NCBI RefSeq assembly: GCF_000735605.1 | Contig: NZ_JPKG01000006.1 | Span: 124,001-188,000 of the forward strand | Length of the DNA: 64,000 nt | Direction of reading: 5' to 3' | From: Allobosea sp. LC85 | GTDB lineage: Bacteria; Pseudomonadota; Alphaproteobacteria; Rhizobiales; Beijerinckiaceae | Translations under genes and position numbers: made by a program | Shown here: positions 1 to 64,000 of the stretch, piece by piece | Position numbering within the stretch: the first letter of the stretch is position 1 | How the letters are laid out: each line of letters starts with the position of its first letter | The notes under the pieces: model-generated | Database searches by the model: none | What the model saw: the letters and a program-made list of their open reading frames with translations, nothing else | What the model was told of the DNA's origin: nothing

Positions 1-53
1 CAATGGCGGTTCAGGCCAGCAGCGTCAAGGAGACCGGACGCAAGCACCCTGTT

Positions 54-497
54 TCAGGCCTTTGGCTTTGCCGGGGGCAAAGCGACCCAGGCCTCTCCCT
101 CGAGCACGGCCTTGCCGTCGACGACACAGTCACAGAACAGGCGCGCGCGCCGACGCTCGGGAACGAGTTCGACGACCTCGACACGCGCGGTGACGACATC
201 GCCGATCCTGACCGGAGCAAGAAAGGTGAGTGTCTGCGACAGGTAGACGGCACCCGGCCCCGGCAGTTTCGTGCCGAGCAGCGCGGACACGAGGCTCGCG
301 GTCAACATCCCGTGCGCAATGCGCTGACCGAATTTCGTGCTCGCTGCGTAACGGTCGCAAAGATGGATCGGATTGGCATCACCCGACAGATCGGCGAAGA
401 GCGAGACATCCCGCTCCATCACCGTGCGCATCAGACTTTCGCTTTGACCAATCGCGAGGTCTTCGAAAGCGTGAACCTGATAGGAGACTGCGTTCAT
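54..497 (-). CDS. MaoC-like (R)-specific enoyl-CoA hydratase
   Basis: 147-residue single hot-dog-fold protein. The segment SGDANPIHLCD (about residues 38-48) followed by RIAHGM carries the Asp-x4-His hydratase-2 signature of MaoC/PhaJ enzymes, which hydrate trans-2-enoyl-CoA to (R)-3-hydroxyacyl-CoA. Length fits PhaJ-type proteins. The gene stands alone on the minus strand; the beta-oxidation genes of this window lie about 6 kb away, so a shared pathway is only inference. Family assignment is firm, the acyl substrate is not known. Confidence 0.85.
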   Translation of the reverse strand: MNAVSYQVHAFEDLAIGQSESLMRTVMERDVSLFADLSGDANPIHLCDRYAASTKFGQRIAHGMLTASLVSALLGTKLPGPGAVYLSQTLTFLAPVRIGDVVTARVEVVELVPERRRARLFCDCVVDGKAVLEGEAWVALPPAKPKA

Positions 498-751
498 TGG
501 TCCGGCTGCCGATGCAATTTCGATGTGCCGCCCTTATTGCGACGCAACATAGAATGTCACAGCCCGGGCGCCCCGGCCATGCGACTTTGGTGCCGCGGCC
601 GAAGCGACGCTTCCCCAACGTCAGTTTTCTTCCGAATTAACCGCTTCGAAACACCGGTGCCCTATCACTCCCGGCATGGTCGCCACTCACTGAAGGCGGT
701 CCGAGCGCGGGTATTGCCCCGCGCTGCAGTCGTTACGCTTGGAGCACCAGA

Positions 752-1135
752 ATGGCTCTCGATCCGTCCATGCCCATCCTCGTGGTCGACGACTACCAGA
801 CGATGGTCCGGATCATTCGGAACCTGCTCAAGCAGCTCGGATTCGAGAATGTCGACGATGCGTCGGACGGTTCAACCGCCATCGCCAAGATGCGCGACAA
901 GAAATACGGCCTCGTCATCTCCGATTGGAACATGGAGCCGATGACCGGCTTCGAGCTTCTCCAGCGCGTGCGCGAGGAAGATGCGCTCGCGACAACGCCC
1001 TTCATCATGGTCACGGCCGAATCGAAGACCGAGAACGTCATCGCCGCCAAGAAGGCCGGCGTGAACAACTATATCGTCAAGCCGTTCAACGCCCAGACCC
1101 TGAAGGTCAAGATGGAAGCGGTTTGTCACGCCTGA
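752..1135 (+). CDS. CheY-like single-domain response regulator
   Basis: 127 residues forming one receiver domain and nothing else. The acidic pair D13-D14, the phospho-acceptor D58 (in ISDWNM), the Thr of FIMVTAES and the Lys of IVKPFN are all in place, so it should be phosphorylated by a histidine kinase and act through protein contacts. It resembles chemotaxis CheY proteins, but no cheA, cheW or flagellar gene lies in the window, so the partner is unknown. A GGAG eight bases before the ATG supports the start. It converges on the HAD gene with a 13-base gap. Confidence 0.88.
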   Translation: MALDPSMPILVVDDYQTMVRIIRNLLKQLGFENVDDASDGSTAIAKMRDKKYGLVISDWNMEPMTGFELLQRVREEDALATTPFIMVTAESKTENVIAAKKAGVNNYIVKPFNAQTLKVKMEAVCHA

Positions 1136-1148
1136 GCGTGGCCGAACG

Positions 1149-2075
1149 TCACCAGACGAGTTGCGGGATCGCGTAATCCGGGCGGTGATGCTGCCCTGCG
1201 AACCAGCCGTGGCGCTCTTCCCACGATTTTTCGACAAGATCCTGGGCGTGGATCCCCGCCAGCACCATGACGCTTGCCGCGCCAAAGGCGTTCGCCCCGG
1301 CGATGTCGGTCCGAATCGCATCGCCGATCGCGCAAATCCGATCTGGCGGAACCGGTTTGCCGCGTCGCGCTTCGGCGATATGCAGCGCCATTTCATAGAT
1401 CGGTCGATGCGGCTTGCCGGCATAGATCACCGTGCCGCCGATCTGCTCGTAAGCCAGCGCGAGCGAACCGGCGCAGGGCACGATCTTGCCACCGCGATCC
1501 ACCACCAGATCGGGATTCGCGCAGATCATCACGAGATCGCGCGCAACCAGATCGGCAAAGAGGCCGGCATAGGTCTCGGCCGTCTCCGTCTCGTCGTCGA
1601 ACAATCCGGTGCAGAGCACGTAGCGCGCCTCCGCGGACGAGACGCGCGGCGCATCCAGACCGGCGATCAGGGGCAGGTCGCGATCGGGGCCGAGCATGAA
1701 GACCGGCTCGCCGGACCTTTCCTCGATCAGGGCCCGACAGACATCGCCGGAGGTCACGATCGCGTCGTAGGCCGCCTCGGGCACGGCAAGGCGCGCGAGT
1801 TGGACCTCGATTTCACGGCGGGGACGGGGGGCGTTGGTCACCAGCACCACGGAAACACCTCGCTCCCGCATCGCAACCAGCGCATCGCAGGCGTCCTGAT
1901 GCGCTGCCACACCGTTATGGACGACCCCCCAGATATCGCACAGGCAGATATCGAACTGATCGGTGATTTCGGAGAATCCGGTCAATGCGACGGTCGGCGC
2001 GGTCTTGGCAGGCTGCAAAGCGGTCCACTCCACGGAAAACCAATTGGACTGCACCGCCCAACGGCAGCGCAGCAC
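1149..2075 (-). CDS. TIGR01459-family HAD phosphatase
   Basis: 308 residues from a GTG start. Motif I is CDIWGVVHNG: the nucleophile Asp is present, but the usual second Asp (DxD) is Trp, as is typical of the TIGR01459 subfamily related to NagD. Motif II LVTNAPRP and motif IV AIGDAIRTDIAGA are clear. It probably dephosphorylates a small sugar or nucleotide phosphate; the substrate is not known. It lies 43 bases downstream of the EAL gene on the same strand. The start is uncertain: the first 20 or so residues do not look conserved and an internal GTG near 2030 is possible. Confidence 0.8.
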   Translation of the reverse strand: MLRCRWAVQSNWFSVEWTALQPAKTAPTVALTGFSEITDQFDICLCDIWGVVHNGVAAHQDACDALVAMRERGVSVVLVTNAPRPRREIEVQLARLAVPEAAYDAIVTSGDVCRALIEERSGEPVFMLGPDRDLPLIAGLDAPRVSSAEARYVLCTGLFDDETETAETYAGLFADLVARDLVMICANPDLVVDRGGKIVPCAGSLALAYEQIGGTVIYAGKPHRPIYEMALHIAEARRGKPVPPDRICAIGDAIRTDIAGANAFGAASVMVLAGIHAQDLVEKSWEERHGWFAGQHHRPDYAIPQLVW

Positions 2076-2118
2076 GATGCCGGTTTAGGCTGTCGGAACG
2101 GGCAGCGATAGGTTTTTG

Positions 2119-3609
2119 TCAGGCGCTGGCGCGACGCAGCACGGCGCGGAACGGCAGGCGCTCCGGTGCCGGGCCCTTCTGCGCAGGCCCGGTCGGCGGC
2201 GCTGGCGGCGCAGCCGCGGGCGATGTGCCGGCGGCGGGATAGCCCAGGATATCGGCCGAGATGCGCGCGGCGGGCCGCACAGGCTCGGGCGCCAACGCGA
2301 CGGGTTTCGCCGGCTCCGGATCGGCAAAGACCTCTGGCTTGACCGGTCGCGGCGGCGAAATCACCAGCCCCTGAGCATAGGCCACGCCAAGCTCGATCAT
2401 GTCGGCGACCGTCGGATCATCTTCGATCTTCTCGGCGACGAGGGTGATCGAGGCCCGCGCGAGCTGAGCTGCGAGATCGGCAGCGGCAATGTCGATCGAA
2501 GAGCGCTCGGCTTCAGCCTGCAGCAAGGCCGCCGGCACCTTCACGAAGCGAATGCCACGATCATGCAACGAAGCCGGGTCGAACCGAAGATCGCCAACAT
2601 GGTCGAGCGCGAAGCGCACACCATTGGCAGACATCGCCCCGAGCAGGCCGAGGCTGGTCGGCTCCAGGGCCCGGAACACCCGCTGCGGCATCTCGATCAC
2701 CAGATTGCCCGCGTGCTCGCGATATCTGTCGAGGATACGGGAGAGGGTCACCAGAGCTTGCGACGAACCCCAGGTCGCGGCGCTGAAGTTGCAGGCCACG
2801 AACAGGCCGCCCTCTTTGGATCCCAGATGGCGCGCGATCGCCAGTGTGCGTGTCAGGACCAGCGCGTCGAGCGTCGGGCCGAACCCCCGCTCTTCGACGA
2901 TCGCCAGGAATTCGGCGGGGAGCAGCAATGTGCTCTCGTCGAGACGCAGACGGACCAGCGCCTCGTAGCCACGCGTCCGGCGCTGCGGCAACTGCACGAT
3001 CGGCTGGAGATGGACCTCCACCTTGCCCTCGGCCAACGCCGTGCTGATGATCGCGGCCCGCTCATCGGCCGCGCGCAACTGCTCGGCCTGAATGGCCTCC
3101 GCACGCGCTGCAGCGAGCGCCTCGCGATGCGCAATGCGGGCAAGCTCGGGAGCAGGCGCCGGCAGCGGCGGAGCAGTTTCGGCGTTGCGCCGGGCCTGCG
3201 CCGCCGAAAGCTGCGCGTCGTGATCTGCCAGCGTCGTCGCGACTTGCTGCAGCAGGTCGCCGAGCAAACCGACCTCGGCCGTCAGTTCGTTGATCGCGGC
3301 GCGTGCCGGTGCGGCATCGGCTTCGCTCATCGGAAGCTGCTCGACACGCTGCGCCAAATTGTCAAGCCTGATGGCGTTGGTTGCCAGGCGAACCTTGACC
3401 TCGCCGATCGCCGCGAAAATCTGCTCCCGCTGCGCCAGGACACGTCGCTCGTAGAAGATGGCGGATGCCGCCAACCCCGCCCCCGCCAACAGAAGGCCAG
3501 CGGCATTGGCCAGCGCTCCCGGCAAGACGAGAACCGCGATTGCACCGGTCGCCACGCCGGTCATGGCACTGGCGAGGGGATGCAAGGCGGTAAGGCGGAC
3601 AGGGGCCAA
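2119..3609 (-). CDS. Membrane-anchored degenerate EAL-domain protein
   Basis: 496 residues. Two hydrophobic helices near residues 12-50 anchor it, a coiled-coil/Ala-rich linker follows, and residues about 195-440 form an EAL (cyclic-di-GMP phosphodiesterase) domain. The EAL motif is intact (GYEALVRLR), but the DDFG metal-binding motif reads ALDHVGD, with the second Asp replaced by His, and the first metal-ligand Glu region reads VIEMPQ. Catalysis is therefore doubtful and a c-di-GMP-binding or scaffold role is more likely. The only in-frame start upstream is TTG at 3609 with no clear ribosome site, so the N-terminus is tentative. A CtrA-like motif lies about 65-80 bases upstream. Confidence 0.8.
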   Translation of the reverse strand: MAPVRLTALHPLASAMTGVATGAIAVLVLPGALANAAGLLLAGAGLAASAIFYERRVLAQREQIFAAIGEVKVRLATNAIRLDNLAQRVEQLPMSEADAAPARAAINELTAEVGLLGDLLQQVATTLADHDAQLSAAQARRNAETAPPLPAPAPELARIAHREALAAARAEAIQAEQLRAADERAAIISTALAEGKVEVHLQPIVQLPQRRTRGYEALVRLRLDESTLLLPAEFLAIVEERGFGPTLDALVLTRTLAIARHLGSKEGGLFVACNFSAATWGSSQALVTLSRILDRYREHAGNLVIEMPQRVFRALEPTSLGLLGAMSANGVRFALDHVGDLRFDPASLHDRGIRFVKVPAALLQAEAERSSIDIAAADLAAQLARASITLVAEKIEDDPTVADMIELGVAYAQGLVISPPRPVKPEVFADPEPAKPVALAPEPVRPAARISADILGYPAAGTSPAAAPPAPPTGPAQKGPAPERLPFRAVLRRASA

Positions 3610-3673
3610 GGCGACGACCGCGCGAGAGAGGTTGATGGGGAATGAAAGCGACGAATCACTCTGTTCCCCGACA

Positions 3674-3689
3674 TTAACCGTCTGTTCAC
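3674..3689. promoter_or_regulatory. Candidate CtrA-like box upstream of EAL gene
   Basis: TTAA-N7-TTCAC, one mismatch from the alphaproteobacterial CtrA consensus TTAA-N7-TTAAC. It sits 65-80 bases upstream of the EAL gene start. A near-identical sequence lies upstream of the PodJ-like gene at 13249. Short motifs of this type occur by chance, so this is tentative. Confidence 0.25.
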
Positions 3690-3737
3690 GCGCATGCGAG
3701 GGCCACAGATGAAAAGCGGCACCTTCGGGACATTCAC

Positions 3738-5564
3738 TCAGTGAACGCCGCTGGCTTCGAGCCGGCGCGGTCCGAGATCGGCCATGATCCGATCGATGAC
3801 GGCCTCGCTGAACCCCATCCGCGACAGGTAGAGCCTAGCGTCGAGCGCAAAGAGCGGAGCGGCCCGCGTCAGCCGTCGCAGGGCCGCCGAAACGCCCGGT
3901 TCGTCATGCTTTCCGGCCAGGTGGAGGGCCCGGCCGAGCAGGCTGAGCGGGCTGTCATCGGCGACGAAAATCGCGGCATGCGCATCCGCACGCTTGTCAT
4001 TACCCAGCAGATGCTCTGCCAGGAAGGCGTAGAAATCGTACCAGGCAGGACGGCCGCTGCTGGATGCCACAGCCCGCTGCAACAGCGGCAGGCCTTCTGT
4101 GGGCCGACCAATCTGAACATAGCGTGCGCCGAAATCGGCCATGATATCGGGATCGTAGGGATTGCGGACAAGCGCGGCCCGGCCTGCCCTGAAGGCATCT
4201 TCATGGGCGCCACGAGCGAAGTAGACGTCCATCATGGCCTGCTGGGCGCGCGCGCTGGACGGGGCCAGCCTGACCGCCGTCAACGCGGCACTCAACGCAC
4301 GATCGAGCGGCGATCCGGGCAGCGGATTGAGCCCGGCAGTGTATTCGTCGACTGTCAGCAGGGCGAGCTGCGACCAGGCCGGATGGAAGGCGGGGTCACG
4401 CTCCAGAACCCCCTCCAGGCAGTTGCGGGCGGCGAGATGATCTTCCGCTCGCATGGTGCGGCGGATATTCAGCGCCTGGAAGACACAGCGCATCGGCGAA
4501 GCCGTCGTCGCCTGGCGATAGTCGGCGTGGATGATGCCGAAGGGCTCCCCAAGCCTGACCGCCAACCGCCGGGCGATCTCGCGCAGTTCCGGAGCATCCT
4601 CGCCCTTCGGCAGCGTCTGGACGGCGGACGTCGTCCAGACCACGCGACCGTCCTTGACGGAGCGCAGCCGGCCGAAGCCTTCCGTCGCCCCGCCCTGCCG
4701 CGTCGCATTCATCTCGAAGACGTAGTCGGCACCGCTATAGAGATCCGCACCGGCGGCCGGCGTTCGGACGGTGACGAGATCGTCAAACCGAGCCAGCGCA
4801 TCGACCAGAAGCCGGGTGAAGGCCTGCACCAACCCGGCCAGCTCCGGGTCGTCGGCCGCGCCACTGAGCGAGACGACGACCATCGGCAAATGAGCCGACG
4901 CGCTCGATCCCGCGCGACGAGCCGCCTCCTCGATCAACTGAGCCTGACGAATCAGCGGGTCGGGCTGCGGCGCCGTCTCCCGCCGCGGGAGGTAGTGCCA
5001 GGTGGCGAGAGGCACGATCACGAGGGCCAGCCCGAGCACGGCGAGCCAGTGCCCGAGCCTGAAACCGTGCCTGCTCGGCCGTTCGGGGATCGGCGGCTGG
5101 AGCGCTCCGGCATCGCCGGACACCGCGCGCTCCGGCGCCGGCTCGACGACAGCCCCGTCAGCTCCAAGATGCTCGAAGACAGGGACGTAGGCTCCGACGG
5201 GCATGGAGATGCGGATCGGGTCGTCGGCGCCATCCCCCTGATAATACTGGCCTAGCGCCTTGCGCAGACGACCGGCCTCGACCCTGACGATGGGGTCGGA
5301 CTGCGGGTCAAAATCAGCCGGCCGGCCGAAGGCCTCAACCGCAATGGTGTAACCCTTGAGTTCCGCGCTGCGCCCTTCGATGCGGCGCTCCACGATGAAG
5401 TTCAGAAACGCAGAGAGCTGCGGTGCACTGCGAAACGCATCCGATGCCAGGATTCGTTCAAGGGCCTCACGGACAGCGACAGCCTCCGGGTCTGCGAGCC
5501 GGTCGGTATCCTGACTGCTCTCGACCATTGGGGTTTGGTCCAGCTTGTTCCCCCCTCCATCCAA
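3738..5564 (-). CDS. Single-pass membrane TPR protein, 'adenylate cyclase-like' family
   Basis: 608 residues. Residues about 30-130 form a conserved N-terminal domain (REALERILAS, then FDPQSDPIVRVEAGRLRK) widespread in rhizobial proteins often labelled adenylate cyclase; no cyclase domain is present here. One membrane helix lies near residues 170-190 (HWLAVLGLALVIVPL). The C-terminal half contains several TPR-like helical repeats. It probably senses or scaffolds at the inner membrane; no enzymatic role is visible. No good ribosome site precedes the ATG at 5564, and an internal Met at codon 13 is possible. Confidence 0.72.
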   Translation of the reverse strand: MDGGGNKLDQTPMVESSQDTDRLADPEAVAVREALERILASDAFRSAPQLSAFLNFIVERRIEGRSAELKGYTIAVEAFGRPADFDPQSDPIVRVEAGRLRKALGQYYQGDGADDPIRISMPVGAYVPVFEHLGADGAVVEPAPERAVSGDAGALQPPIPERPSRHGFRLGHWLAVLGLALVIVPLATWHYLPRRETAPQPDPLIRQAQLIEEAARRAGSSASAHLPMVVVSLSGAADDPELAGLVQAFTRLLVDALARFDDLVTVRTPAAGADLYSGADYVFEMNATRQGGATEGFGRLRSVKDGRVVWTTSAVQTLPKGEDAPELREIARRLAVRLGEPFGIIHADYRQATTASPMRCVFQALNIRRTMRAEDHLAARNCLEGVLERDPAFHPAWSQLALLTVDEYTAGLNPLPGSPLDRALSAALTAVRLAPSSARAQQAMMDVYFARGAHEDAFRAGRAALVRNPYDPDIMADFGARYVQIGRPTEGLPLLQRAVASSSGRPAWYDFYAFLAEHLLGNDKRADAHAAIFVADDSPLSLLGRALHLAGKHDEPGVSAALRRLTRAAPLFALDARLYLSRMGFSEAVIDRIMADLGPRRLEASGVH

Positions 5565-6446
5565 ACTACGCCAAAACCGACGTTACGTCACTCGCAACAT
5601 CGAAGCGGCCGAGCGCCCGCGGCGCGCAGTGGTGCCCCGCCTCGCCCGCAATTTACAGTCCGCTTTCTGCTGTTAGGTTGAGAGAAGCTTAATTGTACAG
5701 GATGCGGCCGAGCGGAAATCCCTGCGATCTCGAAGCCTTCCGCACGCCATTCACCGTGAATCGGCCCCTCAAGCAGAACCCGATCACGGTCTCGCGCGCC
5801 GAGGCATGTTTTACTGGGGGCCGGTAGGTAAGCCGGTGATGGATCGTGCGGCCGGGTGGTGATGCTGCAATGCGGACCGTGCAGGCGTGCCGATCAGCCG
5901 AGCGGTCCCGCCCCCTGCCGACCCGCCAGTCTACGCTTCTTCCGTTCCGTTCAGTCGCCTCAAGGTCTTTGCGGCAGAGCCGGGTTCGCCGCGCTGGCCC
6001 TGGGAAATCTCATCCACGTCTTCCTCGCAGGCCAGGCTTCCGAAGCGGTAGACACGGTGCCGAAGAGCATGGAGGCCGGCCGGGACGTCTCCAGCGAGAG
6101 GCTGAGGCGCGCCTGAGCGGCCGCGAGCACGGTTATCACGGCGTCAGATCTGGCGGAATTTCGGCCGGCGGCATCGTCCGCAACCACCAATTTTTCGGTG
6201 GATTGCTCTCAGGCTCCGACGACCGCCCTCACAGCTTCGATCGCGGGAAGCAGGCCGTCACGAAGGGCGAATCGGAATACGGCGCGCGTTTCGCGAGCTT
6301 GAGCGCATCGTCACGCTTCGGTCGCCGTGATCGTTTCCGCGCCATTGGTGGGTCGGGCGACACGCCACCGCCCCGGAGGCTACCTCATGCGCCTGCGAGA
6401 GGCTCCGCCAAGCTCGCGTCCTGCCCGGTACCGGCAAGCGGCACAC
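5565..6446. other. Gene-poor stretch holding the aminotransferase relic
   Basis: 882 bases without an intact gene. Bases 5565-5701 should contain the promoter of the minus-strand TPR gene. Bases 5702-6430 are the decayed aminotransferase. Open frames of 86 and 228 codons on the plus strand are fragments of that relic, not separate genes. Confidence 0.75.
5702..6430 (+). pseudogene. Decayed omega-amino acid:pyruvate aminotransferase (N-terminal half)
   Basis: Stitching three frames recovers the first half of a class-III PLP aminotransferase of the beta-alanine:pyruvate type. Segments in order: LEAFRTPFTVNRPLKQNP from the ATG at 5702; then, after a one-base shift near 5803, GMFYWGPVGKPVMDRAAG, ended by TGA at 5860 where relatives have Trp (LWC.NAG); then HVFLAGQASEAVDT near 6015-6060 in a third frame (family HVFF.NSGSEAVDT); then REHGYHGVRSGGISAGGIV near 6120-6190 in another frame (family RERGYHGVGFGGISVGGIV); then AVIVSAP and GGYLMRLRE near 6320-6400. 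The PLP-lysine half is missing; the minus-strand deformylase-like gene starts where it should continue. At least three frameshifts and one stop make it non-functional. Confidence 0.8.
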
Positions 6447-6941
6447 TCATCCACGCCGCAGCTTGTTGTAGCGGACGACTAACCTGTCGCGCTTCAGGCG
6501 TGAGAGGCGATCGACCCAGAAAATGCCGTTGAGCTGGTCGATCTCGTGCTGGTGGCAAACGGCCAGCAGGCCGTCTGCCTCTTCGAACCGTTCCGCACCG
6601 TCCAGATCCCGATAGGTGACATGAACGCGGGCGTGGCGCTCGACCTCGTCTGCGACCCCCGCCATCGAGACGCTGCCCTCATGATGGCGGATCACTTCAG
6701 GTGAAGCCCAGGCGATCATCGGGTTCACATAGGTCCGAACCTCGCCTGGCGACAGCTCGAGCACGACCAGCCGCTGGAGAATGCCGATATGCGGCGCCGT
6801 TATGCCGATGCCGGGAGCCGCCCGCATCGTGTCGAGCAAATCGGCCGCGAGCGAGCGAAGCACCGCATCGAAACGCGCCACCGGCTCGGCAGCCATGCGC
6901 AGCCGAGGGTCGGGGAAGGCTATGATCGGCTGAATCGCCAC
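6447..6941 (-). CDS. Peptide deformylase-like protein lacking metal ligands
   Basis: 164 residues from a GTG at 6941, with GAGG seven bases upstream in the end of the preceding gene; this start gives the usual deformylase N-terminus (PIIAFPDPRLR). All three deformylase motifs are recognisable but altered: motif 1 GIGITAPH (usually GxGxAAPQ), motif 2 EGSVS (usually EGCLS, losing the metal-binding Cys), motif 3 QHEIDQLNG (usually HEIDHLNG, losing the second metal His). Two of three metal ligands and the catalytic Gln are gone, so normal deformylation is unlikely. It is the last gene of the beta-oxidation operon and overlaps nothing when the GTG is used. Confidence 0.78.
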   Translation of the reverse strand: MAIQPIIAFPDPRLRMAAEPVARFDAVLRSLAADLLDTMRAAPGIGITAPHIGILQRLVVLELSPGEVRTYVNPMIAWASPEVIRHHEGSVSMAGVADEVERHARVHVTYRDLDGAERFEEADGLLAVCHQHEIDQLNGIFWVDRLSRLKRDRLVVRYNKLRRG

Positions 6942-6957
6942 GCCTTGGCCTCGGGGG

Positions 6958-9162
6958 TCATGCGGCAGTCTTCTTCTCCGCATTGCCGTAATAGCTCTCG
7001 CCCGTCTTCGCCATACGCTTGAGCTGCCGGTTCGGCTTGAAGCGCTCACCATGCGTCCTGGCGAGCTTCTCGCAGAGCTTCACGAAGACGGCCGCGCCCA
7101 TATTGTCGATGTAGGAGAGCGTCCCGCCCGAATAGGGTGCGAAGCCGAAGCCGATGATCGAGCCGACATCCGCCTCGCGAGGATCGGTGACGACACCTTC
7201 CTCATAGGTGCGGGCAGCTTCCAGAGCCTGCGTGACGAGCAGGCGTTCCTTGAGCTCCTGCATGTCGATCAGCTCCGGATCGAGCCGGCTCTTCGTCAGC
7301 TCGGCGAGCCCCGGCCAGAGCCGTTTCGGGCCGGCTTCCGGATAGTCGTAGAAGCCCTTCCCGTTCTTGCGGCCAAGGCGGCCGTGCTTCTCGACCATCT
7401 CGGCGAGCAGCTTTTCCTGCGCGGGGTCGACCGCATTTTCGCCGAGCTGCGCCTTGGTTGCCTTCAGCACCTTGTAGGCGAGGTCGACTGCGACCTCATC
7501 ATTGAGCGAAAGCGGACCGACCGGCATGCCGGCCTGCTTGCCGGCGGCTTCGATCATCGCTGGGGGCACGCCCTCCATCAGCATCAGATGACCTTCGCGG
7601 ATGTAGTTGCCGACGCAGCGGTTGGCGTAGAAACCGCGCGTGTCGTTGACGACGATCGGCGTTTTCTTGATGGCGCGGACGAAGTCGAGCGCCATGGCGA
7701 GCGCCTTCTTGCCGGTCTTCTTGGCCATGATGATCTCGACCAGCAGCATTTTCTCGACCGGCGAGAAGAAATGCACGCCGATGAAATTCTTCGGGCGCTG
7801 CGCGTGCCCGGCGAGCCCGGTGATCGGAAGCGTCGATGTATTGGAGCCGAAGATCGCCCTTGGTCCGACCACGGCCTCGACCTTGGCTATGACCTCGGCC
7901 TTGACCGTCGGGTCTTCGAACACGGCCTCGATGACGAGGTCGCAGCCCTTGAGATCGGCATAGTCGGCCGAGGCGATGATCCGGCCGAGCAGCGCGTCGC
8001 GGTCGGCCGTCTTGGCGCGCCCTTTCATGATCTGGTCGGAGACCAGCTTGTGCGAATAGGCCTTGCCCTTCTCGGCCGCCTCGATGTCGCGGTCGATCAG
8101 GATGACGTCCAGGCCTGCCTGGGCGGTGACGTAGGCGATGCCGGCGCCCATGAAGCCGGCACCGACAACGCCGACCTTCTTCAGCCTGCTCGCCGGGACA
8201 TCGGCCGGGCGGCGAGCTCCCTTGTTCAGTTCCTGCATCGAGACGAAGAGCGAGCGGATCATCGAGGCCGCCTCCTTCGTCCGCAGGATCTTCGCGAAAT
8301 AGCGGCTCTCGACCTTGAGGCCGAGATCGATCGGCAGTTGCAAGCCTTCATAGACGGCGCTCAGGATGGCACGGGCGGCCGGGTAGTTGTCGTTGGTCTC
8401 GCGGCGATAGATCGCGTTGGCCGGCGGCCAGATCTGCATGCCGGCCGGCGAATAGACCTTGTTGGAGGGCAGCTTGAACTTGGGATCGTCCCAGGGCGCC
8501 TTGGCCTGCGGATTGGCTTTCAGCCACTCCCGGGCGTTCTGGACCAGCTGGTCACGCGGCACGGCGGCATGGACGAGGCCGCTGTTGCGGGCCGGCAGCG
8601 CCTTGATCTGCTCGCCCTTGAACATCATCTGCAGCGCGTCGCCGGTCTGCATCAGGCGCGAGACGCGCTGCGTGCCGCCGGCGCCGGGAAAAAGCCCGAC
8701 CTTGATCTCGGGCAGGCCGACGCGGGTCGAGGCATCATCCGAGACGACACGGTACTGACAGGCGAGCGCAAGTTCGAAGGCGCCGCCGAGGCAGACGCCA
8801 TGGATGGCGGCTGCGAATGGCTTCCCGCAGGTTTCGAGCTTGCGATAGAGCAGCGAGAGCTTGCGGCTCTCGTCGAAGAAGGTCCGCATCGCAGCCGCTT
8901 CGCCCTTCTCCCTGGCAAGCCCGACATAGAGGTCGCGCAGCCCCTGGAGCATGGTCAGGTCGGCACCGCCCGAGAAGGCTTCCTTGCCGGAGGTGACGAC
9001 GCAGCCCTTGATCGCCTCGCTCGAGGCGACATGGTCGATGACCTCGTTCAACTCGGCCATCACCTCGGGGGTGATGACGTTCATCGAACGGCCGGGCATG
9101 TCCCATGTCAGGGTCGCAATGCCGTCGGCGTCGGTCTCGAAGCGAAAATCGGTGAGGTTCAT
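6958..9162 (-). CDS. FadJ-type enoyl-CoA hydratase / 3-hydroxyacyl-CoA dehydrogenase
   Basis: 734 residues; ATG at 9162 preceded by GGGGAGAG. The N-terminal crotonase domain (about residues 1-190) has the oxyanion-hole segment SGGADL and the catalytic LPEIKVGLFPGAGG. An NAD-binding Rossmann domain begins near residue 326 (GVVGAGFMGAGIAY) with HFFSPVEKM further on, and the C-terminal 3HCDH domain completes the protein. It performs the second and third steps of beta-oxidation in the cytoplasm. It follows the thiolase gene by 23 bases on the same strand, so the two probably form the usual FadA/FadB-type complex. Confidence 0.93.
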   Translation of the reverse strand: MNLTDFRFETDADGIATLTWDMPGRSMNVITPEVMAELNEVIDHVASSEAIKGCVVTSGKEAFSGGADLTMLQGLRDLYVGLAREKGEAAAMRTFFDESRKLSLLYRKLETCGKPFAAAIHGVCLGGAFELALACQYRVVSDDASTRVGLPEIKVGLFPGAGGTQRVSRLMQTGDALQMMFKGEQIKALPARNSGLVHAAVPRDQLVQNAREWLKANPQAKAPWDDPKFKLPSNKVYSPAGMQIWPPANAIYRRETNDNYPAARAILSAVYEGLQLPIDLGLKVESRYFAKILRTKEAASMIRSLFVSMQELNKGARRPADVPASRLKKVGVVGAGFMGAGIAYVTAQAGLDVILIDRDIEAAEKGKAYSHKLVSDQIMKGRAKTADRDALLGRIIASADYADLKGCDLVIEAVFEDPTVKAEVIAKVEAVVGPRAIFGSNTSTLPITGLAGHAQRPKNFIGVHFFSPVEKMLLVEIIMAKKTGKKALAMALDFVRAIKKTPIVVNDTRGFYANRCVGNYIREGHLMLMEGVPPAMIEAAGKQAGMPVGPLSLNDEVAVDLAYKVLKATKAQLGENAVDPAQEKLLAEMVEKHGRLGRKNGKGFYDYPEAGPKRLWPGLAELTKSRLDPELIDMQELKERLLVTQALEAARTYEEGVVTDPREADVGSIIGFGFAPYSGGTLSYIDNMGAAVFVKLCEKLARTHGERFKPNRQLKRMAKTGESYYGNAEKKTAA

Positions 9163-9185
9163 CGGTTCTCTCCCCTTCGTGCCGA

Positions 9186-10394
9186 TCAGACGCGTTCGAT
9201 GATGGTCGCGACGCCCATGCCGGCGGCGACGCAAAGCGTGACGAGTGCGGTCTGCTTGTTCGTGCGCTCGAGTTCGTCGAGCACCGTGCCAAGGATCATC
9301 GCGCCGGTAGCGCCGAGCGGATGGCCCATCGCAATGGCACCGCCATTGACGTTGAGGACAGCGTCATCGATGTCGAAGGCCTGCTGATAGCGCAGCACCA
9401 CCGAGGAGAAGGCCTCGTTCAGCTCGAACAGGTCGATATCCCTGGTGGTCATGCCTGCCTTCTTCAGCACCAACTCCGTGACGTCGACCGGCCCGGTCAG
9501 CATCAGCGCCAGATCGGAACCGACGGTGGCGAAGGCCCGGATACGGGCGCGCGGCGTCAGGCCGGCCGCCTTGCCGCCCTTCTTCGAGCCGACGAGCACG
9601 GCAGCCGCACCGTCGACGATGCCGGAAGAATTGCCGGCGTGATGCACGTGATTGACGAATTCGACATCGGGGTGAGCCGCCGTCGCGACGGCATCAAAGC
9701 CACCCATCTCGCCCATTTGGACGAAGGACGCCTTGAGCGCTGCCAGGGCCTGCATATCGGTATTGGGACGAATGGTCTCGTCGCGGTCGAGAATGATCAG
9801 GCCGTTGACGTCGGTGACCGGGATGACCGAACTCTTGAAGCGGCCTTCGGCCCAGGCGGCGGCAGCCCTCTTGTGCGAACGCACAGCAAAGGCGTCGACA
9901 TCGTCGCGCGAAAAGCCGTATTTGGTGGCGATCAGATCGGCAGAGACGCCTTGCGGCATGAAATAGGTATCGATCGCGACGGACGGATCGACCGCGATAC
10001 CGAAGCCCGACGCGCCCATGCCGACGCGGCTCATGCTCTCGACGCCGCCACCGATCGCCATCTCCTTCTGACCGGACATGACCTGCGCCGCGGCGAGATT
10101 CACCGCATCGAGGCCCGAGGCGCAGAAACGGTTGATCTGCACGCCCGGCACTTCCTTGCCGTACCCCGCCTTGAGCGCGACGGTCCGCGCGATATCCGCG
10201 CCAGCCTCGCCGACCGGATCGACGCAACCAAAGACGACATCCTCGACCAGCTTGGGGTTGAGCTTGTTGCGGTCCTTGATCGCACGCAGCACCTGCGTGC
10301 CGAGGTCGATTGCCGTGACCTCGTGCAGAGAGCCGTCAGCCTTGCCCTTGCCGCGCGGCGTCCGAACGTGATCGTAGATGAATGCGTCAGCCAT
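9186..10394 (-). CDS. Acetyl-CoA C-acyltransferase (thiolase)
   Basis: 402 residues from the ATG at 10394. The nucleophilic Cys lies in INRFCASGLDAVN (about residue 91), the His in AIAMGHPLGATGA, and the second Cys near the C-terminus in TLCVAAGMG. It cleaves 3-ketoacyl-CoA to acetyl-CoA and a shortened acyl-CoA. Between the acyl-CoA dehydrogenase and FadJ-type genes it completes a beta-oxidation set. A 141-base gap containing two palindromic repeats separates it from the dehydrogenase gene, so expression of the two may be partly uncoupled. Confidence 0.93.
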   Translation of the reverse strand: MADAFIYDHVRTPRGKGKADGSLHEVTAIDLGTQVLRAIKDRNKLNPKLVEDVVFGCVDPVGEAGADIARTVALKAGYGKEVPGVQINRFCASGLDAVNLAAAQVMSGQKEMAIGGGVESMSRVGMGASGFGIAVDPSVAIDTYFMPQGVSADLIATKYGFSRDDVDAFAVRSHKRAAAAWAEGRFKSSVIPVTDVNGLIILDRDETIRPNTDMQALAALKASFVQMGEMGGFDAVATAAHPDVEFVNHVHHAGNSSGIVDGAAAVLVGSKKGGKAAGLTPRARIRAFATVGSDLALMLTGPVDVTELVLKKAGMTTRDIDLFELNEAFSSVVLRYQQAFDIDDAVLNVNGGAIAMGHPLGATGAMILGTVLDELERTNKQTALVTLCVAAGMGVATIIERV

Positions 10395-10448
10395 CAAGGC
10401 CTCCCGGGGCTCGCCGCAATGGCGGCTCGTTGTTGGGACTTCGCCATC

Positions 10449-10521
10449 ATGGCCGGGGCATGTCCCGGCCGTCTGGAAACGAAGGCAATCTGCAAGCGAT
10501 GCCCGGGTCAAGCCCGGGCAT
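10449..10521. repeat. Two adjacent REP-like palindromes
   Basis: The gap between the dehydrogenase and thiolase genes holds two GC-rich palindromes: one near 10451-10470 (GGCCGGGG, 3 bases, then GTCCCGGCC) and one at 10499-10521 (ATGCCCGGG, TCAAG, CCCGGGCAT; a perfect 9-bp stem). Both look like dispersed extragenic palindromes and could also modulate mRNA stability within the operon. Confidence 0.6.
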
Positions 10522-10535
10522 GACCTATGGTCGGC

Positions 10536-12332
10536 TCAGAACTGCTCCGCCGTGAGCGCCATGGTGGAATCGGCGCCGGCCGTGATCCGCGCCAGATGCG
10601 CGGCGGTCTCGGGCAGGGTGCGCTCCATGAAGAAGCGCGCGGTGACGAGCTTGGTGTTCATCCGTTCAGTCGCGCCATTGGCGCCAGCCTTGAGCTTGTC
10701 CTGCGCGGCCTTGGCCATCTTCACCCACATATAGCCGAGCGAGACGAGGCCGAGCAGGTGCATGTAGTCGGTCGCGCCCGCGCCGGCATTGTCAGGCTTG
10801 GCGAGGGCGTTGTTCATGAACCACATCGTCGCCTGCTGGAGGTGGCCGAGCGAAGCCTGCAAGGGAGCGAGCAGCGGCTTCAGCCCCTCATCCTCGCCAT
10901 GTTCCTTGATGAAGCCGCCGACCTCGTTGAAGAACGCCATGATGGCGCGTCCGCCGTCGCGGCCGAGCTTGCGGCCGATCAGGTCCATCGCCTGCACGCC
11001 ATTGGCGCCCTCGTAGATCATGGCGATGCGCGCATCGCGCACGAACTGCTCCATGCCCCATTCAGCGATGTAGCCATGGCCGCCATACATCTGCTGTGCC
11101 TTCACCGCGTTGTCGAAACCGACATCGGTCAGGACGCCCTTGAGCACGGGGGTCATCAGCCCGAGCTGATCGTCGGCGGCCTGGCGCTCGGCGGCATCGG
11201 CCGAGCGATGGGCGACATCGGACTTCAGCGCGTTCCACAGCACGAAGGCGCGCGCGGCCTCGTTGAAGGCCTTGATCGACATCAGCGTGCGTCGGACATC
11301 GGGGTGGACGATGATCGGGTCGGCCGCCTTGTCCGGGTTCTTGGCGCCGGTCAACGCCCGCCCCTGGATGCGGTCCTTGGCGTAGGCGACGGCGTTCTGA
11401 TAGGCGACCTCGGACTGGGCCAGCCCCTGGATCGCGACGCCGAGGCGGGCCTCGTTCATCATCACGAACATGGCGTTGAGGCCCTTATTCTCGGTGCCGA
11501 TGAGCCAGCCCCTGGCGCCGTCATAGTTCATGACGCAGGTCGAATTGCCGTGGATGCCCATCTTGTGCTCGATCGAGCCGCAGGAGACGCCGTTGCGCTC
11601 ACCGACCGAGCCATCGGCGCCGACCACGTTGCGCGGCACCACGAAGAGCGAGATGCCCTTGACGCCCGCCGGGGCACCCTCGATGCGGGCGAGCACGAGG
11701 TGGATGATGTTCTCGGTGATGTCCTGCTCGCCGGCCGAGATGAAGATCTTGGTGCCGGAGATCGCATAGGAACCGTCGCCATTCGGCACGGCCTTGGTCT
11801 TGATCAGGCCGAGATCGGTTCCGCAATGCGGTTCGGTCAGATTCATCGTGCCCGACCAGACACCCTCGACCATTTTCGGGATGTAGGTGCGCTTCTGGTC
11901 CTCGGTGCCGTGCACGTAGAGCGCAGCGATCGCGCCCATGGTCAGCCCGGGATACATCGAGAACGCCATGTTCGCTGCCGAGGCATATTCGTTCATCACG
12001 GCGCCCAGCGTATAAGGCAGGCCCTGGCCGCCATATTCGGGATCCATGGCAAGGCCGATCCAGCCGCCGTCGGCATAGGCCTTGTGCGCCTCCTTGAAGC
12101 CCTTTGGCGTCGTCACGGAGCCGTCGGGGGTGCGCTTGCAGCCCTCCTGGTCGCCGGAATGGTTCAACGGCTGGAGCACCTCCTCGCAGAGCTTGGCGCC
12201 CTCGCCCAGCACGGCCTCGACCACATCCGGCGTCGCGTCGGCGAAACCCGGCAGGTTGTTGTAGCGTTCGATGTTGAAGACGTCGTTGAGCAGGAACAGG
12301 GTGTCTTCGACGGGCGCCTTGTAGACCGGCAT
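10536..12332 (-). CDS. Acyl-CoA dehydrogenase (DmdC/FadE-like, long form)
   Basis: 598 residues; ATG at 12332 preceded by GGGAGG. The N-terminal extension (DVFNIERYNNLPGFADATP), central FAD/acyl-CoA domain (MNLTEPHCGTDLG) and C-terminal extension match the roughly 600-residue acyl-CoA dehydrogenases that include 3-methylmercaptopropionyl-CoA dehydrogenase DmdC. GGHGYIAEWGMEQ is the conserved C-terminal-domain motif. It makes trans-2-enoyl-CoA and passes electrons to ETF. It is the first gene of the operon; a palindromic operator candidate lies 63-86 bases upstream and the MerR regulator gene precedes it. Confidence 0.9.
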   Translation of the reverse strand: MPVYKAPVEDTLFLLNDVFNIERYNNLPGFADATPDVVEAVLGEGAKLCEEVLQPLNHSGDQEGCKRTPDGSVTTPKGFKEAHKAYADGGWIGLAMDPEYGGQGLPYTLGAVMNEYASAANMAFSMYPGLTMGAIAALYVHGTEDQKRTYIPKMVEGVWSGTMNLTEPHCGTDLGLIKTKAVPNGDGSYAISGTKIFISAGEQDITENIIHLVLARIEGAPAGVKGISLFVVPRNVVGADGSVGERNGVSCGSIEHKMGIHGNSTCVMNYDGARGWLIGTENKGLNAMFVMMNEARLGVAIQGLAQSEVAYQNAVAYAKDRIQGRALTGAKNPDKAADPIIVHPDVRRTLMSIKAFNEAARAFVLWNALKSDVAHRSADAAERQAADDQLGLMTPVLKGVLTDVGFDNAVKAQQMYGGHGYIAEWGMEQFVRDARIAMIYEGANGVQAMDLIGRKLGRDGGRAIMAFFNEVGGFIKEHGEDEGLKPLLAPLQASLGHLQQATMWFMNNALAKPDNAGAGATDYMHLLGLVSLGYMWVKMAKAAQDKLKAGANGATERMNTKLVTARFFMERTLPETAAHLARITAGADSTMALTAEQF

Positions 12333-12394
12333 GGTGTCCTCCCTCTCGTGCAGCGCGACCGCCTTCCGAACGCGATCCGGGGCAGCCGCTCATC

Positions 12395-12418
12395 AGATAG
12401 TTTATATATAAACAATCT
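12395..12418. promoter_or_regulatory. AT-rich 24-bp palindromic operator candidate
   Basis: A 24-bp inverted repeat with one mismatched pair; its core GTTTATATATAAAC is a perfect 14-bp palindrome. It is a striking AT island in GC-rich DNA and sits 63-86 bases upstream of the acyl-CoA dehydrogenase start, where a promoter is expected. It suits a dimeric regulator such as the neighbouring MerR protein or a TetR-type fatty-acid regulator; which one is not shown. Confidence 0.6.
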
Positions 12419-12506
12419 ATATGCAGCTTGTGAAGAGGGCGGGGCCATTTTGTTGCCGCAGCCTGTCGCATTTCCCAGGCACGGCGCATGACAGAACGGC
12501 GCATGA

Positions 12507-12538
12507 CAAAACGGCCCCAGACACACGTCCGGGGCCGT
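12507..12538 (-). terminator. Rho-independent terminator of the merR-type gene
   Basis: On the minus strand a 12-bp stem (ACGGCCCCGGAC with GTCTGGGGCCGT, one G-U pair) and GTGT loop is followed by TTTTG. It lies about 40 bases past the MerR stop and isolates that gene from the beta-oxidation operon. The T side runs into a two-copy 15-base direct repeat (ACGGCGCATGACA) at 12481-12510. Confidence 0.75.
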
Positions 12539-12579
12539 CAATCCTGATCAAATGACCAGCCATCCATGCTGTGAGGCGC

Positions 12580-13047
12580 TCAGGCCTTGTCGAGGCCCGC
12601 AAGCGTCGCTTCGAGCTCGGCGATCGCGCCCTCGATCTCGACCTGCTGCGACCGCAGCAATTCGAGCTGCTCGGCAATCTGGCCCCGGGTTAGCTGCAGC
12701 CCTCCGACCGAGGCCGACTTCTCTGCACCAGCCTCGCCCTTCTTTTCCTCATTGGCGAGCATGGCGCGGATTTCGACCAACGTGAAACCGAGCTGCTTGC
12801 CCTTGAGGATCAGCGCAAGCCGCGAGCGATCGCGGCCGGAATAGATACGCGTCATGCCCGAACGGGCCGGAGCGAGGAGACCGCGTGATTCATAGAAGCG
12901 AAGGGTGCGCAGGGTCACCCCGAAATCGCGGGCAAGGTCGCTGATGGTGAAACCACCAGCCGAGTCGGCTTCACTGGAAGTAGGCGTCGACGATGTGCGG
13001 CCGGTATCTGAAGAGCCGGCCGCCATAGCAATGCTGTGGCGCGACAT
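12580..13047 (-). CDS. MerR-family transcriptional regulator
   Basis: 155 residues; ATG at 13047 with AAGGA six bases upstream. After a Ser/Thr-rich leader of about 32 residues comes the MerR winged helix (FTISDLARDFGVTLRTLRFYESRGLLAP), then a long C-terminal dimerisation coiled coil. There are no Cys residues for metal sensing. MerR proteins of this kind sit beside acyl-CoA or branched-chain degradation genes in many Proteobacteria (LiuR-like), so control of the downstream acyl-CoA dehydrogenase operon through the palindrome at 12395 is a reasonable inference. Confidence 0.85.
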   Translation of the reverse strand: MSRHSIAMAAGSSDTGRTSSTPTSSEADSAGGFTISDLARDFGVTLRTLRFYESRGLLAPARSGMTRIYSGRDRSRLALILKGKQLGFTLVEIRAMLANEEKKGEAGAEKSASVGGLQLTRGQIAEQLELLRSQQVEIEGAIAELEATLAGLDKA

Positions 13048-13410
13048 GGAGTTCCTTAAAAGTTTGGACGCAGGGAACCGCCGGCATCGATGGCGACGAA
13101 GTTCCGTTGGGTAGGGGGAATAGCTCGCCCCATATCCTAGCGTCAGGTAATATCGGCCAATTGGGGGTAAATTACGGTTACGAGCCCGCCATTCGCCCCG
13201 TCCACGCCCCCTGGCGTTTGCAAAAAATTAACGGCCAGCCGCCGGATATTAACCGTCCGTTTACCGTGACGGCCAAAAGTCGGGTCTGCGAGCCAGGCCG
13301 TCGTCAGCGGCAACTGAATCTTCACGATCGCCTGTTTCGCGCGGGGAAGCTGCGGCGCCAGGGGGCTGCGCATCCCGACTGAAGACCGGTCCCCTTAGGC
13401 GAGCGAGATC
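13048..13410. other. Divergent promoter region, merR / PodJ-like gene
   Basis: 363 bases between two divergent genes. I see no coding sequence. It contains AT-rich patches near 13220-13265, including the CtrA-like motif at 13249, and presumably the promoters of both genes. Confidence 0.6.
13249..13264. promoter_or_regulatory. Candidate CtrA-like box upstream of PodJ-like gene
   Basis: TTAA-CCGTCCG-TTTAC, one mismatch from TTAA-N7-TTAAC, about 150 bases before the start of the PodJ-like gene. The surrounding sequence (ATTAACCGTCYGTTYAC) is shared with the site at 3674. Control of a polarity gene by the cell-cycle regulator CtrA would make sense but is unproven. Confidence 0.3.
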
Positions 13411-16400
13411 ATGGCCAATAGCTTGCCCTGGAGCGTCAAGGGCGTTGATCCGCGCACCCGCGATGCCGCAAAGGCGGCTGCGCGCCGCGCCGGTATGACC
13501 CTGGGTGAATGGCTGGACCACAAGATTCGAGTCGAGGCCGAGGAGAGCGGGCCGACAGCCGCTCCGCTGGAGCAGCTCGACATCGCGGCGTTGTCCGAGC
13601 GCCTCGCCAAGCTCTCTCAGGGGCAAATGGAAACCTCCTCGCAGGCTGCAGCAAGCGCTGCGGCGCCGCAGTTCGCTCCCGAGATGTCGCGGAGCCAGAT
13701 CGAGGCCGCGCTTTCGCAGGCAGCCCTGGCCGAGCGCATGACCCGGGAATCGAGCGTCAAGACGGCCGGCGCCCTGGATTCGATCGCGCGCTGGATCGAG
13801 AAGACCGAGAACCGTCTTGCAAGCGGCGAGCGCAGCATTGCCGAGCGCCAGGAGCGTGCCACCACCGTCATCGCCGATGCGATCAAGACGATGGGCGAAC
13901 GCATCGCCGAGATCGAGCGCAAGGCACTCGATGCCCAGAGCAAGGCTGCCGCCGCCCGCCCGGCATTGAACCGCGACGGCCTGGCCGCAGCGGTGACGGA
14001 TATCCGCTCGCGCCAGCGCATGCTGGATACCGACTCCGAAGCCGCCCCCTCGGGCCGGACAGGGCTGAGCGAGAGCCGAGTCGCGGCCTTGCGGCAGGAT
14101 CTCCGTTCCTTGAGCGAGAGGGTGGGTGCCGCGAGCGACCATCCATCTCACATGTCCGAGCGCCCTTCCCCGGCTGCGGCACCACGCCATGTCGAGACGC
14201 CGGCTCTGGAAAAGCTGATCGCCGATCTCGGCTCGAAGCTGGAGCGGCTGGACCGGAACGACCGTATCGAACCGATCCTGAGGCCGCTGGCACGGATCGA
14301 AACCGAAGTGGCCCGCCTCGCCCGCGAAAACTCCGGTGAGAGCTATGCCCGTTTCGAGTTGGAGATCGCGCACCTCGCCGCCAAGGTCGATGCTCTCGCA
14401 GCGCGCGGCAGCGACCGCGCTGCACTGGCCCCGGTGCTTCGCGACATCGCGGAATTGCGCGAACTGCTCGCCACGACCAGCGATGACAACCGCCTCGGCG
14501 ATCTTTCGGATCAGGTTTCGGCTCTGGCGGGCGAAGTCGCCCGGCTGCGCGACGGCCAGCCTGATGCGCTCTCGATGCGCGGCCTGTCCCAGGCGATCGA
14601 GGACGTGCGCGACGCGCTGCTGACCGACCGCTTCGGCGATCCCGCCCCGCTGCTTTCGCTGTCGCGGCAAGTCGAGGCGTTGGCCGACAAGGTCGGTTCG
14701 CTGCCCGTGATGCGCCCCGAAGTGATCACGTCTCAGACCGAGCAACTCTTCGCGCGGCTCAACGAAATCGGCGCCTCCGGCTCTCCGGCATCGAACGAGC
14801 TGTCGCGCCGGATTGAAGCCCTCATCATCAAGCTCGAGGATGTCTCCGATCGGCAGCCGAACCAGCTCGCGGACCGGATCGACAGCCTGCAGCACCAGAT
14901 CGAGACGCTGGCGGATCATGGCCCGGCAGCGGTCACGAGGCAGATTGAAGGGTTGGCCGCCCGGATCGAGAGTCTCGCAGCCTCCAGCAACCTGACCCAG
15001 ATGGTCCATGACGGCGGCAACGTCCAGGTCGCGCGCGTCGACATGCGCCCGGTTGAGGATATGCTGCGCAGCCTCGCCGAGAAGATCGACGAGGCGGGAC
15101 GCCCAGGCGCCGAATCCGATTCCTTCGATGCGCTCGAACAGCAGATCGCCGGCCTCGCCAGCCGACTCGACGAGGCCGTCGCGACGCGTTCGGCCGAGAC
15201 CGGGATCGAGCGCACGCTGCAGGACCTTGTGCGTCACCTCCAGACCGTGCGCGAAGACACCGCGGCCGCGGCCGAGCGCGCCGCACGCACCGCCATGGCC
15301 GATATGGCGAGCAAGGCCCCCGCCCAGGCGGGAGGCTTTGCAGAGCTGAGCACCCTGGTATCCGGATTGCGCGAGAGCAACGCCGCCTCCGGCCGAGAGA
15401 CGCAGGACGCAATCGGCGCCGTCCACCAGACCCTCGAGACGATTATCTCGCGCCTCGCCAGCCTCGAAGCCGAGCTCGGCCTCGAGCGGAAGGAGGTCGC
15501 GCTCACTCCGGCCCCGGCACGTCCCTCGACCACGCCGCCGGCGCGCGGCCTGGCGCTTCCAGCCAGCATGAGCGCCGCAATTGAGGATCGCTTTGGCGCC
15601 CGGCTGGAGACACGACCGACCGAACGCGCAGCAGAAGCACCTGCCGCCAGATCACATGACCTGCCCCTCGAACCGGGCTCGGGCCGGCCACGCCCAGACG
15701 CTCCGACCGCTCCGGCTGCGACGGCCCAGGATCCGCAATCGGTCCGCCAGAACCTGATTGCCGCGGCACGGCGTTCGGCAAAGGCTGCCTCTGAAGCCGC
15801 CGCATCTGCTCCTGCGGCGGAAGCCGAGCGCGGCGGAACCAGTACCTCCAAGGGCGGCAAGCTCAAGGAGATCATGGAGAAGCGTCGCCGTCCGCTCCTG
15901 CTCGGGCTGGCCGCCGTCGTTCTTGCCATGGGCACCGCCCATGTCGTCACCGGCGCGTTGCAAGGCCCGAAGACGAAGGCGGCCGGCAACGAAACCGTTC
16001 AGTCTCCTGCCTCCGCTCCCGCCCTCGCTGCCCCGGAACCCGCCCTTCCCGAAGCTCCAGCCAAGCCCGCGAAAGACCAGAACTCGGTGCTTTCGCCGGT
16101 CGAGCTCGGCCCGGCCACCGCCTTCGCCGGACCGGCAGCCCCGAGCCTGGGTTCCCCCGAAACCACCAGTTCGACCACCCAACCGGCGGCGACTGCCGCA
16201 CTTCCGCCAGCGGCCGCACCCGATCCGGTTCAGGCCGTCACCGGGCTCGGCGACCTGCCTGCCGGATTTGGGACGCCGGGCCTCCGTAAAGCCGCCCTGG
16301 CAGGCGACGCCCGTGCCGTCTATGAGCTGGCCAACCGCGCTGCCGATGGCAGCAACGCGACACGCGATCCGAAGCTGGCCTTACGCCTGTTCGAACGCGC

Positions 16401-16938
16401 CGCGGTCGCTGGGCTGGCGCCGGCGCAGTTCCGACTGGCCAACATGTTCGAGAAGGGCGTGGGCACCCAGCGCGACATCGCGCTCGCGCGGGTCTGGTAC
16501 TCCCGTGCCGCCGAGCGCGGCAATTCCAAGGCCATGCACAATCTCGCCGTGCTCTATGCCGAGGGCGTCGACGGCAAGGCGGACTATGCGACGGCGACGG
16601 AATGGTTCCGCCGCGCCGCGGACGCAGGCGTGCGCGACAGCCAGTACAATCTCGCCGTTCTGCTCGGCCGCGGCCTCGGCGTGTCGGCCGACCTCGGTCA
16701 GTCCTATCTCTGGTTCGCCATCGCCGCCAAGCAGGGCGACGACGATGCGGCCCGCAAGCGTGACGAGGTCGCCGGGCGCCTCAACGCCAACGACCTGGCA
16801 GCGGCGAAGCTCGCTGTCGACTCCTGGAAGGCAAAGGTGCTTGAGCCTAGTGCCAACGAAGTTGCGGCACCGACGCAGGGTTGGGAGGACAACACAAGCG
16901 CAGCCGTCAGAAAGCCAGCAAAGCCGGCTCGCAGCTGA
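13411..16938 (+). CDS. PodJ-like polar localisation protein with Sel1 repeats
   Basis: 1175 residues. The N-terminus (MANSLPWSVKGVDPRTRDAA, then AARRAGMTLGEWL) is typical of Hyphomicrobiales PodJ-like proteins. Residues about 60-690 are predicted coiled coil with many repeated LxxRI/LxxxV heptads. A Pro/Ala-rich stretch leads to one membrane helix near residues 830-850 (PLLLGLAAVVLAMGTAHVV). The periplasmic part has an Ala/Pro-rich linker and Sel1/TPR-like repeats from about 960 to 1130 (ARAVYELANRAADG, AMHNLAVLYAEGVDG). No peptidoglycan-binding domain follows the repeats, unlike Caulobacter PodJ. It is likely a polar organiser anchored in the inner membrane. Confidence 0.82.
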   Translation: MANSLPWSVKGVDPRTRDAAKAAARRAGMTLGEWLDHKIRVEAEESGPTAAPLEQLDIAALSERLAKLSQGQMETSSQAAASAAAPQFAPEMSRSQIEAALSQAALAERMTRESSVKTAGALDSIARWIEKTENRLASGERSIAERQERATTVIADAIKTMGERIAEIERKALDAQSKAAAARPALNRDGLAAAVTDIRSRQRMLDTDSEAAPSGRTGLSESRVAALRQDLRSLSERVGAASDHPSHMSERPSPAAAPRHVETPALEKLIADLGSKLERLDRNDRIEPILRPLARIETEVARLARENSGESYARFELEIAHLAAKVDALAARGSDRAALAPVLRDIAELRELLATTSDDNRLGDLSDQVSALAGEVARLRDGQPDALSMRGLSQAIEDVRDALLTDRFGDPAPLLSLSRQVEALADKVGSLPVMRPEVITSQTEQLFARLNEIGASGSPASNELSRRIEALIIKLEDVSDRQPNQLADRIDSLQHQIETLADHGPAAVTRQIEGLAARIESLAASSNLTQMVHDGGNVQVARVDMRPVEDMLRSLAEKIDEAGRPGAESDSFDALEQQIAGLASRLDEAVATRSAETGIERTLQDLVRHLQTVREDTAAAAERAARTAMADMASKAPAQAGGFAELSTLVSGLRESNAASGRETQDAIGAVHQTLETIISRLASLEAELGLERKEVALTPAPARPSTTPPARGLALPASMSAAIEDRFGARLETRPTERAAEAPAARSHDLPLEPGSGRPRPDAPTAPAATAQDPQSVRQNLIAAARRSAKAASEAAASAPAAEAERGGTSTSKGGKLKEIMEKRRRPLLLGLAAVVLAMGTAHVVTGALQGPKTKAAGNETVQSPASAPALAAPEPALPEAPAKPAKDQNSVLSPVELGPATAFAGPAAPSLGSPETTSSTTQPAATAALPPAAAPDPVQAVTGLGDLPAGFGTPGLRKAALAGDARAVYELANRAADGSNATRDPKLALRLFERAAVAGLAPAQFRLANMFEKGVGTQRDIALARVWYSRAAERGNSKAMHNLAVLYAEGVDGKADYATATEWFRRAADAGVRDSQYNLAVLLGRGLGVSADLGQSYLWFAIAAKQGDDDAARKRDEVAGRLNANDLAAAKLAVDSWKAKVLEPSANEVAAPTQGWEDNTSAAVRKPAKPARS

Positions 16939-16947
16939 TGCCTGAAA

Positions 16948-16970
16948 GACAGGCCCTCTGCCTGCCTGTC
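16948..16970 (+). terminator. Weak hairpin after the PodJ-like gene
   Basis: GACAGGC and GCCTGTC form a 7-bp stem with a 9-base loop ten bases past the stop. There is no strong T run, so termination is possible but unproven. Confidence 0.35.
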
Positions 16971-17132
16971 ATGGTTTCGACGCGTTACGCATCCATCAGG
17001 GGTTGATCGCGACTACAGCCGATCCGGCCGCAACCCTTTCTTCGTCACGATAAGGATTTGCCTAACCGGATTGGTGCAATCTGGGACGAGCCGGCGCCGA
17101 ATCTCAAGCCGCGCCGGCACACGAGGGCAAAG

Positions 17133-18062
17133 GTGCAGATTTATCTTCCGATCGCGGAACTGCCGATCAGCATCCTGATGGTGCTGGGCCTGAGCGGTGC
17201 CGTCGGCTTCATCTCCGGCCTGTTCGGGGTCGGCGGCGGCTTCCTGCTGACCCCTCTCCTGATCTTCCTCGACATCCCTCCGGCGGTTGCCGTGGCCACC
17301 GTGGCCGCCCAGGTCGCCGGCTCGTCGATGACCGGTGTCCTGACCTATTGGCGTCGCAAGGCGCTCGACCTCAAGCTCGGCGGCGTCCTGGTCGGTGGCG
17401 GTATCATCGGAACCATTTTCGGCGTTCTGTTCTTCAACTCGATGCGCCGGCTCGGCCAGCTCGATCTGGTCATCACGCTATCTTATGTGACGCTGTTCAC
17501 CATCATCGGCGGATTGATGCTCTATGACGCGTTGCGCTCGGCGCTGCGGGCCAAGGCGGGCAAGCCGGCACGCCTGCGCCGTCAGGCCGGCACCCATCCG
17601 CAATGGATGAAGCTGCCCTGGCGCATGCGCTTCCACAACTCGCAGCTCTACGCCAGCGTCATCCCGATTGCCGCGCTTGCGGTCTCGATCGGCTTCATCG
17701 GCGCCGTGCTCGGCGTGGGCGGTGGCTTCATCCTGGTGCCGGCGCTGATCTATTTCTTCCGTATCCCGCCGGCGGTCGTCGTCGGCACTTCGCTGTTCCA
17801 GATCCTGGTCACGATGACGGGCGCAACCATGCTGCACGCCCTCACAAACCAGTCGGTCGACCTGATCCTGGCGGCCCTGCTCCTGGTCGGCGGCGTGATC
17901 GGGGCCCAGTTCGGCGGCCGGGCGGCGCGCAACCTGAATGTCGACTCCTTCCGTCTGCTGCTCGCACTGCTGATCCTGTCGGTGGGCCTGCGCTTCGCAA
18001 TCGAGCTGTTCATCCCGCCAAGCGACCCCTTCTCTGTCGTCCTGCCGGAGAGCGCGCGATGA
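17133..18062 (+). CDS. TauE/SafE-family sulfite exporter-like permease
   Basis: 309 residues if started at the GTG at 17133, which has GAGGG five bases upstream; a TTG at 17058 would add 25 unlikely residues. Two homologous halves each begin with the TSUP signature (GLFGVGGGFLLTPLL near residue 30; GAVLGVGGGFILVP near residue 195), with about eight membrane helices in total. The family exports or imports organosulfur compounds and sulfite; the substrate is not determined. Its stop overlaps the next start as ATGA, so it is translated together with the TIGR02186 protein. Confidence 0.88.
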   Translation: MQIYLPIAELPISILMVLGLSGAVGFISGLFGVGGGFLLTPLLIFLDIPPAVAVATVAAQVAGSSMTGVLTYWRRKALDLKLGGVLVGGGIIGTIFGVLFFNSMRRLGQLDLVITLSYVTLFTIIGGLMLYDALRSALRAKAGKPARLRRQAGTHPQWMKLPWRMRFHNSQLYASVIPIAALAVSIGFIGAVLGVGGGFILVPALIYFFRIPPAVVVGTSLFQILVTMTGATMLHALTNQSVDLILAALLLVGGVIGAQFGGRAARNLNVDSFRLLLALLILSVGLRFAIELFIPPSDPFSVVLPESAR

Positions 18063-18832
18063 AGGGCCTCAGATCCCTGGCCGGCGCTCTGCTGCTGACC
18101 GCCATCGCGGCAACGGCAGCGCGTGCGGAAACGCTGATCGCATCCGTGTCGAGCCATCAGATCCAGATCTCCTCGAACTATACCGGCGATCAGCTGACGG
18201 TCTTCGGCCTGGTCGAGCGCGGCGGGCGGACCGTGGCGCGCGGCGATCCATACGACATCGTGGTGACGGTGCGCGGGCCGCAGCGCATGCTGATCGTCCG
18301 CGAGAAGGAGCGGCTCGGCCCGATCTGGATCAACCGGACGCAGCGGCGCTTCGTCGATCGCCCGATATTCCTGATGGTGTCGAGCAACCGGCCCCTGAAC
18401 GAGATCGTCAACGACGATGCGGCGCGGCGCGAGAGGATCGGGCTCGCCAATACACAGCGCAGCTCGCCGCCGGAGCTCTATTATGAGGAGAGCAGCGTCC
18501 GCTTTCGCCAGGCACTGATCCGCATCCTTGAAGACAAAGGCCTCTATGCCCAGGACGAGCGCGGCGTCACCTTCCTGTCGGAAACGCTGTTCAGCGCCCC
18601 GATCGAGGTGCCCGCCACGGCCCCCACCGGCTCCTACGAGATCGAGATCGCGCTCTATTCAGGCGGTGCCATGCTGGCGCGCCAGACCACCAATTTCGAG
18701 GTGATCAAGACCGGCATCGAGCAGCGGCTGGCGACCGGCGCACATGACCGTCCCTTCCTCTACGGGCTGGCCACGGCGGCCATGGCACTGCTCCTCGGCT
18801 GGCTCTCCAGCGTCATATTCCGGCGCGACTGA
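18059..18832 (+). CDS. TIGR02186 family membrane-anchored periplasmic protein
   Basis: 257 residues starting in the ATGA overlap with the permease gene. A signal peptide (GLRSLAGALLLTAIAATAARA) precedes a periplasmic domain beginning ETLIASVSSHQIQISSNYTG, and a C-terminal helix (LYGLATAAMALLLGWLSSV) with a short basic tail anchors it. This is the TIGR02186 family, known almost only from alphaproteobacterial genomes beside TSUP permeases. The function is unknown; the translational coupling points to an accessory subunit of the exporter. Confidence 0.85.
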   Translation: MKGLRSLAGALLLTAIAATAARAETLIASVSSHQIQISSNYTGDQLTVFGLVERGGRTVARGDPYDIVVTVRGPQRMLIVREKERLGPIWINRTQRRFVDRPIFLMVSSNRPLNEIVNDDAARRERIGLANTQRSSPPELYYEESSVRFRQALIRILEDKGLYAQDERGVTFLSETLFSAPIEVPATAPTGSYEIEIALYSGGAMLARQTTNFEVIKTGIEQRLATGAHDRPFLYGLATAAMALLLGWLSSVIFRRD

Positions 18833-18847
18833 GCGCTTCGCTCGACC

Positions 18848-18882
18848 ATCGGACCGGATATCGTATCCGGTCCGAAATCTAG
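18848..18882. repeat. Composite repeat, module A
   Basis: A perfect 11-bp inverted repeat CGGACCGGATA-TCG-TATCCGGTCCG (18850-18874) with flanking ATC and TCTAG. It sits 13 bases before the first module B hairpin. Related copies next to module B lie at 37889-37923 and 42687-42723. Confidence 0.8.
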
Positions 18883-18894
18883 CCTTCTGTCTTC

Positions 18895-19063
18895 GCATCG
18901 GCTTTCCCGAAAACCGCAATCCACTTTTCGGGCCGATGCAATAGCCTTCTGCGCTCGCATCGGCTTTCCCGAAAACCGCAATCCACTTTTCGGGCCGATG
19001 CAATAGCCTTCTGCGTTCGCATCGGCTTTCCCGAAAACCGCAATCCACTTTTCGGGCCGATGC
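18895..19063 (-). repeat. Three tandem module B hairpins, 62-bp period
   Basis: Three identical 45-bp hairpin units at 18895-18939, 18957-19001 and 19019-19063, separated by 17-base spacers that differ at only one or two positions. Each unit has outer arms GCATCGG/CCGATGC and inner arms CCCGAAAA/TTTTCGGG, broken by a CTTT bulge and an 11-base loop. Read from the moeA side, the array starts one base after the moeA stop codon. Single copies occur at 37827 and 42739. Confidence 0.9.
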
Positions 19064-19064
19064 T

Positions 19065-20321
19065 TCAGGCGATCAGGAGATCATAGGCGAGGAACGGCAC
19101 GAGGGTTCCGGACTCGATGCGTGTCAGCTCCTCCGCGAGTTCCACCAGCCCGTCCGTGCGTGTCAGCGAGGTCATGACGCCGGCTCCGTCCCGGGGATGC
19201 TTCGATGCAATCTTGACACCATCTGCTCCCGAAGCGAGCGAAACACCGACATATTCGCGCCGTCCCGGCTTCTTCCGATAGGAGAAGCCGAGCCTGACGA
19301 GCAACGGCACCGGAGCAGCGTAGGCCGAGCCCGCGAGCCGCGCCACGACCGGGCGTGCGACAAAGGCGAAGGTAACGAACACGGCAACCGGATTTCCCGG
19401 CAAGCCAATGAACGGTACGCCTTCGATGAGGCCCATGGCCACCGGCCGGCCGGGCTTGATGCCGATGCGCCAGAAGACCAGCGCGCCGGCCTGTTCGACC
19501 GCCGCCTTGACATGGTCCTCCTCGCCGGTCGAAACGCCGCCGGAGGTCAGGATCAGGTCGCAACTCCGGGCCGCCTCGCGCAAGCGTCCAGCCAGGCTGT
19601 CCGGCTCGTCACGCAGAATGCCGAGGTCGACCACATCCGCACCCGCCCGCGCCACCATGGCCCGCAACGCAGCCCGGTTCGCGTCGTAGATCGCGGCCGG
19701 TGGCAAGGGCGCCCCGGGCTCCACCAGCTCGTCGCCCGTCGAGAAGATCGCGACACGCGGCCGGCGGCGAACCTCGACCGAGACGCAGCCGAGCGCGGCC
19801 AGCAGCGCGAGATCCTGCGGCCGCAGGCGCCGACCTGCCGACAGGGCGGTCTCTCCGCGCGCGATATCCTCGCCGGCCGGCCGGGCATTGGCACCTTGCG
19901 CGAGGCCTGCCGGGAGAAGAACGAAGCCTTCCTCCGCCGTCACATCCTCCTGCATGAAGACGGTATCGGCCCCCTCCGGTATCGGCGCGCCCGTGAAGAC
20001 CCGCACGGCCACGCCTGCAGTCGCGACGCCGGCCGCATCGGCTCCGGCGGCGAGACGGCCTGAGAGCGCGAGTCGGGTCTCACCTGCTGACGCCAGATCG
20101 ACGAAGCGCACCGCATAGCCATCCACGGCGGAATTGGCGAAGGGCGGGAGATCGAGGCCGGCCACGACATCGCTGGCGAGAACGCGACCATCGGCATCGG
20201 CCAAGGCAATCTGCTCGGTGCCGTCCACCGGCTGAATCCGCTGGCCCGCAAGTTCAGCCGCCTGCTCGATGCTCATCAGGGGGGCCCCGAAGGCGAACGA
20301 ATCCTCGCTGAGCTGCGCCAT
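19065..20321 (-). CDS. moeA: Molybdopterin molybdenumtransferase MoeA
   Basis: 418 residues; ATG at 20321 with GAGGGCAGG upstream. The MoeA landmarks are in order: PPFANSAVDGYAVR, FTGAPIPEGADTV, GDELVEPG, TSGGVSTGEEDHVK, and GLPGNPVAVFVTF. It inserts molybdate into adenylylated molybdopterin. It is seven bases downstream of mobB on the same strand, consistent with a two-gene cofactor-maturation operon. Its 3' end abuts the triple hairpin repeat. Confidence 0.94.
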   Translation of the reverse strand: MAQLSEDSFAFGAPLMSIEQAAELAGQRIQPVDGTEQIALADADGRVLASDVVAGLDLPPFANSAVDGYAVRFVDLASAGETRLALSGRLAAGADAAGVATAGVAVRVFTGAPIPEGADTVFMQEDVTAEEGFVLLPAGLAQGANARPAGEDIARGETALSAGRRLRPQDLALLAALGCVSVEVRRRPRVAIFSTGDELVEPGAPLPPAAIYDANRAALRAMVARAGADVVDLGILRDEPDSLAGRLREAARSCDLILTSGGVSTGEEDHVKAAVEQAGALVFWRIGIKPGRPVAMGLIEGVPFIGLPGNPVAVFVTFAFVARPVVARLAGSAYAAPVPLLVRLGFSYRKKPGRREYVGVSLASGADGVKIASKHPRDGAGVMTSLTRTDGLVELAEELTRIESGTLVPFLAYDLLIA

Positions 20322-20328
20322 CCTGCCC

Positions 20329-20859
20329 TCAATCCTGTTGCTTCGCGCGAGCCAGAATGGCTGCCAGCGGCTCTGCGCTCGCAAGCACAATCTCTGCGAT
20401 TGCGGCGATGTCGTCGAGATCGACAACAGGGCGGCCCGCCTCGGGAAATGCGCAGTCGCAGGCGATCGCGACGATCGTCGGGTCACCTGGATGCAACGGC
20501 GGCTTGCCGTTGGCTGCGCGATGCACCTCGATCTTGAGATGCGGCTCGCGCTTGAATCCCTCGACGATCACCAGTTCGACCGGGGATAGTCGCCGGAGCA
20601 GATCCGGCAGGCGCGCCTCCGGCTCGCCGCGAAGTTCATGCATCAGCGCCCAGCGGCGCTCGGACGAGATCAGCACCTCGGATGCGCCAGCCCGGCGGTG
20701 TTCGTAGGAGTCCTTGCCGGGCGTATCGAGGTCAAAGGCGTGATGTGCGTGCTTGACCGTGGAGACCGAGACTCCGCGGCGTGCAAGTTCGGGGATCAGC
20801 CGCGTCAGCAAGGTCGTCTTGCCGGCACCGCTCCACCCTGCCAGGCCGAACACACGCAT
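20329..20859 (-). CDS. mobB: Molybdopterin-guanine dinucleotide biosynthesis adaptor MobB
   Basis: 176 residues from the ATG at 20859. The N-terminus has a P-loop (GLAGWSGAGKTTLLTRL) and STVKHAHHAFDLDTPGKDS, both typical of MobB GTP-binding proteins, followed by ELVIVEGFK. MobB assists MobA in making the guanine dinucleotide form of the cofactor. The reading frame stays open about 1.8 kb upstream, but that is the antisense of other genes. It lies directly upstream of moeA. Confidence 0.92.
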   Translation of the reverse strand: MRVFGLAGWSGAGKTTLLTRLIPELARRGVSVSTVKHAHHAFDLDTPGKDSYEHRRAGASEVLISSERRWALMHELRGEPEARLPDLLRRLSPVELVIVEGFKREPHLKIEVHRAANGKPPLHPGDPTIVAIACDCAFPEAGRPVVDLDDIAAIAEIVLASAEPLAAILARAKQQD

Positions 20860-21100
20860 CGAAGCAGAATCCCCCAAAACAAGACCGGGCACAAAGGGCA
20901 CCCGGTTGTCATCTGGCACGCCCCCTTCCCGGTCAAGCCGGACAGATCGGACCGCACTGCTCATGCCCGCGATCATCTCGCTTCGAGCCGCCCTGGCAGG
21001 GCAGCAAAGTTGCCTGCACTCCGTTGCGGCGAAGGGCCAATGGTTGCTCCTTCGCAGGAAGCCATCATATGAAGCACTGCATATTCGACAGGCTCGGCCC

Positions 21101-21331
21101 ATGACCTCGATCGACCTCAATCTGCGCGGCTTGAAATGCCCCTTGCCGGCGCTGCGTGTGCGCAAGGCGCTGAAGGGCGCTGACGCGGGAGCCTTGTTCG
21201 TGGTCGAATGCACCGATCCCATGGCGGCGATCGACATTCCCAACCTGATGCGCGAGACGGGCGACGCGATCGAGCTCAGCCGTTCGGAGGGCGAACTCCT
21301 CGTCTTCCATATTCGCAAAGCTGCGGCCTGA
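21101..21331 (+). CDS. TusA-family sulfur-carrier protein
   Basis: 76 residues, the standard size. The CPxP signature (RGLKCPLPALRVRKAL) contains the persulfide-carrying Cys near residue 13. TusA proteins pass sulfur to tRNA thiolation, molybdenum-cofactor or dissimilatory sulfur pathways. With moeA, mobB and mobA around it, supply of sulfur for cofactor biosynthesis or FdhD-type sulfuration is a reasonable inference. The Mrp gene follows after 26 bases on the same strand. Confidence 0.88.
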   Translation: MTSIDLNLRGLKCPLPALRVRKALKGADAGALFVVECTDPMAAIDIPNLMRETGDAIELSRSEGELLVFHIRKAAA

Positions 21332-21357
21332 CGCCGCGCCAGCCGGAGTACGCCTTC

Positions 21358-22491
21358 GTGGCCTTGACCGAATCCGACATCCTGCGCGCGCTCGAGCTGG
21401 TGAAGCTGCCAGCGAGCGGCCAATCGCTGCGGGCTTCCGGCCGCATCGCCAATATCCTGATCGACGGCGGCAAGGTGATCTTCGCGATCGGCATCGACCC
21501 GACCGAGGTTGAGGCGATGGAGCCCGTGCGAAGGGCTGCAGAAAGCGCGGTCGGCGGTGTTCCGGGCGTGACCCAGGTCCTGGTCGGGCTCACGGCCGAC
21601 AAGGCGCCCTCGCGACCAGCCCCATCTGCTGCCGCGCAGGCACGCCAGCAGGCGCATGGCCAGCCAGGTCCCGGCGGAGCGTTGCCAAAGGCCGCGGGCG
21701 TACCCGGCGTGAAGCAGATCATCGCGGTGGCCAGCGGCAAGGGCGGTGTCGGCAAGTCGACGACCACCGCCAACCTCGCAGTCGCGCTCGCGATGCTCGG
21801 CCTCAAGGTCGGCGTGCTCGATGCCGATATCTACGGTCCCTCCGTGCCCAAGATCTTCGGCATCACCGGCAAGCCGCGACTGGTCTCGGGCCGGACACTG
21901 GCACCGATGGAAGCCTATGGACTGAAGATCATGTCGATCGGCTTCCTGATCGACGAGGAGACGCCGATGATCTGGCGTGGGCCGATGGTGATCTCGGCCA
22001 TCACCCAGATGTTGCGCGAGGTCGCCTGGGGCGAACTCGACGTGCTCGTCGTCGATATGCCGCCCGGCACGGGTGATGCGCAGCTCACCATGGCGCAGCA
22101 GACTCCGCTCGCCGGCGCGGTGATCGTCTCGACCCCTCAGGATCTCGCACTGCTCGATGCCCGTCGCGGCGTCGCGATGTTCAGGCGCGTCGAGGTGCCG
22201 ATCCTCGGCATCGTCGAGAACATGAGTTATTTCATCTGCCCGGAATGCGGCCACCGATCGGACATCTTCGCCCATGGCGGCGCGCGGCACGAGGCAGAGC
22301 GGCTCGGTGTACCCTTCCTTGGCGAGATCCCGCTCGCCATGCCGATCCGCGAAACCTCGGATTCCGGCCGGCCGATCGTGGCGAGCGACCCCGACAGCGC
22401 CCACGCCAAGGCTTATCTGGCCATCGCGCGCCAGGTTCAGGCGGGGCTGAGCGGCAAGACCCGGGCCGCACCGCGCATCGTCATCGAATAG
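21358..22491 (+). CDS. apbC: Mrp/ApbC-family Fe-S cluster carrier ATPase
   Basis: 377 residues from a GTG at 21358 with GGAG about ten bases upstream. An N-terminal MIP18/DUF59 domain (about 1-80) and an Ala/Pro linker lead to a P-loop ATPase: deviant Walker A ASGKGGVGKSTT near residue 125, DADIYGPSVP, and DMPPGTGDAQLT. The cluster-binding CPEC motif follows in ENMSYFICPECGH. It delivers iron-sulfur clusters to apo-proteins. It is probably cotranscribed with tusA, linking sulfur mobilisation to cluster transfer. Confidence 0.92.
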   Translation: MALTESDILRALELVKLPASGQSLRASGRIANILIDGGKVIFAIGIDPTEVEAMEPVRRAAESAVGGVPGVTQVLVGLTADKAPSRPAPSAAAQARQQAHGQPGPGGALPKAAGVPGVKQIIAVASGKGGVGKSTTTANLAVALAMLGLKVGVLDADIYGPSVPKIFGITGKPRLVSGRTLAPMEAYGLKIMSIGFLIDEETPMIWRGPMVISAITQMLREVAWGELDVLVVDMPPGTGDAQLTMAQQTPLAGAVIVSTPQDLALLDARRGVAMFRRVEVPILGIVENMSYFICPECGHRSDIFAHGGARHEAERLGVPFLGEIPLAMPIRETSDSGRPIVASDPDSAHAKAYLAIARQVQAGLSGKTRAAPRIVIE

Positions 22492-22681
22492 ACGCCGCCC
22501 TCGGCCCGCCCCCATCCCGCGCTCCCGACGACGAGCCCGTCGCCACCTATCTGGCTTCACCGAGGTGCGGGCCCTGATCGCATGCCCACCCCGGCTGGCG
22601 TGATGAACCTGCCTTCCGCACCAGTACGGGGCGTCCTGTCTGGCATACCGGATGCCGGAGCCGTTCCAGGCATTTGCCAAT

Positions 22682-22696
22682 GTTCTTATTTTGTTC
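22682..22696 (+). promoter_or_regulatory. LexA (SOS) box, GTTC-N7-GTTC
   Basis: The direct repeat GTTC-TTATTTT-GTTC matches exactly the alphaproteobacterial LexA operator. The AT-rich spacer is also typical. It ends 26 bases before the start of the SRPBCC gene, a position suited to repression. Confidence 0.65.
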
Positions 22697-22722
22697 TAGA
22701 TTGACCGGAGAGAGGTCAGTCC

Positions 22723-23124
22723 ATGCCCGTTCAGCCCGCGCGCCATATCAGCATCTCGATCGGCAGGCCGATCGAGCAGGTCTATGGCTTTCTGGCAGAG
22801 CCCAGGAACTTCCCGAAATGGGCCGAAGGGCTGGGCCATGGTTTCAGGCATATCGAAGGCATGACCTGGGCGGCCGAGACCCCGATGGGCCTGATGCGCA
22901 TCCTGTTCAGCGAACCCAATCCTTACGGCGTGCTCGACCATGCGGTGATCCCCGACCACGGGGAGCCGATGCACAACCCCATGCGCGCCATCGCCAATGG
23001 CAATGGCAGCGAGGTGATCTTCACCCTCTACAAGCGACCTGAGATGAGCGACGATGATTTCGTCCGCGATGCCGACTGGGTCGCGAGCGATCTGAGGCGG
23101 CTCAAGGCATTGCTGGAAGGCTGA
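22723..23124 (+). CDS. SRPBCC-family protein, possible SOS gene
   Basis: 133 residues; ATG preceded by GAGAGG. The helix-grip fold opens with HISISIGRPIEQVYGFLAEPRNFPKWAEG and ends in a long C-terminal helix (DADWVASDLRRLKALLEG), as in polyketide-cyclase/START-like ligand-binding proteins. No catalytic residues are assignable. The LexA box 26 bases upstream suggests induction by DNA damage, which is unexpected for this family. It stands alone between apbC and the convergent mobA. Confidence 0.8.
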   Translation: MPVQPARHISISIGRPIEQVYGFLAEPRNFPKWAEGLGHGFRHIEGMTWAAETPMGLMRILFSEPNPYGVLDHAVIPDHGEPMHNPMRAIANGNGSEVIFTLYKRPEMSDDDFVRDADWVASDLRRLKALLEG

Positions 23125-23228
23125 GGATAGCGACTGGCCAATGGGCTTGCGTCGGAAAGTCGGCCCCGTTTGCCTACGCGCCTCCACGCGCGAAGGAAGG
23201 ACATCCCGCGGAAGATCGCTCCAGCCCC

Positions 23229-23855
23229 TCACGCATCGTTCAGCCGCGCATGAAGCTGCTCGGCCTCGACCAGGTCGTCAGGGCGATTGGCATTGAAGAA
23301 GGGGTCGACCGGCTCGACCGGCCACTCGACCGTCGCAACGCCATGGCGCGCAGTCCAGCGGCCGATCTTGCGCTCATCCTCGACCGTGAGTGCGTGCCGC
23401 AAATCGTCCCGCAACGCGACCGACCACAGCCCGATCACCGGATGGGCCCAGCCGCCCGATGCAGCACAGGCCAGGGGAACATTCGCGGCTGCGCGGGCCG
23501 CATGCAGCCGTTGCACGAGATCACGCGGGATGAAGGGCGTGTCCGCCGCGACGCTGACCATCCAGACATGGCCGGGGCGGTTCGCAGCCATCCAGTCGAG
23601 CCCGGCCAGGATGCCCGCGAGCGGGCCGGCGAAACCGGGCACACTGTCGCCGACCACCGGCAAGCCGAAGGCAGCGAAGCGCGCCAGGTCGCCGTTGGCG
23701 TTGATCAGAAGCCCGTCGCATTGCGGCCCGAGGCGATCGACGACATGGGCAAGGATACTGCGGCCGGCGATCAGCCGAAGCGGCTTGTCGCCACCGCCCA
23801 TGCGGCGGGCGAGACCGCCGGCAAGCAGGAGACCAAGCGTTGGGGGGTAATTCAT
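23229..23855 (-). CDS. mobA: Molybdenum cofactor guanylyltransferase MobA
   Basis: 208 residues from the ATG at 23855. The nucleotidyltransferase signature [18 protein letters not shown] is at residues 8-25; [12 protein letters not shown] holds the metal-binding Asp, and [13 protein letters not shown] is the conserved C-terminal motif. It transfers GMP to molybdopterin to give the MGD cofactor of DMSO-reductase-family enzymes. The DUF2478 gene lies 70 bases upstream on the same strand, and mobB/moeA are about 3 kb away. Confidence 0.93.
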
Positions 23856-23925
23856 ACCGTGGCCTGCAAACGCCGCATCCCGCAGCATCTGCGGGAGCGA
23901 GCCGAACGGCCGGCGGCGCGCTGCC

Positions 23926-24441
23926 TCACGCCGGAACAGCGAGCCGAGCCGCAGCCCAACTCTCCACGGCTCGGATCTCTGCCGGCAATCGTGTCCAGTC
24001 ATCGCCGGCAAATTCGCGCCAGGCCGAAACGAAATCCTCGCGAACGGCAATCAACACCGGCAGGCCGGACAGCGCCGCGGCCGCGATCTCCTGGCGCAAG
24101 CCCCGACCAAGGTGCTCCTGCCGCCCGAACTTATTGACGATCACGAGATCGATGTTGTCCGTCAGAGCGGCCGCCACCGCTCCTCCCGCTGCCGCAAGGC
24201 CGGCGACGTCGAGCCGGCAACCCGACGCGCCTGCGCCGCGGTCCTCGCTGATCGGAAAGCGCCTGCCGTTCGTAAGGTCCTCCAACGCCATGGAGTGACA
24301 GCCATCCCCGCAATCGTCGCCATTGTGCTGGACGACACCACCGAGCTTCCGCCCCTGCTGCTTCATCTGGCCGGCAAGGCCCGCCATGAACGCATCGATC
24401 TGGAAACCGGAGGAGTAGACGATTGCGGCAAGCGTATTCAT
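23926..24441 (-). CDS. DUF2478 family protein (molybdenum-linked NTPase-like)
   Basis: 171 residues if started at the second of two consecutive ATGs; GGAGGG lies so close that the second (24441) is better spaced than the first (24444). The sequence follows the DUF2478 family: [20 protein letters not shown], a Cys-rich [15 protein letters not shown] segment, and [13 protein letters not shown]. These proteins are found beside molybdate transport and cofactor genes, and the placement directly upstream of mobA fits. The biochemical role is unknown; the DxxxVNKFG motif recalls nucleotide-binding NTPases. Confidence 0.8.
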
Positions 24442-24639
24442 CATCCCTCCATCCCACGAAACATCATCCGCAGCCAGAACCCTGATCGCAAGGTGCTATG
24501 ATGCCGCCATGGCCCTGCGTCAGATGCCGGCTCAGTGTTGCACCGCACCTACAGTCGCGCGGGCTGCCACAAGCTAGGGTGCTGTGGGGCTGACGTCCGG
24601 CGTGTTCTCCGGTCAAAGCCGTTTGTTCGGTTGCCGTCC

Positions 24640-25884
24640 ATGATCCGCCACAACGCCAATGCCCCGATTGACCCTGCCGCAGACGCAGCGTTGCTGCTGC
24701 GCCGCATCGGCTTCGCCACGCTTGCGCTGGCACTGCCGATAGCATCGCTGGTCTCGCGTCGCGCGGCCGTCGTGCTCGCGCCGATCGGGGTCGCGTTGCT
24801 CATCATTGCCTCGCTGATCGAGGAACGGGGCCAGTTCGGCAGGAACCTGAAGGATTCTCTGCTCAGCCGGCCGGGCATGATCCTGATGGGGCTCGTGGCA
24901 TGGGCCGTGCTCTCGCTGGTCTGGAGTCCCTACACCCTCTCTGCGACCGAGAAGGCCACCAATCTGGTTCTTGCCGTCGCGCTCGGCTTTTGCGGTGCCG
25001 CGGCGCTGCCGGAGCGGATGCGCGCCTCGAACCTCAACCTCGTTCCGCTCGGCACCGGCGTCGCCGCGCTGTTTGCGCTCGCGCTGCTGGTCGCCGGGAA
25101 CATGAGCGCCGCGGGCGTATCTCCGGGCGTCGAGCGCGGCGTCAGCGTGGTGCTGATCATGTCGTGGCCCGCCTTCGCCTGGCTCCTCTCGCGGGCGCGC
25201 GGCCTGAGCGCGCTGGGCCTCGCACTCGCCGTTGGCCTCCTTGCCATGACCCGCTTCGAGGATGGCGAGGCGGTGGCGATGATCTGCGGCACGGTCGCCT
25301 TCGGAGCGATCAGCGCCAATCGCGTCGTGGCCGCCCGCGCCATCGCCATCATCGTGGCCGGGCTGATGTTGCTGGCGCCGCTCCTGCCCTTCCTGCTGAT
25401 GCCGATCGCCTCCCGCTTGCCGGACGATCTCGCGCTCACTCTCGGCATCTGGGCCGACATCGTCAGCCGCGAGCCGGTTCAGCTGATCACCGGGCACGGC
25501 CTCGATACCGTGCTACGCGGCCGCCTGACGGACAGCTTGCCTCGGGACACGCCAATGACCATTCTGTTCGAGTTCTGGTATGAGCTCGGCCTCGTCGGAG
25601 CAGCCTCGGCCGCGATCTGCCTGTTCTTCGCGATCAGGGCCGCGGGCCAGATGGCGGGAGCGCTCGCCGCCGGCGTCACTGCCGCCTATGTCACGGCCTT
25701 CGCGCTTGCCGTTCTGGGCTTTGCCACCTTCCAGACCTGGTGGCTGATGACGCTCGCCTCGGTCGCCCTGATGTTCACCGCGATCGCCCGCGGGCAATAT
25801 CGGACCGAACGGCCGCTCGCGCCGTTGATGCCGCGGCCTGCGGTCAATAGCAGGCCGAAGGCCGGCGGGCCGGCTTCCTCCTGA
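24640..25884 (+). CDS. O-antigen ligase/polymerase-like membrane protein
   Basis: 414 residues from the ATG at 24640. About ten hydrophobic helices span the protein. A long periplasmic loop near residues 265-310 contains VQLITGHGLDTVLRG, resembling the GHG motif of Wzy/WaaL-type O-antigen polymerases and ligases. No glycosyltransferase or LPS gene is nearby, so the acceptor is unknown. It converges on the ABC operon with a 21-base gap. Confidence 0.65.
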   Translation: MIRHNANAPIDPAADAALLLRRIGFATLALALPIASLVSRRAAVVLAPIGVALLIIASLIEERGQFGRNLKDSLLSRPGMILMGLVAWAVLSLVWSPYTLSATEKATNLVLAVALGFCGAAALPERMRASNLNLVPLGTGVAALFALALLVAGNMSAAGVSPGVERGVSVVLIMSWPAFAWLLSRARGLSALGLALAVGLLAMTRFEDGEAVAMICGTVAFGAISANRVVAARAIAIIVAGLMLLAPLLPFLLMPIASRLPDDLALTLGIWADIVSREPVQLITGHGLDTVLRGRLTDSLPRDTPMTILFEFWYELGLVGAASAAICLFFAIRAAGQMAGALAAGVTAAYVTAFALAVLGFATFQTWWLMTLASVALMFTAIARGQYRTERPLAPLMPRPAVNSRPKAGGPASS

Positions 25885-25905
25885 TCGACCCCGGAGCGGC
25901 GCGGC

Positions 25906-26916
25906 TCAGGCCGCCGCCGCCCGGTCGCCATTCACCGCATGACAGGCGACACCGTCGATCACCGGCGGGTTCTCGATCTTGCAGCGGTCGAACGCCAGCG
26001 GACAGCGTGGATGGAAGGTGCAGCCGGAAGGCGGGTTGATCGGGTTCGGAATCTCCCCCTTCACGCCCTCACGCGCCTTGCCGACCATGGCGAGATCCGG
26101 AACCGCATCGAGCAACATGCGGGTATAGGGATGGCGCGGGGCCGAGAAGAGCTGCTTGCCCTCGGACACCTCCACAAGCCGGCCGAGATACATCACGCCG
26201 ATGCGTGTCGCCATATGCCGGACCACGGCGAGATTGTGCGAGATGAAGAGATAGGTCAGCCCGAATTTCTGCTGCAGATCGCGCATCAGGTTGAGGATCT
26301 GCGCCTGCACGGAGACGTCGAGTGCCGATGTCGGCTCGTCACAGACGATGAACTCGGCATTCGAGGCAAGCGCGCGCGCAATTGCGATGCGCTGGCGCTG
26401 GCCGCCGGAGAACTCGTGCGGGAATTTCTTGGCGTCATCAGGATGCAGGCCGACCAGCGTCAGCAATTCGCCGACGCGCGCATTGATGTCGGCCTCGCCC
26501 TCGATGATGTCGAAGGCGCGGATCGGCTCGGCGATGATCCGGCCGACCCGCCAGCGCGGGTTCAGGCTGGCATAGGGATCCTGGAAGATCATCTGGATGC
26601 GCCGGCGCATCCGCTGGCGCTCCTGCGCGACCGCGACGTCGTTCATCGAGATGCCGGCGATGCTGACTGTTCCACCCGAGGGCGGCAGCAGCCCGACCAC
26701 CATGCGCGCGACGGTGGACTTGCCCGAGCCTGATTCACCGACGAGCGCGAAGGTCTCGCCCTTGCGGATATCGAAGGAGACGCCGTCGACGGCCTTGAGA
26801 TATTGCTTCGGCGCGTGTTCGAGCACGCGGTTGAGCCAGGGTTTCGACACGTCGAAGACGCGCTTCAGGTCGCGGACCTGGACGAAGGGGGCCTCGGGCG
26901 GAGGGATCTGGCTCAC
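25906..26916 (-). CDS. Peptide ABC transporter ATP-binding protein, DppF/OppF-like
   Basis: 336 residues from a GTG at 26916 that overlaps the stop of the preceding gene as GTGA. Walker A GESGSGKST near residue 65, signature SGGQRQRIAIARAL, Walker B FIVCDEPTSALD and the C-terminal oligopeptide domain (GCTFHPRCPLAFDRC) identify the second ATPase subunit of a dipeptide/oligopeptide importer. It is the last gene of a five-gene set, in the order binding protein, two permeases, two ATPases. Confidence 0.92.
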   Translation of the reverse strand: MSQIPPPEAPFVQVRDLKRVFDVSKPWLNRVLEHAPKQYLKAVDGVSFDIRKGETFALVGESGSGKSTVARMVVGLLPPSGGTVSIAGISMNDVAVAQERQRMRRRIQMIFQDPYASLNPRWRVGRIIAEPIRAFDIIEGEADINARVGELLTLVGLHPDDAKKFPHEFSGGQRQRIAIARALASNAEFIVCDEPTSALDVSVQAQILNLMRDLQQKFGLTYLFISHNLAVVRHMATRIGVMYLGRLVEVSEGKQLFSAPRHPYTRMLLDAVPDLAMVGKAREGVKGEIPNPINPPSGCTFHPRCPLAFDRCKIENPPVIDGVACHAVNGDRAAAA

Positions 26917-27899
26917 GCTGCGATCTCCGCATTGGGCTGGTCGTAGAGATGGCAGGCGACCTGCCGGTCGCCGACCTTGGTCAGCTCGGGCCGCTCGACA
27001 TGGCAGCGGGCGAAGGCGTGAGCGCAACGCGGATTGAAGGCGCACCCCCGCGGAATGGCCGAGAGCCGCGGCATCGAACCGGGAATCTGCACGAGGCGGT
27101 CCGCATCACCCTCGATCGAGGGGATCGCGCCCATCAACCCCTTCGCATAGGGGTGGAGCGGGTCCTTGACCACGTCGCGGACCGGGCCGATCTCGGCGAC
27201 CCGCCCGGCATACATCACCGCGACCCGGTCGGCCGTTTCGGCGATGACGCCCATATCGTGGGTCACCAACATCACCGAAGTGCCGCGCTCGCTGCAGAGG
27301 CGTTTGATCAGCGCGATGATCTGGGCCTGGACCGAGACATCGAGCGCAGTCGTCGGCTCATCGGCAATGATGAACTCCGGCTCGGCACAGAGCGCGAGCG
27401 CGATGACCACGCGCTGGCGCATGCCGCCGGAGAATTCGTGCGGATAGCCGTCGATGCGTCGCTCCGCCGCCGGGATGCCGACCTCGTCGAGCAAGGCGAT
27501 GGCGCGCTTGCGGGCATCCGCTGCATTGAGGCTGGTATGGGTCTGGATCGTCTCGATCAACTGCTCGCCGACCCGGTAGAGCGGGTTCAGGCTGGTCAGC
27601 GGATCCTGGAAGATCATGCCGATGCGCTTGCCGCGGATCCGGCGCATCGCCTCGGGCGGCAGGTTGTCGACACGCTCGCCGGACAGCACGACCTCGCCGC
27701 CGGCGATGCGGCCCGGCGGATCGATCAGGCCGATGATGGCGGAACCGGTGACCGACTTGCCGGCGCCGGATTCGCCGACAACACCAAGCACCTCGCCGCG
27801 TGCGATATCGAAGGAGATCTTGTCGAGCGCGCGCAAGGTGCCGCGCCGCGTCACGAACTCGACGGTCAGGTCACGGACTGAGAGAACGGGGACAGCCAT
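26913..27899 (-). CDS. Peptide ABC transporter ATP-binding protein, DppD/OppD-like
   Basis: 328 residues. Walker A GESGAGKSV, the ABC signature SGGMRQRVVIALAL, Walker B FIIADEPTTALD and the C-terminal Cys-containing oligopeptide-transporter domain (GCAFNPRCAHAFARC). It pairs with the next gene as an ATPase heterodimer. The start is four bases after the permease stop, and its own stop overlaps the next start. Confidence 0.92.
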   Translation of the reverse strand: MAVPVLSVRDLTVEFVTRRGTLRALDKISFDIARGEVLGVVGESGAGKSVTGSAIIGLIDPPGRIAGGEVVLSGERVDNLPPEAMRRIRGKRIGMIFQDPLTSLNPLYRVGEQLIETIQTHTSLNAADARKRAIALLDEVGIPAAERRIDGYPHEFSGGMRQRVVIALALCAEPEFIIADEPTTALDVSVQAQIIALIKRLCSERGTSVMLVTHDMGVIAETADRVAVMYAGRVAEIGPVRDVVKDPLHPYAKGLMGAIPSIEGDADRLVQIPGSMPRLSAIPRGCAFNPRCAHAFARCHVERPELTKVGDRQVACHLYDQPNAEIAA

Positions 27900-27903
27900 C
27901 GGC

Positions 27904-28857
27904 TCACCTCAACCGCGGATTGAGCGCATCGCGCAGCCAGTCGCCGAGCAGGTTCACCGCCAGCACCAGGATCGCCAGGGTCACGCCGGGAAAGGCGACG
28001 ATCCACCAGTCGCCGGAGAACAGATAGCGGTTGCCGATGCTGATCAGCGTGCCGAGCGAGGGTTGCGTCGGCGGCAGGCCGACGCCCAGGAAGGAGAGCG
28101 TCGCCTCGGTGATGACGGCGAGCGCCAGATTGATCGTCAGGATGACGAGAACCGGGCCGATCACGTTGGGCAGGACGTGGCGCAGCATGATCAACGGCGC
28201 CGGCAGGCCGACGAGACGCGCCGCCTGGACATAGTCCTTGTTGCGCTCGACCAGCGTCGAGCCACGGACGGTGCGGGCATATTGCACCCAGAAGGACAGG
28301 CCGATCGAAATGACCAGAACATAGATCGCCGTGTCCTCGCGCGAGGCGCTCTTGAAGATGCCACGGACGACACCGTCGATCAGGAGCGCGATCAGGATCG
28401 CCGGAAAGGTGAGCTGGACATCGGCGATGCGCATGATCAGCGAGTCGACGCGTCCGCCGAGATAGCCGGCGAGCAGGCCGAGCGTGATACCGATCGAGGC
28501 GGCAAGGATCACGCCGAGGCCGCCGACCACCAGCGAGACGCGCAGGCCATAGAGAATGGCCGAATAGAGGTCCCGGCCCTGGTCGTCGGTGCCGAAGATG
28601 AAGCGTGCTTCCCCGCCCTGCTGCCAGGCCGGCGGAATATTGGCGTCGGCGAGGAAGACGGAAGCCGGATCGAAGGGATTGGTCGGTGCGATCCAGGGCG
28701 AGAAGGCCGCGCCGATGAACAGCAGCAGCACGACGAAGGCGGCGACCATCGTCACCTTGGAGCGCAGGAAGCTGGCGAGAATGTCGCTGTCGAGAAAGCG
28801 CTCCCAGCGGGTCGGGATCTTCCCGGGCGAAGCGGGCGGCTGAGTCGTCATGCTCAT
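27904..28857 (-). CDS. Peptide ABC transporter permease, DppC-like
   Basis: 317 residues. A cytoplasmic N-terminus (RWERFLDSDILASFLRSK) precedes the first helix; the BPD_transp_1 domain has five further helices and the EAA loop (ARLVGLPAPLIMLRHVLPNV). FGTDDQGRDLYS is the usual periplasmic motif of DppC proteins. The gene lies 20 bases after the DppB-like gene. Confidence 0.92.
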   Translation of the reverse strand: MSMTTQPPASPGKIPTRWERFLDSDILASFLRSKVTMVAAFVVLLLFIGAAFSPWIAPTNPFDPASVFLADANIPPAWQQGGEARFIFGTDDQGRDLYSAILYGLRVSLVVGGLGVILAASIGITLGLLAGYLGGRVDSLIMRIADVQLTFPAILIALLIDGVVRGIFKSASREDTAIYVLVISIGLSFWVQYARTVRGSTLVERNKDYVQAARLVGLPAPLIMLRHVLPNVIGPVLVILTINLALAVITEATLSFLGVGLPPTQPSLGTLISIGNRYLFSGDWWIVAFPGVTLAILVLAVNLLGDWLRDALNPRLR

Positions 28858-28877
28858 GGTTTCAATTCTCCGCCGGC

Positions 28878-29858
28878 TCAGTGTGCGCCGATCGTCGCGC
28901 GCAGGCGCGGATCAACGGCGGCATAAAGCAAGTCGACGATCAGGTTGATACTGACGAACAGGAACGAGATCAGCATCAGATAAGCGGCCATGATCGGGAT
29001 ATCGACGTTCTGAACGGCGCGCAGGAAGAGCAGGCCCATGCCCGGCCACTGGAACACCGTCTCGGTGATGATGGCGAAGGCGATGATCGAGCCGAGCTGC
29101 AGGCCGGCGATGGTGATAACCGGGACCAGCGTGTTCTTGAGCGCATGGCCGAAATTGACCGTCCGGGTGCGCAACCCGCGCGCCCGGGCAAACTTGATGT
29201 AGTCGGCACGCAGCACTTCGAGCATCTCGGCCCGCACGAGGCGCATGATCAGCGTCATCTGGAACAGGCCAAGCGTGATCGAGGGCAGGATCAGCGCCTT
29301 GAGGCCGGACACGGTCAGCAGGCCGGTCGTCCACCAGTTGCCGATCTTCACGACCTCGCCGCGCCCGAAGGAAGGCAGCAGGCCGAGCGTGACCGAGAAC
29401 AGGTAGATCAGGAGGATGCCGATCAGGAAGGTCGGCAGGCTGATACCGATCAGCGACACGGCCTGGAAGATCTTGGCGAGCCAGCTGTCGCGCTTCAGCG
29501 CGGTGTAGACGCCCATCGGAATGCCGACGAGGAGCGAGAACAGGGCCGACATGAAGGCGAGTTCGAGCGTCGCCGGCGCGCGGTCCCCCAGCAGCGAAAT
29601 CACCGGAAGCCGGAACTGGTAGGACACGCCGAATTCGAGCCGGGCGGCGTTGTAGATATAGCGGAAGAACTGGACGACTACGGGATCGTCGAGGCCGAGC
29701 GAGCGCCGGATCTGCTCGACCTGCGCCTGCGGCGTGTCGAGGCTGACGAGCTGGTTCACCGGATCGCCGACGAAACGGAACATCGCGAAGGCGATCAGCG
29801 CCACGCTCAGCATGACGAGAAGCGACTGAAACAGCCGACGCAGAATGAAAGCTAACAT
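28878..29858 (-). CDS. Peptide ABC transporter permease, DppB-like
   Basis: 326 residues from the ATG at 29858, where AAGGCGG precedes it; upstream codons give no membrane helix and are unlikely to be translated. The first helix (LAFILRRLFQSLLVMLSVAL) and the EAA loop (ARGLRTRTVNFGHALKNTLVP) identify the DppB subunit. It follows the binding-protein gene after about 190 bases containing a strong hairpin, which may lower permease expression relative to the binding protein. Confidence 0.92.
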   Translation of the reverse strand: MLAFILRRLFQSLLVMLSVALIAFAMFRFVGDPVNQLVSLDTPQAQVEQIRRSLGLDDPVVVQFFRYIYNAARLEFGVSYQFRLPVISLLGDRAPATLELAFMSALFSLLVGIPMGVYTALKRDSWLAKIFQAVSLIGISLPTFLIGILLIYLFSVTLGLLPSFGRGEVVKIGNWWTTGLLTVSGLKALILPSITLGLFQMTLIMRLVRAEMLEVLRADYIKFARARGLRTRTVNFGHALKNTLVPVITIAGLQLGSIIAFAIITETVFQWPGMGLLFLRAVQNVDIPIMAAYLMLISFLFVSINLIVDLLYAAVDPRLRATIGAH

Positions 29859-30019
29859 GGCCGCCTTGAATCCCCGGTTTGCCGAGGTCGGAAAACGCGC
29901 GGCCATCCCGGGCCGGAGGACGCGGAAATCCAGAATCCAGCAGGAGCGCCATGCGCTGCAACGGATCCTGGTTCAGCGCTGCTGCACCAACTGTCCGGGA
30001 TGACGATGAGGATGAAGGA

Positions 30020-30045
30020 AGGCGCGCGGATCGCTCCGCGCGCCT
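30020..30045 (-). terminator. Intra-operon hairpin after the peptide-binding protein gene
   Basis: AGGCGCGCGGA-TCGC-TCCGCGCGCCT forms a perfect 11-bp stem just past the binding-protein stop. The following bases (TTCCTTC) make only a weak T tract, so partial termination or 3'-end protection is more likely than a full stop. Confidence 0.55.
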
Positions 30046-30051
30046 CTCTCG

Positions 30052-31641
30052 TCACTCCTTGGTAGCGTAGTAGAGCAGGACCGAGTTGTCGGCGCGCTGG
30101 GTCAGCTTGACCTTCTTCGAGACACCCCAGGCGAGAGCCTGCTGGTGCAGAGGGATATAGGCGAACTCGTCCACCGTGATCTTGAAGGCTTCCTTGATCA
30201 TGGCGTCGCGCTTGGCGGTATCGGGCTCGACCAGGATCTTGTCGGTCAGCGCGTCGACCTTCTTGTTGCAGTAGCCGCCGAGATTCGACTCCCCGCGCGA
30301 CGAGCCGGCGACATCGCGGCAACCCAGGATGTCGTTCAGCACATTGTGGCTGTCGAAGGTCCCGGGGGTCCAGCCGAGCAGGTAGAACGAGGTCTTGTAG
30401 CCGCCCGACTTCAGGACCTTGGCGAAGTACTGGCCCTTCGGCTGGGCGTTCAGGTTCACCTTGATGCCAGCGCGAGCCAGCATGCCGACCACGGCCTGGC
30501 AGATCTGGCCGTCATTGACGTAGCGGTCGTTCGGGCAGTCCATGCCGACCTCGAAGCCGTTGGGATAGCCGGCCTCGGCCAGGAGCTTCTTGGCGGCCTC
30601 GGTATCGAACTTGGCGCGCGCGAAGCCGGCATGCGGGAAGAGTTCCGGCGCGATCATCAACGGCGACGGGGTCGACAGACCGCGCATGACGCGGCTCTTG
30701 ATCGTCTCGATGTCGATCGCCTGGTAGAAAGCCTGACGGACCTTCGGATCCTTGAAGGGGTTCTTGCCCTTGACGTTGGATTCGAGCAGTTCGTCGCGGG
30801 TCTGGTCCATGCCGAGGAAGATCGTGCGCAATTCCGGCCCGGTCATGACCTGTACATTGCCGGCGCTGTTGACGCGCTGGATATCCTGGATCGGAACCGG
30901 CTCGATCACGTCGACTTCGCCCGAGAGCAGGGCCGCGACCCGGGTCGCGTCCGAGGCGATCGGCGTGAAAACGATCTCCTTGAGGTTGTGCTCGACCTTC
31001 TTGTTCCACCAGTTCTCGTTGACCTTGAACACGGTCTTCACGCCGGGCTGATGGCTCTCGATCTTGAACGGGCCGGTGCCGTTGGCATTGAGCGAGGCAT
31101 GGCTCGGTGTGGTCGCCGCCGCCGGGGTCGGAGCGACGGCATTATTCGCCTCCGCCCACTTCTTCGACATGATGTACCAGGTGTCCCATTGGGCATTCAG
31201 GATCGGGTTCGGCGAGCTCAGCGTCACGTCGATGGTGTAATCATCGACCTTGGTGAACTTGGCGTCGGTCGGAATGCGCGTGGTGAAGTTTGAGCCGGGG
31301 GCGCGGACGCGTTCGGCCGAGAAGATCACGTCGTCGGCGGTGAAATCCTCGCCATTGTGGAACTTCACGCCCTTGCGCAGGAAGAAGCGCCATTTCAGGC
31401 CGTCATCGGAGACTTCCCACTTCTCGGCGAGGGCTGGCTCGATCTTGAGGTCCTTGCCGCGCGCCGTCAGGCCCTCGTAGGGGTGGCCGAGATGGGCGTT
31501 GGTGGTGGTCTCGTTGACGGTATAGGGATCGAGCGACTTGAGCTCGCCTTGGTTGGCATAGCGCAGCGTCTGTGCCTGCGCAGCGCCGCACATCAGCGCC
31601 AGAGCCGCAACCGCGGCAAGGCAGTTCGTCTTGAATGACAT
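30052..31641 (-). CDS. Peptide ABC transporter substrate-binding protein (family 5)
   Basis: 529 residues. A signal peptide (CLAAVAALALMCGAAQAQ) precedes the SBP_bac_5 domain: LRYANQGELKSLDPY, then EKWEVSDDGLKWRFFLRKGVKFHNGE, the family signature. There is no lipobox after the signal, so it is a soluble periplasmic protein. It delivers peptides, or possibly other nickel/opine-like ligands bound by this family, to the DppBC-like permeases downstream. Confidence 0.9.
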   Translation of the reverse strand: MSFKTNCLAAVAALALMCGAAQAQTLRYANQGELKSLDPYTVNETTTNAHLGHPYEGLTARGKDLKIEPALAEKWEVSDDGLKWRFFLRKGVKFHNGEDFTADDVIFSAERVRAPGSNFTTRIPTDAKFTKVDDYTIDVTLSSPNPILNAQWDTWYIMSKKWAEANNAVAPTPAAATTPSHASLNANGTGPFKIESHQPGVKTVFKVNENWWNKKVEHNLKEIVFTPIASDATRVAALLSGEVDVIEPVPIQDIQRVNSAGNVQVMTGPELRTIFLGMDQTRDELLESNVKGKNPFKDPKVRQAFYQAIDIETIKSRVMRGLSTPSPLMIAPELFPHAGFARAKFDTEAAKKLLAEAGYPNGFEVGMDCPNDRYVNDGQICQAVVGMLARAGIKVNLNAQPKGQYFAKVLKSGGYKTSFYLLGWTPGTFDSHNVLNDILGCRDVAGSSRGESNLGGYCNKKVDALTDKILVEPDTAKRDAMIKEAFKITVDEFAYIPLHQQALAWGVSKKVKLTQRADNSVLLYYATKE

Positions 31642-31841
31642 AATTCGATCGCTCCCAATCGCTTTTGCTACCCACTCCTCCCGGGAGCGGTTCCCGCCCG
31701 ACGCCTCCCAAGCGCCCGGCGAAAAGAAGGTGGCAGATTAATGACGCTTCTCGAGTGGCGTCCAGTACAGCTGATGAGAAACGCTCCAGATTGCATTTTC
31801 TTGCGCCCCGAGCGCAACGCTCGCACGCAATCCGCAAAACC

Positions 31842-31869
31842 GGCACCACGAACCGAAGTTCGTGGCGCC
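31842..31869 (-). terminator. Hairpin terminator after the argE-like gene
   Basis: CCACGAAC-CGAA-GTTCGTGG forms an 8-bp stem with a tight tetraloop, extended by GGC/GCC beyond one mismatched pair. On the minus strand it lies ten bases after the ArgE-like stop and is followed by GGTTTTG. Confidence 0.6.
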
Positions 31870-31878
31870 AGATATTTC

Positions 31879-33030
31879 TCAGCGCGCCAATTCGGCGATC
31901 ACGCCGCGGATGAACCGAGCACCGGCATCGAGCTGCGCAACCGTGATGAACTCGTCGGGCTGGTGAGCCTGAGCGATATCGCCAGGGCCGCAGACCACCG
32001 TCGACCAGCCGGCCGCCTGGAAGAGCCCGCCCTCGGTGCCGTAGGCGACGACATGGCTGCCATTGTCGCCGGTCAGCCGGCGTGACAGGGCCTCCGCCTC
32101 GCCGTGCTGCTCCGGTCCGAGCGCGGGCGTGAAGGAGGTGATTTCCATCTCGATGCCCGTTTCGGGCGCGATCGCCTTCATCCCGGCCTCGAGTTCGGCG
32201 ATGCGGGCGCGGTAGCGCTCGACATAATTGTTGTCGCGCTCGCCGGGAATGACGCGCACCTCATGGGTGAAGCTGCAATGTTCGGCAGTGATGTTGACGG
32301 CCGTTCCACCCTGGACCACGCCGACATGCAGCGTCGTGTAGGGCGGTTCGAAACCGTTATCATTCGGGGTCCGGGCCTTGTTTTCCGTCATGACCTCGTC
32401 GTGCCACGCGATCAGCTTGCCGGCGATCATGACGGCCGGCACGCCGATGTCGACGCGGCTCGAATGCACCGCGTGACCGCGCACCGTCGTCTTCATCCGC
32501 GTACCGCCCTTGTGGCCGGTGACGACCTGCATCATCGACGGCTCGCCGACGATCACGGCCGATGGCGTGAGACCTGCGGCGGCCATGGCGTCAATCATGA
32601 TCCGAGCGCCGAGGCAGCCGACCTCCTCGTCATAGGAAAGCGCGATATGGATCGGCCGCTTCAACCCGGCCTCGATCATCTCGGGCACGAGCGCCAGCGC
32701 GGTCGCGTCGAAGCCCTTCATATCGCAGGTTCCGCGGCCGTAGAGCTTGCCGTCGCGCTCGGTCAGCGTCCAGGGATCGGAGGTCCAGTCCTGCCCCGCG
32801 ACGGGAACGACGTCGGTATGCCCCGAGAGCACGACACCACCAGCGACCGCCGGCCCGACCGTGGCATAGAGATTCGCCTTCTGGCCGTCAGGGCTCGGAA
32901 CGATGGTGCTCTCGACGCCGAGGCCGGCGAGGTAATCACGGCAGAAATGGATGAGCTCGAGGTTGCTGCGCTGCGATTCCGTATTGAATGAAACCAGCTT
33001 CGCCAGCATTTCCTTGGGGGTGTATTTCAC
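31879..33030 (-). CDS. argE: Acetylornithine deacetylase-like M20 peptidase
   Basis: 383 residues from a GTG at 33030 with GGAG upstream. The M20 zinc motifs are complete: SGHTDVVPV, GRGTCDMKG, DEEVGCLGA and a C-terminal GPGDIAQAHQPDEFI. The length and LVSFNTESQRSNLELI fit ArgE, which hydrolyses N-acetylornithine, but related deacylases are hard to separate by eye. The gene faces away from the threonine dehydratase, leaving about 170 bases for two promoters. Confidence 0.82.
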   Translation of the reverse strand: MKYTPKEMLAKLVSFNTESQRSNLELIHFCRDYLAGLGVESTIVPSPDGQKANLYATVGPAVAGGVVLSGHTDVVPVAGQDWTSDPWTLTERDGKLYGRGTCDMKGFDATALALVPEMIEAGLKRPIHIALSYDEEVGCLGARIMIDAMAAAGLTPSAVIVGEPSMMQVVTGHKGGTRMKTTVRGHAVHSSRVDIGVPAVMIAGKLIAWHDEVMTENKARTPNDNGFEPPYTTLHVGVVQGGTAVNITAEHCSFTHEVRVIPGERDNNYVERYRARIAELEAGMKAIAPETGIEMEITSFTPALGPEQHGEAEALSRRLTGDNGSHVVAYGTEGGLFQAAGWSTVVCGPGDIAQAHQPDEFITVAQLDAGARFIRGVIAELAR

Positions 33031-33197
33031 AGGGTCGGATCTCCGAAGGCAGACGGGAAGGCAGGTTTCGTGGCGACACGCTAGGCTGCCTGACAGCCAG
33101 GTCAATCATCAGCTGTGGCTTGACCGGCCTGCGCCGGACGCGTTGATGTGCGCACCGAGATGCCGGCGCCGCCGGGCCATGAGAGAAGTCCAGTCCC

Positions 33198-34166
33198 ATG
33201 AATTTCGACGTCACGCTCGCCGATATCCAGGCTGCCGCCACCCGCATTTCCGGCAAGGTGCGGCGCACCCCGACCTTTCATAGCGCCGGGCTCTCGGCGC
33301 GGCTCGGCGTCGAGACCGTGGTGAAGGTCGAGAGCCTGCAGCTCGGCGGCTCGTTCAAGGTGCGCGGCTGCTTCAACAAGCTGATGTCGCTCAGCGAGGA
33401 TGAGCTCAAGCGCGGCATCGTCACCGTTTCAGGCGGCAACCACGCGATCGCGGTTTCGATGGTTGCCAAGTCGATGGGCGCACGCGCGCTCGTGCTGATG
33501 GCGAAGAATGTCGCGCCGTTCAATGTCGAGCTCACCCGGCAGGCCGGCGGCGAGGTCGAACTTTGCGAGGACGCGATCGAGGCCTTCGCCAAGGCCGACG
33601 AGTATGCGGCGAAGGGCATGACCAACGTCCATTCCTATGACGATCCGGCGATCATCGCCGGCCATGGCTCGCTCGGCCTCGAACTGGCGAATGACGCCAG
33701 CGGGCGCCTCGACCACGTCTTCATCTCGATCGGTGGCGGCGGCTTCGCGGCCGGCGTCGGCACCGCGCTGAAGGGACTCGACCCGGCGGTGCGCATTCAC
33801 GGCGTCGAGACCGAGGGCGCAACGACGATGACCCAGGCGCTGGAAGCCGGCAAGCCGGTGCCGATCCGGCCAACCTCGATCGCCCGCGCGCTCGGCGCCC
33901 CCTTCGCGACCGAGCGCACCATGGCGGCAGCGCGCCAGTATCTGGAGGAGATCGTCACGGTGCCGGATGCCGAGGCCGTGCGCGAAATGGTCTGGGTGCT
34001 GCAGAACGGGAGGGTGCTGCTGGAGCCGGCAGCTGGCTGCGTGGTTGCCGCGGCGGTCGCGCGCAAGGAGATGTTCAAACCCGGTGAACGCGTCGGCCTG
34101 ATCCTCTGCGGCTCCAACGTCTCGCTCGACGATTTCGCGGCGTGGCGCAAGGAATATGGGGTGTAG
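33198..34166 (+). CDS. PLP-dependent threonine/serine dehydratase
   Basis: 322 residues of the fold-type II family. K54 in GGSFKVRG should form the PLP Schiff base; SGGNHAIAVS and the glycine-rich phosphate loop SIGGGGFAAG follow. There is no C-terminal ACT regulatory domain, so it resembles catabolic threonine dehydratase or serine racemase-like enzymes rather than IlvA. Substrate is uncertain. Confidence 0.85.
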   Translation: MNFDVTLADIQAAATRISGKVRRTPTFHSAGLSARLGVETVVKVESLQLGGSFKVRGCFNKLMSLSEDELKRGIVTVSGGNHAIAVSMVAKSMGARALVLMAKNVAPFNVELTRQAGGEVELCEDAIEAFAKADEYAAKGMTNVHSYDDPAIIAGHGSLGLELANDASGRLDHVFISIGGGGFAAGVGTALKGLDPAVRIHGVETEGATTMTQALEAGKPVPIRPTSIARALGAPFATERTMAAARQYLEEIVTVPDAEAVREMVWVLQNGRVLLEPAAGCVVAAAVARKEMFKPGERVGLILCGSNVSLDDFAAWRKEYGV

Positions 34167-34288
34167 CGCGGCCTTTTCGCGAAACCAGAACCTTACGCGA
34201 GGGAGCGGACCCGGTTGGCGACGAGTTGACCTGCGCGATGCACTAGCGTTGTCTTGGTAGGCGGCGCCCTGCCGTCCGAGGGAAGGCC

Positions 34289-34750
34289 ATGGCAGTCTTG
34301 CTCGCAGCACTCATCGGGGTTGTGGCCGGACTGCGCACCATGATGGCGCCCGCCGCCGTCAGCTGGGCCGCTTATCTCGGCTGGATCAACCTCGGCGCCG
34401 GCCCGCTGGCCTTCCTCGGCTATGCTTGGACACCCTGGATTCTGACCGCGCTGGCCATCGGCGAACTGATCACCGACAAGTTGCCGTCGACACCCAGCCG
34501 CAAGGTCCCAACGCAATTCAGCGGCCGCATCGTGACAGGCGCCCTGTCCGGCGCGGCCATCGGCGCCGCTGCCGGAGTGCTTGCGCTTGGCGCGATCGCG
34601 GGCGCGGCTGGCGCCGTCGCCGGCACGCTTGGCGGGGCCGTGGTTCGGGCCAGGCTCGCGGAGGCATTCGGTCGCGACAGGCCCGCCGCGCTCATCGAAG
34701 ACGTGGTGGCGATCGTCGCTGCCTGGCTGATCGTGGTGGCCGCGCGATGA
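34289..34750 (+). CDS. DUF4126 family membrane protein
   Basis: 153 residues with three or four helices. The opening GVVAGLRTMMAPAAVSWAA and GELITDKLPSTPSRKVP are typical of DUF4126, followed by a Gly/Ala-rich helix pair (GAAIGAAAGVLALGAIAGAA). Function is unknown. Its stop overlaps the start of the flavoprotein gene as ATGA, which implies translational coupling. Confidence 0.82.
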   Translation: MAVLLAALIGVVAGLRTMMAPAAVSWAAYLGWINLGAGPLAFLGYAWTPWILTALAIGELITDKLPSTPSRKVPTQFSGRIVTGALSGAAIGAAAGVLALGAIAGAAGAVAGTLGGAVVRARLAEAFGRDRPAALIEDVVAIVAAWLIVVAAR

Positions 34751-36126
34751 ACAGCACCTTCGATGCCATCATCATCGGGGCCGGCCAGGCCGGGCCCTCA
34801 CTGGCAGGCCGGATGACCAATGCCGGCATGACTGTGGCGATCGTCGAGCGCCATCTCTTTGGCGGCACCTGCGTCAACACCGGCTGCATGCCGACCAAGA
34901 CGCTGGTCGCTAGCGCCTATGCCGCGCATCTGGCGCGCCGTGGTGCCGAATATGGCGTCATCCTGGACACGCCGCCCCGCATCGATATGCCGAAGGTCAA
35001 GGAGCGAGCCGCTCTCATCTCCGCCAATTCGCGCCGCAATGTCGAAAGCTGGCTGCGCGGGATGAAGGGCTGCACGGTCTTCACCGGACATGCCCGCTTC
35101 GAGAGCGCCGACCGGATGCGGGTTGGCGACGACGTGATCAGCGCGCCGCGCATTTTCCTGAATGTCGGCGGGCGCGCCGTCGTGCCGGACATGCCCGGGA
35201 TCGGCGACATCTCCTACCTGACCAACACCTCGATCCTCGGGCTCGACACGGTCCCAGAGCATCTCGTCGTCATCGGCGGCAGCTATATCGGCCTCGAATT
35301 CGCGCAGATGCATCGCCGCTTCGGCGCGGCTGTCACGGTTGTCGAGAAGGGATCGCATCTCGTGTCCCGCGAGGACCAGGAGGTCTCGGGGGCGATCCGC
35401 GATATCCTTGTGGCGGAAGGGATCGAGATCCGGACAGATGCGGAATGCATTCGCTTCGCCCCCCACCCCGAGGGTATCGCGGTCGGTGTGGACTGCACCG
35501 CTGGTGCCCCGGAGATCATCGGGTCGCATGTCCTGCTTGCCGTCGGGCGCCGCCCGAACACGGACGATCTCGGACTCGACAAGGCCGGGGTCGTGACGGA
35601 TCCGCGAGGCTATATCGAGGTCGACGACAGCCTGGCGACCAATGTTCCCGGCATCTGGGCGATCGGCGACTGCAATGGCCGCGGCGCCTTCACGCACACC
35701 GCCTATAATGATTTCGAGATCGTCGCCGCCAATCTGCTCGATGGAGAGGCGCGCAAGGTCAGCGACCGCATCCCCGCCTATGCGCTCTTCATCGACCCTC
35801 CGCTCGGCCGTGTCGGCATGACGCTTGCCCAGGCACGCGCCAGCGGCCGGCCCTTGCTGGTTGGCCGCCGGCCGATGACGCGCGTCGGCCGCGCCATCGA
35901 GAAGGGCGAGACGCTTGGTTTCATGAGCGTCGTTGCCGATGCCGAGACGCGCCGCATCCTCGGCGCCGCGATCCTCGGCACGAGCGGCGACGAGGCGATC
36001 CATGGGGTCCTCGACATGATGAACGCAGACGCGCCCTACGACACGCTCCTGCGCGCGGTGCCGATCCATCCGACCGTATCGGAGCTCATACCGACGATGG
36101 TCGGAGAGATGCGCGCGCCAAGCTGA
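34747..36126 (+). CDS. Class I pyridine nucleotide-disulfide oxidoreductase (mercuric reductase-like)
   Basis: 459 residues. FAD site GAGQAGPSLAGR near residue 11; redox-active disulfide C42/C47 in GGTCVNTGCMPTKTL; NAD(P) site IGGSYIGLEFAQ near residue 175; second FAD motif IWAIGDCNGRGAFTH; C-terminal HPTVSE supplies the catalytic His/Glu. It lacks the extra Cys pair of mercuric reductase, and no mer gene is present, so it probably reduces a small thiol, quinone or protein disulfide. It is coupled to the DUF4126 gene. Confidence 0.85.
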   Translation: MNSTFDAIIIGAGQAGPSLAGRMTNAGMTVAIVERHLFGGTCVNTGCMPTKTLVASAYAAHLARRGAEYGVILDTPPRIDMPKVKERAALISANSRRNVESWLRGMKGCTVFTGHARFESADRMRVGDDVISAPRIFLNVGGRAVVPDMPGIGDISYLTNTSILGLDTVPEHLVVIGGSYIGLEFAQMHRRFGAAVTVVEKGSHLVSREDQEVSGAIRDILVAEGIEIRTDAECIRFAPHPEGIAVGVDCTAGAPEIIGSHVLLAVGRRPNTDDLGLDKAGVVTDPRGYIEVDDSLATNVPGIWAIGDCNGRGAFTHTAYNDFEIVAANLLDGEARKVSDRIPAYALFIDPPLGRVGMTLAQARASGRPLLVGRRPMTRVGRAIEKGETLGFMSVVADAETRRILGAAILGTSGDEAIHGVLDMMNADAPYDTLLRAVPIHPTVSELIPTMVGEMRAPS

Positions 36127-36219
36127 CGGCGGCGCGGCACAATGGCTCCGCTGCCGGCGTGAACCGGAACGCCACACATCCCTGCGAGCGGCGCCTGCGC
36201 GGCGAAGGCCGGGCCTCCC

Positions 36220-37179
36220 TCAGAAATAGCGCGCCAGATTCCTGCGGATCCTGTCTATCGGGGGCTCCTGGCCGGCAGGGGCCTCGAACGCCTGGCCCGT
36301 GATCGTCTCAAAGGCGCGGATATAGACCTGCGAGGTCTGCGCGATGAGCTCGTCCGGTATCTCGGGGATCGGCTCCTTGTAGGGATCGCAGCGTGCGGCG
36401 ACCCAGTTGCGCACGAAATCCTTGTCAAAGCTCTCCGGCCGCTCTCCCGCCGCGAAACGCGCCGGGTAGCTCGCGCCGAACCAGTAGCGGCTGCTGTCGG
36501 GGGTGTGGATCTCATCGGCCAGCATGATCCGGCCCTGCCGATCGGTACCGAACTCGTACTTGGTATCGGCAAGGATGAGCCCGCGTCCGCGTGCGATGTC
36601 CTGACCTCGGGCGAACAGCGCCAGTGCGTAGCCGGACACCGTATCCCACTGTTCCTTCGTCAGGAGCTTGGTGCCGACGATCTCATCCGGCGAAAGCGGC
36701 TCGTCATGGCCGCCGTCGAAGGCCTTGCTGGTCGGCGTGATGACCGCCTGTGGAAGCGCCTCGTTGTCGCGCAGGCCATCCGGGAAGCAGATACCGTAGA
36801 GATCCCGCTTGCCCTGCTTGTACATGGTCAGGACCGATGTGCTGGTCGTGCCCGCGAGATAGCCGCGCACCACGATCTCGACGGGAAGGATATCGAGTTT
36901 CTGCCCGATGACGACATTGGGGTCGGGATATTCCAGCACATGGTTCGGGCAGATATCCGTGGTCTTCTCGAACCAGAACCGGGCTGTCTGGGTCAGCACC
37001 TGCCCCTTGAACGGAATGCAGGCGATGGCACGATCGAAGGCGCTGAGCCGATCCGTGGCGATGAGAATGCGGCGCCCGTCCGGCAGGTCGTAATTCTCGC
37101 GGACCTTGCCCCGATAATAGTTCGGCAGCTCCGGGATGACCGCTTCGCGAATGGGCTGGATCTGGGACATGGTGGACAT
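36220..37179 (-). CDS. purC: Phosphoribosylaminoimidazole-succinocarboxamide synthase PurC
   Basis: About 319 residues if started at the ATG at 37179; ATGs at 37203 and 37170 are also possible and none has a strong ribosome site. The family landmarks are [43 protein letters not shown] and [12 protein letters not shown]. It ligates aspartate to CAIR in purine biosynthesis, in the longer form. It is divergent from the free-Met-sulfoxide reductase gene. Confidence 0.93.
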
Positions 37180-37336
37180 CACTTCATCAAGGCGAGGAAT
37201 CATGCAGGGAGAGAAACCCCGGCGCTGTGTTCCTTGTAGCCAAGTGGATCGATACGCACCATTGCGCTCTCGCTGTCGCCCTTTTGCGATGCTAGGGAGC
37301 GCCATGATGAGGGGCGAGCGCCGGAGGTGAACAGGC

Positions 37337-37825
37337 ATGTTTCAGGCACAAGCAATCGCGAGCAGCGACAAGGCCGGGTTCTATCGCGAGCTGACCTCGC
37401 AGCTTGAGGGCCTGCTGGCAGGAGAAAGCGACCCGATCGCCAACGCCGCCAATACCTCGGCACTGCTGTACCAGATGATGCCGGACCTGAACTGGGCCGG
37501 ATTCTACATCATGCGGGACGGCGAACTCGTTCTCGGGCCCTTTCAGGGCAAGCCGGCCTGTGTCCGCATTCCCGTCGGGCGCGGCGTCTGCGGAGCGGCG
37601 GTCGCCGGCCGGCAATCCATGCTGGTGGAAGATGTTCACGCGTTTCCCGGCCATATCGCCTGCGATGCGGCCTCGCGCTCGGAGTTGGTCGTGCCGCTGA
37701 TCCGCGACGGTGAGGTGATCGGCGTGATCGACCTCGACAGCCCCCACCCTGCCCGCTTCGACGCCGCCGATCAGGCCGGAGTCGAACGGCTCGCCGAGAT
37801 CTATCTGGCTGCGAGCGCCCGCTAA
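37337..37825 (+). CDS. msrC: Free methionine-(R)-sulfoxide reductase (GAF fold)
   Basis: 162 residues, one GAF domain. Three cysteines, C75, C85 and C109 ([14 protein letters not shown] and HIACD), have the same spacing (10 and 24) as the catalytic/resolving cysteines of E. coli fRMsr. LNWAGFY and [14 protein letters not shown] are also conserved. It reduces free Met-R-sulfoxide in the cytoplasm, coupled to thioredoxin. The module B hairpin starts one base after its stop codon. Confidence 0.9.
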
Positions 37826-37826
37826 A

Positions 37827-37871
37827 GCATCGGCCCGAAAAGTGGATTGAGGTTTTCGGGAAAGCCGATGC
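37827..37871 (+). repeat. Composite repeat, module B hairpin
   Basis: 45-bp hairpin beginning GCATCGGCCCGAAAAGTGG, one base after the msrC-like TAA. It differs from the copies at 18895 and 42739 at a single loop base (A instead of C). Module A follows at 37889. Confidence 0.88.
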
Positions 37872-37888
37872 AAACACAAAAAGGCGAG

Positions 37889-37923
37889 ATCATCGGGCCG
37901 GATACGAGATCCGGTCTGATGAT
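37889..37923. repeat. Composite repeat, module A (diverged)
   Basis: ATCATCGGGCCGGAT-ACGAG-ATCCGGTCTGATGAT, an imperfect palindrome related to the copies at 18848 and 42687, in the outward position relative to module B. Confidence 0.75.
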
Positions 37924-37978
37924 CTGGACCGCGCCACCCTCCCGCTGTGTGCGGATTGCCAGATGCGAGATCAGTCGA

Positions 37979-38716
37979 TCAGCAGGCAGCCGGCGAGAAT
38001 ATCTCCTTTGGTTCCGCCGGTTGATGCACGGCGCCGTGCTGCCCAGGCGCGAGTGGGTCCGGGGCCGGCGTCGCCCCCCATCTCGCCAGGGCCGTGCGGC
38101 CGGCGTCGGTCAAGGCATAGACTCCGCGTCCGGCTCGTTCGAACCAGCCATAGACGTTGCGGTGCAGGATCTTCTGTGCGTCCGGGCATGATTGCTTGAG
38201 ATCGCGCGGCCGCTGCGGGCCTGCCGTCATGGCTGCAGCGCAGGCGAGCGCCTGCTGCCGATAAGCCGTCATGATCGGCGCGCGCGAACCGCCACCTGCA
38301 ACGGGGTCCCCCTGACGCCGCTTATGCTCCTCCACGAGCTTCGAACGCCGTTTGGCATCCTTGCGCGGCGTCGGCGCGGCCGGGGAAACGAGGATATCGA
38401 CGCGACCGGAGGAAGCGACCCCAAGAAGTCCGAAACCGAGATGCCGGCACAGGTTGCGGTAGCGGGAATCGCTCTCGCGTCCCTTCCCCCGCACCGACAA
38501 CCGGGCTGCAAGCCAGATCTCGTCACCGAGCTTCATCCGGTCCACCCCCTGCAGGATAAGCTCGAGATTGAAGCTCAGCTTCAATTCTCCGACCACGACG
38601 ACTGCCGGATCATCGCCTTTGAGACCAACAAGGTCGCAGCGCTCGATCTCACCCTTCACGCAATAGCCCAGGCCTTCGAGGAAGCGTTTGACCGGCAGAT
38701 AGAGGGATGTTTCCAC
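37979..38716 (-). CDS. DUF2161 (PD-(D/E)XK nuclease-like) protein
   Basis: 245 residues from a GTG at 38716, with GGAG seven bases upstream and the typical N-terminus VETSLYLPVKRFLEGLGYCVKGE. CDLVGLKG and the ELK of VVVGELKLSF fit the catalytic core of the PD-(D/E)XK superfamily. A basic segment (TPRKDAKRRSKLVEEHKRR) near residue 140 and a C-terminal helical domain follow. The family is annotated as DUF2161 and its target is unknown; no methylase or restriction partner is nearby. Confidence 0.8.
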   Translation of the reverse strand: METSLYLPVKRFLEGLGYCVKGEIERCDLVGLKGDDPAVVVVGELKLSFNLELILQGVDRMKLGDEIWLAARLSVRGKGRESDSRYRNLCRHLGFGLLGVASSGRVDILVSPAAPTPRKDAKRRSKLVEEHKRRQGDPVAGGGSRAPIMTAYRQQALACAAAMTAGPQRPRDLKQSCPDAQKILHRNVYGWFERAGRGVYALTDAGRTALARWGATPAPDPLAPGQHGAVHQPAEPKEIFSPAAC

Positions 38717-38966
38717 GCGAAATCTCCGGTGCATTCCAATGCCGGACCGTTCCAGAAAGTCCGGAGCGCTGACCGCTGCACCAAGGTGCAGCCGCGGTCG
38801 TTTCGGAATGACAAACAGCAGGCGAGCCGAACGAAATCGGCAGGGCAGGGGTTCTGCCCTCGGCCACCTCCGAGGGCAATAGCAACCCCTTTCGAGGCGA
38901 GCCGCCCCTCGGCATTGCGTCACCCCGTCGATCCCGCAACGGAACCGACCTGCCATGACAGCTGGA

Positions 38967-39665
38967 TCAACGCGCCAGTCGCAAGGCGCCGCGGATTTCG
39001 GCTTTCGCTCCTTCGAGATCCCTCTGGAAATCGGGATTTCTGTAGGCAAGAACCGCAATCATGGCGGCCATCTCCCGGCCCGCCTGGATGTCGCTTGGGT
39101 AGTGCACTCCCCCGATCACCCGGTTCTCGCCGAATTCGACGCCGCGCGCGAAGATCGCCTCGCCCTTCTCCGGCACGATATCGGCCAGCACGATCGCGGT
39201 GAGATACGAGAAGGCGGCGTGTCCGCTGGGATAGGAGCCGCTGTTCGAATATTTGGCGACCGGCCTGAGACGCGCATCAACCACCGGTGGCCGCTGGCGC
39301 TCCCATTTTTCCTTGCCCTGTTTGTTGAAGGCGCTCTCCGTCTTGTAGATCTTCGTGAAAAATGCCGCCGCTTTCGGCAGCTTCTCGGCCGTGAATTCGG
39401 GTCCCATCACATCGGCAAAGCGAAAGACGCTCTGCTCGAGATCCGCGACCGACCTCTCGGCCTGTTCGGCCGTTCGCTTCTCCTGCAGGCTCAGCATGAT
39501 CTCGAGCTCCCGCCGGGTCGTCTCCGCGGATGGCGGCGGCGCCATGAACCGGGTCGTGTCGAGTTGCTCCGGCGACACGTAGTATTTGCTGCCCTGGACA
39601 TCCGCGCCGGCATAGCCAATCGCAAGAAGCGTAAGTCCGAGAGTCAGGCCCGCGAGTCTTTTCAT
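38967..39665 (-). CDS. PAP2-superfamily class A acid phosphatase
   Basis: 232 residues; ATG at 39665 with GGGAG upstream. Signal peptide (KRLAGLTLGLTLLAIGYAGA), then the three phosphatase motifs: KEKWERQRP, SYPSGHAAFS and NRVIGGVHYPSD, as in bacterial non-specific acid phosphatases (PhoN type). It should hydrolyse phosphomonoesters in the periplasm. The gene is monocistronic. Confidence 0.9.
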   Translation of the reverse strand: MKRLAGLTLGLTLLAIGYAGADVQGSKYYVSPEQLDTTRFMAPPPSAETTRRELEIMLSLQEKRTAEQAERSVADLEQSVFRFADVMGPEFTAEKLPKAAAFFTKIYKTESAFNKQGKEKWERQRPPVVDARLRPVAKYSNSGSYPSGHAAFSYLTAIVLADIVPEKGEAIFARGVEFGENRVIGGVHYPSDIQAGREMAAMIAVLAYRNPDFQRDLEGAKAEIRGALRLAR

Positions 39666-40244
39666 CTTGTTGTCTCCCGATAAGCGTTTCTTCCCTGCTG
39701 CGGGAGGCAAGTCCGCGCAGCGCTGGGGGCTGATCAAGAAACGCGCCAGCAGCGCCCGCACCGCATGACGGCAATGGAATCAGGGGGTTGTCACAGGTTC
39801 GGCACCGAGCGGCGCGTGCGGCGTCAGCGAAAGATGAGTAAAGCCCGTAACATCGGCCGCGATCATGGGTCATCGAGGATACCTGGTTGCGGCGCGCCCG
39901 CCGATGCAACCGACAGTATGAGGCGCCGGCTCCCCGGGCAGGAGGCCGAACACTGCCGGCGCGCTGAGCAGCGCGCAGAACGTGAAGGCTGAAAGCCACT
40001 CCACCATCTGGAAGCCTGCAGCACGGAAACATGCAGCCATCCCGACCGCGAGACCCATCTGCCGCCGACACGCAGCCATCGATCCAGAATGATGCGAGGA
40101 TTGCAACGGCATGCACTCGCGACGCCATTCCTCTGCTTCCGCCCCCTCATGACGCAATCGGCTTGGACAGACCCGGGCGGACCGCGCTAGCTTGCACGCC
40201 TTGGCAACCCGATTTCTGCCAACCTTCCCTCTCTGCCCGAGGAC
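39666..40244. other. Non-coding or unresolved stretch
   Basis: 579 bases without a recognisable gene. The last part carries the promoter of the M20 hydrolase. A 45-codon minus-strand frame (39870-40007) encodes one hydrophobic segment (AFTFCALLSAPAVFGLL) and could be a small membrane protein, but it has no clear ribosome site and no relatives that I recognise. Confidence 0.5.
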
Positions 40245-41423
40245 ATGATGCCGAAGTCCGAACTCATTGCGGCGCTGACGCCCGAGCTCACCGCGATCCG
40301 TCGCGATTTTCACCGCCACCCCGAACTGCTCTTCGACGTGCATCGCACCGCGGGCATCGTCGCCGACAAGCTCAGGGCCTGGGGCGTCGACGAGGTGGTG
40401 ACCGGCATTGGCCAGACCGGCGTCGTCGGCGTGATCAAGGGCAAGCGCCAGGACTCCGGCAAGGTCATCGGCCTGCGTGCCGACATGGATGCCTTGCCGA
40501 TCCACGAGGAAACCAATCTCGAGCATCGCTCGACCGTGCCGGGCAAGATGCATGCCTGCGGTCATGACGGCCACACCACCATGCTGCTCGGCGCCGCGAA
40601 ATATCTCGCCGAGACCCGCGATTTCGACGGCACCGCGATCGTGATCTTCCAGCCGGCCGAAGAAGGCGGCGGCGGTGCCAAGGTGATGTGCGATGAAGGC
40701 CTGATGGAGCGCTTCGGCGTGCAGGAGGTCTATGGGCTGCACAACAAGCCTGGCATGGCGATCGGTCAGTTCTGCATCCGCAAGGGCCCGCTGATGGCCG
40801 CAGCCGATCGCTTCCTGATCAAGATCGAGGGCAAGGGTGGCCATGCGGCCGCGCCGCACGACACCAAGGATCCGGTGGTTGCCGCCTGTCAGCTGGTCAC
40901 CGCGCTGCAGACCGTCGCCTCGCGCAATGCCGACCCGCTCGACTCGGTCGTCGTCTCGGCGACAGCGATCAATGCCGGCGAAGCGTTCAACGTCATTCCC
41001 CAGACGGTCGAGATCAAGGGCTCAGTCCGGACGCTGACGCCCGCCATGCGCGACCTCGCCCAGAAGCGCATCCTCGAGATCGCCGACGGGCTGGCGAAAG
41101 CGTTCGATCTCAAATGCGACGTCGACTACGACCGCGGCTACCCGGTGACCTTCAACCACGCCGGGCAGACGGATTTCGTGACCAGCGCCACCCGGAACGT
41201 CTTCGGCAAGGATGCGATCGATACCGAGATCCCCCCTGTCATGGGATCTGAGGATTTCTCCTTCATGCTGGAGGAGCGTCCCGGCGCCTATATCTTCATG
41301 GGCAATGGTGACTCGGCTGGCCTGCACCACCCGGCCTATGAGTTCAACGATGCGGCGATTCCAGTCGGCGTGACCTATTGGGCGAGCCTCGTCGAGATCG
41401 CCATGCCGCAACGCGCAGCCTGA
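40245..41423 (+). CDS. M20 family amidohydrolase (HipO/aminoacylase-like)
   Basis: 392 residues; two ATGs in a row, of which the second (40248) is better spaced from GAGG. Metal-binding motifs GLRADMDALPI, KMHACGHDGHTTML, FQPAEEGGGGA and the C-terminal MGSEDFSFML match hippurate hydrolase/N-acyl amino acid amidohydrolases. The dimerisation domain sits near residues 190-300. The flavoprotein oxidase gene follows after 13 bases. Confidence 0.88.
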   Translation: MMPKSELIAALTPELTAIRRDFHRHPELLFDVHRTAGIVADKLRAWGVDEVVTGIGQTGVVGVIKGKRQDSGKVIGLRADMDALPIHEETNLEHRSTVPGKMHACGHDGHTTMLLGAAKYLAETRDFDGTAIVIFQPAEEGGGGAKVMCDEGLMERFGVQEVYGLHNKPGMAIGQFCIRKGPLMAAADRFLIKIEGKGGHAAAPHDTKDPVVAACQLVTALQTVASRNADPLDSVVVSATAINAGEAFNVIPQTVEIKGSVRTLTPAMRDLAQKRILEIADGLAKAFDLKCDVDYDRGYPVTFNHAGQTDFVTSATRNVFGKDAIDTEIPPVMGSEDFSFMLEERPGAYIFMGNGDSAGLHHPAYEFNDAAIPVGVTYWASLVEIAMPQRAA

Positions 41424-41436
41424 TCGCAGGATCACG

Positions 41437-42543
41437 ATGGCCGATATCGATTGCCTCGTCATTGGGGCCGGCGTTGTCGGCCTCGCAACGGCGCGCGCGC
41501 TTGCGCTCGCCGGACGCGAGGTCGTGATCGCCGAAGCCGCCGACGGCATCGGCACTCAGACCTCCGCGCGCAATAGCGAGGTCATCCATGCCGGGATCTA
41601 CTACCCACCCGGCTCGCTCAAGGCGCAGGTCTGCGTCGAGGGCCGCAAGCAGCTCTATCGCTATCTCGGCGAGCGCGGCCTGCCGCACAAAGCCTGCGGC
41701 AAGCTGATCGTCGCGACATCGGCGAGCCAGCGCCCGGCGCTGGAAACGATCGCGGCGCGCGCGAAAGCCTCAGGCGTGGACTCGCTGCGCTATCTCGACA
41801 CCGCAGAGGCGCGGGCACACGAGCCCGAGGTCGCCTGCGAGATCGCGCTGTTCTCGCCCGAGACCGGCGTGGTCGACAGCCACGCCTTCATGCTCTCGCT
41901 GCTCGGAGAATGCGAAGCTGCCGGCGGCTCGCTGGCCCTGAATACGCCCATCACCGGCTGGCGCCGCGAGGGCGAGGCGTTCAGCGTCGATTTCGGCGGC
42001 GACGATCCCGCAACCTATTCGGTCCGCAGCATCGTCAATTCGGCGGGCCATGGCGCGCCGCGCCTGCTCGGCAGGCTCGACGGCTTTCCTGCCGCACACG
42101 TGCCAAAGCAGTCTTTCGCCAAGGGCAACTACTTCGCGCTGCTGGGGAAGCAGCCCTTCTCACATCTGGTCTATCCGATCCCGGAAGCAGCCGGGCTCGG
42201 CATCCATGCCACGATCGACATGGCCGGGCGGGTCAAGTTCGGCCCGGATGTCGAATGGGTGGATGACGACCAGGATCTGGTCGTCGACCCGGCCCGGGCC
42301 GAGACATTCTACGCGGCGATCCGAACCTACTGGCCCGGTCTGCCGGATGGTGCGCTGGTCGCGGATTATGCCGGCATCCGGCCGAAGCTGCATGGACCGA
42401 CGGAGCCGATGCCGGATTTCCGCATCGACGGACCGGCCGTCCATGGCATGCCGGGGCTGGTCAACCTGCTCGGGATCGAGAGCCCCGGGCTGACCTCCTC
42501 GCTCGCGATCGCGGAGCTGGTGGCGGAAAGGCTGCCGGCATGA
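41437..42543 (+). CDS. lhgO: L-2-hydroxyglutarate oxidase-like FAD oxidoreductase (LhgO)
   Basis: 368 residues of the DAO family. GAGVVGLATARALALAG is the FAD dinucleotide-binding loop at residues 9-25; NSEVIHAGIYYPPGSLKA and ADYAGIRPKLHGP are typical of L-2-hydroxyglutarate oxidases. It removes L-2-hydroxyglutarate, feeding electrons to the membrane quinone pool in E. coli. It is likely cotranscribed with the preceding amidohydrolase. Confidence 0.85.
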   Translation: MADIDCLVIGAGVVGLATARALALAGREVVIAEAADGIGTQTSARNSEVIHAGIYYPPGSLKAQVCVEGRKQLYRYLGERGLPHKACGKLIVATSASQRPALETIAARAKASGVDSLRYLDTAEARAHEPEVACEIALFSPETGVVDSHAFMLSLLGECEAAGGSLALNTPITGWRREGEAFSVDFGGDDPATYSVRSIVNSAGHGAPRLLGRLDGFPAAHVPKQSFAKGNYFALLGKQPFSHLVYPIPEAAGLGIHATIDMAGRVKFGPDVEWVDDDQDLVVDPARAETFYAAIRTYWPGLPDGALVADYAGIRPKLHGPTEPMPDFRIDGPAVHGMPGLVNLLGIESPGLTSSLAIAELVAERLPA

Positions 42544-42686
42544 CGGAGTGCGCTTCGCTCCGTCGGCCAGATCATGGCAGTCGGCAGAACTCGGAGACCG
42601 GCATAGCCCGGTCAGCTCCGCGGCGTTTCATATCGGAAAGCCCGGTCCAGAGGCAGCGAGAACCGCCGCCTCAAGGATGACGCCTA

Positions 42687-42723
42687 GATCATCGGACCGG
42701 AAATCGTATCCGGCCCGATCATC
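42687..42723. repeat. Composite repeat, module A
   Basis: GATCATCGGACCGG-AAATCGTAT-CCGGCCCGATCATC, an imperfect palindrome related to 18848-18882, 15 bases before module B. Confidence 0.8.
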
Positions 42724-42738
42724 TAGCCCTTTGTGCTT

Positions 42739-42783
42739 GCATCGGCTTTCCCGAAAACCGCAATCCACTTTTCGGGCCGATGC
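42739..42783 (-). repeat. Composite repeat, module B hairpin
   Basis: 45-bp hairpin identical to the units at 18895. Read from eda, it begins one base after the eda TAA. It can form a long stem and may also end eda transcription. Confidence 0.9.
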
Positions 42784-42784
42784 T

Positions 42785-43429
42785 TTAGCCGCGGATCGCC
42801 TTCACGGCGTCCCGCGCTTCCCTCGCAAGCTGGGTCACGCGCGCCCAGTCGCGTTTCGCAACAGCATCCGCCGGCACGAGCCAGGATCCCCCGACACAGA
42901 TCACCTGCGGCAAAGCAAGGTAGTCGGCGAGATTGGCGAGGCTGACGCCGCCGGTCGGGCAGAATTTCAGCTGCGGGAACGGCCCGGATAACGCCTTCAG
43001 CACCGGCGTGCCGCCCGCCTGCTCGGCCGGGAAGAACTTGCAGGTGACCCGGCCGGCCGAGACGGCGCGCATGCAGTCCGAGGCCGTCGCCACACCCGGC
43101 AACCAGGGCAGGCCGGCCGCGCGCATCGCCTCGTCCACCGCCTCGCTGAACCCCGGGCTGACCACGGCCTGCGCGCCCACCCGCTTGACCTCTGCAACCT
43201 GCAAGGGCGTCACGACTGTGCCGGCAACGGAAAGGATTTCCGGCACCTCGCGGGCGATCCTCTCAAGCGCGGCCAGCGCGGCAGGGCGACGCAGCGTGAC
43301 TTCGATCACATCGATGCCCCCCGCAAGCAGAGCGCGGGCCAGTGGGACCGCGACCTCGGCCTCGTCGATCACGACGACCGGGACAACGCCACAGGCTTTG
43401 AGGCGTGCAATTTCGGGTTCGCCTGACAT
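42785..43429 (-). CDS. eda: 2-keto-3-deoxy-6-phosphogluconate aldolase (Eda)
   Basis: 214 residues. Schiff-base K131 lies in VTCKFFPAE, catalytic E43 in IDVIEVTLRRP, and the phosphate loop in CPTGGVS. It splits KDPG into pyruvate and glyceraldehyde-3-phosphate in the Entner-Doudoroff pathway and may also act on 4-hydroxy-2-oxoglutarate. It follows pgl by 29 bases, giving zwf-pgl-eda; edd, the enzyme between Pgl and Eda in the pathway, is absent here. Confidence 0.93.
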   Translation of the reverse strand: MSGEPEIARLKACGVVPVVVIDEAEVAVPLARALLAGGIDVIEVTLRRPAALAALERIAREVPEILSVAGTVVTPLQVAEVKRVGAQAVVSPGFSEAVDEAMRAAGLPWLPGVATASDCMRAVSAGRVTCKFFPAEQAGGTPVLKALSGPFPQLKFCPTGGVSLANLADYLALPQVICVGGSWLVPADAVAKRDWARVTQLAREARDAVKAIRG

Positions 43430-43458
43430 CGGCTCGATCTCCTCGCTGAGCGTCTCGC

Positions 43459-44148
43459 TTAAGCTCTGGCCCAGTAAACGTCGAGCCCCTGCGGTCGTCG
43501 CAGCAGGATGCCGACCGGATAGGCCGCCGGAAGTTCTTGCGCCGTCGCCAGGGTCGTTTCCTTCTCCTTGCCGGCAATGAGCAGGGTTGCCCAGCCTGCC
43601 TTCGCGATTCGCGCCGCCGACAGGGAGATGCGAGGCGGCAGGCCGGGCGGACGAGCCGCGACGGCGTGGACAGCGTCATCGCTCCGCGCGGCAGCATCAT
43701 CGCCGGGAAAGAGCGAGGCGATGTGCCCATCGGCGCCCATGCCACTGACCAGGATATCGATCGCAGACAGGCGCGAGAGCACGGCATCGAGGCTGCGCGC
43801 TGCTGCCGCGAGATCGTCTCCGGCATTGTGGAAGGAAACGAAGCTGGCCTTCTCGTCACGCAAGGGGGAGAAGGCGTCCCGGATCATGCGCTCGTTCGAG
43901 GCGGCATCGTCGGGCGCCACGAAGCGCTCGTCGGTCGGCATCACGGTAACCCTGTCCCAGGCGAGGTCGTGCGCGCCGAGCGCCGCGAGAAAGCGCGCCG
44001 GCGTGGTGCCGCCGGGGACGGCGAGCACCGCTTCTCCCCGGGCGTCTATGGCGGCACGCAGCCGAACTGCGACGGCTTCGGCCAGCGCCTCGGAGGCGCC
44101 GGCCAGCGCCTCGAAACGATGCCAGGCAAGCGGCCCCGCCGCGCTCAT
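43459..44148 (-). CDS. pgl: 6-phosphogluconolactonase
   Basis: 229 residues, starting in an ATGA overlap with the zwf stop. VPGGTTPARFLAAL, TDERFVAPDDAASN and SGMGADGHIASLFPGD are the DevB-type Pgl motifs. It hydrolyses 6-phosphogluconolactone, the product of Zwf. Confidence 0.93.
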   Translation of the reverse strand: MSAAGPLAWHRFEALAGASEALAEAVAVRLRAAIDARGEAVLAVPGGTTPARFLAALGAHDLAWDRVTVMPTDERFVAPDDAASNERMIRDAFSPLRDEKASFVSFHNAGDDLAAAARSLDAVLSRLSAIDILVSGMGADGHIASLFPGDDAAARSDDAVHAVAARPPGLPPRISLSAARIAKAGWATLLIAGKEKETTLATAQELPAAYPVGILLRRPQGLDVYWARA

Positions 44149-45653
44149 TCCATCAGCTCCGGGTCGGCCCAGGAGCGCCCCTCGCGCTCGATCAGACCGA
44201 TCGCCTGAGACGGCCCCCAGGAGCCGGCGGCATAGCGATGCGGCTGCGGATAGTACTCCTGCCACCCGGCAATGATCGGATCGATCCAGGCCCAGGCCTG
44301 CTCGACCTCGTCACGGCGCATGAACAGGGTCTGGTCGCCGCGGATCACATCGGTCAGCAGCCGCTCATAGGCGTCGGGAGAGCGCACGCCGAAGGCGGTG
44401 TCGTAGCGCAGATCGAGCTGGCGCGGGACGATCTTGAGCTTGCCGGAGCCCGGCACCTTCATCATCAGCTGCATCTGCACGCCGTCATTGGGCTGCAGCC
44501 GGATGATCAGGCGATTGGCGTCGAGGCGCCCGCAATCGGCGGCGCTTCCGAAGATCGAGTGCGGCACCGGCTTGAAGGTGACGGCGATCTCGGAATAGCG
44601 CTGCGCCATGCGCTTGCCGGTGCGCAGATAGATCGGGACGCCGGCCCAGCGCCAGGTTTCGAGCTCGCAGCGGATCGCGACGAAGGTTTCGGTGTTGCTG
44701 GCATGGCCGAGTTCCTCGGCATAGCCATGGACGCGTGTGCCGCCGCTGACGCCCTGACCATATTGCCCGCGCACGGTCGCCCGCAACACATCGGGACCGA
44801 CGATCGGCTTGAGGGCCTTCAACACCCGCATCTTTTCGTCGCGGACAGCATCGGCTTCCAGCAGGTTCGGCGGCTCGATCGCGAAGAGGCAGAGCAATTG
44901 CAGCACGTGGTTCTGCACCATGTCACGCAGGTGCCCGGCCTTGTCATAATAGCCGGCGCGCGACTCGAGACCGACCGTCTCGGCAACCGTGATCTGGACA
45001 TTGTCGATGTCGCGGCTCGACCAGGAGCGCTCGAACAGGGTGTTGGCGAAGCGCAGCACCAGCAGGTTCTGGACCGTCTCCTTGCCGAGATAATGATCGA
45101 TCCGGTAGGTGCGGCTTTCCGGAAGGATCCTCGCCACCGCATCGTTGATCTCGCGGGCGGAGGCGAGATCCCGCCCCAGCGGTTTTTCAAGAATGACGCG
45201 CGAAGTCGGCGTCAGGATGCCGGCGCCGGCGAGGTTCTCGCAGATCGGGATGAAAAGGTCGGGCGGTGTCGAGAGATAGAAGGAGCGCACGCGCTCCGAA
45301 TCGCCGAGTTCCTGCCGCAGGCCGGCATAGGTCTCCGGCTTCAGCGCATCGACCTGCACCACGGTAAGCCTGCGCAGGAATGTCTCGATCCTGGCCGGGG
45401 AAAGCCCCTCTTCGGCAAGCTTCCGGCTGATCTCGCCGGGCAGCCCGGCAACATCCTCACTTTTGCGCACCATCGCCAGGATGCGACTTTCCTCCGGCAG
45501 CACGCCTTCCTGATTGCGCTGGGCCAGCGCCGGAAAGAGCTTGCGCAGGGCAAGGTCGCCACTGGCACCGAAGATCACGAGATCGAACGGGGGAACCGGC
45601 GTGCGCTCCGGCGCAGCTTCGAGCTTCATGAGATGATCGGCGACGGCATCCAT
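44145..45653 (-). CDS. zwf: Glucose-6-phosphate 1-dehydrogenase
   Basis: 502 residues from the ATG at 45653; GGAG about 11 bases upstream suits this start better than the GTG at 45665. IFGASGDLALRKL is the nucleotide-binding loop; RIDHYLGKETVQN holds the catalytic His/Lys; EKPLGRDL is also conserved. It oxidises glucose-6-phosphate with NAD(P)+. It is the first gene of the zwf-pgl-eda unit. Confidence 0.95.
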   Translation of the reverse strand: MDAVADHLMKLEAAPERTPVPPFDLVIFGASGDLALRKLFPALAQRNQEGVLPEESRILAMVRKSEDVAGLPGEISRKLAEEGLSPARIETFLRRLTVVQVDALKPETYAGLRQELGDSERVRSFYLSTPPDLFIPICENLAGAGILTPTSRVILEKPLGRDLASAREINDAVARILPESRTYRIDHYLGKETVQNLLVLRFANTLFERSWSSRDIDNVQITVAETVGLESRAGYYDKAGHLRDMVQNHVLQLLCLFAIEPPNLLEADAVRDEKMRVLKALKPIVGPDVLRATVRGQYGQGVSGGTRVHGYAEELGHASNTETFVAIRCELETWRWAGVPIYLRTGKRMAQRYSEIAVTFKPVPHSIFGSAADCGRLDANRLIIRLQPNDGVQMQLMMKVPGSGKLKIVPRQLDLRYDTAFGVRSPDAYERLLTDVIRGDQTLFMRRDEVEQAWAWIDPIIAGWQEYYPQPHRYAAGSWGPSQAIGLIEREGRSWADPELME

Positions 45654-45764
45654 GGGCGTACACACTCCGCAACAGCGAATACAGCCAAGCTAGCCGATCG
45701 CTGCGACGAGAGTTAGACGGTTTTGGCGCGCCGCCCAAGCAGGCAGGACGCGCAACCCTGCCGC

Positions 45765-46523
45765 TCAGGCGGTCTGCCGCCGGAAACCTTCGCTCGCGGT
45801 CAGCAATTGCTGGGCATAGGCCGTCTGCGGCGACCGTGCGGCCAAGGTGTCTGCCGTCATCTCCTCGACGCCACGGCCGAACTGCATGACCAGCAACCGC
45901 TCGCACATATGGGCGACGACCGCGAGATCGTGGCTGACCAGGATATAGGTCAGCTTGCGCTCCTTGCGCAGCGCCTGGAGCAGGTTCAGCACTTCGGCCT
46001 GGATCGAGACGTCGAGCGCCGAAGTCGGCTCGTCGAGCAGCAGGATCGTCGGCTCGAGCACCAGCGCCCGCGCGATCGCCACGCGCTGGCGCTGACCGCC
46101 GGAGAGCTGATGCGGGAAGCGGAAGCGGAACGAGTTCGGCAGCCCGACATCCTTCATGGCGCGTTCGATCCGTGCCTCGGCGTCGCCGATGCCATGGATG
46201 GCCAGCGGCTCGGCCAGGGTATCGTCGACCGTCTTCTTCGGGTGAAGGCTGCCATAAGGGTCCTGGAAGACCATCTGCACGGCGCGATAGAAGGCTTTGT
46301 CGCGGATCTTGGACTGCTTGCTGCCCAGGATCGTGACGTCGCCGCTCCACTCGCGGTTGAGGCCGGCGAGGACGCGCAGCACGGTCGACTTGCCCGAGCC
46401 GGATTCGCCGACGATGCCGTAGCTCTCGCCGGATGCGACCGAGAAGGAGAGGTCCTTCACGACATGGGAGTCGCCGAAGGAAACGTTCAGCTTCTCGACA
46501 ACGATGGCGGGGTTCGTGTTCAT
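45765..46523 (-). CDS. Peptide ABC transporter ATP-binding protein 2 (DppF-like)
   Basis: 252 residues; the ATG at 46523 overlaps the preceding stop as ATGA, favouring it over the ATG at 46532. Walker A GESGSGKSTV, signature SGGQRQRVAIARAL, Walker B ILLLDEPTSALD. It is shorter than most DppF proteins because the C-terminal oligopeptide-transporter (Cys-rich) extension is missing. It is the last gene of the second peptide importer. Confidence 0.9.
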   Translation of the reverse strand: MNTNPAIVVEKLNVSFGDSHVVKDLSFSVASGESYGIVGESGSGKSTVLRVLAGLNREWSGDVTILGSKQSKIRDKAFYRAVQMVFQDPYGSLHPKKTVDDTLAEPLAIHGIGDAEARIERAMKDVGLPNSFRFRFPHQLSGGQRQRVAIARALVLEPTILLLDEPTSALDVSIQAEVLNLLQALRKERKLTYILVSHDLAVVAHMCERLLVMQFGRGVEEMTADTLAARSPQTAYAQQLLTASEGFRRQTA

Positions 46524-47395
46524 GCCAGCCATGCCGGGTCACGTTTCAGGGTGGCGAGCTTGTCCTTGGGATGATCGAGATCCGGCAGGCAGTCGAGCAG
46601 GCCGAGCGTATAGGGGTGGCGATGAGCGCGTGCGCTCTCGTCGGCGAGCTCGGCGGCCGGCAGCGTCTCCATCGCCTTGCCGCCATACATGACGATGACG
46701 CGGTCGCAGAAGGACTGCACGAGATGCAGGTCGTGGCTGATGAAGATCAGCCCCATGCCGCGGCTGGTGACGAGATCGTCGAGGATCTTCAGCACCTGCA
46801 GTTGCACGGTGACATCGAGGGCCGAAGTGGGTTCGTCGGCGATCAGGATGTCGGGCTCGGCGATCAGCATCATCGCGATCATTACGCGCTGCCCCATGCC
46901 GCCCGAGACTTCGTGCGGGTAGAGATCGTAGACGCGCGCCGGCTCGCGGATCTGTACCGCTTCCAGCATGGTGAGGCTGCGCTCTTTGGCCTCACGCGAA
47001 CTCGCCTTGTGATGGACGCGATAGGCTTCCGCGATCTGCTCGCCCACCGTCTTCACCGGATTGAGCGAGAATTTCGGATCCTGCATCACCATCGAGATAT
47101 GGCGGCCCCGCAGCTTGCGGCGCGAGCCTTTGTCCATCGTCAGCAGGTTCTGCCCGCGATAGACGAGCTTGTCGGCCTGAACCTCGCCGGGATGGGGAAT
47201 AAGGTCGAGAATGGCGCGCCCGGTCATCGACTTGCCGGAGCCGGACTCGCCGACGATGCCGAGCCGTTCGCGACCGAGCGTGAAGGAGAGCCCGCGCACG
47301 GCGCGGACAATGCCGGTCGCGGTGTGGAAATTGACCCGCAGGTTGTCGAGTTCGAGCAGCGGCTGTTCGATGGGGCTATCTGGTGCGCGCATCAT
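46520..47395 (-). CDS. Peptide ABC transporter ATP-binding protein 2 (DppD-like)
   Basis: About 291 residues starting at one of two adjacent ATGs (47395 or 47392) just after GAGGTGAG. Walker A GESGSGKSM, signature SGGMGQRVMIAMML, Walker B DILIADEPTSALD. The start nearly coincides with the permease stop and the end overlaps the next start, so the operon is tightly coupled. Confidence 0.9.
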   Translation of the reverse strand: MMRAPDSPIEQPLLELDNLRVNFHTATGIVRAVRGLSFTLGRERLGIVGESGSGKSMTGRAILDLIPHPGEVQADKLVYRGQNLLTMDKGSRRKLRGRHISMVMQDPKFSLNPVKTVGEQIAEAYRVHHKASSREAKERSLTMLEAVQIREPARVYDLYPHEVSGGMGQRVMIAMMLIAEPDILIADEPTSALDVTVQLQVLKILDDLVTSRGMGLIFISHDLHLVQSFCDRVIVMYGGKAMETLPAAELADESARAHRHPYTLGLLDCLPDLDHPKDKLATLKRDPAWLA

Positions 47396-47396
47396 C

Positions 47397-48308
47397 TCAC
47401 CTCGCATCCATGACGTCGCGCAGGCCGTCGCCCAGCAGGTTGAAGCCGAGCGCGACAACGCAGATGGCAAGGCCGGGGAAGGTCGCGACCCACCACTGGT
47501 CGAAGATCTGCTCGCGGCCGGCGGAGATCATCGCGCCCCATTCCGGGATCGGCGGCTGCGCGCCGAGGCCAAGGAAGCCGAGACCGGCGGCCGTCAGGAT
47601 GATGCCGGCCATGTCGAGGGTGGTCCGCACGATCAGCGAAGGCAGGCACATCGGCACGACATGCCTGAGCACGATCCGCCATTGCGAAGCCCCCTGCAGC
47701 CGAACCGCGGAAATGTAGTCCTGGTTGCGGATGATCAGCGTCTCGGCGCGGGCGACGCGCGCATAAGGCGGCCAGGCCGTGAACGCGATGGCGATGACCG
47801 CGTTTTCAAGGCCGGGACCAAGTGCCGCGACGAAAGCGAGCGCGAGCACCAGGCGCGGGAAGGCCAGGAAGACGTCGGTGATGCGCATCAGGACACGATC
47901 GACCCAGCCGCCGAGATAGCCCGAGGCAGCACCGATCAGGAGGCCGATCGGCCCCACGGTGATGACGACGAGCAGCACGATGACGAGTGTGACGCGCGAG
48001 CCGTAGACAACCCGGCTGAAGATGTCCCGGCCGAGTGAATCCGTGCCGAACCAGTTCGTTGCCGACGGCGGCAGCAGGCGCTTGTCGAGGGCCTGCGCCA
48101 GCGGATCATAGGGCGCGAGCAGGGGCGCGAAGGCAGCGGCAAGCAGCAGCAGCACGACGATCGTCAGTCCGATGACGGCTGCGGGGTTGCGCCGGAAGGC
48201 GAGCCATTGCCGATAATACTGGCCGAGCCGCGCCTGACGGCGCGACGCGGGGGAATCGGTGATGAGCCAGGCGGTCCAGCCGGACGAGGTGTGTTCGGTC
48301 AAGGCCAT
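47397..48308 (-). CDS. Peptide ABC transporter permease 2 (DppC-like)
   Basis: 303 residues from the ATG at 48308. An N-terminal cytoplasmic segment (QYYRQWLAFRRNPAAVIGL), FGTDSLGRDIFSR, five or six helices and the EAA loop (AVRLQGASQWRIVLRHVVPM) identify a DppC subunit. It lies four bases after the DppB-like gene. Confidence 0.91.
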   Translation of the reverse strand: MALTEHTSSGWTAWLITDSPASRRQARLGQYYRQWLAFRRNPAAVIGLTIVVLLLLAAAFAPLLAPYDPLAQALDKRLLPPSATNWFGTDSLGRDIFSRVVYGSRVTLVIVLLVVITVGPIGLLIGAASGYLGGWVDRVLMRITDVFLAFPRLVLALAFVAALGPGLENAVIAIAFTAWPPYARVARAETLIIRNQDYISAVRLQGASQWRIVLRHVVPMCLPSLIVRTTLDMAGIILTAAGLGFLGLGAQPPIPEWGAMISAGREQIFDQWWVATFPGLAICVVALGFNLLGDGLRDVMDAR

Positions 48309-48312
48309 GTCC

Positions 48313-49359
48313 TCAGCGCGCCCGCGGATCGGCCAGCCGGCCAATGATGTCAGAGAACAGATTGACCCCGATGAAGACCGCGCCAACCACCAGCGTGCCG
48401 CCGAGCACGGCGTTCATGTCGGCATTGAGCAGTGAATTGGTGATGTAGCGGCCGAGGCCCGGCCAGGCGAAGATCGTCTCGGTCAGCACCGAGCCTTCGA
48501 GCAGATGCATGTAGGAGAGCGCGATCACCGTCACGAGCGGCACGACGGCGTTGCGCAGGGCGTGGCCCCAGATAACCTGCCACTCCGACACGCCCTTGAC
48601 CCTGGCGGCGATGACATATTGCTGCTGGAGTTCGTTGATCATGAAGCTGCGCGTCATGCGGCTGATATAGGCGACGCTGAGCAGGCCCAGCACGGAGGCC
48701 GGCAGGATAAGATGGGAGAAGGCGTCCCAGAACGCATCCCACTCACCTTGCATGGCGGCATCGAGCATGATCACGCCGGTGATCGGCGTCACGAAATCCT
48801 GATACGCCACCGAAATGCGCCCGGGCCCGCCAACCCATCCGAGCTTGGCGTAGAACAGCAGCAGGCCCATGAGTCCGAGCCAGAAGACCGGGATCGAATA
48901 GCCGATCAGCCCGATGACGCGGGCGATCTGGTCGGGCCAGCGGCCCTGGTGGACGGCGGCGACGATGCCGAGCGGCACGCCCAGCATGATGCCGATCAGC
49001 GTGCCCAGCGTCGCCAGCTCAAGCGTCGCCGGGAAGACGGTCTTGATGTCGTCGGCCACCGTGTTCGACGTCAGCACGGAACGTCCGAGATCGCCGGTGA
49101 AGACCTTGCCGATATAAATGGCGAATTGCTGCCAGAGCGGCTTGTCGAGGCCGAGGTCGAGCCGCGCCTTCTCGTAGACATCGGCAGGAGCGCGGTCACC
49201 GACCACGGCGAGCACCGGGTCGATCGGCATCACGCGTGCGATCAGGAAGGTGACGAGCAGAAGCCCGAACATCGTGATGGCGACGGTGCTGAGCTCTCGC
49301 CCGGCAATCTTGCCCCAGCGGCCCGATTTGCCCGCCCATGTCTCTCGCGATGACGCCAT
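48313..49359 (-). CDS. Peptide ABC transporter permease 2 (DppB-like)
   Basis: 348 residues from the ATG at 49359. The first helix (VAITMFGLLLVTFLIAR) leads to DPVLAVVGDRAP and five more helices; the EAA loop reads RVKGVSEWQVIWGHALRNAVVP. It follows the binding-protein gene across a terminator-like hairpin. Confidence 0.91.
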   Translation of the reverse strand: MASSRETWAGKSGRWGKIAGRELSTVAITMFGLLLVTFLIARVMPIDPVLAVVGDRAPADVYEKARLDLGLDKPLWQQFAIYIGKVFTGDLGRSVLTSNTVADDIKTVFPATLELATLGTLIGIMLGVPLGIVAAVHQGRWPDQIARVIGLIGYSIPVFWLGLMGLLLFYAKLGWVGGPGRISVAYQDFVTPITGVIMLDAAMQGEWDAFWDAFSHLILPASVLGLLSVAYISRMTRSFMINELQQQYVIAARVKGVSEWQVIWGHALRNAVVPLVTVIALSYMHLLEGSVLTETIFAWPGLGRYITNSLLNADMNAVLGGTLVVGAVFIGVNLFSDIIGRLADPRAR

Positions 49360-49451
49360 GCAACCAACCACTGTACAAAAGCCCGAAGAAGGGCGCTTCC
49401 GGAAGCCATGGCGCGCGGGAATGCAATCCCCTCGCCCGCGGTATTCAACAG

Positions 49452-49496
49452 AAAAGAATAGAAATAAGCCCGCCGCAGCCCTTTGGCCGCGGCGGG
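49452..49496 (-). terminator. Strong hairpin with T-rich tail after binding protein 2
   Basis: On the minus strand a 12-bp stem (CCCGCCGCGGCC with GGCTGCGGCGGG, one G-U pair) and AAAG loop is followed by CTTATTTCTATTCTTTT. It is 20 bases past the binding-protein stop and should cause substantial termination before the permease genes. Confidence 0.8.
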
Positions 49497-49515
49497 TTCC
49501 GTCAGAAGACGAGTC

Positions 49516-51105
49516 TCAGTTCTTGGCGATCGGCCAGTAGAAATTGGTGTCGGAGCTCGGCCCGATCACCCAACCCTTGACGTTCTTGCGCTCGGCTGTG
49601 ACCTCGACCTGCTGGAACATGATCACGAAGGGCGAAACCTTCTGGTGCTCGCGCTGCAGGCTTTCATAGGTTGTCTTGCGCTTGGCCGCATCGGTCTCGA
49701 GCACGGCAGCCTGGGCCACCTTGGTCATGTCCGGGATATCCCAGGCATTGCGCCAGGCGAGCGTCTTCGACTTCGCATCTTCGCCATTGTTCTCGTTGAT
49801 GGCGAAGGTTTCGGCATTGGTGTGCGGATCGAGATAATCCGGCCCCCACTGGCCGATATAGATGTCGTGGGTGCGGGCGCGATACTTGGTCAGCGTCTGC
49901 TTGCCGTCGCCCGGGATCAGCTCGAGCTTGATGCCGGCCTGGCCCCAGCTCGACTGGATCGCCTGCGCGATATCGGTGATCGGAGAGACCGAGCGGACGT
50001 CCATGGTGACGGTGAAGCCATTCGGCAGGCCGGCCTTGGCGAGCAGCTCCTTGGCCTTGGCGGGGTCGAACTTGTACGGCTTGTCGTCGATGGCCCCCAG
50101 GAAGCCCTTCGGCAGGAAGGACTCGTGGTGCTTGTAGGTGCCCTCGACGATGTTGCGCTCGATCGACTGGTAGTCGACCAGCCACTTCAGCGCTTCGCGC
50201 ACCTCAGGCTTGTTCAGGTTGGCGTTCTTCTGGTTCAGGCCGAGATAGAGAATGTAGCCCTTGTCGCCCTGGACGATCTGGATGTCGGACTTCTCCTTCA
50301 CCGCGGCGAGCTGGTCCTTGGAGAGGTTGCGGGCCATGTCGATGTCGCCCTTCTCCAGCAGCAGGCGCTGCGAGGCCGGCTCGGCGACGTGGCGTACGAT
50401 CACGCGCTTGTTCTTCGGCGCGCCCTTGTACCAGGTCTCGTTGGCATCGAGCGCGTACTGCTCATTGGGACGATAGGCGCGGACTTTGTAGGCACCGGAA
50501 CCGGCCGAGTTCAGCTTGAGCCAGGCATTGCCGAAATCGCCGTCCTTCTCGTTCGCCTTGACCAGCTTGGAATCGACGATCGAGGCAACGCCGGAGGTCA
50601 GGCAGTTCAGGAAGAAGGTCGGAGCGAAGGGCTTGGAGACCGTGACGACGACGGTGTTGTCATCGGTGGCCTTCACCTTCTCGAGGACATTCTCCTTGGT
50701 GAAGCCGAACTGGGTGAGGATGAAGCCCGGCGACTTGTTGAGCGTGACCGCGCGCTGGAAGGAATAGACCACGTCGGCTGCGGTCAGCGCGTTGCCCGAA
50801 TGGAACTTCACGCCCGGGCGGAGTTTGAAGGTGTAGGTGAGATTGTCCTCACTGACAGTCCATTTCTCGGCAAGCTCGCCGACGAGGTCGTTATTCTTGG
50901 CGAGATCGACGCCGATCAGCTTGTCATAGACATTGGCACCGACTTCGACGCCCGAGAACTCGAAGGCTTCGGCCGGATCGAGCGTAATGATGTCGTCGAT
51001 CTGCTTGGCCATGACCACCGTATCCTTCGGTGTCTGGGCCATGGCTGTCGTCGCCATCAACGCCGTAAAGGCGGAAGCGACCATCAATTTCGCAACGTGA
51101 CGCAT
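49516..51105 (-). CDS. Peptide ABC transporter substrate-binding protein 2 (family 5)
   Basis: 529 residues from the ATG at 51105 with GGGGA upstream; an ATG seven codons earlier is less likely. Signal peptide (AKLMVASAFTALMATTAMAQ), then SBP_bac_5 motifs IITLDPAEAFEFSG and YTFKLRPGVKFHSGN. It is the ligand-binding protein of the second peptide importer; ligand unknown. Its promoter lies in the region shared with the divergent transglutaminase cluster. Confidence 0.9.
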   Translation of the reverse strand: MRHVAKLMVASAFTALMATTAMAQTPKDTVVMAKQIDDIITLDPAEAFEFSGVEVGANVYDKLIGVDLAKNNDLVGELAEKWTVSEDNLTYTFKLRPGVKFHSGNALTAADVVYSFQRAVTLNKSPGFILTQFGFTKENVLEKVKATDDNTVVVTVSKPFAPTFFLNCLTSGVASIVDSKLVKANEKDGDFGNAWLKLNSAGSGAYKVRAYRPNEQYALDANETWYKGAPKNKRVIVRHVAEPASQRLLLEKGDIDMARNLSKDQLAAVKEKSDIQIVQGDKGYILYLGLNQKNANLNKPEVREALKWLVDYQSIERNIVEGTYKHHESFLPKGFLGAIDDKPYKFDPAKAKELLAKAGLPNGFTVTMDVRSVSPITDIAQAIQSSWGQAGIKLELIPGDGKQTLTKYRARTHDIYIGQWGPDYLDPHTNAETFAINENNGEDAKSKTLAWRNAWDIPDMTKVAQAAVLETDAAKRKTTYESLQREHQKVSPFVIMFQQVEVTAERKNVKGWVIGPSSDTNFYWPIAKN

Positions 51106-51230
51106 GGAATATCCCCATTGGTTCATAGGGCGGCCGTTTCGCCGCCGCTTGGGCGCTATGTGTGGCCAGATCGGGCCCGATGTCCAGCGGCTCGAAAGTT
51201 GCGCTGCGCGCTGCGCACAGGGCTGCACTC

Positions 51231-51271
51231 TTCTTGCGCAACGGATTGATAGACCGACGCATTCTTGCGCA
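51231..51271. promoter_or_regulatory. Direct repeat TTCTTGCGCA, 31-bp spacing
   Basis: Two exact copies (51231-51240 and 51262-51271), start-to-start distance 31 bases, about three helical turns. They lie in the divergent promoter region between the binding-protein gene and the transglutaminase cluster, so they may bind a regulator on one face of the DNA. Confidence 0.35.
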
Positions 51272-51320
51272 GCGACAGCTTTGCGAGCAATCGAAGCTGA
51301 GGCTATCCTGAGGCAGAGCC

Positions 51321-54300
51321 GTGCCGCAGGCACGCCCGACCGAGCAGGTGTCGCCCTTGGCCATCATCGCCGCGCTGAACCACGTCACCCATTATCGCTA
51401 TGACCGCCCTGTCGTGCTCGGCCCGCAGATCATCAGGCTGAGGCCCGCTCCGCATTGTCGCGCAGCGATCAAGAGCTACGCGCTCAAGGTCTCGCCAGCA
51501 CAGCATTTCGTGAACTGGCAGCAGGACCCGAGCGGCAACTGGCTCGCCCGTTATGTCTTTCCCGAACCGGTGAGCGAATTCCGCATCGAAGTCGATCTCG
51601 TCACCGAGCTTTCGGTGATCAATCCCTTCGATTTCTTCGTCGAGACCAATGCGGAGATCTTTCCCTTCGTCTATCCCGAGGAGCTCCAGGCCGAGCTCGC
51701 TCCCTATCTCGTCACGGAGCCGGCCGGACCGCTGCTGATCGATCTCCTCGCCGGGATTCCGCGCGAGCCGGTCAACACCGTGAACTTCGTCGTCGATCTC
51801 AATGCCCGGCTGCAGGGCATGATCGCCTATGGCATCCGCATGGAGCCCGGCGTGCAGGAGCCGGAGCACACGCTCCAGATCAAGTCGGGCTCGTGCCGCG
51901 ACACGAGCTGGCTGCTCGTCCAGATCCTGCGCCAGCGCGGGCTCGCCGCCCGCTTCGTCTCCGGCTACCTGATCCAGATGAAGGCGGATATCGATCCGCT
52001 CGAAGGGCCGCGCGGCACCGACAAGGATTTTACCGATCTCCACGCCTGGGCCGAGGTCTATATTCCCGGCGCGGGCTGGATCGGGCTCGATCCGACATCG
52101 GGACTGCTGACCGGCGAAGGCCACCTGCCCCTCGCGGCGACACCGCATTTTCGCTCGGCCGCGCCAGTGAGCGGCATTGCGAGCTATGCCGAGACGACCT
52201 TCGACTTCGCGATGAGCGTCGAGCGCGTGCATGAAGTGCCGCGGATCACCCTGCCCTTCTCCGACGAGTCGTGGCAGCGCCTCGATGCCCTGGGTGAAAA
52301 GGTCGATGGCGATCTCGCGGCGCAGGATGTCCGCCTGACCATGGGCGGCGAGCCGACCTTCGTCGCGACCGATGATCAGGAGGGCGCGGAGTGGAATACC
52401 GCCGCTGTCGGCCCGACCAAGCGCCGGCGCGCCGACGAACTGATCCGCCGGCTGCGCAACCGCTTCGCGCCGGGCGGCATGCTGCATTACGGCCAAGGCA
52501 AGTGGTATCCGGGGGAGAGCCTGCCGCGCTGGGCCTTCGCGCTTTACTGGCGCGAGGACGGCGAGCCGATCTGGCGCAATGCGGCACTGATCGCGCGCGA
52601 GCCCGGCGCCGCGACCGGCGGCGACCGTGAACGGGAAGCGGAGACCTCGACCCACGATGCCGAAACGCTCGCATCGGGACTTGCCGAGAAACTGGGCATC
52701 GGGGCCGACCATGTGCTGCCCGCCTATGAAGATACCGGCCACTGGCTGCTTAAGGAGGCGCAGCTTCCTGACAATGTCGATCCGCTCGACCCGCGCCTCG
52801 CCGACCCGGAGGAACGGGCGCGCATGGCCCGCGTCTTCCAGCTCGGCCTCGGCAATCCGCGCGGCTATGTCATTCCGGTGCAACGCTGGCAGAGCCAGGC
52901 GGGCGACCGGCGCTGGCGCTCCGAAAAATGGACGCTGAGACGGGGCAAGCTCTTCCTGATGCCGGGTGATTCACCTGTCGGCTATCGCCTGCCGCTCGGC
53001 TCGCTGCCAGCCGTGCCCGAAGCGGAGTACCCGCATATCCATCCACAGGATCCGATGGAGGCGCGCGGCCCCCTGCCCTCGTCCGGCAGCGCGACCGCGG
53101 CGCCCGCGGCGGAGCCTGCGCCGGCGGCGGATGGACATGCCCAATTCTCGATCCCGGGCGAGGCCCCCGCTGGTGCCGCGGCCCAGGACCGCGTCGAACA
53201 GGAGATCGGACGCGAGCATGTGCGCACCGCGCTTAGTCTCGAGGTCAGGGACAATGTGCTCTGCGTCTTTCTGCCTCCCGTCGAGCGACTGGAGGATTAT
53301 CTCGACCTTATCGCCAGCGTCGAGGCCGTGGCCGAGCAGACCGGAGTCGCTGTTCATATCGAGGGTTATGCTCCGCCCTCCGACCCGCGCCTCAACGTCA
53401 TCAAGGTGACGCCCGACCCCGGCGTGATCGAGGTCAACATTCATCCCGCAAAGAGCTGGCGCGACGCTGTCTCGATCACGCGCGGCGTCTATGAGGAGGC
53501 TCGTCAGGCCAGGCTCTGCGCCGAGAAGTTCATGGTCGACGGCCGCCATACCGGGACGGGCGGCGGCAACCATGTCGTTCTTGGCGGCGTCACGCCGCCC
53601 GACAGCCCCTTCCTGCGCCGCCCTGATCTGCTGAAGAGCATTATCCTCTACTGGCAGCGCCACCCTTCCCTGTCCTTCCTGTTCTCCGGCCTGTTCATCG
53701 GGCCGACCAGCCAGGCACCACGCATCGACGAAGCGCGGCACGACCAGCTCTACGAGCTCGAAATCGCCCTCGCGGCGGTGCCGAAGCAGGGAGAGAAACC
53801 GATTCCGCTCTGGCTCGTCGACCGGCTCTTCCGCAACCTGCTGGTCGATGTTTCCGGGAACACCCACCGCACCGAGATCTGCATCGACAAGCTCTATTCT
53901 CCCGACGGACCGACCGGCCGTCTGGGCCTGATCGAGTTCCGCTCCTTCGAGATGCCACCGGATGCGCGCATGTCCCTGGCGCAGCAGCTTCTGGTCCGCG
54001 CGCTGATCGCCTGGTTCTGGCGCGAGCCGCAGCAGGGCAAGCTGGTGCGCTGGGGCACGAGCCTGCATGACCGCTTCATGCTGCCGGAGATGATCTGGCA
54101 GGATTTCCGCGAGGTGCTCGCCGATCTCGCGCATGCCGGCTATCCGTTCGATCCGGTCTGGTTCGAGGCGCAGCAGGAATTCCGCTTCCCGTTCTACGGC
54201 AAGGTCAACCATGGCGGGGTCGAGCTCGAACTGCGCCAGGCCCTCGAACCCTGGCACGTCATGGGTGAGCAGGGAGCGATCGGCGGCACAGTGCGCTATG

Positions 54301-54734
54301 TCGATTCCTCGGTGGAGCGGCTGCAGGTCAAGGCAAGCGGGCTCGTTCCCGGCCGCCACATCATCACCTGCAACGGACGGCGCCTGCCGATGAGCCCGGT
54401 CGCGGGCTCCAGCGAGGCGATCGCGGGCCTGCGCTTCAAGGCCTGGCAGCCGGCCTCGGGGCTGCACCCGACGATTCCCGTGCATGCGCCGTTGACCTTC
54501 GACATCGTCGACAGTTGGGTCGGCCGGTCGCTCGGCGGTTGCGTCTACCATGTCGCTCATCCCGGCGGGCGCAATTATGAGACACCCCCGGTGAATTCCT
54601 ACGAGGCCGAGGCCCGCCGTCTCGCCCGTTTCGAATCGATCGGTCATAGTCCCGGCGCGCTGGTGATTCCGGAAGAAGAGCGCAGCCCGGAATTCCCGAT
54701 GACCCTCGATCTGCGCCGTCCAGCGGGACTCTAA
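51321..54734 (+). CDS. Transglutaminase-like protein fused to DUF2126
   Basis: 1137 residues from the GTG at 51321, which has GAGG seven bases upstream; a TTG at 51357 would give an N-terminus ([17 protein letters not shown]) closer to relatives. A bacterial transglutaminase N-domain (about 13-95) is followed by a Cys-His-Asp core: C192 in [11 protein letters not shown]241 in [10 protein letters not shown]257 in GLDPTSG. From about residue 330 onward is DUF2126, with an Ala/Pro-rich linker near 580-610. The family occurs beside ATP-grasp/alpha-E proteins and is predicted to make or process amide bonds; the substrate is unknown. The ATP-grasp gene follows after eight bases. Confidence 0.88.
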
Positions 54735-54742
54735 CCAAGGCC

Positions 54743-57262
54743 ATGGCTTTGCAGGGCCGATCGCCGTCGACACGTCTCAGAGCGGAGCGGCGCAATGCGC
54801 TGCTGGCCGATTATCGCCCATTGCCCGGAGCCCATGACGAGCTCATGGCGCCGGATGGCAGCATACGCCCGCATTGGGAACCGTTCCTCGCCGAGTGGAG
54901 CGGGCTCTCCCAGGATGAGCTCGGCCATCGCTTCGGGCTGGCTGATCGGCATGTCCGAGACACAGGCGTGTCCTATCGCGTGCATGGCGATCTCGACGCG
55001 AGTGACCCGCTGGCCGGGGAGCGCTCCTGGCCGCTGAATCATGTGCCGCTGATCATCCCGGGCGCGGAATGGCAGACCATTGCTGCCGGCGTGGCGCAGC
55101 GCGCGACGCTGCTGTCCTCCCTGCTTGGCGACATCTATGGACCCGGCGAGATGATCGCCAAAGGCCTGCTGCCCGCGGCGGTCGTGACCGGCAGCCCGGA
55201 TTACCTCCGCCCTCTGCAGGGAACGGCCAATGGCGGCACGCTCCAGCTCTATGCCGCCGATCTCGGACGAGGGCCGGATGGGCGCTGGTGGGTGCTCGGT
55301 GATCGCACGCAGGCGCCCTCCGGAGCGGGCTATGCGCTGGAGAACCGGCTCGCCCTTGGCCGCGCCTTCCCGGACCTGTTCCGGGCCATGAATGTCGAGC
55401 GGCTGGCCTCGTTCTTTCAAGGTTTCCGGGCTGGCCTCGCTGCAAGCTCGCGCCGGGTCGAGCCGCGGATCTGTCTGCTGACACCGGGCGCGCTCAACGA
55501 AAGCTATTTCGAGCACGCCTATCTCGCACGCTATCTCGGCTTTCTGCTGGTCGAAGGCGGCGACCTCCTGATGCGCGACGGACGCGTGCATGTCCGCACC
55601 ATCGCGGGCCTGAAGCGCGCCGACGTGATCTGGCGGCGGATCGACGGCGATTTCTCCGACCCGCTCGAACTCAACTCAGCCTCGGCTCTCGGCGTCGCCG
55701 GTCTCGTCCAGGCCGTGCGGCAAGGCAATGTCCAGATCGCCAACGGGCTCGGCTCGGGCGTTGTCGAAGCACGCGCGCTCATGGGGTTCCTCCCGGCCCT
55801 CGCTGAGCACGTCCTCGGCGACGAGCTGATCCTGCCGCATATCGCGACATGGTGGTGCGGGCAGCAGCGCGCGCGGTCCGAGGTGATCGACCGGCTCGAC
55901 GAGATGAGCATCTCGTCCGCCTTCCGCGCCTCGGTCGACGGCCTCAATGGCAACACGATCCTGCCCGGCGATCTTTCGCCTGATGCCCGCTCGGCGTTGC
56001 GGGCGCGGATCGAGGCGCGCGGGCTCGACTATGTCGGGCAGGAGATCGTGCGCCTCTCGACCATGCCGGTCTTCCAGGGTGGCCGGCTGCAGCCGCACCC
56101 GATGACGCTGCGCGTCTTCGCGGCTGCGACTCCCGATGGCTGGAAGGTGATGCCGGGCGGCTTCTGCCGCATCTCCGAGGATGTGGACGCGCGCGCCGTC
56201 ACGCTCGGCAGTGGCGTGCGCTCCAGCGATGTCTGGATCACCTCCGACAAGCCCGTCGAGCAGGTGACCTTGCTGCCAAGCGCCGACCGCATCAGCATCC
56301 GCCGTGTCATTGGCACCATGCCGAGCCGCGCGGCCGACAACCTGTTCTGGCTCGGACGCTATCTCGAACGGACCGAAGCGACCTTGCGCCTGGTGCGCGC
56401 ACTGCTCGGCCGGCTGATCGATGCCGACGACGCCACGCCCGAGCGGGCGGAGACCCTGCGCCGCCTCGCCAACCTGCTGATCGCCTGGGGCGCCGCCCCG
56501 GCGGGCAAGGACCATTCCACGGCCTCCAAGGCCTCCGCTGCCCTGCACAGCGTTGACCAGTACGGCTCCGCGCTTTCGTCCGTCCGCGAAGCGCGGCGCA
56601 CCGCATCGGTCATTCGCGAACGCCTGTCGATCGACGCCTGGCGCCTCTTCGGCGACCTGCAGCGACAGCTGACGCTCAGCGGCGACGAGCCGAGCGAGGG
56701 CGATGCCTATGAAACGGCCGACACGGCCCTGAAGACGCTCGCCGCCTTCTCGGGCCTGAGCCAGGAGAACATGGTGCGGGGCGCGGGCTGGCGCTTCCTC
56801 GATATCGGGCGGCGGCTGGAGCGCGGCATCGCGACCTGCCGTTTTGCCCGCCATTTTGCCGACTCGTCCGCGCCGGGCGACTGCCTCGACGCCCTGCTCG
56901 ACCTGACCGATTCCCAGATCACGTACCGCTCCCGCTATCTGCTCGGCCCGGCGCTCGCCCCCGTCCTCGATCTCGTGATGCTCGACCCGTATAACCCGCG
57001 CTCCGTCGCCTTCCAGATCGACCGCCTCGATGTCGAGATCGCCGCGCTGCCGACGCTGAGCGAAGACGGCATGCTGGAGGCGCCGCGCCGGCTCGCGCTC
57101 AAGCTCGCGGCCGAATGCCGGACCGCCGAGGCAAGCCGCCTCGATCGCACCAGCATCCTGCTGTTCGAGCAGTTGCTGATGGGGTTGGCCAGCGCCGTGG
57201 CGGACCGCTATTTCCTGCAGAACAGCGAACCGGAAGGTTCGCGGATGACAGGCATCGCGTGA
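54743..57262 (+). CDS. Circularly permuted ATP-grasp / alpha-E fusion protein
   Basis: 839 residues. The N-terminal half (to about residue 470) is a circularly permuted type 2 ATP-grasp domain: VSYRVHGDLD, NGGTLQLYAADLGRG, VWRRIDGDF, NGLGSGVVE. The C-terminal half (about 520-820) is the all-helical alpha-E domain (RAADNLFWLGRYLERTEATL). The two parts are separate genes in many bacteria and fused here. It is predicted to form peptide-like bonds with ATP. Its stop overlaps the start of the next transglutaminase gene as GTGA. Confidence 0.9.
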   Translation: MALQGRSPSTRLRAERRNALLADYRPLPGAHDELMAPDGSIRPHWEPFLAEWSGLSQDELGHRFGLADRHVRDTGVSYRVHGDLDASDPLAGERSWPLNHVPLIIPGAEWQTIAAGVAQRATLLSSLLGDIYGPGEMIAKGLLPAAVVTGSPDYLRPLQGTANGGTLQLYAADLGRGPDGRWWVLGDRTQAPSGAGYALENRLALGRAFPDLFRAMNVERLASFFQGFRAGLAASSRRVEPRICLLTPGALNESYFEHAYLARYLGFLLVEGGDLLMRDGRVHVRTIAGLKRADVIWRRIDGDFSDPLELNSASALGVAGLVQAVRQGNVQIANGLGSGVVEARALMGFLPALAEHVLGDELILPHIATWWCGQQRARSEVIDRLDEMSISSAFRASVDGLNGNTILPGDLSPDARSALRARIEARGLDYVGQEIVRLSTMPVFQGGRLQPHPMTLRVFAAATPDGWKVMPGGFCRISEDVDARAVTLGSGVRSSDVWITSDKPVEQVTLLPSADRISIRRVIGTMPSRAADNLFWLGRYLERTEATLRLVRALLGRLIDADDATPERAETLRRLANLLIAWGAAPAGKDHSTASKASAALHSVDQYGSALSSVREARRTASVIRERLSIDAWRLFGDLQRQLTLSGDEPSEGDAYETADTALKTLAAFSGLSQENMVRGAGWRFLDIGRRLERGIATCRFARHFADSSAPGDCLDALLDLTDSQITYRSRYLLGPALAPVLDLVMLDPYNPRSVAFQIDRLDVEIAALPTLSEDGMLEAPRRLALKLAAECRTAEASRLDRTSILLFEQLLMGLASAVADRYFLQNSEPEGSRMTGIA

Positions 57263-58143
57263 TCTACGACGTCCGTCACGTCACGACCTATGCCTATGGT
57301 CGACCTGTGCCCTTCGCACGCTGCATCCTGCGGCTGCTGCCGCGCGACGGCGTCGGCCAGAGCGTGCGCAAGAGCAGCCTGAGCGTGACGCCGCGCACCA
57401 GCGAGCGCAATGACGGGATCTGCTTCTTCGGCAACCACATGACGACCTTGACCATCACCAAGCCGCATCGCGAGCTGAAACTCGACATGCGGGCTCGGGT
57501 CGAGGTCAACCGGCCGGCGGCGCCCTTTCCCGGGTTGACGCGCTGTTGGGAAGAGGTCGGCGCGCTGGCTCTCGCTTCCAGCAGCCTTGCCCCCAATTCC
57601 CCGGCGCACCAGCTCTATCCAAGTCGGCTGGTGCCACCGGTCGCCGAGGTGGTCGACTATGCGCGCGACAGTTTTGCGCCGCAGCGCCCCGTGCTGGAGG
57701 CTGCGAGCGAGCTGATGCGCCGCATCCGCACCGATTTCGCCTATGATCCTGAGGCCACCGAGGTCTCGACCCCACTCGCGGAGGCCTTCCGCCAGCGCCA
57801 TGGCGTCTGCCAGGATTTCGCGCATATCATGATCGCCGGCCTGCGCGGGCTCGGCCTGCCTGCGGCCTATGTCAGCGGCTATATCCGCACCATTCCGCCC
57901 CCGGGGGAGAAGCGTCTAGAAGGGGCCGATGCCAGCCATGCCTGGGTGCATCTCTGGTGCGGGCCCGAGACGGGCTGGATCGGTCTCGACCCGACAAACG
58001 ACCTCATTGTCGCAGACGATCATATCGTTACCGCGATCGGCCGCGATTATGCCGACGTCTCGCCGCTCGATGGCGTGATCGTCGGCCCTGGCACGCAAAA
58101 GGTCGGCGTCGCGGTCGATGTCATCCCGATCCAGGAAGCCTGA
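57259..58143 (+). CDS. Transglutaminase-like cysteine protease-fold protein
   Basis: 294 residues from a GTG in the GTGA overlap. N-terminal beta domain (IYDVRHVTTYAYGRPV), then the papain-like core: Cys in RHGVCQDFAHIM, His in DASHAWVHLW, Asp in WIGLDPTND. It is the third component of the transglutaminase/ATP-grasp/alpha-E set and may act as a peptidase or amide transferase on the product. Cytoplasmic: no signal peptide. Confidence 0.9.
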   Translation: MIYDVRHVTTYAYGRPVPFARCILRLLPRDGVGQSVRKSSLSVTPRTSERNDGICFFGNHMTTLTITKPHRELKLDMRARVEVNRPAAPFPGLTRCWEEVGALALASSSLAPNSPAHQLYPSRLVPPVAEVVDYARDSFAPQRPVLEAASELMRRIRTDFAYDPEATEVSTPLAEAFRQRHGVCQDFAHIMIAGLRGLGLPAAYVSGYIRTIPPPGEKRLEGADASHAWVHLWCGPETGWIGLDPTNDLIVADDHIVTAIGRDYADVSPLDGVIVGPGTQKVGVAVDVIPIQEA

Positions 58144-58145
58144 CC

Positions 58146-58847
58146 ATGCTGCCGCTGCGTGGACTGCTCTTCGACAAGGACGGGACTCTGCTCGACTATG
58201 CCGCGAGCTGGCCGCCGATCAACCGCGAGGCCGGGCTTCTCGCGGCCGATGGCGACGCGGTGCTGGCCGCCGACCTGCTGCGACGCGCGGGGGCCAATCC
58301 GCAGACCGGCCAGGCGCTGGCCGACAGCCTGATTGCGGCCGGGAATACCGAGGAATTGGCGCGAGCGTGGCATGAAGCCGGAAGCCCGCTCGGGATTGCC
58401 GCGCTGGTCGAGCGTCTGGACGCTCTCTTTCAGGCCGCAGTCGTGCGGATGGTCCCGGTCTGCGAGCTGTCTGCGCTGTTCGATCGCCTGCGCGCCCGCG
58501 ATCTCGCGCTCGGGATCGCCTCCAGCGACAGCGCCGCAGCGGTATCGGCCACGGCCACGCATTTCGGCATCGCGCCGCATCTCTCCTTCATCGCCGGCTA
58601 TGATTCCGGCCATGGCGCCAAACCGGGCCCCGGCATGGTGCAGGCCTTTTGCGCCGCTTGCGGGATTGCGGCGGGCGAAGTCGCGGTGATCGGCGACAAC
58701 GCCCATGACATGGAGATGGGCCGTGCGGCCGCGGCCGGCCTGCGCATCGGCGTGCTGACGGGAACCGGAACGCGCGCGACGCTGGAGCCGATCAGCGATC
58801 TCTGCCTCGGCAGCATCGCGGAGCTGGAGATCACGCTTTTCCCGTGA
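58146..58847 (+). CDS. HAD-family phosphatase (phosphoglycolate phosphatase-like)
   Basis: 233 residues; the ATG is two bases after the transglutaminase stop. Motif I LLFDKDGTLLDY, motif II GIASSDS, Lys in GAKPGPGMV, motif III/IV IGDNAHDMEMGRAA. The helical cap follows motif I, as in Gph-type enzymes. The tight spacing links it to the transglutaminase cluster, but a functional link is inference. Confidence 0.87.
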   Translation: MLPLRGLLFDKDGTLLDYAASWPPINREAGLLAADGDAVLAADLLRRAGANPQTGQALADSLIAAGNTEELARAWHEAGSPLGIAALVERLDALFQAAVVRMVPVCELSALFDRLRARDLALGIASSDSAAAVSATATHFGIAPHLSFIAGYDSGHGAKPGPGMVQAFCAACGIAAGEVAVIGDNAHDMEMGRAAAAGLRIGVLTGTGTRATLEPISDLCLGSIAELEITLFP

Positions 58848-58885
58848 TCGTTGCTATGGCAACTTAATCGCGGCTCGCCGGCTGA

Positions 58886-60082
<1,197 letters not shown>

Positions 60083-60085
60083 GGC

Positions 60086-60445
60086 TCAGGCAGCCTCTTC
60101 GACCAGCGGCGCATTCTGCAGATTGGCTTCGCCCCAGGCCTTGAGCGCCTGGATGATCGGCTCGAGGCTCCGCCCACGCGCCGAGAGACTGTATTCCACC
60201 CGAGGCGGTACTTCGGGGTAGACGACGCGAATGATCAGGCCGTCGGCCTCCAGCTCGCGCAGCTGATTGGTAAGCATGCGCTGCGTCACCTGCGGCATGC
60301 GCTTGCGGATGCCGTTGAAGCGCATCGTCCCGTCCATCAGGAAATAGAGGATGATGCCCTTCCACTTGCCATCGATCAGGGCGAGCGTGCTCTCGACCGG
60401 ACAGCCCGGCAAGCAGTTCAGGGTCTTGTGACGCGCCCGGCGCAT
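60086..60445 (-). CDS. HxlR-family transcriptional regulator
   Basis: 119 residues. The winged helix reads FNGIRKRMPQVTQRMLTNQLRELEADGLI, the HxlR signature. Cys at 11 and 15 (NCLPGCPVE) could sense quinones or electrophiles, as in QorR/YodB. It ends three bases from the pobA stop (convergent) and is divergent from the dehydrogenase gene, which it probably controls. Confidence 0.9.
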   Translation of the reverse strand: MRRARHKTLNCLPGCPVESTLALIDGKWKGIILYFLMDGTMRFNGIRKRMPQVTQRMLTNQLRELEADGLIIRVVYPEVPPRVEYSLSARGRSLEPIIQALKAWGEANLQNAPLVEEAA

Positions 60446-60455
60446 GACGGTATCC

Positions 60456-60477
60456 TTTTCGACACTATAGGCGAAAA
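60456..60477. promoter_or_regulatory. Candidate HxlR operator
   Basis: Inverted repeat TTTTCG-N10-CGAAAA, with further paired bases inside, 11-32 bases upstream of the HxlR gene in the divergent promoter region. Confidence 0.45.
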
Positions 60478-60545
60478 TTGTGCGTTCTTGCGGCGAGCGA
60501 GTGTATCTCTCATCTCAGGGTTCCCCGCAATCAAGGAGCCTCGCC

Positions 60546-61559
60546 ATGCGCGCCATCGGCTATCGCAAATCCCTCGCCATTCGATCGGACGAGGCCTTGC
60601 TCGACCTCGATCTGCCCGAACCCATCGCAAGCGGGCGAGACCTGCTCGTCGCGGTGAAAGCCGTCTCGGTGAATCCGGTCGACACCAAGGTGCGCATGCG
60701 CAGCGAGCCGAAGCCTGGCGATACCAAGGTGCTCGGCTGGGACGCAGCCGGGATCGTCAAGGCGGTGGGGCCCGAGGTGACGGGCTTCAAACCGGGCGAT
60801 GCAGTGTTCTATGCCGGCGCGATCGATCGCCCTGGCAGCAATGCCGAGTTCCATCTCGTCGATGAGCGCATCGTCGGGCCGAAGCCCGCTACGCTCGGCT
60901 TCGCCGAGGCCGCCGCGCTGCCGCTGACCGCGATCACCGCCTGGGAGACGCTGTTCGACCGGCTCAAGGTCAAGGACCCGGTGCCCGGCGCGGCCAAGGC
61001 GATCCTGATCATCGGCGGTGCTGGCGGTGTCGGATCGATTGCGATCCAGCTCGCGCGTCAACTGACCGATCTGACCGTGATCGCCACCGCCTCGCGGCCC
61101 GAGACGCAGGCCTGGGCGCTGGCACTGGGGGCCCATCACGTCGTCGATCATATGCAACCGCTCGCCGTGCAGGTCGCGGCCTTGGGGATCGGTGCGCCAG
61201 GGTTCGTGTTCTCGACGACCCATACCGACACGCATATGCCGGCGATCCTCGAACTGATCGCGCCGCAGGGGCGGATCGCACTGATCGACGATCCAAAGAC
61301 GCTCGATGCCATGCCGCTGAAGAGCAAGAGCCTGTCGCTGCACTGGGAGATGATGTTCGCCCGCTCGCTGTTCCAGACGGCGGACATGCAGGCACAGGGC
61401 GATCTGCTGGCGGAGGTCGCGCGGCTTGTCGATGCCGGCAAGGTCCGAACCACGCTGAGCGAGAGTTTCGGGACGATCAACGCCGCCAATCTGAAGCGGG
61501 CGCATGCGCTGATCGAGAGCCATCGCGCCAAGGGCAAGATCGTGCTGGAAGGCTTCTGA
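60546..61559 (+). CDS. Zinc-free MDR dehydrogenase, quinone oxidoreductase-like
   Basis: 337 residues from the ATG at 60546. GroES-like fold (VNPVDTKVRM, GWDAAGIVKAVG) and Rossmann domain IIGGAGGVGSIAIQLAR. There is no structural-zinc Cys cluster, so it resembles NADPH:quinone reductase or the ZADH family rather than alcohol dehydrogenase. Divergent from the HxlR regulator. Confidence 0.88.
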   Translation: MRAIGYRKSLAIRSDEALLDLDLPEPIASGRDLLVAVKAVSVNPVDTKVRMRSEPKPGDTKVLGWDAAGIVKAVGPEVTGFKPGDAVFYAGAIDRPGSNAEFHLVDERIVGPKPATLGFAEAAALPLTAITAWETLFDRLKVKDPVPGAAKAILIIGGAGGVGSIAIQLARQLTDLTVIATASRPETQAWALALGAHHVVDHMQPLAVQVAALGIGAPGFVFSTTHTDTHMPAILELIAPQGRIALIDDPKTLDAMPLKSKSLSLHWEMMFARSLFQTADMQAQGDLLAEVARLVDAGKVRTTLSESFGTINAANLKRAHALIESHRAKGKIVLEGF

Positions 61560-61561
61560 AC

Positions 61562-61600
61562 GAGTGAAGGGCCGCGCCTTGCCGGCGCGGCCCTTCACTC
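61562..61600. terminator. Bidirectional hairpin between convergent genes
   Basis: GAGTGAAGGGCCGCGCC and its exact complement form a 17-bp stem with a TTGCC loop between the dehydrogenase and semialdehyde dehydrogenase stops. It can serve both strands. Confidence 0.7.
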
Positions 61601-61617
61601 AGACAGCTAAGCCGGGA

Positions 61618-63063
61618 TCAGGCCAGCGTGTAGGCCGTCTTTACCGTGGTGTAGAATTCCCGGGCATAGGCACCCTGCTCGCGCGGGCCATAGCTCGAGC
61701 CCTTACGCCCGCCGAACGGCACGTGATAGTCGACACCGGCGGTCGGCAGGTTGACCATCACCATGCCGGCCTCGCTGTTGCGCTTGAAATGCGTCGCGTG
61801 CTTCAGCGAGGTCGTGCAGATGCCGGCGGCAAGGCCGAACTCGGTGTCATTGGCGATCGCCAGCGCCTCTTCATAGTTCTTGGCGCGGATCACGCTCGCA
61901 ACCGGACCAAAGACCTCTTCGCGCGAGATGCGCATGGCATTGGTGGCCTCGGTGAAGAGAGCAGGCTGCATGTAGAAACCGGGGCTCTCGCGACTGAGCA
62001 CTTCGCCACCCCAGGCGAGCTTGGCACCCTCGTCCTTGGCAATGGCGAGGTATTTCAGGTCCTGGTCCAACTGGCTCTGATCGACGACCGGGCCGATATG
62101 AGTGCCGGCCTTCAGCGCATCGTCGACGACGAGGCCCTTCATGCGCTCGACCGCAGCCTCGACGAAGCGATCATGGATGCCGTCGGTGACGATCAGGCGC
62201 GAGGAGGCGGTGCAGCGCTGGCCGGTCGAGAAGAAGGCGCCGTTGACCGCGGTCTCGACCGCGAGCTTGAGATCGGCATCGTCCAGCACGACGAGCGGGT
62301 TCTTGCCGCCCATCTCGAGCTGAACCTTCTTCATCGGGTTGGAGGCGATGCATGCGGCTGCAACCTTGCGACCGGTCGAGACCGAGCCGGTGAAGCTGAT
62401 CGCATGCACGTCCTTGTGCTCGAGCAGCGCCTGGCCGACCACCGAACCGCGCCCCATGACGAGGTTCAGCACACCCTTGGGCAGGCCCGCGCGCTGGATG
62501 ATGTCGACCAGCGCCCAGGCCGAGCCTGGCACGAGATCGGCCGGCTTGATCACGACGCAGTTTCCGTAGGCGAGCGCAGGGGCGATCTTCCAGCCGGGGA
62601 TCGCGATCGGGAAGTTCCAGGGCGTGATCATGCCGATGATGCCGACCGGCTCGCGCGTGACCTCGACGCCGACGCCCGGGCGAATGGAAGGGATCGCCTC
62701 ACCGGCGAGGCGCAGGCACTCGCCGGCGAAGAAGGCGAAGATCTGGCCGGCGCGTGTCGCCTCGCCAATGCCTTCCGGCAGCGTCTTGCCCTCTTCTCGC
62801 GAAAGCAGGCGGCCAAGCTCTTCCTTGCGGGCGAGGATCTCGTCCGAGGCCTTCTTCAGGATCTCGTAGCGCTCCTGCGGAGTCGTACGGCTCCACGCCG
62901 GAAACGCAGCCTTCGCAGCCGCGACGGCGTTGTTCAGGTCCTCGACCGAACCCTGCGCATATTCGCCCACAACGTCATTGGTGTTGGAGGGGTTGATGTT
63001 GCGCGAGGCGTTCGAGCCGCCCACCCGTTCACCGGCGATCAGGTTCTTGAAAATCTCAGTCAT
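61618..63063 (-). CDS. Aldehyde dehydrogenase, 2-oxoglutarate semialdehyde type
   Basis: 481 residues from the ATG at 63063. TPWNFPIAIPGWK, FTGSVSTGRKV, catalytic Glu in LEMGGKNPLVVL, catalytic Cys in FFSTGQRCTASSR. The N-terminus and PTAGVDYHVPFGGRKGSSYG resemble alpha-ketoglutaric semialdehyde dehydrogenase, used in sugar-acid and hydroxyproline breakdown. The substrate is inferred from resemblance only. Confidence 0.85.
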   Translation of the reverse strand: MTEIFKNLIAGERVGGSNASRNINPSNTNDVVGEYAQGSVEDLNNAVAAAKAAFPAWSRTTPQERYEILKKASDEILARKEELGRLLSREEGKTLPEGIGEATRAGQIFAFFAGECLRLAGEAIPSIRPGVGVEVTREPVGIIGMITPWNFPIAIPGWKIAPALAYGNCVVIKPADLVPGSAWALVDIIQRAGLPKGVLNLVMGRGSVVGQALLEHKDVHAISFTGSVSTGRKVAAACIASNPMKKVQLEMGGKNPLVVLDDADLKLAVETAVNGAFFSTGQRCTASSRLIVTDGIHDRFVEAAVERMKGLVVDDALKAGTHIGPVVDQSQLDQDLKYLAIAKDEGAKLAWGGEVLSRESPGFYMQPALFTEATNAMRISREEVFGPVASVIRAKNYEEALAIANDTEFGLAAGICTTSLKHATHFKRNSEAGMVMVNLPTAGVDYHVPFGGRKGSSYGPREQGAYAREFYTTVKTAYTLA

Positions 63064-63244
63064 CGCAGCCTCTCGACCAGTCGGGGAAATTCTTGATGCC
63101 GGTGTTAACGCCTTTGTCAGGCGAAGGCCATTCGTCTCGATCATGGCTCACCGGCGCCTCAATCCGCATACAGTATGCAGAGAGTTTTTGTCGAGGCGAT
63201 CGACGCATAGGCCGGGCGGCGGCTCGGTTGCGTGGGGAGACGGC

Positions 63245-63397
63245 TCACTTCCCCTTGATCGACAGCCCATTCTTTCCGACCGAGATCTCGATACCATCCG
63301 GCTTCTTCTTCTCCTCGTAGAGGGCGTAGCCGGTCACGGCGGGGCCGATGACCAGAATGGCGGCGAGCAGCAGAAGCGTGTTTCGGGAAGCAAGCAT
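63245..63397 (-). CDS. Small single-pass membrane protein (50 aa)
   Basis: ATG at 63397 with AGGAT six bases upstream. One N-terminal helix (NTLLLLAAILVIGPAVTGYAL), a charged segment EEKKKPDG, then IEISVGKNGLSIKGK. This layout (helix, basic linker, short amphipathic strand) is common in small Hyphomicrobiales proteins of unknown role. The open frame extends 22 codons upstream, but the ribosome site favours this start. Confidence 0.7.
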   Translation of the reverse strand: MLASRNTLLLLAAILVIGPAVTGYALYEEKKKPDGIEISVGKNGLSIKGK

Positions 63398-63520
63398 CAG
63401 CGATCCTGTGGTCCAGACACCGCGCTTGGGGGCGGGCATCTGGTCAACGCTTCGCGAGTGCATACATCATTCCGTGACCGGCATTGCCTTGCAGCGGAAA
63501 GGCGTGAAGAGTTCGCGTTG

Positions 63521-63571
63521 CCTCGTCATTGGGGAACGCGCATCCCCCAGGCGCGTTCCCCAATGACGAGG
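63521..63571. repeat. Perfect 21-bp inverted repeat, 9-base loop
   Basis: CCTCGTCATTGGGGAACGCG plus C on one side matches its complement exactly after the loop ATCCCCCAG. The hairpin ends about 30 bases before the flavin-binding gene. No T tract follows, so it is not a typical terminator. Confidence 0.8.
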
Positions 63572-63601
63572 TCAGCGGCATGCATGGAAGGAGAAGCGAC
63601 A

Positions 63602-64000
63602 ATGGTCGAGACACCGTTCCAGCAGCGAATATGGACCGCCCTCACCGATCACACGATCTGCATGGTTTCGACCATCGTCAGCGGCCGGATCAGGACGCGC
63701 CCGATGTCGGGTCATGTCGATCGAGAAGAGCACCGCATCCTGTTCGTCACGCACAGCCATACGGGCCCGGTCGAGGAGCTCGATGCGACGCAAACCGCCT
63801 CGATCGCCCTAAGCGATGAGAACCACAATTTCTATGCGACGATCGAATGCCATGCCGAGCGGCTTGATGACCATCAGTTGATCAAGAGTATCTGGAGCCC
63901 GCTGGTCGGAGCCTGGTTTCCGAATGGCCCTGACGATCCGGATGTGACCTTGCTGGCGCTGTCGCCGGTCTCAGCCGAGATCTGGGACGGCCCATCGAGT
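63602..64000 (+). CDS. Pyridoxamine 5'-phosphate oxidase-like protein (partial)
   Basis: 133 residues before the window ends; AAGGAG precedes the ATG. The split-barrel flavin-binding fold is indicated by HTICMVSTIVSGRIRTRPM and by the segment running to IWSPLVGAWFP, as in general stress protein 26-type proteins. Cofactor (FMN or F420) and substrate are unknown. The C-terminus is cut by the window edge. Confidence 0.8.
   Translation, partial: MVETPFQQRIWTALTDHTICMVSTIVSGRIRTRPMSGHVDREEHRILFVTHSHTGPVEELDATQTASIALSDENHNFYATIECHAERLDDHQLIKSIWSPLVGAWFPNGPDDPDVTLLALSPVSAEIWDGPSS

Follow-up and report, generated by a model that had tools for sequence, protein, structure and literature searches.

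The window analysed here, a stretch of 64,000 nucleotides with a G+C content of 65.6%, comes from a 6.56-Mb draft genome (G000) and carries three copies of AAGCATCGGCCCG, at 19053-19065 (minus strand), 37825-37837 (plus strand) and 42773-42785 (minus strand); in a shuffle control, none of 100 shuffles gave at least three matches with up to one mismatch. The TRA triplet directly before each copy is the stop codon of a gene, namely TGA of moeA, TAA of a GAF-domain gene and TAA of eda. The original prediction was that a 45-nt hairpin starts one A past the stop codon of moeA, of the msrC-like GAF-domain gene and of eda, and this holds at all three loci, while identification of the genes bears out the accompanying statement that they are unrelated to each other. 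The hairpin is real, but as a unit it is only the left half of an element of approximately 103 bp with two hairpins: at each of the three loci a second hairpin (B), a palindrome of the type GATCATCGG...CCGATGATC, follows after a linker downstream of the first (A). According to our own crude gene caller, all three loci are gaps between convergent genes. No match to an Rfam family above the gathering score was found in the window. The features at the three loci are:

18842..19067, minus strand: element behind moeA, in which hairpin A occurs three times (period 62) and hairpin B once; GA in place of TA at the right edge
19065..20321, minus strand: moeA; ends at the edge of the element with TGA, which differs by one letter from the consensus TAA
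37337..37825, plus strand: GAF-domain gene (msrC-like); stop TAA at 37823-37825, completed by the first A of the element
37823..37926, plus strand: full element behind the GAF-domain gene; edges TA (left) and TG (right), boundaries taken from the family comparison
37827..37871, plus strand: hairpin A of the GAF locus, 45 nt, the unit of the original prediction
37888..37924, plus strand: hairpin B, a GATC...GATC palindrome forming the right half of the GAF-locus element
42685..42787, minus strand: full element behind eda, 103 bp including both TA copies
42785..43429, minus strand: eda (KDPG aldolase), 214 aa, ending in TAA at the edge of the element

In the array behind moeA, the second and third copies of hairpin A lie away from any stop codon. 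Tandem arrays of hairpin A, with two to four units, a period of approximately 55-62 bp and a single left end, are found at window positions 18885-19068 and at L025-L027, L071 and L086 of the sample described below, and probably expanded by slippage or recombination after insertion.

The element is absent behind the GAF-domain gene in two close relatives, the near-complete genome G073 and G069, and in both the gene ends with TAG at the same codon. The moeA gene of G073, likewise free of the element, also has TAG at the same codon. The eda site is empty in relatives, reading TTAA in G073 and TTAG at locus L098. The eda gene is closest to that of an unclassified Rhizobiales isolate (97%), with named Bosea strains next, which places the source genome in the Bosea group. 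Its stop comes after 214 codons in 17 of the 19 nearest loci, L098 among them; the match is partial at the other two, L113 and L115, where counting from its first position gives 208 and 241 codons, and a stretch of N lies near L115. The stop codon of eda among these 19 loci (L098-L116) is TAG in seven, TGA in nine and TAA in three, while the last codons remain alignable. Stop identity at eda thus changes fast.

Across the whole genome, the core CGAAAAGTGGNNNNNGGTTTTCGG is matched 341 times with up to two mismatches, and its reversed control not once. Our sample covers the first 100 places in the list of these 341 matches, on contigs C4 to C32, except for three (C27:184, C32:239 and C32:101630); the 97 places together with six copies in flanks gave 103 copies, or 90 instances once tandem arrays had been joined. 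The ends of the element are well defined in the sampled copies, as left flanks are unique up to the consensus YTAA followed by AGCATCGG and right flanks are unique beyond CCGATGATCTAR. The right end was recognised in 67 of the 90 instances, and among these 67 the unit measures 103 bp in 26 and 103-106 bp in 57. The left edge is TA in 60/90 instances and the right edge in 52/67, leaving 30 left and 15 right edges that do not read TA today. C or T precedes the left TA in 56/60, and A or G follows the right TA in 49/52. A 3-bp match overlap had hinted at duplication of CTA, which is ruled out: among nine copies in which T precedes the left TA, every one has CTA at the right end nonetheless, and the duplication is therefore of TA, not CTA.

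A different palindrome (around GTTTGGACGAAATCGTCCAAAC) with TAGATC-type ends was seen in the right module of instance L022, where it stands in the place of hairpin B, and downstream of the copy at L041, which suggests a second MITE family with common ends. A search of 41 genomes for the core pattern, again with up to two mismatches, was positive in 32, counting the source genome, and the element family is therefore likely to be wider than the genus. A related array, GCACGTC..CCGAAAAGTGGGAACTGGTTTTCGG, starts after GGTAAA at approximately 1480-1640 of locus L092, in a genome from another family of the same order (G038).

Anchoring at stop codons is two-sided, the edge letters serving genes at both ends of the element. 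The left edge is the stop codon of the gene on the same strand in 26 of 57 scorable instances (TAA in 19, TAG in four, TGA in three), and the right edge is the TAG stop of a convergent gene in 16 of 32. The remaining 31 genes on the left end further upstream, mostly at TGA (22/31), and 18 of the 31 copies behind them keep TA at the left edge, which shows that the TA edge does not owe its presence to the gene. In total 43 of the 90 instances are located at stops (25 anchored on the left, 15 on the right, one on both sides and two assigned by the gene caller alone) and 47 elsewhere, with gene starts and stops taken from our crude codon-usage caller. A fixed orientation relative to the gene, which the original prediction had included, is true of all three window loci and is a feature of those loci; it fails in the wider sample, where the right end also anchors convergent genes. 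About half of the copies examined lie exactly at a stop codon.

Empty sites were compared in 800 kb of sequence from G073, requiring both flanks on one segment and strand, which made 21 of the 90 instances comparable and left 69 out of the comparison. Inspection by eye gave 13 empty sites, five that share the element and three undecided. The script had labelled 14 as empty and seven as filled; by eye L020 became shared, L054 empty, and L022, L072 and L075 undecided. The copies common to both genomes (L019, L020, L021, L024 and L053) are all decayed. With 341 matches in the genome and 13 of 21 comparable sites empty in a close relative, the element is both multi-copy and polymorphic between close relatives, as is characteristic of IS630-type MITEs.

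Nine of the 13 empty sites hold a single TA in G073, read as CTAG, CTAA, CTAC, TTAA or GTAG, while the other four (L052, L054, L082 and L083) have TG or CA where the source genome has TA. At L011, L018, L052, L055 and L076 the flanks overlap in G073 by exactly two bases, which are TA at four of these and TG at L052; since the element is flanked by TA left and right in the source genome, this indicates a two-base duplication. Duplication of a TA target on insertion, a further feature of IS630-type MITEs, is thus observed at the cleanly aligned sites. The edges in the source genome are themselves altered at some loci (both at moeA, the right one at the GAF locus, the left one at L012). The two close relatives agree at L052 and L054, where G073 and G069 alike have CTGA. 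Of eight genomes, G069 alone gave a readable junction at L052, whereas seven further members of the genus at L054 gave GTAG in three, CTGA in three and TTGA in one. Since G073 and G069 look like sisters, the change between TA and TG at these two loci may have gone either way, and given TG or CA at four of 13 empty sites some insertions may have used a target other than TA. The turnover of the eda stop makes the empty sites with TGA less worrying, though it does not settle them.

A candidate parent for the element is resident in the same genome, in which a profile search found six IS630-type DDE_3 matches. IS630 elements duplicate TA, and the title of a cited study states a preference for TA in CTAG (PMC2170065). 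The copy at L217 spans 1,041 bp from TA to TA, with TAGAGCGTCGGAC at both ends, T before its first TA and G after its last. Its transposase is split over two frames, of which the C-terminal one scores 125.5 bits against NF033545 (IS630), above the cut-off of 100, and the N-terminal one 49.3, below it; given the split, an active source would be hypothetical. A minority variant of the repeat starts with TAGAGCATCGGACCGAAAAGTGGAATCCGG, which is identical to the right end of L217 at 25 of 30 positions and to the left end at 19 of 30, while the best match elsewhere in the window and 400 kb of G073 reaches at most 21/30. The common form of the repeat reaches 21/30 against the right end of L217, so that the likeness of the element's terminal inverted repeats to those of a resident IS630 element is close for the minority variant and one end of the insertion sequence. 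An IS630 relic in G073 has the end TAGAGCATCGGAC. We looked for ends at ten DDE_3 loci, which come from four genomes: an inverted repeat beginning TAGAGC is present at three (L216, L217 and L224), with different letters behind it in L216 and L224; L219 has one matching end, and the other six have no ends of the TAGAGC type. Another IS630-type element (L222, L223) lies near both ends of contig C24 of the source genome, as expected of a repeat that breaks an assembly.

We conclude that the repeat is very probably a miniature inverted-repeat element of the IS630/Tc1-mariner type which inserts at YTAR and whose copies have been filtered by selection. Our confidence is high that it is a mobile element and moderate that an IS630 transposase is the enzyme that mobilises it. 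According to the proposed mechanism, the element would be a non-autonomous MITE of approximately 103 bp, with the outer arms of its two hairpins serving as imperfect terminal inverted repeats; it would insert at TA, preferably within CTAG or YTAR, and duplicate the TA, and an IS630 transposase would move it in trans. The left edge reads TA followed by A, and the right edge, on the other strand, TA followed by G, so that an element landing on the TA of a TAA or TAG stop keeps that codon a stop whichever way it points. In a G+C-rich genome the surviving insertions would be mainly those that break neither coding sequence nor promoters, that is, insertions at stops and in convergent gaps, with other insertions presumably removed by selection rather than avoided through targeting. 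Survival at stops and in convergent gaps would yield the rule that the hairpin begins one base after a stop.

The closest alternative is that the element or its transposase is actively directed to stops or to the 3' ends of genes, for instance by way of the terminating ribosome, of transcription termination or of a protein bound at these places. We compared the insertions with the YTAR sites available in the window plus 620 kb of G073 (684 kb together, with elements masked): stops hold 60, convergent gaps 18, tandem gaps 174, divergent gaps 152, coding sequence 182 and segment edges 14. The 90 insertions are distributed as 43, 12, 20, 8, 6 and 1 over the same classes. Stops account for 43 of 83 non-coding insertions compared to 60 of 404 non-coding YTAR sites (p = 4e-15), and this raw excess, with edge letters that complete the stop, bears out the suggestion that the element inserts at stop codons. 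The excess would also suit active targeting, as would the TGA, devoid of TA, that a relative has at two or three of the stop sites. However, the ratio of insertions at stops to those in convergent gaps follows the ratio of the available sites (43:12 observed, 60:18 available, Fisher p = 1.0, with 12 and 18 convergent sites behind the comparison), so that no targeting specific to stops is needed, whereas insertions in tandem gaps, divergent gaps and coding sequence are strongly under-represented relative to stops (Fisher tests). The 47 instances away from stops, and the TA edge kept by copies whose left gene ends further upstream, also argue against active targeting, and we regard it as very unlikely. 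A TA target combined with loss of the insertions that disrupt a gene or a promoter is the simplest reading, in which selection is the conjectural part. The claim that random insertion could not produce the pattern does not stand, as a TA target, a stop rebuilt by the edge and loss from genes and promoter gaps can reproduce it.

It is very improbable that the hairpins are kept by selection as a 3'-end unit, whether as a terminator, an mRNA stabiliser or a ribosome-stalling element. The copy at the GAF locus has a very stable predicted RNA fold of -50.7 kcal/mol (z -7.9), and E. coli REPs no more than 15 nt from a stop are described as stalling ribosomes (PMC5082802), both of which would be compatible with such a role. 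At the one locus scanned for intrinsic terminators (a G+C stem and a T run), positions 37500-38300 contain none. Selected pairing was sought in the outer stem, the one stem counted, over 103 copies and 721 cells, and is rejected: there are no compensated pairs, ten one-sided changes and 37 broken pairs. The decay of all five copies shared with G073, the absence of the element from 13 sites there and its position behind three unrelated genes in the window also speak against such a unit. Retention as a processing or termination unit, one of the two explanations offered by the original prediction, is not needed given the missing compensation and the decay of shared copies, though a secondary effect of the hairpins is possible.

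The other explanation offered, that the element supplies the stop codon and so shortens or lengthens the gene, is almost certainly wrong. The last letter of the stop does belong to the element at both edges. Ten of the 13 empty sites in G073 are stop codons, however, and by eye G073 uses the same stop codon in nine of these, with the C-terminus unchanged, as do the element-free relatives at all three window loci; the comparison of orthologous C-termini that had been proposed thus shows a difference at L081 alone, where the proteins of the two genomes differ by two codons. The last alternative, a classical REP or BIME moved by a RAYT (Y1 transposase), would fit the palindromes, mostly intergenic location, hundreds of copies and tandem arrays, but can be dismissed as next to impossible in view of the TA duplication and the IS630-like ends, and a search of the source genome for RAYT (PF01797) gave no matches at E <= 0.001 with three candidates scored, while the control was positive in five of 14 genomes, E. 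coli among them.

Under an IS630-type MITE origin, a puzzling positional rule comes down to a simple mechanism, in which an element with a TA target and edges that rebuild the stop both ways can accumulate on the TAA and TAG stops of a G+C-rich genome, with no need for targeting of stops. The combination used here, of empty sites, both element ends and the share of available TA sites, is a test that other 3'-end repeats, such as BOX and the rhizobial palindromes, could be put to before any role at the ends of genes is ascribed to them. A hairpin abutting a stop may itself affect termination, and the copies provide a natural experiment on its effect on termination and mRNA decay. We consider it rather unlikely that stops act as a shared landing pad which, by placing the same strong hairpins at the ends of unrelated frames (43/90), where terminating ribosomes would run into them, has rewired translation termination or the decay of mRNA for scores of genes at one stroke; if this were true, TAR stops would be safe harbours for mobile elements and shape stop-codon usage.

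The open-access literature that we searched yielded no account of this element or of a stop-codon rule for an IS630 MITE. Among known systems, RUP of Streptococcus pneumoniae, a MITE of the IS630-Spn1 type, is similar in having 107 bp, 108 copies, TA termini and a TA target, and in ends that resemble those of a resident IS630 element by which it is thought to be moved in trans; it differs in sequence and host and, as far as its description was available to us, prefers insertion in or near IS elements rather than stops (PMC2229807). BOX, in the same species, is comparable in that 36 gene 3' ends lie inside a BOX, which supplies the stop, while strong evidence that these genes are truncated is lacking (PMC3049150). 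It is unlike the present element in being modular and similar to another insertion sequence (ISSpn2), and the sections of its description used here do not include a rule of TA regeneration.

RIME consists of two palindromes over approximately 108 bp. By description, RIME and other rhizobial palindromic repeats are similar as short intergenic palindromes of related bacteria (PMC2573895), and Br-REP1 and Br-REP2 of Bradyrhizobium as palindromic repeats in 3'-UTRs (PMC5082802); an IS630 origin is absent from the portions of both descriptions consulted, in contrast to the element described here. The IS630/Tc1-mariner insertion sequences themselves share the TA duplication, the CTAG preference announced in a cited title (PMC2170065) and, in the resident copy, the terminal sequence, whereas the present element, at approximately 103 bp, is too short to encode a transposase.
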